From positions 3,548-15,846 of the forward strand of contig NHCX01000075.1 in assembly GCA_002168015.1 (NCBI GenBank): a DNA stretch of 12,299 nucleotides. Reading direction: 5' to 3'. The DNA is from Verrucomicrobia bacterium TMED44. Lineage in GTDB: Bacteria > Verrucomicrobiota > Verrucomicrobiia > Opitutales > Seribacteraceae. The position numbers and the translations under genes are program-made. This document shows, one piece after another, positions 1 through 12,299 of the stretch. A model generated the notes under the pieces. It saw nothing but the letters and a program-made list of their open reading frames with translations. It was not told the DNA's origin and did not search any database. Position 1 is the first letter of the stretch, and each line of letters opens with the position of its first letter.

Positions 1-14
1 ATATGGGTACTTTA
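1..14 (-). promoter_or_regulatory. Reverse-oriented, edge-truncated copy of the phage promoter-like motif
   Basis: The reverse complement of these bases is TAAAGTACCCATAT, identical over 14 positions to the motif copies beginning at 870 and 3366. The remaining part of the motif (AAGATA) would lie left of the window. If it is a promoter it fires leftward, away from the genes seen here. A 14-base exact match in 12 kb is very unlikely by chance. The function is inferred. Confidence 0.5.
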
Positions 15-60
15 AACACCTGTTTCCTTATTTAACAATAACATAGCGAGGTAAATTAAA

Positions 61-282
61 ATGATAGTTAGAACAATATTTTATATAGATAACCCTATTA
101 ACCATGCTTTTGACAAGACAGTAAAAGATGTCATAGAGACAAGCTATGCTGGTACTACAACATTGAGTATGGAAGATTGGCTTAAAGAACACAACGAAAG
201 TAGAATAGAAACAGGTGCTAGGTGGGAAGAAGAAGATGAGTTTCTAGTATATGAACATGAAATAAAATTAACAGGAGAATAA
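61..282 (+). CDS. Small early protein of unknown function (73 aa)
   Basis: I do not recognise this protein. It is 73 residues long and acidic towards its C-terminus (a run WEEEDEF near residue 60), with no signal peptide or membrane segment. The ATG at 61 follows a GCGAGG stretch about 10 bases upstream that can act as a weak ribosome binding site. It is the first of three short tandem genes ahead of the RNA polymerase gene, and the next gene starts 3 bases after its stop. In T7-like phages this position holds early proteins, often host take-over factors, which vary greatly between phages. Such a role here is inferred from position only. Confidence 0.6.
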   Translation: MIVRTIFYIDNPINHAFDKTVKDVIETSYAGTTTLSMEDWLKEHNESRIETGARWEEEDEFLVYEHEIKLTGE

Positions 283-285
283 AGA

Positions 286-639
286 ATGAAAGAAATGATA
301 ATAAATGACAACGTTCTACACTTACTAAAAGAACGTCTAAGAACTAAGAAGCTGAGACGAGTGTTGTCTCACTACTACTACGTCAGAGAGTTAGACGGCT
401 CTGATAATTTTCAACACTATATGCAACAGAATGAGTTAGATAGTGCTATGTATGACACATACTGTCTACTTAACTTTGGTTATGTGTATCCTATCTACTG
501 GAATGTAGGCGAGGGAGAAATGGAAATCTATGACGCACATAATGTTAAAGTGGATGAGCAATACATAACTGGGGCTGATACTGACCTTATAGATGAGGCG
601 TTAGAGAGACGTCAATTTGAAGGGCAGATATTTGAATGA
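286..639 (+). CDS. Early protein of unknown function (117 aa)
   Basis: I do not recognise this protein. The N-terminal 30 residues are basic (KERLRTKKLRR), followed by an aromatic stretch HYYYVREL, and the C-terminal half is acidic. There is no membrane segment and no metal-binding cluster. The start at 286 has a good ribosome binding site: AGGAG at 273-277, 8 bases upstream. The stop codon overlaps the start of the next gene (ATGA at 636-639), so the two are probably translated together. The basic-to-acidic charge split could suit a nucleic-acid or protein-binding early factor, but this is speculation. Confidence 0.65.
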   Translation: MKEMIINDNVLHLLKERLRTKKLRRVLSHYYYVRELDGSDNFQHYMQQNELDSAMYDTYCLLNFGYVYPIYWNVGEGEMEIYDAHNVKVDEQYITGADTDLIDEALERRQFEGQIFE

Positions 640-872
640 GTAAACTAACAATGGAGCAATTTATGACAAACAGTAAAAACGCAGTAAATAAATCACCAGT
701 CGGGTGGAATCCAGTAAGAGAGAGACATTACAAACAATTCTTAAACACACTGGACTGGCATGACTTTGGTAAGCATGACGCAGTAAGACGTCACATGTAT
801 GAGACTTGGATAACTAAGGGCGTACACCCTAGTGAGCTTAGGAAACCTCATCATGTGGGGAAGTGGGACTAA
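636..872 (+). CDS. Early protein of unknown function (78 aa)
   Basis: I do not recognise this protein. It is 78 residues, basic, and rich in histidine and tryptophan, with a segment around residues 37-60 (TLDWHDFGKHDAVRRHMYE) that looks helical. The chosen ATG at 636 overlaps the previous stop as ATGA, and an AAGGG stretch about 11 bases upstream may help. An in-frame ATG at 651 is an alternative start. The stop codon TAA (870-872) forms the first bases of a promoter-like motif. It is the last gene before the RNA polymerase gene. Confidence 0.6.
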   Translation: MSKLTMEQFMTNSKNAVNKSPVGWNPVRERHYKQFLNTLDWHDFGKHDAVRRHMYETWITKGVHPSELRKPHHVGKWD

Positions 873-889
873 AGTACCCATATAAGATA
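870..889 (+). promoter_or_regulatory. Candidate phage RNA polymerase promoter, copy 1
   Basis: The 20 bases TAAAGTACCCATATAAGATA are repeated exactly at 3366-3385 and with one change in the core at 5041. The layout CCC(A/C)-TATA-AGA resembles T7-family promoters, which have TATA or similar just before the start site (T7 CACTATAGGG, SP6 CACTATAGAAG). By that alignment transcription would start at A885, giving a 33-base leader with AAGGAG before the RNA polymerase gene. The motif begins in the stop codon of the preceding gene. It is inferred from repetition and position, not known. Confidence 0.6.
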
Positions 890-917
890 CCAATACACAT
901 TAACCTAAGGAGTATAC

Positions 918-3368
918 ATGGTAGAGATATTTAAGAATATAAAAGAGTACGCTGATGAGTTAGACCATGAAGCTGAGATGATTAAGCTGGGTAAACAGCG
1001 AGTCAATAAGCGTCGGGTCTCTCATATCCAGCGTGAAGAGGAGTCAGTGACCAGCTATGGTAAAGTCATGGTGGCTAATACCATACGACCACTGGCACAA
1101 GCCATACAGACCTATCTTGAATCTAATGCTGAAGCTAAGGGTCAGCCTGAGAAAGCTTTTATTAAGCTAAGAGAGATAGAGCCTGAGGTGTCAGCCATGA
1201 TATGTGCTAAGCATGTCATCAATACTATCACTCAGCATAAGCCATTGACGGCTACGAGTATTGCATTGGGTGGTAAGATTGAGACTGAGACATCTCTTCG
1301 TAACTTCAAGAACCTGAACCCTGAATTGTTTGACGCAGTTAAGAATGACTTGGACAAGCGTTCATGGAACTACGCATACAAGAGACGTAAGCTAAAGGAA
1401 TCAGCTAAGAGGGACGACGTGGCTATGTGGGAAGAGTGGACTACGGAAGAGAAGCTACACACAGGCATGAGACTTATCGAGTTTATGCAGTCAGCTACAG
1501 GTATGATTGAGTTTGGACTTGAGGTTATCAATCGTAAGCGTACTAAGATAATCAAGCAGACATCTAAGACTAGAGAATGGATAAAGAATAGAAATAACTT
1601 TAATGAGCTATTGAATCCTGAGTACCTACCAACTGTCATGCCACCTAAGAACTGGGAGACAGTGACAGGTGGTGGATACTGGACAAAGGAGTTACCTGAA
1701 CTAGACTTAGTCAAACAAAAGAATAAGTTATTCAAGCGTGAGCTAGAGAACTTTGATATGCCTGAAGTATACAACGCAGTTAACCGCATGCAGTCGACTG
1801 GCTTCAGGGTTAACACGTTTGTACTAGATGTGATGAAGCACGCTTGGGACAATGGTATTGCTATGGGTGGTATGCCACCAATTAAGAACATGGAGATACC
1901 TAACAAGCCACATGACATTGATACCAATGAGGTAGCACGTAAGGAGTGGAAGAAACAAGCGGTCATCTGTCACACAGAGAATAGCCGTATGTTTTCTAAG
2001 AGATTACTGTACGCTAAGATACTGTGGGAAGCTAATAAGTTTAAAGATTATGAGAACATATACTTTCCCTTACAGTTAGACTTCAGAGGGAGAGCCTATT
2101 GTGTCCCAGCATTTCTAAACTATCAGGGAATCAATGGTGCTAAGGCACTGTTAGATTTCTCACATGGTAAAGAGATAACTGAAGACAACAGCGGGGGCTT
2201 TTGGTTAGCCGTACACGGTGCTAACGTGTGGGGGAACGATAAGATTACTCTCGAACAGAGAGCAGACTGGTCTATGGACAAGGACAACATGCAAATGTTT
2301 CGTCGTATTGTTGAAGACCCTATCGTCAATCGAGAATGGGAAGAAGCTGACTCACCTTTTCAATTCCTCGCTTGGTGTAAAGAGTGGGTTGAGTTTCAAG
2401 ATACAGGCTACGGCTATGTATCACACTTGCCTGTCTCGATAGACGGTAGCTGTAATGGGTTACAGTTATACTCGCTAATGTTACGTGATGAGATAGCTGG
2501 TAAGCTGGTCAATGTTGTCCCTAGTGAAACACCACAGGACATCTACCAGCTTGTCGCTGACTCAGTGATAGAGAAACTGAAACAAGATAAAGCTGAGGGC
2601 AAGCCTTATGCACACGCATGGTTAGAGTATGGAATCAAACGCAGTACCACTAAGCGTAGCATTATGACTATATGCTATGGGTCTACGAGATACTCATGCA
2701 CTGACTTTGTAGTAGAAGACTTGACCAAGCGTAAAGATAAGGGGGAAGACCACCCGTTCAATACTGATGTATTCAAGCCAGCTATTTATTTAGCTGGAGT
2801 GATATGGGATAGCATTGGAGACAATCTAACATCAGCTCGTATGGGCATGGACTACCTACAAAAGATAGCTAAGGTTGTATCCAAAGAGCAATTACCTATA
2901 CATTGGACAACGCCTGTCGGCTTTCCTGTCTATCAATCTTACCCTGAAATGAAGAGCAAGAGAGTCAAGACCATGTTACTCGGAGAGGTTATTAAGCCTC
3001 GAGTAAACTATGAGACTGACAAGACAGACAAACTACGTATGAGTAATGGTGTTGCACCTAACTTTGTACACTCACTCGACTCATCAGCTATGATGAGGAC
3101 TGTTAATATTGCATATGAAAATGGTATAAGAAACTTTTGTAATGTGCATGACAGCTTCGGAACTACAGCTGCTGATGTAGAGATGTTGAGTGGTGCATTG
3201 AAGGAAGCATTTATTCAAACGTTTACAGAGACGGATGTACTTAAAGAGTTTAAGGAAGATGTCAAAACACAACTACCAGTAGAACTACATAAAGAGTTAC
3301 CTGAAGAATTAGATAAGGGTAACTTGGATATTGAGAAGCTGAGAGAGTGTGACTTCTTCTTTGCATAA
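918..3368 (+). CDS. Single-subunit (T7-type) DNA-directed RNA polymerase
   Basis: This is the phage RNA polymerase (816 aa; T7 gene 1 product is 883), which transcribes phage genes from phage promoters without host sigma factors. Visible landmarks, with T7 equivalents: motif A region QLDFRGRAY at 386-394; catalytic D509 in SIDGSCNG (T7 D537); motif B R575, K579 and Y587 in RSTTKRSIMTICYGS (T7 R627, K631, Y639); catalytic H744-D745 in VHDSFGT (T7 H811-D812); and a C-terminal end in DFFFA matching the T7 foot (DFAFA). The promoter specificity loop spans about 669-695. It keeps T7 R746 as R682 but has K684 where T7 has N748, I692 near R756 and K693 near Q758, so a promoter unlike T7's is expected. 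Start ATG 918 has AAGGAG 6 bases upstream. A candidate promoter lies immediately before it, so the gene may be self-transcribed as well as read from upstream early promoters. Confidence 0.98.
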   Translation: MVEIFKNIKEYADELDHEAEMIKLGKQRVNKRRVSHIQREEESVTSYGKVMVANTIRPLAQAIQTYLESNAEAKGQPEKAFIKLREIEPEVSAMICAKHVINTITQHKPLTATSIALGGKIETETSLRNFKNLNPELFDAVKNDLDKRSWNYAYKRRKLKESAKRDDVAMWEEWTTEEKLHTGMRLIEFMQSATGMIEFGLEVINRKRTKIIKQTSKTREWIKNRNNFNELLNPEYLPTVMPPKNWETVTGGGYWTKELPELDLVKQKNKLFKRELENFDMPEVYNAVNRMQSTGFRVNTFVLDVMKHAWDNGIAMGGMPPIKNMEIPNKPHDIDTNEVARKEWKKQAVICHTENSRMFSKRLLYAKILWEANKFKDYENIYFPLQLDFRGRAYCVPAFLNYQGINGAKALLDFSHGKEITEDNSGGFWLAVHGANVWGNDKITLEQRADWSMDKDNMQMFRRIVEDPIVNREWEEADSPFQFLAWCKEWVEFQDTGYGYVSHLPVSIDGSCNGLQLYSLMLRDEIAGKLVNVVPSETPQDIYQLVADSVIEKLKQDKAEGKPYAHAWLEYGIKRSTTKRSIMTICYGSTRYSCTDFVVEDLTKRKDKGEDHPFNTDVFKPAIYLAGVIWDSIGDNLTSARMGMDYLQKIAKVVSKEQLPIHWTTPVGFPVYQSYPEMKSKRVKTMLLGEVIKPRVNYETDKTDKLRMSNGVAPNFVHSLDSSAMMRTVNIAYENGIRNFCNVHDSFGTTAADVEMLSGALKEAFIQTFTETDVLKEFKEDVKTQLPVELHKELPEELDKGNLDIEKLRECDFFFA

Positions 3369-3385
3369 AGTACCCATATAAGATA
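3366..3385 (+). promoter_or_regulatory. Candidate phage RNA polymerase promoter, copy 2
   Basis: This is an exact 20-base repeat of copy 1 (870-889), again starting in a TAA stop codon, here that of the RNA polymerase gene. By T7 analogy the start would be A3381, giving a 29-base leader with AGGAG ahead of the ssDNA-binding protein gene. T7 has a promoter (phi2.5) at the equivalent place, and that one also starts with A. Promoter function is inferred. Confidence 0.6.
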
Positions 3386-3409
3386 ATAAACCATAATCAA
3401 GGAGATAAA

Positions 3410-4036
3410 ATGGCACAACAACAAAATGAAAAAGTAGTAACACCTATTGGCGTCAGTCAATATGCGTGGTTAACACAGCCTGATACTCGTTTTGATGAGA
3501 ATGGACATTATAAAACTAATCTCATCTTAAAAACTGAGGACGCTGGAGAGTTAATGCAACGCATTGATAAAGCTTTGGAAACTTCTAAGGAAATAGCTCA
3601 AGAAAAAGCTAAGGGCAAGAAGATTAAACAAGCTGACGCACCCTACTTTGAAGAAGTAGATGAAGCTGGTAATCCAACTGGCAACACTATCTTTAAATTC
3701 AAATGCAAAGCACAGATAGTATCTAAGGACGGCACAATTATACCTAACAAGGTTGCATTGTTTGACGCTAAGGGTACGCCAATGCCTAAAGATGTGAACG
3801 TATGGTCAGGCAGTGAGATGAAAGTCTCAGCTGAATTGATACCGTACTACACAGCTATGGTTGGTGCTGGTGTTTCTATGAGATTGAGAGCAGTACAAAT
3901 AATCAAACTAGTAGAAGGCGGTGGCGGTAATGCTAAAGGCTTTGGGTTTGATGAGACAGATGGCTACGAACATCAGGAGACACAAGTTAAAGATGACATG
4001 GAGAGCACGACTGAAACGGAAACCTCTGACTTCTAA
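3410..4036 (+). CDS. Single-stranded DNA-binding protein (T7 gp2.5-like)
   Basis: This 208-residue protein binds single-stranded DNA at the replication fork and is expected to stimulate annealing and recombination (T7 gp2.5 has 232 residues). The evidence is its position between the RNA polymerase and endonuclease I genes, the overall pattern of a beta-rich OB-fold body of about 165 residues, a glycine-rich linker (GGGGNAKGFGF near residue 170), and a strongly acidic C-terminal tail ending in SDF. In T7 gp2.5 the acidic tail and terminal phenylalanine contact the DNA polymerase and helicase, and the same end is kept here. Start ATG 3410 has AGGAG 6 bases upstream. The last 44 bases overlap the endonuclease gene in another frame, so the acidic tail codons also encode the basic N-terminus of the nuclease. 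Confidence 0.9.
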   Translation: MAQQQNEKVVTPIGVSQYAWLTQPDTRFDENGHYKTNLILKTEDAGELMQRIDKALETSKEIAQEKAKGKKIKQADAPYFEEVDEAGNPTGNTIFKFKCKAQIVSKDGTIIPNKVALFDAKGTPMPKDVNVWSGSEMKVSAELIPYYTAMVGAGVSMRLRAVQIIKLVEGGGGNAKGFGFDETDGYEHQETQVKDDMESTTETETSDF

Positions 4037-4442
4037 AAAAGTCGGAATTGTTTACGGCTTCAGGTCAGGACTCGAAGAACGTATTGCTGGGGAACTTAGA
4101 AGTGAGAGTGTTAGTTATGAGTTTGAAGAAACTAAATTAAAATATACTAAACCTGAGAAGCTACATACTTACACACCTGACTTCTATCTTCCTGAGCAAG
4201 ACATATTCATTGAGACTAAGGGATTGTTTACGACAGCAGATAGACAAAAAATGAAACTAATTAAAGAACAATATCCTAAACTGGATATCAGATTCTTATT
4301 CAGCAATGCTAAAGCCAAGATAAATAAACGGAGTAAGACCACGTATGGTATGTGGTGTGAAAAGTATGGCTTCAAGTATGCTACTAAACATATTCCAAAG
4401 GAATGGCTATGCGAAATCAAAGGAAAGAAACCAAATACATAG
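3993..4442 (+). CDS. Endonuclease I, Holliday junction-resolving (T7 gp3-like)
   Basis: This nuclease cuts branched DNA, resolves phage DNA junctions and in T7 helps break down host DNA for nucleotide reuse. With the start at 3993 it is 149 residues, exactly the T7 gp3 length. The T7 active-site residues are all present: E28 in FRSGLEE (T7 E20), D63 in TYTPDFYLP (T7 D55), and E74 and K76 in FIETKG (T7 E65, K67). The C-terminal part (SYG/TYG-type turn, CEKYGFKYA, IPKEW) also matches T7 closely. The reading frame stays open upstream to an ATG at 3921, but that would add residues unlike the family and overlap the ssDNA-binding protein gene even more. A weak AGGAG lies about 14 bases before 3993, so translational coupling is likely. 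It overlaps the next gene. Confidence 0.93.
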   Translation: MTWRARLKRKPLTSKKVGIVYGFRSGLEERIAGELRSESVSYEFEETKLKYTKPEKLHTYTPDFYLPEQDIFIETKGLFTTADRQKMKLIKEQYPKLDIRFLFSNAKAKINKRSKTTYGMWCEKYGFKYATKHIPKEWLCEIKGKKPNT

Positions 4443-4852
4443 TAGTCTGTTGTTCTCACACTGCACCTAATACAGACTGGGGCAGTAGAGAGATGGACAT
4501 AGAGGGACGCAAGGAAGGGTTACTCGAAGGTGGGTTTCATAAAGTAATAAAGAGAGATGGCACAGTAGAAGACGGTAGAGATATTGATTCAGCTGGTGGC
4601 TTCTTACATTACAATATGAACAGAGCCAAATACCAACCAACCAATAAAAATTCTATTGGTATTGTATTGATAGGTGGTGGTAAAGATGATGGTACATCTG
4701 ATTGCAATTATACTCTCAAACAATTTAAAGCATTGAAGTGGGCAGTAGATGATTTGAAGAAACAGTATCCTGATGTCATAGAAATAATGGGACACAGGGA
4801 CATCTTCCATACATCTGAGCCTAACTTTAATGTACAAGAGTTACTAAAATAA
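4409..4852 (+). CDS. Amidase-fold protein related to T7 lysozyme (gp3.5), probably inactive as an amidase
   Basis: T7 lysozyme is a zinc N-acetylmuramoyl-L-alanine amidase that also binds and inhibits T7 RNA polymerase. This protein (147 aa from ATG 4409; T7 has 151) shares the fold signature: FHKVIKRDGTVEDGRD (43-58), NSIGIVLIGG (81-90), YTLKQFKAL (101-109) and MGHRDI (127-132). Key residues differ: T7 zinc ligand H17 aligns with C14 in VVCCSHT, catalytic Y46 with F43, catalytic K128 with T135, and zinc ligand C130 with E137; only H122 (H129) is kept. H17 of this protein lies three residues beyond C14 and might substitute as a ligand. I infer that amidase activity is lost or altered and that RNA polymerase regulation may be the retained role. 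Start 4409 is preferred over 4403 because AAAGGA (4397-4402) then sits 6 bases away. It overlaps the endonuclease gene by 34 bases. Confidence 0.85.
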   Translation: MRNQRKETKYIVVCCSHTAPNTDWGSREMDIEGRKEGLLEGGFHKVIKRDGTVEDGRDIDSAGGFLHYNMNRAKYQPTNKNSIGIVLIGGGKDDGTSDCNYTLKQFKALKWAVDDLKKQYPDVIEIMGHRDIFHTSEPNFNVQELLK

Positions 4853-4868
4853 AATGGAGAAAAAATTT

Positions 4869-5042
4869 ATGGACGCAAATGAAAAAAGAAAATCAAAATA
4901 CACACAAGTAGTAGTAACACATGAAGTAAAGGGTATGCTAGAAGCTATCACTAAAGAAACATTTAGAAGTGGGTCAGGTGAGGTAGCGTTCTTAGTCCAC
5001 CAAGCTTACAAGAAACTACAAGATAGAAAGCCGTACGATTAA
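4869..5042 (+). CDS. Small ribbon-helix-helix-like protein (57 aa)
   Basis: I do not recognise a specific family. The sequence has the pattern of a ribbon-helix-helix DNA-binding domain: a basic N-terminal arm (EKRKSKY, 5-11), a short strand TQVVVT (12-17), helix HEVKGMLEAITKET (18-31), a turn containing SGSG (34-37), and a second helix EVAFLVHQAYKKL (38-50). Arc/MetJ-type proteins of this kind are dimeric repressors, so a transcriptional or DNA-packaging role is conceivable but inferred. Start 4869 is chosen because GGAG (4856-4859) lies 9 bases upstream; ATG 4854 would add five residues but lacks a ribosome binding site. The TAA stop overlaps the third promoter-like motif, just before the primase-helicase gene. 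Confidence 0.65.
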   Translation: MDANEKRKSKYTQVVVTHEVKGMLEAITKETFRSGSGEVAFLVHQAYKKLQDRKPYD

Positions 5043-5058
5043 GTACCCCTATAAGAAT
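5041..5058 (+). promoter_or_regulatory. Candidate phage RNA polymerase promoter, copy 3, running into the primase start codon
   Basis: AAGTACCCCTATAAGAAT differs from copies 1 and 2 at one core base (C for A before TATA) and at the end. It again starts in a TAA stop codon (5040-5042). By T7 alignment the start site would be A5054, only 3 bases before the primase ATG at 5057. The message would then be nearly leaderless for the full-length protein, with the internal start at 5189 well provided for. The assignment is inferred from the repeat. Confidence 0.55.
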
Positions 5059-6652
5059 GGAACAAAATGAAAGCACATTTCTACACCATGCACCATGTTC
5101 GTCGTGTGGGTCTAAGGATAACTTAGCCGTATACAGTGATGGACACAGTTATTGTTTTGGATGTGGATATCATACAAATGGAGAGTCAATGACAACACCT
5201 ACCACCACTAAAGACACTGCTGACTTTGTCAGTGGTACTGTCACCGCTCTTGCCAAACGCAAACTAGATGTCGATACGTTACAGAAGTTTGATTATCAAA
5301 TAGGCACAGCTCATAAGAGACCAGTGCAGATAGCCAACTACTATAACAAAGACCATGAACTAGTAGCTCAGAAGTTACGCTACCCTGATAAAAGTTTCCA
5401 GTGGATAGGCGAAGCTAAAGACGCTCAGTTATTTGGTCAACACCTATGGCGTGATAAGGGAAGAATGGTTATCGTGACTGAAGGTGAGATTGACGCTCTC
5501 TCTGTCTCGAAAGTAAATCAAAATAAATATCCTGTAGTATCAGTAAAGACTGGAGCTAAGGGGGCTAAGCGTGACTTACTTAAAGAGTTAGAATGGCTTG
5601 AGGGTTTCGACTCTGTCGTTCTAATGTTTGATAATGATACAGCTGGTAAAGAGGCTGCCACTGAATGTGCAAAAATCTTCTCACCAAACAAGGCAAAGAT
5701 ATGTTCATTGCCTTTGAAGGACGCAAACGAAATGCTATGTGCTGGTAAATCACAACAGCTTATCGACTGCGTTTGGTCAGCTAAAGCTTACCAGCCTGAT
5801 GGCATTGTAGCTGGTGCTGACCTTTGGGAAGATATTAGAAAAGAAGATAGCTATGTTACAGTCCAATATCCATTTGAATGTCTTAACACTAAGACACATG
5901 GACTACGCAAGGGAGAACTAGTTACTGTCACTGCTGGTAGTGGTGTAGGTAAGTCTAGTTTCTGTAGACATGTAGCCTTACATTTACTGAAAAATAATTT
6001 CAGCGTTGGGTACATAGCACTAGAGGAATCTATCAAGCGTAGTGCATTGGGTATCATGGGAATAGAAATGGGTAAGCCATTACACTTAGACCGCAAAGGT
6101 GTCGACGATAAGAAACTTAAAGAAGTATTCGACAGCACTGTGGGTGGTGGTAAGTTTTATTTATATAATCACTTTGGCTCAACAGCCAGTGACAATTTAA
6201 TATCTAAGATAAGATACTTAGCTAAAGGGTGCGGCGTTGACTTCGTAATACTTGACCACTTACACATGGCTCTATCAGCCGTTGGTGATGAGACTACAAG
6301 TGACGAACGTAAACTTATAGATTATACAGTATCAAAGCTTAGGACTCTAGTAGAAGAGACAGGCATTGGATTAATACTGGTGTCCCACCTTAAGAGACCT
6401 GAAGGGAACAAAGGATATGAGGATGGGGTTGCAGTATCTATGAATAGTTTACGTGGAAGTGCGTCAATCGGTCAGTTATCTGATATGATTATAAGTATGT
6501 CTAGAGACTTACAGTCAGACAAGAACTTGGCTCAGGTTAACGTGTTGAAGAATAGGTTTAGTGGAGAGACAGGCAAAGCTTGTACACTCTACTATGATTT
6601 AGAAACAGGATGTTTACGGGAGACAGATGGAGATGTACAGGACGACTTCTAA
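5057..6652 (+). CDS. DNA primase-helicase (T7 gp4-like)
   Basis: This bifunctional replication protein (531 aa; T7 gp4A 566) makes RNA primers and unwinds DNA as a hexamer. Domains in order: zinc-binding primase domain with C14, C17, C33 and C36; TOPRIM primase core with E142 in TEGEID and D192/D194 in FDNDTAG; RecA-like helicase with Walker A AGSGVGKS at 293-300, catalytic-glutamate region LEES at 322-325, Walker B ILD ending at D400, H444 in SHLKRP, the LRGSASIGQLSD motif at 465-476, and arginine finger R500 in KNRFSGETG. The acidic C-terminus ends in QDDF, like T7 gp4 (ends DTDF), where the tail docks on DNA polymerase. There is no ribosome binding site before ATG 5057 and a promoter-like motif abuts it. 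An internal start at M45 (5189) is well supported and would give a helicase lacking the zinc domain. Confidence 0.97.
   Translation: MEQNESTFLHHAPCSSCGSKDNLAVYSDGHSYCFGCGYHTNGESMTTPTTTKDTADFVSGTVTALAKRKLDVDTLQKFDYQIGTAHKRPVQIANYYNKDHELVAQKLRYPDKSFQWIGEAKDAQLFGQHLWRDKGRMVIVTEGEIDALSVSKVNQNKYPVVSVKTGAKGAKRDLLKELEWLEGFDSVVLMFDNDTAGKEAATECAKIFSPNKAKICSLPLKDANEMLCAGKSQQLIDCVWSAKAYQPDGIVAGADLWEDIRKEDSYVTVQYPFECLNTKTHGLRKGELVTVTAGSGVGKSSFCRHVALHLLKNNFSVGYIALEESIKRSALGIMGIEMGKPLHLDRKGVDDKKLKEVFDSTVGGGKFYLYNHFGSTASDNLISKIRYLAKGCGVDFVILDHLHMALSAVGDETTSDERKLIDYTVSKLRTLVEETGIGLILVSHLKRPEGNKGYEDGVAVSMNSLRGSASIGQLSDMIISMSRDLQSDKNLAQVNVLKNRFSGETGKACTLYYDLETGCLRETDGDVQDDF
5180..5191 (+). promoter_or_regulatory. 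Internal ribosome binding site and start for a short helicase form (gp4B-like)
   Basis: GGAG (5180-5183) is followed after 5 bases by an in-frame ATG at 5189 (M45), just past the last zinc-binding cysteine C36. Translation from here would give a 487-residue protein with TOPRIM and helicase domains but no zinc domain. T7 gene 4 does exactly this, making 56-kDa (4B) and 63-kDa (4A) forms from Met64 and Met1. The site is stronger than anything in front of the full-length start. Confidence 0.7.
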
Positions 6653-6851
6653 CGTGGAATATAAATCAGTACAATGGACACAGATAATAATGAAAGCTTT
6701 AGCTGAGACTGAAGAGACGAATAATATTATTCAAATACCAATAGGCACTGAGCTAGCAGAAAAATTATTAAACAACGCATTAGATATGTTAGCAGAAGAG
6801 GGAGACACAAGGGCACTTCAAGTAGAAGTAGTCAAACACTCAGTACACTAA
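6627..6851 (+). CDS. Small protein of unknown function (74 aa)
   Basis: I do not recognise this protein. It has a predicted mostly helical body (ELAEKLLNNALDMLAEEGDTRALQVEVVK) and no membrane segment or metal site. The ATG at 6627 has GGGAG 4 bases upstream and overlaps the end of the primase-helicase gene by 26 bases. ATG 6633 and GTG 6654 are alternative in-frame starts, the last giving a protein that does not overlap. It sits between the helicase gene and a membrane protein gene, in a stretch of small accessory genes that T7 also has between genes 4 and 5. Confidence 0.55.
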   Translation: MEMYRTTSNVEYKSVQWTQIIMKALAETEETNNIIQIPIGTELAEKLLNNALDMLAEEGDTRALQVEVVKHSVH

Positions 6852-6853
6852 TT

Positions 6854-7057
6854 ATGAAGAACACAACACACTTAATACACAGAACGTTAGACATTGGAAG
6901 TGGTCTAGTTTTATCAATGATAATACAAATTATCGTCTTTCCTTTTTTTAATATACATATACCAGTGTGGGATATGTTTCATTTAGCATTGATATTTACA
7001 GTGATAGGTATTGCACGTAGTTATTTGTGGTCTAAATATGTTTTTAAATATAAATAA
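6854..7057 (+). CDS. Two-helix membrane protein, DUF7220-like
   Basis: A 67-residue protein with two hydrophobic segments, roughly 14-33 (GSGLVLSMIIQIIVFPFF) and 39-57 (DMFHLALIFTVIGIARSYL), joined by a short loop and followed by a basic tail (KYVFKYK). The pattern of a first helix ending in Q-VFP-F, a loop, then a helix with FT-----RSYL-- followed by a basic end recalls the DUF7220 family of small phage and prophage membrane proteins, whose function is unknown. That link is from memory of the pattern, not a search. The start lies 2 bases after the preceding stop and has no ribosome binding site, so translation probably depends on coupling. The final positive charges suggest a cytoplasmic C-terminus. 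Confidence 0.65.
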   Translation: MKNTTHLIHRTLDIGSGLVLSMIIQIIVFPFFNIHIPVWDMFHLALIFTVIGIARSYLWSKYVFKYK

Positions 7058-7058
7058 A

Positions 7059-7346
7059 ATGGAAAAGAAAAGATACTTACCTAAACTAGACCTTATCAAG
7101 CATGACTTCGTTATGGTCTATTGGGTTGATATAGAATCTGATAGTAACTGGCGTGACATTGATGACCTCATTACTGATGAGCTACCTATATGTATTTCTA
7201 GTGGGTGGTTAATTAAAAAAGATAACAAGGTGACTAGACTCGCTAGTGACTTCAACATAGATAGTGATGGTAAGATAAAAGATATCGGGAACACCACTAT
7301 CATTCCGACTTGTGTAATACAAAAAATAATTAAAATAAAATTATGA
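7059..7346 (+). CDS. Small conserved-type phage protein of unknown function (95 aa)
   Basis: The protein reads as a beta-rich single domain: DFVMVYWVDIESDSNW at 15-30, then CISSGWLIKKDNKVTRLASDF, then IIPTCVIQKIIKI at the end. Small phage proteins of this layout (a V-W-D-S opening strand, a C-S-GWL--- central strand, a IP---I end strand) are common near replication genes and have no known function; the resemblance is by eye. The frame is open to an ATG at 7011, but ATG 7059 is preferred because it directly follows the membrane protein's stop (7055-7057) with no long overlap. No ribosome binding site is visible. Its stop overlaps the next start (ATGA at 7343-7346). Confidence 0.6.
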   Translation: MEKKRYLPKLDLIKHDFVMVYWVDIESDSNWRDIDDLITDELPICISSGWLIKKDNKVTRLASDFNIDSDGKIKDIGNTTIIPTCVIQKIIKIKL

Positions 7347-7672
7347 AGAAAAATGACAAGGGGCACTGGGCTGAGCTGTTCGGCAAGGCATGGTTAATCG
7401 AGCAAGGTTACTGGGTATTCACTAACGTTGCACCGCAAGGTGTAATTGATTGTGTTGCCATTAATCAGAAGACACATGAATGTATCTACATTGATTTCAA
7501 ATGTGCATACTACAACGCAAAGGGCTGGGTTACTTCACGTATTACTAATGCACTTGGCAATAAGCTTGGAGTAAAAATAGTTTACGTCTGTCCTGAAACT
7601 AAAAAGGTTTGGTTCAAGCGTGACCTAAAAGAATATAGAGAACAGTTAAGCAAAGGAGAACATTTAAAATGA
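7343..7672 (+). CDS. Small PD-(D/E)XK nuclease-like protein (109 aa)
   Basis: The sequence has the residue order of the PD-(D/E)XK nuclease fold, as in archaeal-type Holliday junction resolvases and related phage nucleases: E11 in an N-terminal helix (GHWAELFGKAWLIEQGY), D36 in a strand after a hairpin (APQGVIDCVAI), D51 and K53 in YIDFKCA, then a C-terminal strand (KIVYVCPETKKVWF). These four would bind the metal and do catalysis. The function is likely DNA cleavage or repair near the replication fork, but the substrate is unknown. It is distinct from the endonuclease I encoded at 3993-4442. The start overlaps the preceding stop (ATGA) without a ribosome binding site, and its own stop overlaps the DNA polymerase start (ATGA at 7669-7672). 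Confidence 0.7.
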   Translation: MKKNDKGHWAELFGKAWLIEQGYWVFTNVAPQGVIDCVAINQKTHECIYIDFKCAYYNAKGWVTSRITNALGNKLGVKIVYVCPETKKVWFKRDLKEYREQLSKGEHLK

Positions 7673-9408
7673 AGAGGAGATACGTGTTTGACATTGAGTC
7701 TGATGGACTCATGGATGAAGCGACTAAGATACATTGTATTATCTTGTATGACATAGACAAAGATGAAATAATACACGTTGATAACTGGGACGCTATTAAG
7801 TTAATGAGTCGTGCTAAGTTATTAATTGGACACAACATAGTTAAGTTTGATTTACCTATGTTAAAAAAGTTTTATGACTTTGAACCTAAAGGAGAAATCT
7901 TTGACACCATTATCGCTACACGTTTATTATTTCCTGACATTAGAGACGCAGACTTTAAGCGTGGTAATGACTTTCCCACTAAGCTTATAGGCAGACACAG
8001 TCTTGAGTCATGGGGACACCGCATTGGTAAGTACAAAGCACACATAGAAACAGACTGGAAAACATTTACCCCTGAAATGTTAGAGTACTGTAAGCAAGAC
8101 GTTCATGTTAACGTTGGTTTGTATCGAGCAATAGAAAAGAAAGGTTACTCTAAACAAGCTATGGAACTAGAGCATGACGTAGCTAAGCTTGTATTTAAAC
8201 AAGAACAATATGGCTTTATGTTTGATGAAGACAAAGCCAAAGAACTCTATGGTAAACTAGAAGCTAGACGCTTAGATATAGAAGAAGAACTACAAGAACT
8301 ATTCCCACCTATAATTAAAGAGACAATATTCATACCTAAAGTTAACAACAAGACTAGAGGATATGTTAAGGGTCAACCATTTATTAAGAAGCATGAAGAA
8401 ACATTTAATCCATCCAGTAGACAACATGTATCACAAAGACTGATAGATAAGTATGACTGGAAACCTGATGAGTATACAACTGATGGTAAGCCTAAGGTTG
8501 ATGACTCAGTACTAAACAGTTTAGATTATCCTGAGGCTAAACTCCTCGCTGAACATTTTCTTTTAGATAAAAGGATTGGACAGTTAGCCACAGGTAATCA
8601 GGCATGGTTGAAGCTTGTTAAAGCTGGCAGACTTCACGGCACTTGCAACACCAACTCGACAGTGACTGCAAGAGCCAGCCATGCCTACCCTAATTTAGCA
8701 CAAGTACCCAGTGCTCATGCACCTTACGGTAAAGAGTGTAGAGAATTATTTACTACACCATTCAATCGTAAGCTAGTGGGTATAGATGTATCAGCATTGG
8801 AAGTCAGAATGTTAGCACATTACATGGCTAAGTTTGACAACGGTGCATATACTAAGGTGGTACTTGACGGTGACATACATACAGAGACAAAGAAGCTAGC
8901 TGGTCTTGATTCAAGAGATTTAGCTAAACGTTTCTATTATTGTTTCTTGTATGGTGGTGGCGTAAACAAGATAGCTGATGTTACTGGTAAGACAGTGAAG
9001 GAAGCCAAACAAGTTAAGCAAAGATTCTTAAACAACTTACCAGCTTTGAGTAAACTTATAGGAGCTGTACAAACAGCAGCAGTTAAAGGTTACATCAAAG
9101 GACTAGATGGTAGGAACGTTAAGGTACGCTCAGCACATTCAGCATTGAATACATTACTACAATCAAGTGGTGCATTAGTATGCAAACGTTGGTTGGTTGA
9201 GTTTAATAAAAGGACACAAGGATACATGAATGTTAACCAAGTGGTGTGGGTGCATGATGAGATACAAGTAGAGTGTGGCTCAGACTGGGCAGACGTCATT
9301 GGTGAGAAAGCTGTTGAAGCTATCGAAGCAACAGGCAAGTACTTTGATTTAAGAATACCACTGACTGGTGAATACAAAGTCGGTAACAACTGGAGCGAAA
9401 CACATTGA
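7669..9408 (+). CDS. Family A DNA polymerase with 3'-5' exonuclease domain (T7 gp5-like)
   Basis: This replicative polymerase has 579 residues (T7 gp5 704). The proofreading domain has D8 and E10 in FDIESD (Exo I), D61 in HNIVKFDLP (Exo II) and Y140/D144 in YCKQD (Exo III). The polymerase domain has motif A with D373 in GIDVSALEVR, motif B R416, K420 and Y424 in RDLAKRFYYCFLYGGG (T7 R518, K522, Y526), and motif C H529-D530-E531 in WVHDEIQ. It ends in histidine, as T7 gp5 does, where the last His matters for activity. The segment between LFPP (211-214) and FNPSS (246-250) is about 31 residues, whereas T7 has around 75 there, the thioredoxin-binding domain. Clamp-like processivity through thioredoxin is therefore doubtful. 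Start ATG 7669 has AAGGAG about 9 bases upstream and overlaps the preceding stop. Confidence 0.97.
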   Translation: MKRRYVFDIESDGLMDEATKIHCIILYDIDKDEIIHVDNWDAIKLMSRAKLLIGHNIVKFDLPMLKKFYDFEPKGEIFDTIIATRLLFPDIRDADFKRGNDFPTKLIGRHSLESWGHRIGKYKAHIETDWKTFTPEMLEYCKQDVHVNVGLYRAIEKKGYSKQAMELEHDVAKLVFKQEQYGFMFDEDKAKELYGKLEARRLDIEEELQELFPPIIKETIFIPKVNNKTRGYVKGQPFIKKHEETFNPSSRQHVSQRLIDKYDWKPDEYTTDGKPKVDDSVLNSLDYPEAKLLAEHFLLDKRIGQLATGNQAWLKLVKAGRLHGTCNTNSTVTARASHAYPNLAQVPSAHAPYGKECRELFTTPFNRKLVGIDVSALEVRMLAHYMAKFDNGAYTKVVLDGDIHTETKKLAGLDSRDLAKRFYYCFLYGGGVNKIADVTGKTVKEAKQVKQRFLNNLPALSKLIGAVQTAAVKGYIKGLDGRNVKVRSAHSALNTLLQSSGALVCKRWLVEFNKRTQGYMNVNQVVWVHDEIQVECGSDWADVIGEKAVEAIEATGKYFDLRIPLTGEYKVGNNWSETH

Positions 9409-10199
9409 CAGAGAGACAACCACAAGTACCTATGGGTACTAAGAGAGAGATACTTATTGATGGTGACATTCTTATTTACACAGTGGCTCTTCAAAATGAA
9501 GAAGCAGTTAACTGGGGTGATGGACTATGGACATTACATTCATATGAAGACAAGTGCTGTGGTCTAATAGATGAAGCTATTAAGAAACTTAAACAAGACT
9601 TACAAGCAAACAGAGTTAAGATATGTTTAACATCCCCTACTAATTTTAGAAAGGATGTACTACCTACATACAAAGACAATCGTAAAGCTAAACGTAAGCC
9701 GCTGATACTTCCAGTGTTGCGTAAGCATATTATGGAACATCACAAAGGAATCATGTGGGACAACTTAGAAGCTGATGATGTCTTAGGTATCTTAGCTACC
9801 ACACCTGAGCCACACTTTGATGTAGATAAAGTTATTGTATCTATTGATAAAGACTTAAAACAAATACCAGTAGGTGTGTCATCTGATGGTATTACTATTG
9901 ATAGGGTAACTCCTTATCAAGCTGACTACTGGTTCATAACTCAGGCACTTACTGGTGACGCAGTAGACGGATACACTGGGTGTCCTACTGTGGGTATCAA
10001 GACAGCTGAGAAGATACTAGGGACAGATATTAATGTACCCCTCTTAGACCTGTGGGACAAAGTTTTACAAGCCTATGATAAGAAGGGATACACAGAAGCT
10101 GAAGCATTACAACAAGCTAGGTGTGCCCGTATACTACGGCACGGTGAGTACAACAAAAAAACTGGAGAAGTAAAACTATGGGAACCAAGAAAAAGGTAG
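9405..10199 (+). CDS. 5'-3' exonuclease (T7 gp6-like, FEN family)
   Basis: A 264-residue exonuclease that in T7 removes RNA primers, degrades host DNA and takes part in recombination. Metal-binding acidic residues of the flap-endonuclease fold are visible: D19 and D21 in ILIDGDILI, the basic YKDNRKAKRKP segment at 89-99, E122, D124 and D125 in LEADDV, D148 and D150 in SIDKD, and D185 and D188 in TGDAVDGYTG, followed by the helix-hairpin-helix region. The C-terminal RILRHGEY...LWEP matches the T7 end (RILRFNEY, LWRP). The likely start is TTG 9405, with GGAG (9392-9395) 9 bases upstream and overlap with the polymerase stop as TTGA. The ATG at 9432 is an alternative without a ribosome binding site. 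It overlaps the next gene by 22 bases. Confidence 0.93.
   Translation: MTERQPQVPMGTKREILIDGDILIYTVALQNEEAVNWGDGLWTLHSYEDKCCGLIDEAIKKLKQDLQANRVKICLTSPTNFRKDVLPTYKDNRKAKRKPLILPVLRKHIMEHHKGIMWDNLEADDVLGILATTPEPHFDVDKVIVSIDKDLKQIPVGVSSDGITIDRVTPYQADYWFITQALTGDAVDGYTGCPTVGIKTAEKILGTDINVPLLDLWDKVLQAYDKKGYTEAEALQQARCARILRHGEYNKKTGEVKLWEPRKR
9425..9440. repeat. Perfect 6-base inverted repeat AGTACC-TATG-GGTACT
   Basis: AGTACC (9425-9430) and GGTACT (9435-9440) are reverse complements around the 4-base spacer TATG, which contains the alternative ATG of the exonuclease gene. On the minus strand it reads AGTACCCATA, the first ten bases of the promoter-like motif, but it lacks the rest of TATAAGA. It could be a degenerate motif copy, a small RNA hairpin over the start region, or chance. 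Confidence 0.35.
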
Positions 10200-10432
10200 A
10201 GATAAATGCAATCAATCCCAAGCATTATGCCAATTATAAAATACAACCTGTAACTTTTATAATGCACAATGAGATACCTTACTGTGAGGCTAACGTTATC
10301 AAATATGTATGTCGTTGGCGTACCAAGCACAAGGACATGGAAGGTAAGCTTGAGGACTTAAAGAAAGCAAAAGAGTATATAGATATATTAATTAGAGAGA
10401 ACACACATGTGAACCCTCTCGACATATTATAG
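10178..10432 (+). CDS. DUF3310-like protein (84 aa)
   Basis: This matches the pattern of the DUF3310 (SaV-like) family found in many phages: NPKHYANYKIQPVTFI (14-29), then EIPYCEANVIKYVCRWR (32-48), then an acidic and basic helix KLEDLKKAKEYIDILI. The family's job is not known; it is commonly encoded beside replication and nucleotide-metabolism genes, as here between the exonuclease and ribonucleotide reductase genes. Start ATG 10178 has GGAG (10164-10167) 10 bases upstream and overlaps the exonuclease end by 22 bases. The stop is followed 8 bases later by the reductase ATG. Confidence 0.85.
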   Translation: MGTKKKVEINAINPKHYANYKIQPVTFIMHNEIPYCEANVIKYVCRWRTKHKDMEGKLEDLKKAKEYIDILIRENTHVNPLDIL

Positions 10433-10440
10433 GAGTGGAT

Positions 10441-12192
10441 ATGGATTATAGCAGAGATGAATTGTTAACCTCGTTTGGTAAGACTACCTTACATGATAGG
10501 TACTTGTTACCTGAAGAGACCTCACCACAAGAGGCATTTATGAGAGCGGCTAAAGCTTTCTCTGATAATGATGAGATGGCTGAGCGTATATATAATTATT
10601 CATCTAAGCTATGGTTCATGTACGCTACACCTATTTTAACTAATGGTGGTACAGATAGAGGTATGCCTATTTCATGCTTTCTTAATTATGTACCTGATAG
10701 TAGAGAAGGACTGACTGGACACTACACTGAAAACGCATGGCTGGCTTCTGTCGGTGGTGGGGTCGGTGGATACTGGGGACACATTCGTTCAGATGGAACT
10801 GGCACTAGCAATGGTTCTCAGTCGTCAGGGTCAATACCTTTTCTACATGTAGTAGACTCAGAGATGTTAGCCTTCTCACAAGGAAAGACTAGAAGGGGCA
10901 GCTATGCCGCTTACATGGACGTAAGCCATCCTGAGATTATAGAGTTTCTAGATATGCGTAAGCCTAGTGGCGGTGATGTACACAGGAAGTGTCTTAACCT
11001 ACATCATGGTATTAATATATCTAATGACTTCATGGAACTAATTAATAACTGTATCAAAGAACCAACGTTTGATGATAGCTGGAATCTAATTGACCCCCAT
11101 ACAAATGAAACAGTAAGAACTATAGCAGCTCGTGAGTTATGGCAACGCATATTAGAAAGCAGAGTAGCAACAGGTGAGCCATACATTATGTTTGGTGACA
11201 CAGTTAATGATGGGCTACCTCAAGCACAAAAAGATTTAGGTTTAAAAGTAAACCATTCTAATTTATGTACAGAGATAACATTGCCAACGAATGAAGAACG
11301 CACAGCTGTGTGTTGTTTGTCTTCAGTCAACTTAGAAAAGTATGATGACTGGAAAGCTGACCCAATGTTTATACCTGATTTAATTCACTTTCTCGATAAT
11401 GTGCTACAGCACTTTATTGACAACGCACCTGACACTTTATACAAGGCTAAGTTTTCTGCTGTGAATGAACGTAGCTTAGGGTTAGGTGCAATGGGATTCC
11501 ATTCTTACTTACAATCTAAAGGCATACCATTTGAATCAGCACTAGCTAAGTCTAAGAACCTACAAATGTTTAAACATATTAAGGAACAAGCTGTCAAAGA
11601 ATCTAAACGATTAGCTATTAAGAAAGGTGAAGCACCTGACATGGAAGGCACAGGTATGCGTAACGCTCACTTACTTGCTATCGCACCTAACGCTTCTAGC
11701 TCAATCATATGTGGTACTACATCACCAGCCATTGAACCATACAGGGCTAACGCCTATGTACAGAAGACTATGTCAGGTTCATTCTTGGTTAAGAATAAAC
11801 ACTTAGAAAAACTATTAGAAAGCAAAGGTATGAATGATGAGAAGACATGGAAGAAGATACTAGCCAACAGAGGTTCAGTATTAAAACTCAAAGGTCTTAC
11901 TGATTATGAGAAGGATACATTCAAGACAGCCATAGAGATTAATCAACAGTGGGTAATAGAACACGCAGCAGACAGACAAGAGTTTATTTGTCAGGGACAA
12001 TCTGTTAATGTATTCATTCCAGCTGATGTACACATCCGTGAGTTACATGACATACACATGTTGGCTTGGAAAAGAAAACTCAAGACACTATACTACTGTC
12101 GCTCAGAAGCAATGAAGAGAGCAGAACTAGTGTCACAAAAGATAGAACGAACAATCATTCCTGATGGGGAATGTATAGCTTGCGAGGGATAA
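10441..12192 (+). CDS. nrdA: Ribonucleoside-diphosphate reductase, large (alpha) subunit
   Basis: The catalytic subunit of class I ribonucleotide reductase makes deoxyribonucleotides for phage replication. Residues matching E. coli NrdA: C79 in ISCFLN (C225), N274, C276 and E278 in SNLCTEITLP (N437, thiyl C439, E441), C291 in AVCCLSS (C462), the phosphate-binding APNASSSIICGTTSPAIEP (416-434), the radical-transfer pair Y551-Y552 in TLYYC (Y730, Y731), and the C-terminal CIAC at 578-581 that relays electrons from thioredoxin or glutaredoxin. At 583 residues it is much shorter than E. coli NrdA (761): the N-terminal ATP cone that shuts off the enzyme with dATP is missing. Start ATG 10441 is chosen over GTG 10435 because AGGAG (10431-10435) lies 5 bases upstream. 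The stop overlaps the small-subunit start as TAATG, so the two are co-expressed. Confidence 0.96.
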   Translation: MDYSRDELLTSFGKTTLHDRYLLPEETSPQEAFMRAAKAFSDNDEMAERIYNYSSKLWFMYATPILTNGGTDRGMPISCFLNYVPDSREGLTGHYTENAWLASVGGGVGGYWGHIRSDGTGTSNGSQSSGSIPFLHVVDSEMLAFSQGKTRRGSYAAYMDVSHPEIIEFLDMRKPSGGDVHRKCLNLHHGINISNDFMELINNCIKEPTFDDSWNLIDPHTNETVRTIAARELWQRILESRVATGEPYIMFGDTVNDGLPQAQKDLGLKVNHSNLCTEITLPTNEERTAVCCLSSVNLEKYDDWKADPMFIPDLIHFLDNVLQHFIDNAPDTLYKAKFSAVNERSLGLGAMGFHSYLQSKGIPFESALAKSKNLQMFKHIKEQAVKESKRLAIKKGEAPDMEGTGMRNAHLLAIAPNASSSIICGTTSPAIEPYRANAYVQKTMSGSFLVKNKHLEKLLESKGMNDEKTWKKILANRGSVLKLKGLTDYEKDTFKTAIEINQQWVIEHAADRQEFICQGQSVNVFIPADVHIRELHDIHMLAWKRKLKTLYYCRSEAMKRAELVSQKIERTIIPDGECIACEG

Positions 12193-12299
12193 TGAATTTA
12201 TTTAAAGAACGTACACACTATAAACCATTTACATATGGCTGGGCGTTTGAGTCCTATGACATGCAACAAAAAATGCACTGGCTACCTTCAGAGGTTTCT
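12192..12299 (+). CDS. nrdB: Ribonucleoside-diphosphate reductase, small (beta) subunit, N-terminal fragment cut by the window end
   Basis: Thirty-six codons are visible. The residues YGWAFESYDMQQKMHWLPSE match the conserved N-terminal segment of NrdB proteins (Y-WA-E-----Q---HW-P-E), which carry the di-iron tyrosyl radical needed by the large subunit. The iron-binding residues lie beyond the window, so the cofactor type cannot be judged. The ATG overlaps the large-subunit stop (TAATG), with GAGGGAT just upstream as a ribosome binding site. Confidence 0.9.
   Translation, partial: MNLFKERTHYKPFTYGWAFESYDMQQKMHWLPSEVS

Follow-up and report, generated by a model that had tools for sequence, protein, structure and literature searches.

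A T7 lysozyme homologue with a replaced amidase site in pelagivirus-type phages, probably kept to regulate the phage RNA polymerase

The T7 lysozyme gp3.5 is the standard example of a bifunctional phage protein, being both an endolysin and a brake on the phage RNA polymerase (RNAP). The locus described here raises the question of what maintains a gene of this family when most residues of its amidase site have been replaced. The window, i.e., the whole stretch of 12,299 nucleotides that was analysed, is a piece of a T7-like phage contig (C36 of assembly G000, 33,104 bases). Its gene order is that of cultured pelagiviruses, e.g., HTVC031P; besides the features given below, the ORF list and profile searches indicate genes for a 5'-3' exonuclease and a ribonucleotide reductase.

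918..3368, + strand: T7-type single-subunit RNAP, presumed partner of gp3.5 (PF00940, E 9.9e-104)
3410..4036, + strand: single-stranded DNA-binding protein of T7 gp2.5 type, gene order conserved (profile match)
3921..4442, + strand (open frame as listed): endonuclease I of T7 gp3 type, directly upstream of gp3.5 (profile matches); the true start probably lies later within this frame
4397..4402, + strand: AAAGGA, probable ribosome-binding site 6 nt ahead of ATG 4409 (read from the sequence only)
4409..4852, + strand: gp3.5, T7 lysozyme homologue with an eroded amidase site, own residues C14, F43, H129, T135 and E137 (ORF, Pfam, phrog, PDB, alignment, model)
4403/4409-4852, + strand: alternative gp3.5 ORFs of 149/147 aa
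4421..4432, + strand: R5-x-x-T8 of the gp3.5 N-terminal tail, within the overlap with the endonuclease gene (motif tally)
5057..6652, + strand: primase/helicase of T7 gp4 type, downstream of gp3.5 (profile match)

The first 34 nt of gp3.5 are shared with the end of the endonuclease gene, and ATG 4409, the start used in the sequence-only reading of this DNA, is favoured because the AAAGGA ends 6 nt ahead of it. The contig breaks off within an open frame at the tail fibre position, before the endolysin position, which is why the phage's own endolysin is not seen. Searches relate the window protein to T7 lysozyme (PDB 1lba, residues 3-143, E 1.3e-17), Pfam Amidase_2 (41.7 bits, cut-off 26) and the amidase family phrog_822 (E 1.4e-36). 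It shares with T7 lysozyme (1lba, 1aro) 34-35% identity, an N-terminal R-x-x-T and a T7-type RNAP gene upstream, as well as the gene order ssb, endonuclease I, gp3.5, primase, to which T7 adds genes 2.8 and 3.8 in between. Unlike T7 lysozyme, it has a tail of 13 residues, versus 17, ahead of the zinc-His position, an insert near T7 residue 70, a shorter C-terminus and replacements of two zinc ligands and both catalytic residues. The same assembly contains a second T7-like phage (contig C65, locus L044, 555-1004), the gp3.5 of which has all five amidase residues.

Amidase site, constraint and predicted fold

The site is written below as a five-letter code for the residues at T7 H17, Y46, H122, K128 and C130, the intact form being HYHKC. 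Aligned to T7, the window protein reads CFHTE, so that four of the five residues are replaced and only the equivalent of H122 is left; this alignment confirms the residue assignments of the sequence-only reading (H17 = C14, Y46 = F43, K128 = T135, C130 = E137, H129 kept). The zinc ligands required for amidase activity (H17, H122 and C130) are C, H and E here, and the likewise required Tyr46 is Phe; K128 is Thr, a change tolerated on its own in the endolysin Ts2631.

All 12 distinct full-length sequences of the window clade are CFHTE. The clade search gave 27 IMG/VR loci, 26 of them spanning gp3.5 at 80-100% identity, with one later locus added; the 12 sequences come from the 26 loci plus the window, the latter being counted twice in the tally of 28, and exclude L019 (stop after 100 residues) and L027 (a 27-residue end piece). 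All five residues are present in six further phage homologues with 32-39% identity to the window protein, which rules out chance loss through general divergence. The dN/dS of the clade gene is 0.139 (63 pairs); since all 12 sequences share CFHTE at this value, the site changes are beyond chance or sequencing error and the gene is constrained. Three other groups with a changed site gave 0.172, 0.167 and 0.143, and an intact group 0.224. A pseudogene is ruled out for the clade by dN/dS, with one copy interrupted: in L019 (908-1210) the match continues beyond the stop.

AlphaFold modelling predicted the structure of the window gp3.5 with confidence (pLDDT 88.7, pTM 0.87), and the best structural match in the PDB is T7 lysozyme 1lba (TM 0.86, rmsd 2.0), with peptidoglycan recognition proteins (PGRPs) among the closest folds. 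The sequence-only reading had held that the fold is kept under constraint and had proposed structure prediction as a check; both parts of that claim are borne out by the model and by the dN/dS.

Published mutants bear on whether the amidase is still active. According to passages of PMC8124813, Y46F abolishes the activity of T7 amidase, as does Y78F that of PGRP-LB; in PGRP-LB, C160S leads to the loss of zinc, and single ligand mutants have reduced or abolished activity depending on the substrate. Excerpts of PMC4573324 describe a considerable drop in activity of T7 lysozyme K128T and 3-17% residual activity of Ts2631 with H30N, Y58F, H131N or C139S (10% for the Tyr-to-Phe change); since the active Ts2631 naturally has Thr at the K128 position, K128T alone is no proof of inactivity. 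In the window protein the Tyr, two ligands and the Lys are changed together, and therefore amidase activity appears very unlikely. The loss of the amidase in the window clade is well supported at the level of the residues, from which enzymatic inactivity would follow.

Other combinations of replacements occur in related phages. Among 211 distinct full-length viral and phage homologues, which are the matches listed for a few queries, so that the proportions are not natural frequencies, 113 are HYHKC (T7 included) and 98 are not. The latter comprise HFCKC (31), HFHSS (22), HFHSC (13), CFHTE (12), HFHAC, HFHSA and HFCNC (three each), HYHTC (two) and nine singletons. Tyr46 is kept in 6 of these 98, Lys128 in 33, Cys130 in 57, His122 in 58 and His17 in 85; all three zinc ligands remain in 20 (HHC), the other ligand sets including HCC (37), HHS (23), HHA (3), HYS (1) and HCS (1). 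The forms HYHTC, HYHAC and HYHRC, which keep the Tyr and all ligands (4/98), may still be active, judging by their residues. Homologues in bacterial genomes (80 kept of 578 found) are HYHKC in 79 cases and HYHRC in one, Y46 not being independent there, since the search pattern required GYH.

In the RNAP tree, a quick tree with long branches flagged, the pelagivirus-type clade (support 100), the cultured members of which infect SAR11, the most abundant marine bacteria, comprises 41 rows that are without exception non-HYHKC, and the K128-only form HYHTC branches separately at an unresolved fork. The minimum numbers of state changes on this tree (K128 11, Y46 5, C130 5, H122 3, H17 2) fit a piecemeal decay after the enzyme was no longer needed.

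A second endolysin near the terminase gene

Late genes were examined for nine cultured relatives in which gp3.5 is changed, and each of the nine carries a second lysozyme gene. A GH24 gene directly follows the terminase gene in HTVC019P, HTVC105P, HTVC142P, HTVC168P, Eistla and Jormungand; in HTVC109P, the terminase gene is followed by a glucosaminidase gene and then by the GH24 gene, and in HTVC200P the GH24 gene lies several genes ahead of the terminase. In HTVC031P, a gene for a pesticin-type muramidase follows the terminase gene; its product gp53 (L032:27754-28293), annotated as a putative peptidase, matches PF16754 (E 1.5e-30). The motif E-G/S ... T-x-G-x-G, the Glu of which we take to be catalytic as in T4 lysozyme, was found in 23/23 GH24 genes.

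The sequence-only reading had suggested looking for a separate endolysin among the late genes, and such a gene is present in both members of the window clade whose examined stretches reach the terminase, L013 (gp3.5 identity 93%; gene at 1644-2144) and L023 (82%; gene at 596-1099). It overlaps the terminase stop, encodes a transglycosylase-like protein of 166-167 aa with the motif IESSN-Y-I...GRYQ(M/L)G, and matches the endolysin family phrog_5867 (E 2.3e-15 and 1.7e-10) with no match in Pfam. The top 20 fold matches of its low-confidence model (pLDDT 65.9) are all lytic transglycosylases or the phi6 lysin, at E 0.43 or worse. Fourteen loci carry this gene, one of them an end piece and two belonging to the L013 and L023 contigs; a search with the pesticin-type protein in the window's own genome and six clade contigs gave no match.

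The cultured pelagiviruses (HTVC031P, HTVC019P, HTVC109P, Eistla and others) resemble the window phage in belonging to the same clade of the RNAP tree and in gene order, a changed site and a second endolysin. Their gp3.5 proteins, annotated as lysozyme, are 39-51% identical to that of the window and have other combinations (HFHSC, HFCKC, HFYVS, HYHAC and others), and their second endolysin is of GH24 or pesticin type, versus transglycosylase-like in the window clade. Transcriptomes are available for one culturable pelagivirus, HTVC022P (PMC12753301). HTVC025P and other intact IMG/VR phages contain a gp3.5 of the same family, in HTVC025P and many others at the same gene position. Unlike the window phage, they are HYHKC and showed no GH24, pesticin-type or transglycosylase-like gene where searched; in HTVC025P, no second endolysin is annotated and none was found by PF00959 or PF16754.

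A gene of one of the three families is present in 29/29 non-HYHKC loci versus 0/16 HYHKC loci. This count covers the loci whose terminase fragment is 190 aa or longer, searched with own profiles of all three families; near-copies are among its 45 rows (the tree, with T7, has 46 rows, 40 of them different), the 16 intact loci include several short fragments and two with less than 250 bases after the terminase, and HTVC168P, one of the four possibly active forms, is among the 29. Left out were L047 (part of the L023 contig) and L073 by hand, and L068, L080 and L145 by the length cut; L073, L068 and L080 have a changed site and a second endolysin, and L145 is intact and has none. GH24 or pesticin-type genes were found by PF00959 and PF16754 in 0 of 12 intact whole records; the intact phages were searched for the three families, with GH24 as the single family covered in another six named records. 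The PF00959 search of whole records under-counts, since it missed the GH24 genes of Eistla, G018, G021 and G023, which were recovered by hmmscan, an own profile or protein search. Among 28 changed-site records, G001, G017, G031 and G033 are uninformative on the endolysin, because no terminase was found in them.

The association of a changed site with another endolysin is complete, yet it rests on only one or two evolutionary events. Because the 28 rows from pelagiviruses group together in a single clade of the terminase tree (100/99), independent contrasts cannot test it: there is one contrast judged by the starred branches, or two, with HTVC200P, in the best tree. The Fisher test applied to the association takes no account of relatedness. 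The state of the endolysin (three types or none) changed at least eight times on this tree.

Some neighbouring genes were noted as well. Just ahead of the terminase genes of L047 are ORFs of 144 and 53 aa with hydrophobic stretches (1364-1798 and 1798-1959, - strand), which, together with L045 18851-19446, were picked out by eye as possible genes for a holin or spanin in this clade, no family match being decisive. In L073 (720-2013), the terminase gene is split into five overlapping open frames, by sequencing errors or real breaks.

Possible roles of the retained protein

In T7, the RNAP inhibition resides in the N-terminal tail of the lysozyme (PMC10138996), the RNAP interaction domain comprises residues 2-52, and zinc is required for the amidase and not for the inhibition (PMC5445346); the protein binds RNAP away from the active site and holds it in abortive initiation (PMC5445346, PMC10138996). 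In related Pseudomonas phages, according to excerpts of PMC10138996, some lysozymes inhibit the polymerase of another phage. The account that we consider probable for the window protein is that of a pseudo-amidase, its lysis function handed to another endolysin and the protein kept as an RNAP regulator. The first step would have been the arrival of a separate endolysin gene beside the terminase gene in a forerunner of the pelagivirus-type phages, with lysis passing to the new enzyme. The amidase site of gp3.5 and its zinc ligands would then have decayed along different paths in different sub-lineages, whereas fold, N-terminal tail and gene position after the RNAP, single-stranded DNA-binding protein and endonuclease genes were retained. 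By analogy with the zinc-independent action of T7 lysozyme, the pseudo-amidase most likely still binds the phage RNAP and damps transcription. The terminase-linked enzyme is presumably the working endolysin, and the order of events is our reconstruction; since relatives carry another wall-cutting enzyme, the old lysozyme probably survives only for RNAP regulation.

Two comparisons gave this account no additional support. The RNAP positions contacting lysozyme (14 alignable of 17 in T7 RNAP) are no more conserved than others, be it in the set with changed sites (P 0.94), the intact set (P 0.58) or the window clade (P 0.73), and this negative result has little power as a guide to binding, since the intact set fails too. 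The rates of evolution do not clearly show a slowing of the RNAP-binding half after the loss of catalysis: in HFCKC, HFHSS and HFHSC the N-terminal half evolves more slowly than the remainder, yet it does so in the intact set too, and the window clade is reversed (dN/dS 0.162 for residues 2-52 versus 0.130 for the rest), although synonymous change in this region may be reduced by the overlap with the endonuclease gene. The sequence-only reading had offered a dedicated transcription regulator as one possibility, and it is the best supported by the changed site, the kept fold, selection and N-terminal tail and the separate endolysin of relatives, the RNAP contact residues adding nothing to it.

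A different loss is seen in the HTVC200P group. Its gp3.5 ends about 112 residues past the conserved Arg and lacks the segment from H122 to C130 in 13/13 complete sequences, and H17 is Asp in 15/15 (the K in the signature DF-K- is an alignment effect of the gap). The retained part includes the region equivalent to the T7 RNAP interaction domain, residues 2-52, and GH24 is present in all three records searched (HTVC200P, G034 and G035). The start annotated for the truncated amidase of HTVC200P (L040, ~4001-4339) is an internal Met that several relatives lack, and the true start is probably upstream of it.

A further part in replication and DNA packaging, played jointly with RNAP, is attributed to T7 lysozyme. 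The window protein may have retained some other role, e.g., in replication or packaging through RNAP pausing or in a process unrelated to RNAP; the constraint on the gene is clear, while its target is inferred, which leaves room for this explanation. It appears unlikely, and the versions that act via RNAP would be variants of the regulatory account.

Also rather unlikely is a non-catalytic protein that binds peptidoglycan, aiding the new endolysin or sensing the wall. PGRPs are, as stated, among the closest folds of the model, and the non-catalytic ones (PGRP-SA and others) are a precedent from the same fold superfamily for the loss of zinc ligands and catalysis with the fold kept for a non-enzymatic role. 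In passages of PMC8124813, active-site mutants of PGRP-LB still bind peptidoglycan, and the Tyr is kept even in non-catalytic PGRPs. PGRPs are animal immune proteins that bind peptidoglycan and have no RNAP partner. Against this reading, the gene remains by the RNAP and replication genes and not among the late genes, and the HTVC200P group drops the C-terminal site segment and keeps the N-terminal part.

A protein that is still an amidase, with a metal site remodelled from C14, H129 and E137, seems quite improbable. These residues are invariant in 12/12 clade sequences; the parts of PMC4573324 and PMC8124813 cited above describe an active Ts2631 with Thr at the K128 position and single ligand mutants of PGRP-LB that are partly active on some substrates. 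However, the clade shows no variation at 98 of its 147 positions, which gives the invariance of three residues little weight, and Tyr46 is lost too, a change that abolishes the activity of T7 lysozyme and PGRP-LB and leaves 10% in Ts2631 (same sources). Other lineages have other ligand sets, as expected of decay and not of remodelling. The new metal site proposed in the sequence-only reading, with C14 or the protein's own H17 beside H129 and E137, consequently found no support; a site using H17 is rejected outright, this residue being Asn in 3/12 clade sequences. That the gene is functionless and decaying can hardly be credited: the repeated changes of catalytic residues on the RNAP tree and the interrupted copy in L019 would agree with it, but the gene is open in 25/26 spanning IMG/VR loci, each of the four changed groups tested gave a dN/dS within 0.14-0.17, the fold prediction is of high confidence and the 12 complete relatives of HTVC200P type share 78-87% identity with HTVC200P.

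The N-terminal motif and the two functions of T7 lysozyme

The N-terminal R-x-x-T is present in 98/98 distinct non-HYHKC sequences and in 109/110 other HYHKC sequences, the lone exception (L135) beginning at a contig end. The overlap with the endonuclease gene could help to conserve the tail in the window phage; the motif is nevertheless also found in T7, HTVC025P and Delftia phage IME-DE1, which have an overlap of 1-4 bases or none at all. The reverse situation occurs in nine intact loci where gp3.5 is just upstream of the terminase gene: the tail is short, and R-x-x-T is found in none of the three distinct sequences. These loci (the L131-L142 type, e.g., L136:3519-3914 with the terminase at 4339-5988) possibly represent an amidase-only version, judging by their residues; among those checked there is one long contig, G007, which also contains an RNAP gene.

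A tentative extension of the regulatory account, held with somewhat less than even confidence, is that the two jobs of T7 lysozyme have been split in opposite directions: the pelagiviruses and, separately, the HTVC200P group would have a regulator-only version with a recruited and repeatedly exchanged endolysin, and the L131-L142 type an amidase-only version, adjacent to the terminase and devoid of the tail motif. If so, these would be natural separation-of-function variants for either half of a protein that is a textbook case of bifunctionality.

A group of phages with cultured members that infect SAR11 appears to have discarded the enzyme half and kept the protein. No report of this loss of the amidase site was found among the matches listed in the open-licence PMC literature (titles and abstract starts), and public records still name the changed-site gene lysozyme. 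If the regulatory account is right, these phages lyse their hosts with other enzymes, the name is functionally wrong, and the proteins are natural non-lytic polymerase inhibitors with which the transcription control by gp3.5 can be studied without lysis as a confounding factor.

The picture is mixed among three phages without a detected RNAP: Vibrio phage 1.116.O and Bacteroides phage SJC14 have no R-x-x-T, and Microcystis phage Mel-JY03 has RRLT one residue nearer to the His. In bacterial genomes, the motif is commoner beside an RNAP gene and not exclusive to such loci: it was found in 10/14 homologues with an RNAP gene within the examined stretch around them versus 17/66 without (p 0.0035). 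A minor observation concerns contig G002 of a relative of the window phage (L047), where two adjacent fatty-acid desaturase genes (PF00487; 1956-2708 and 2699-3382, - strand) lie among the late genes.
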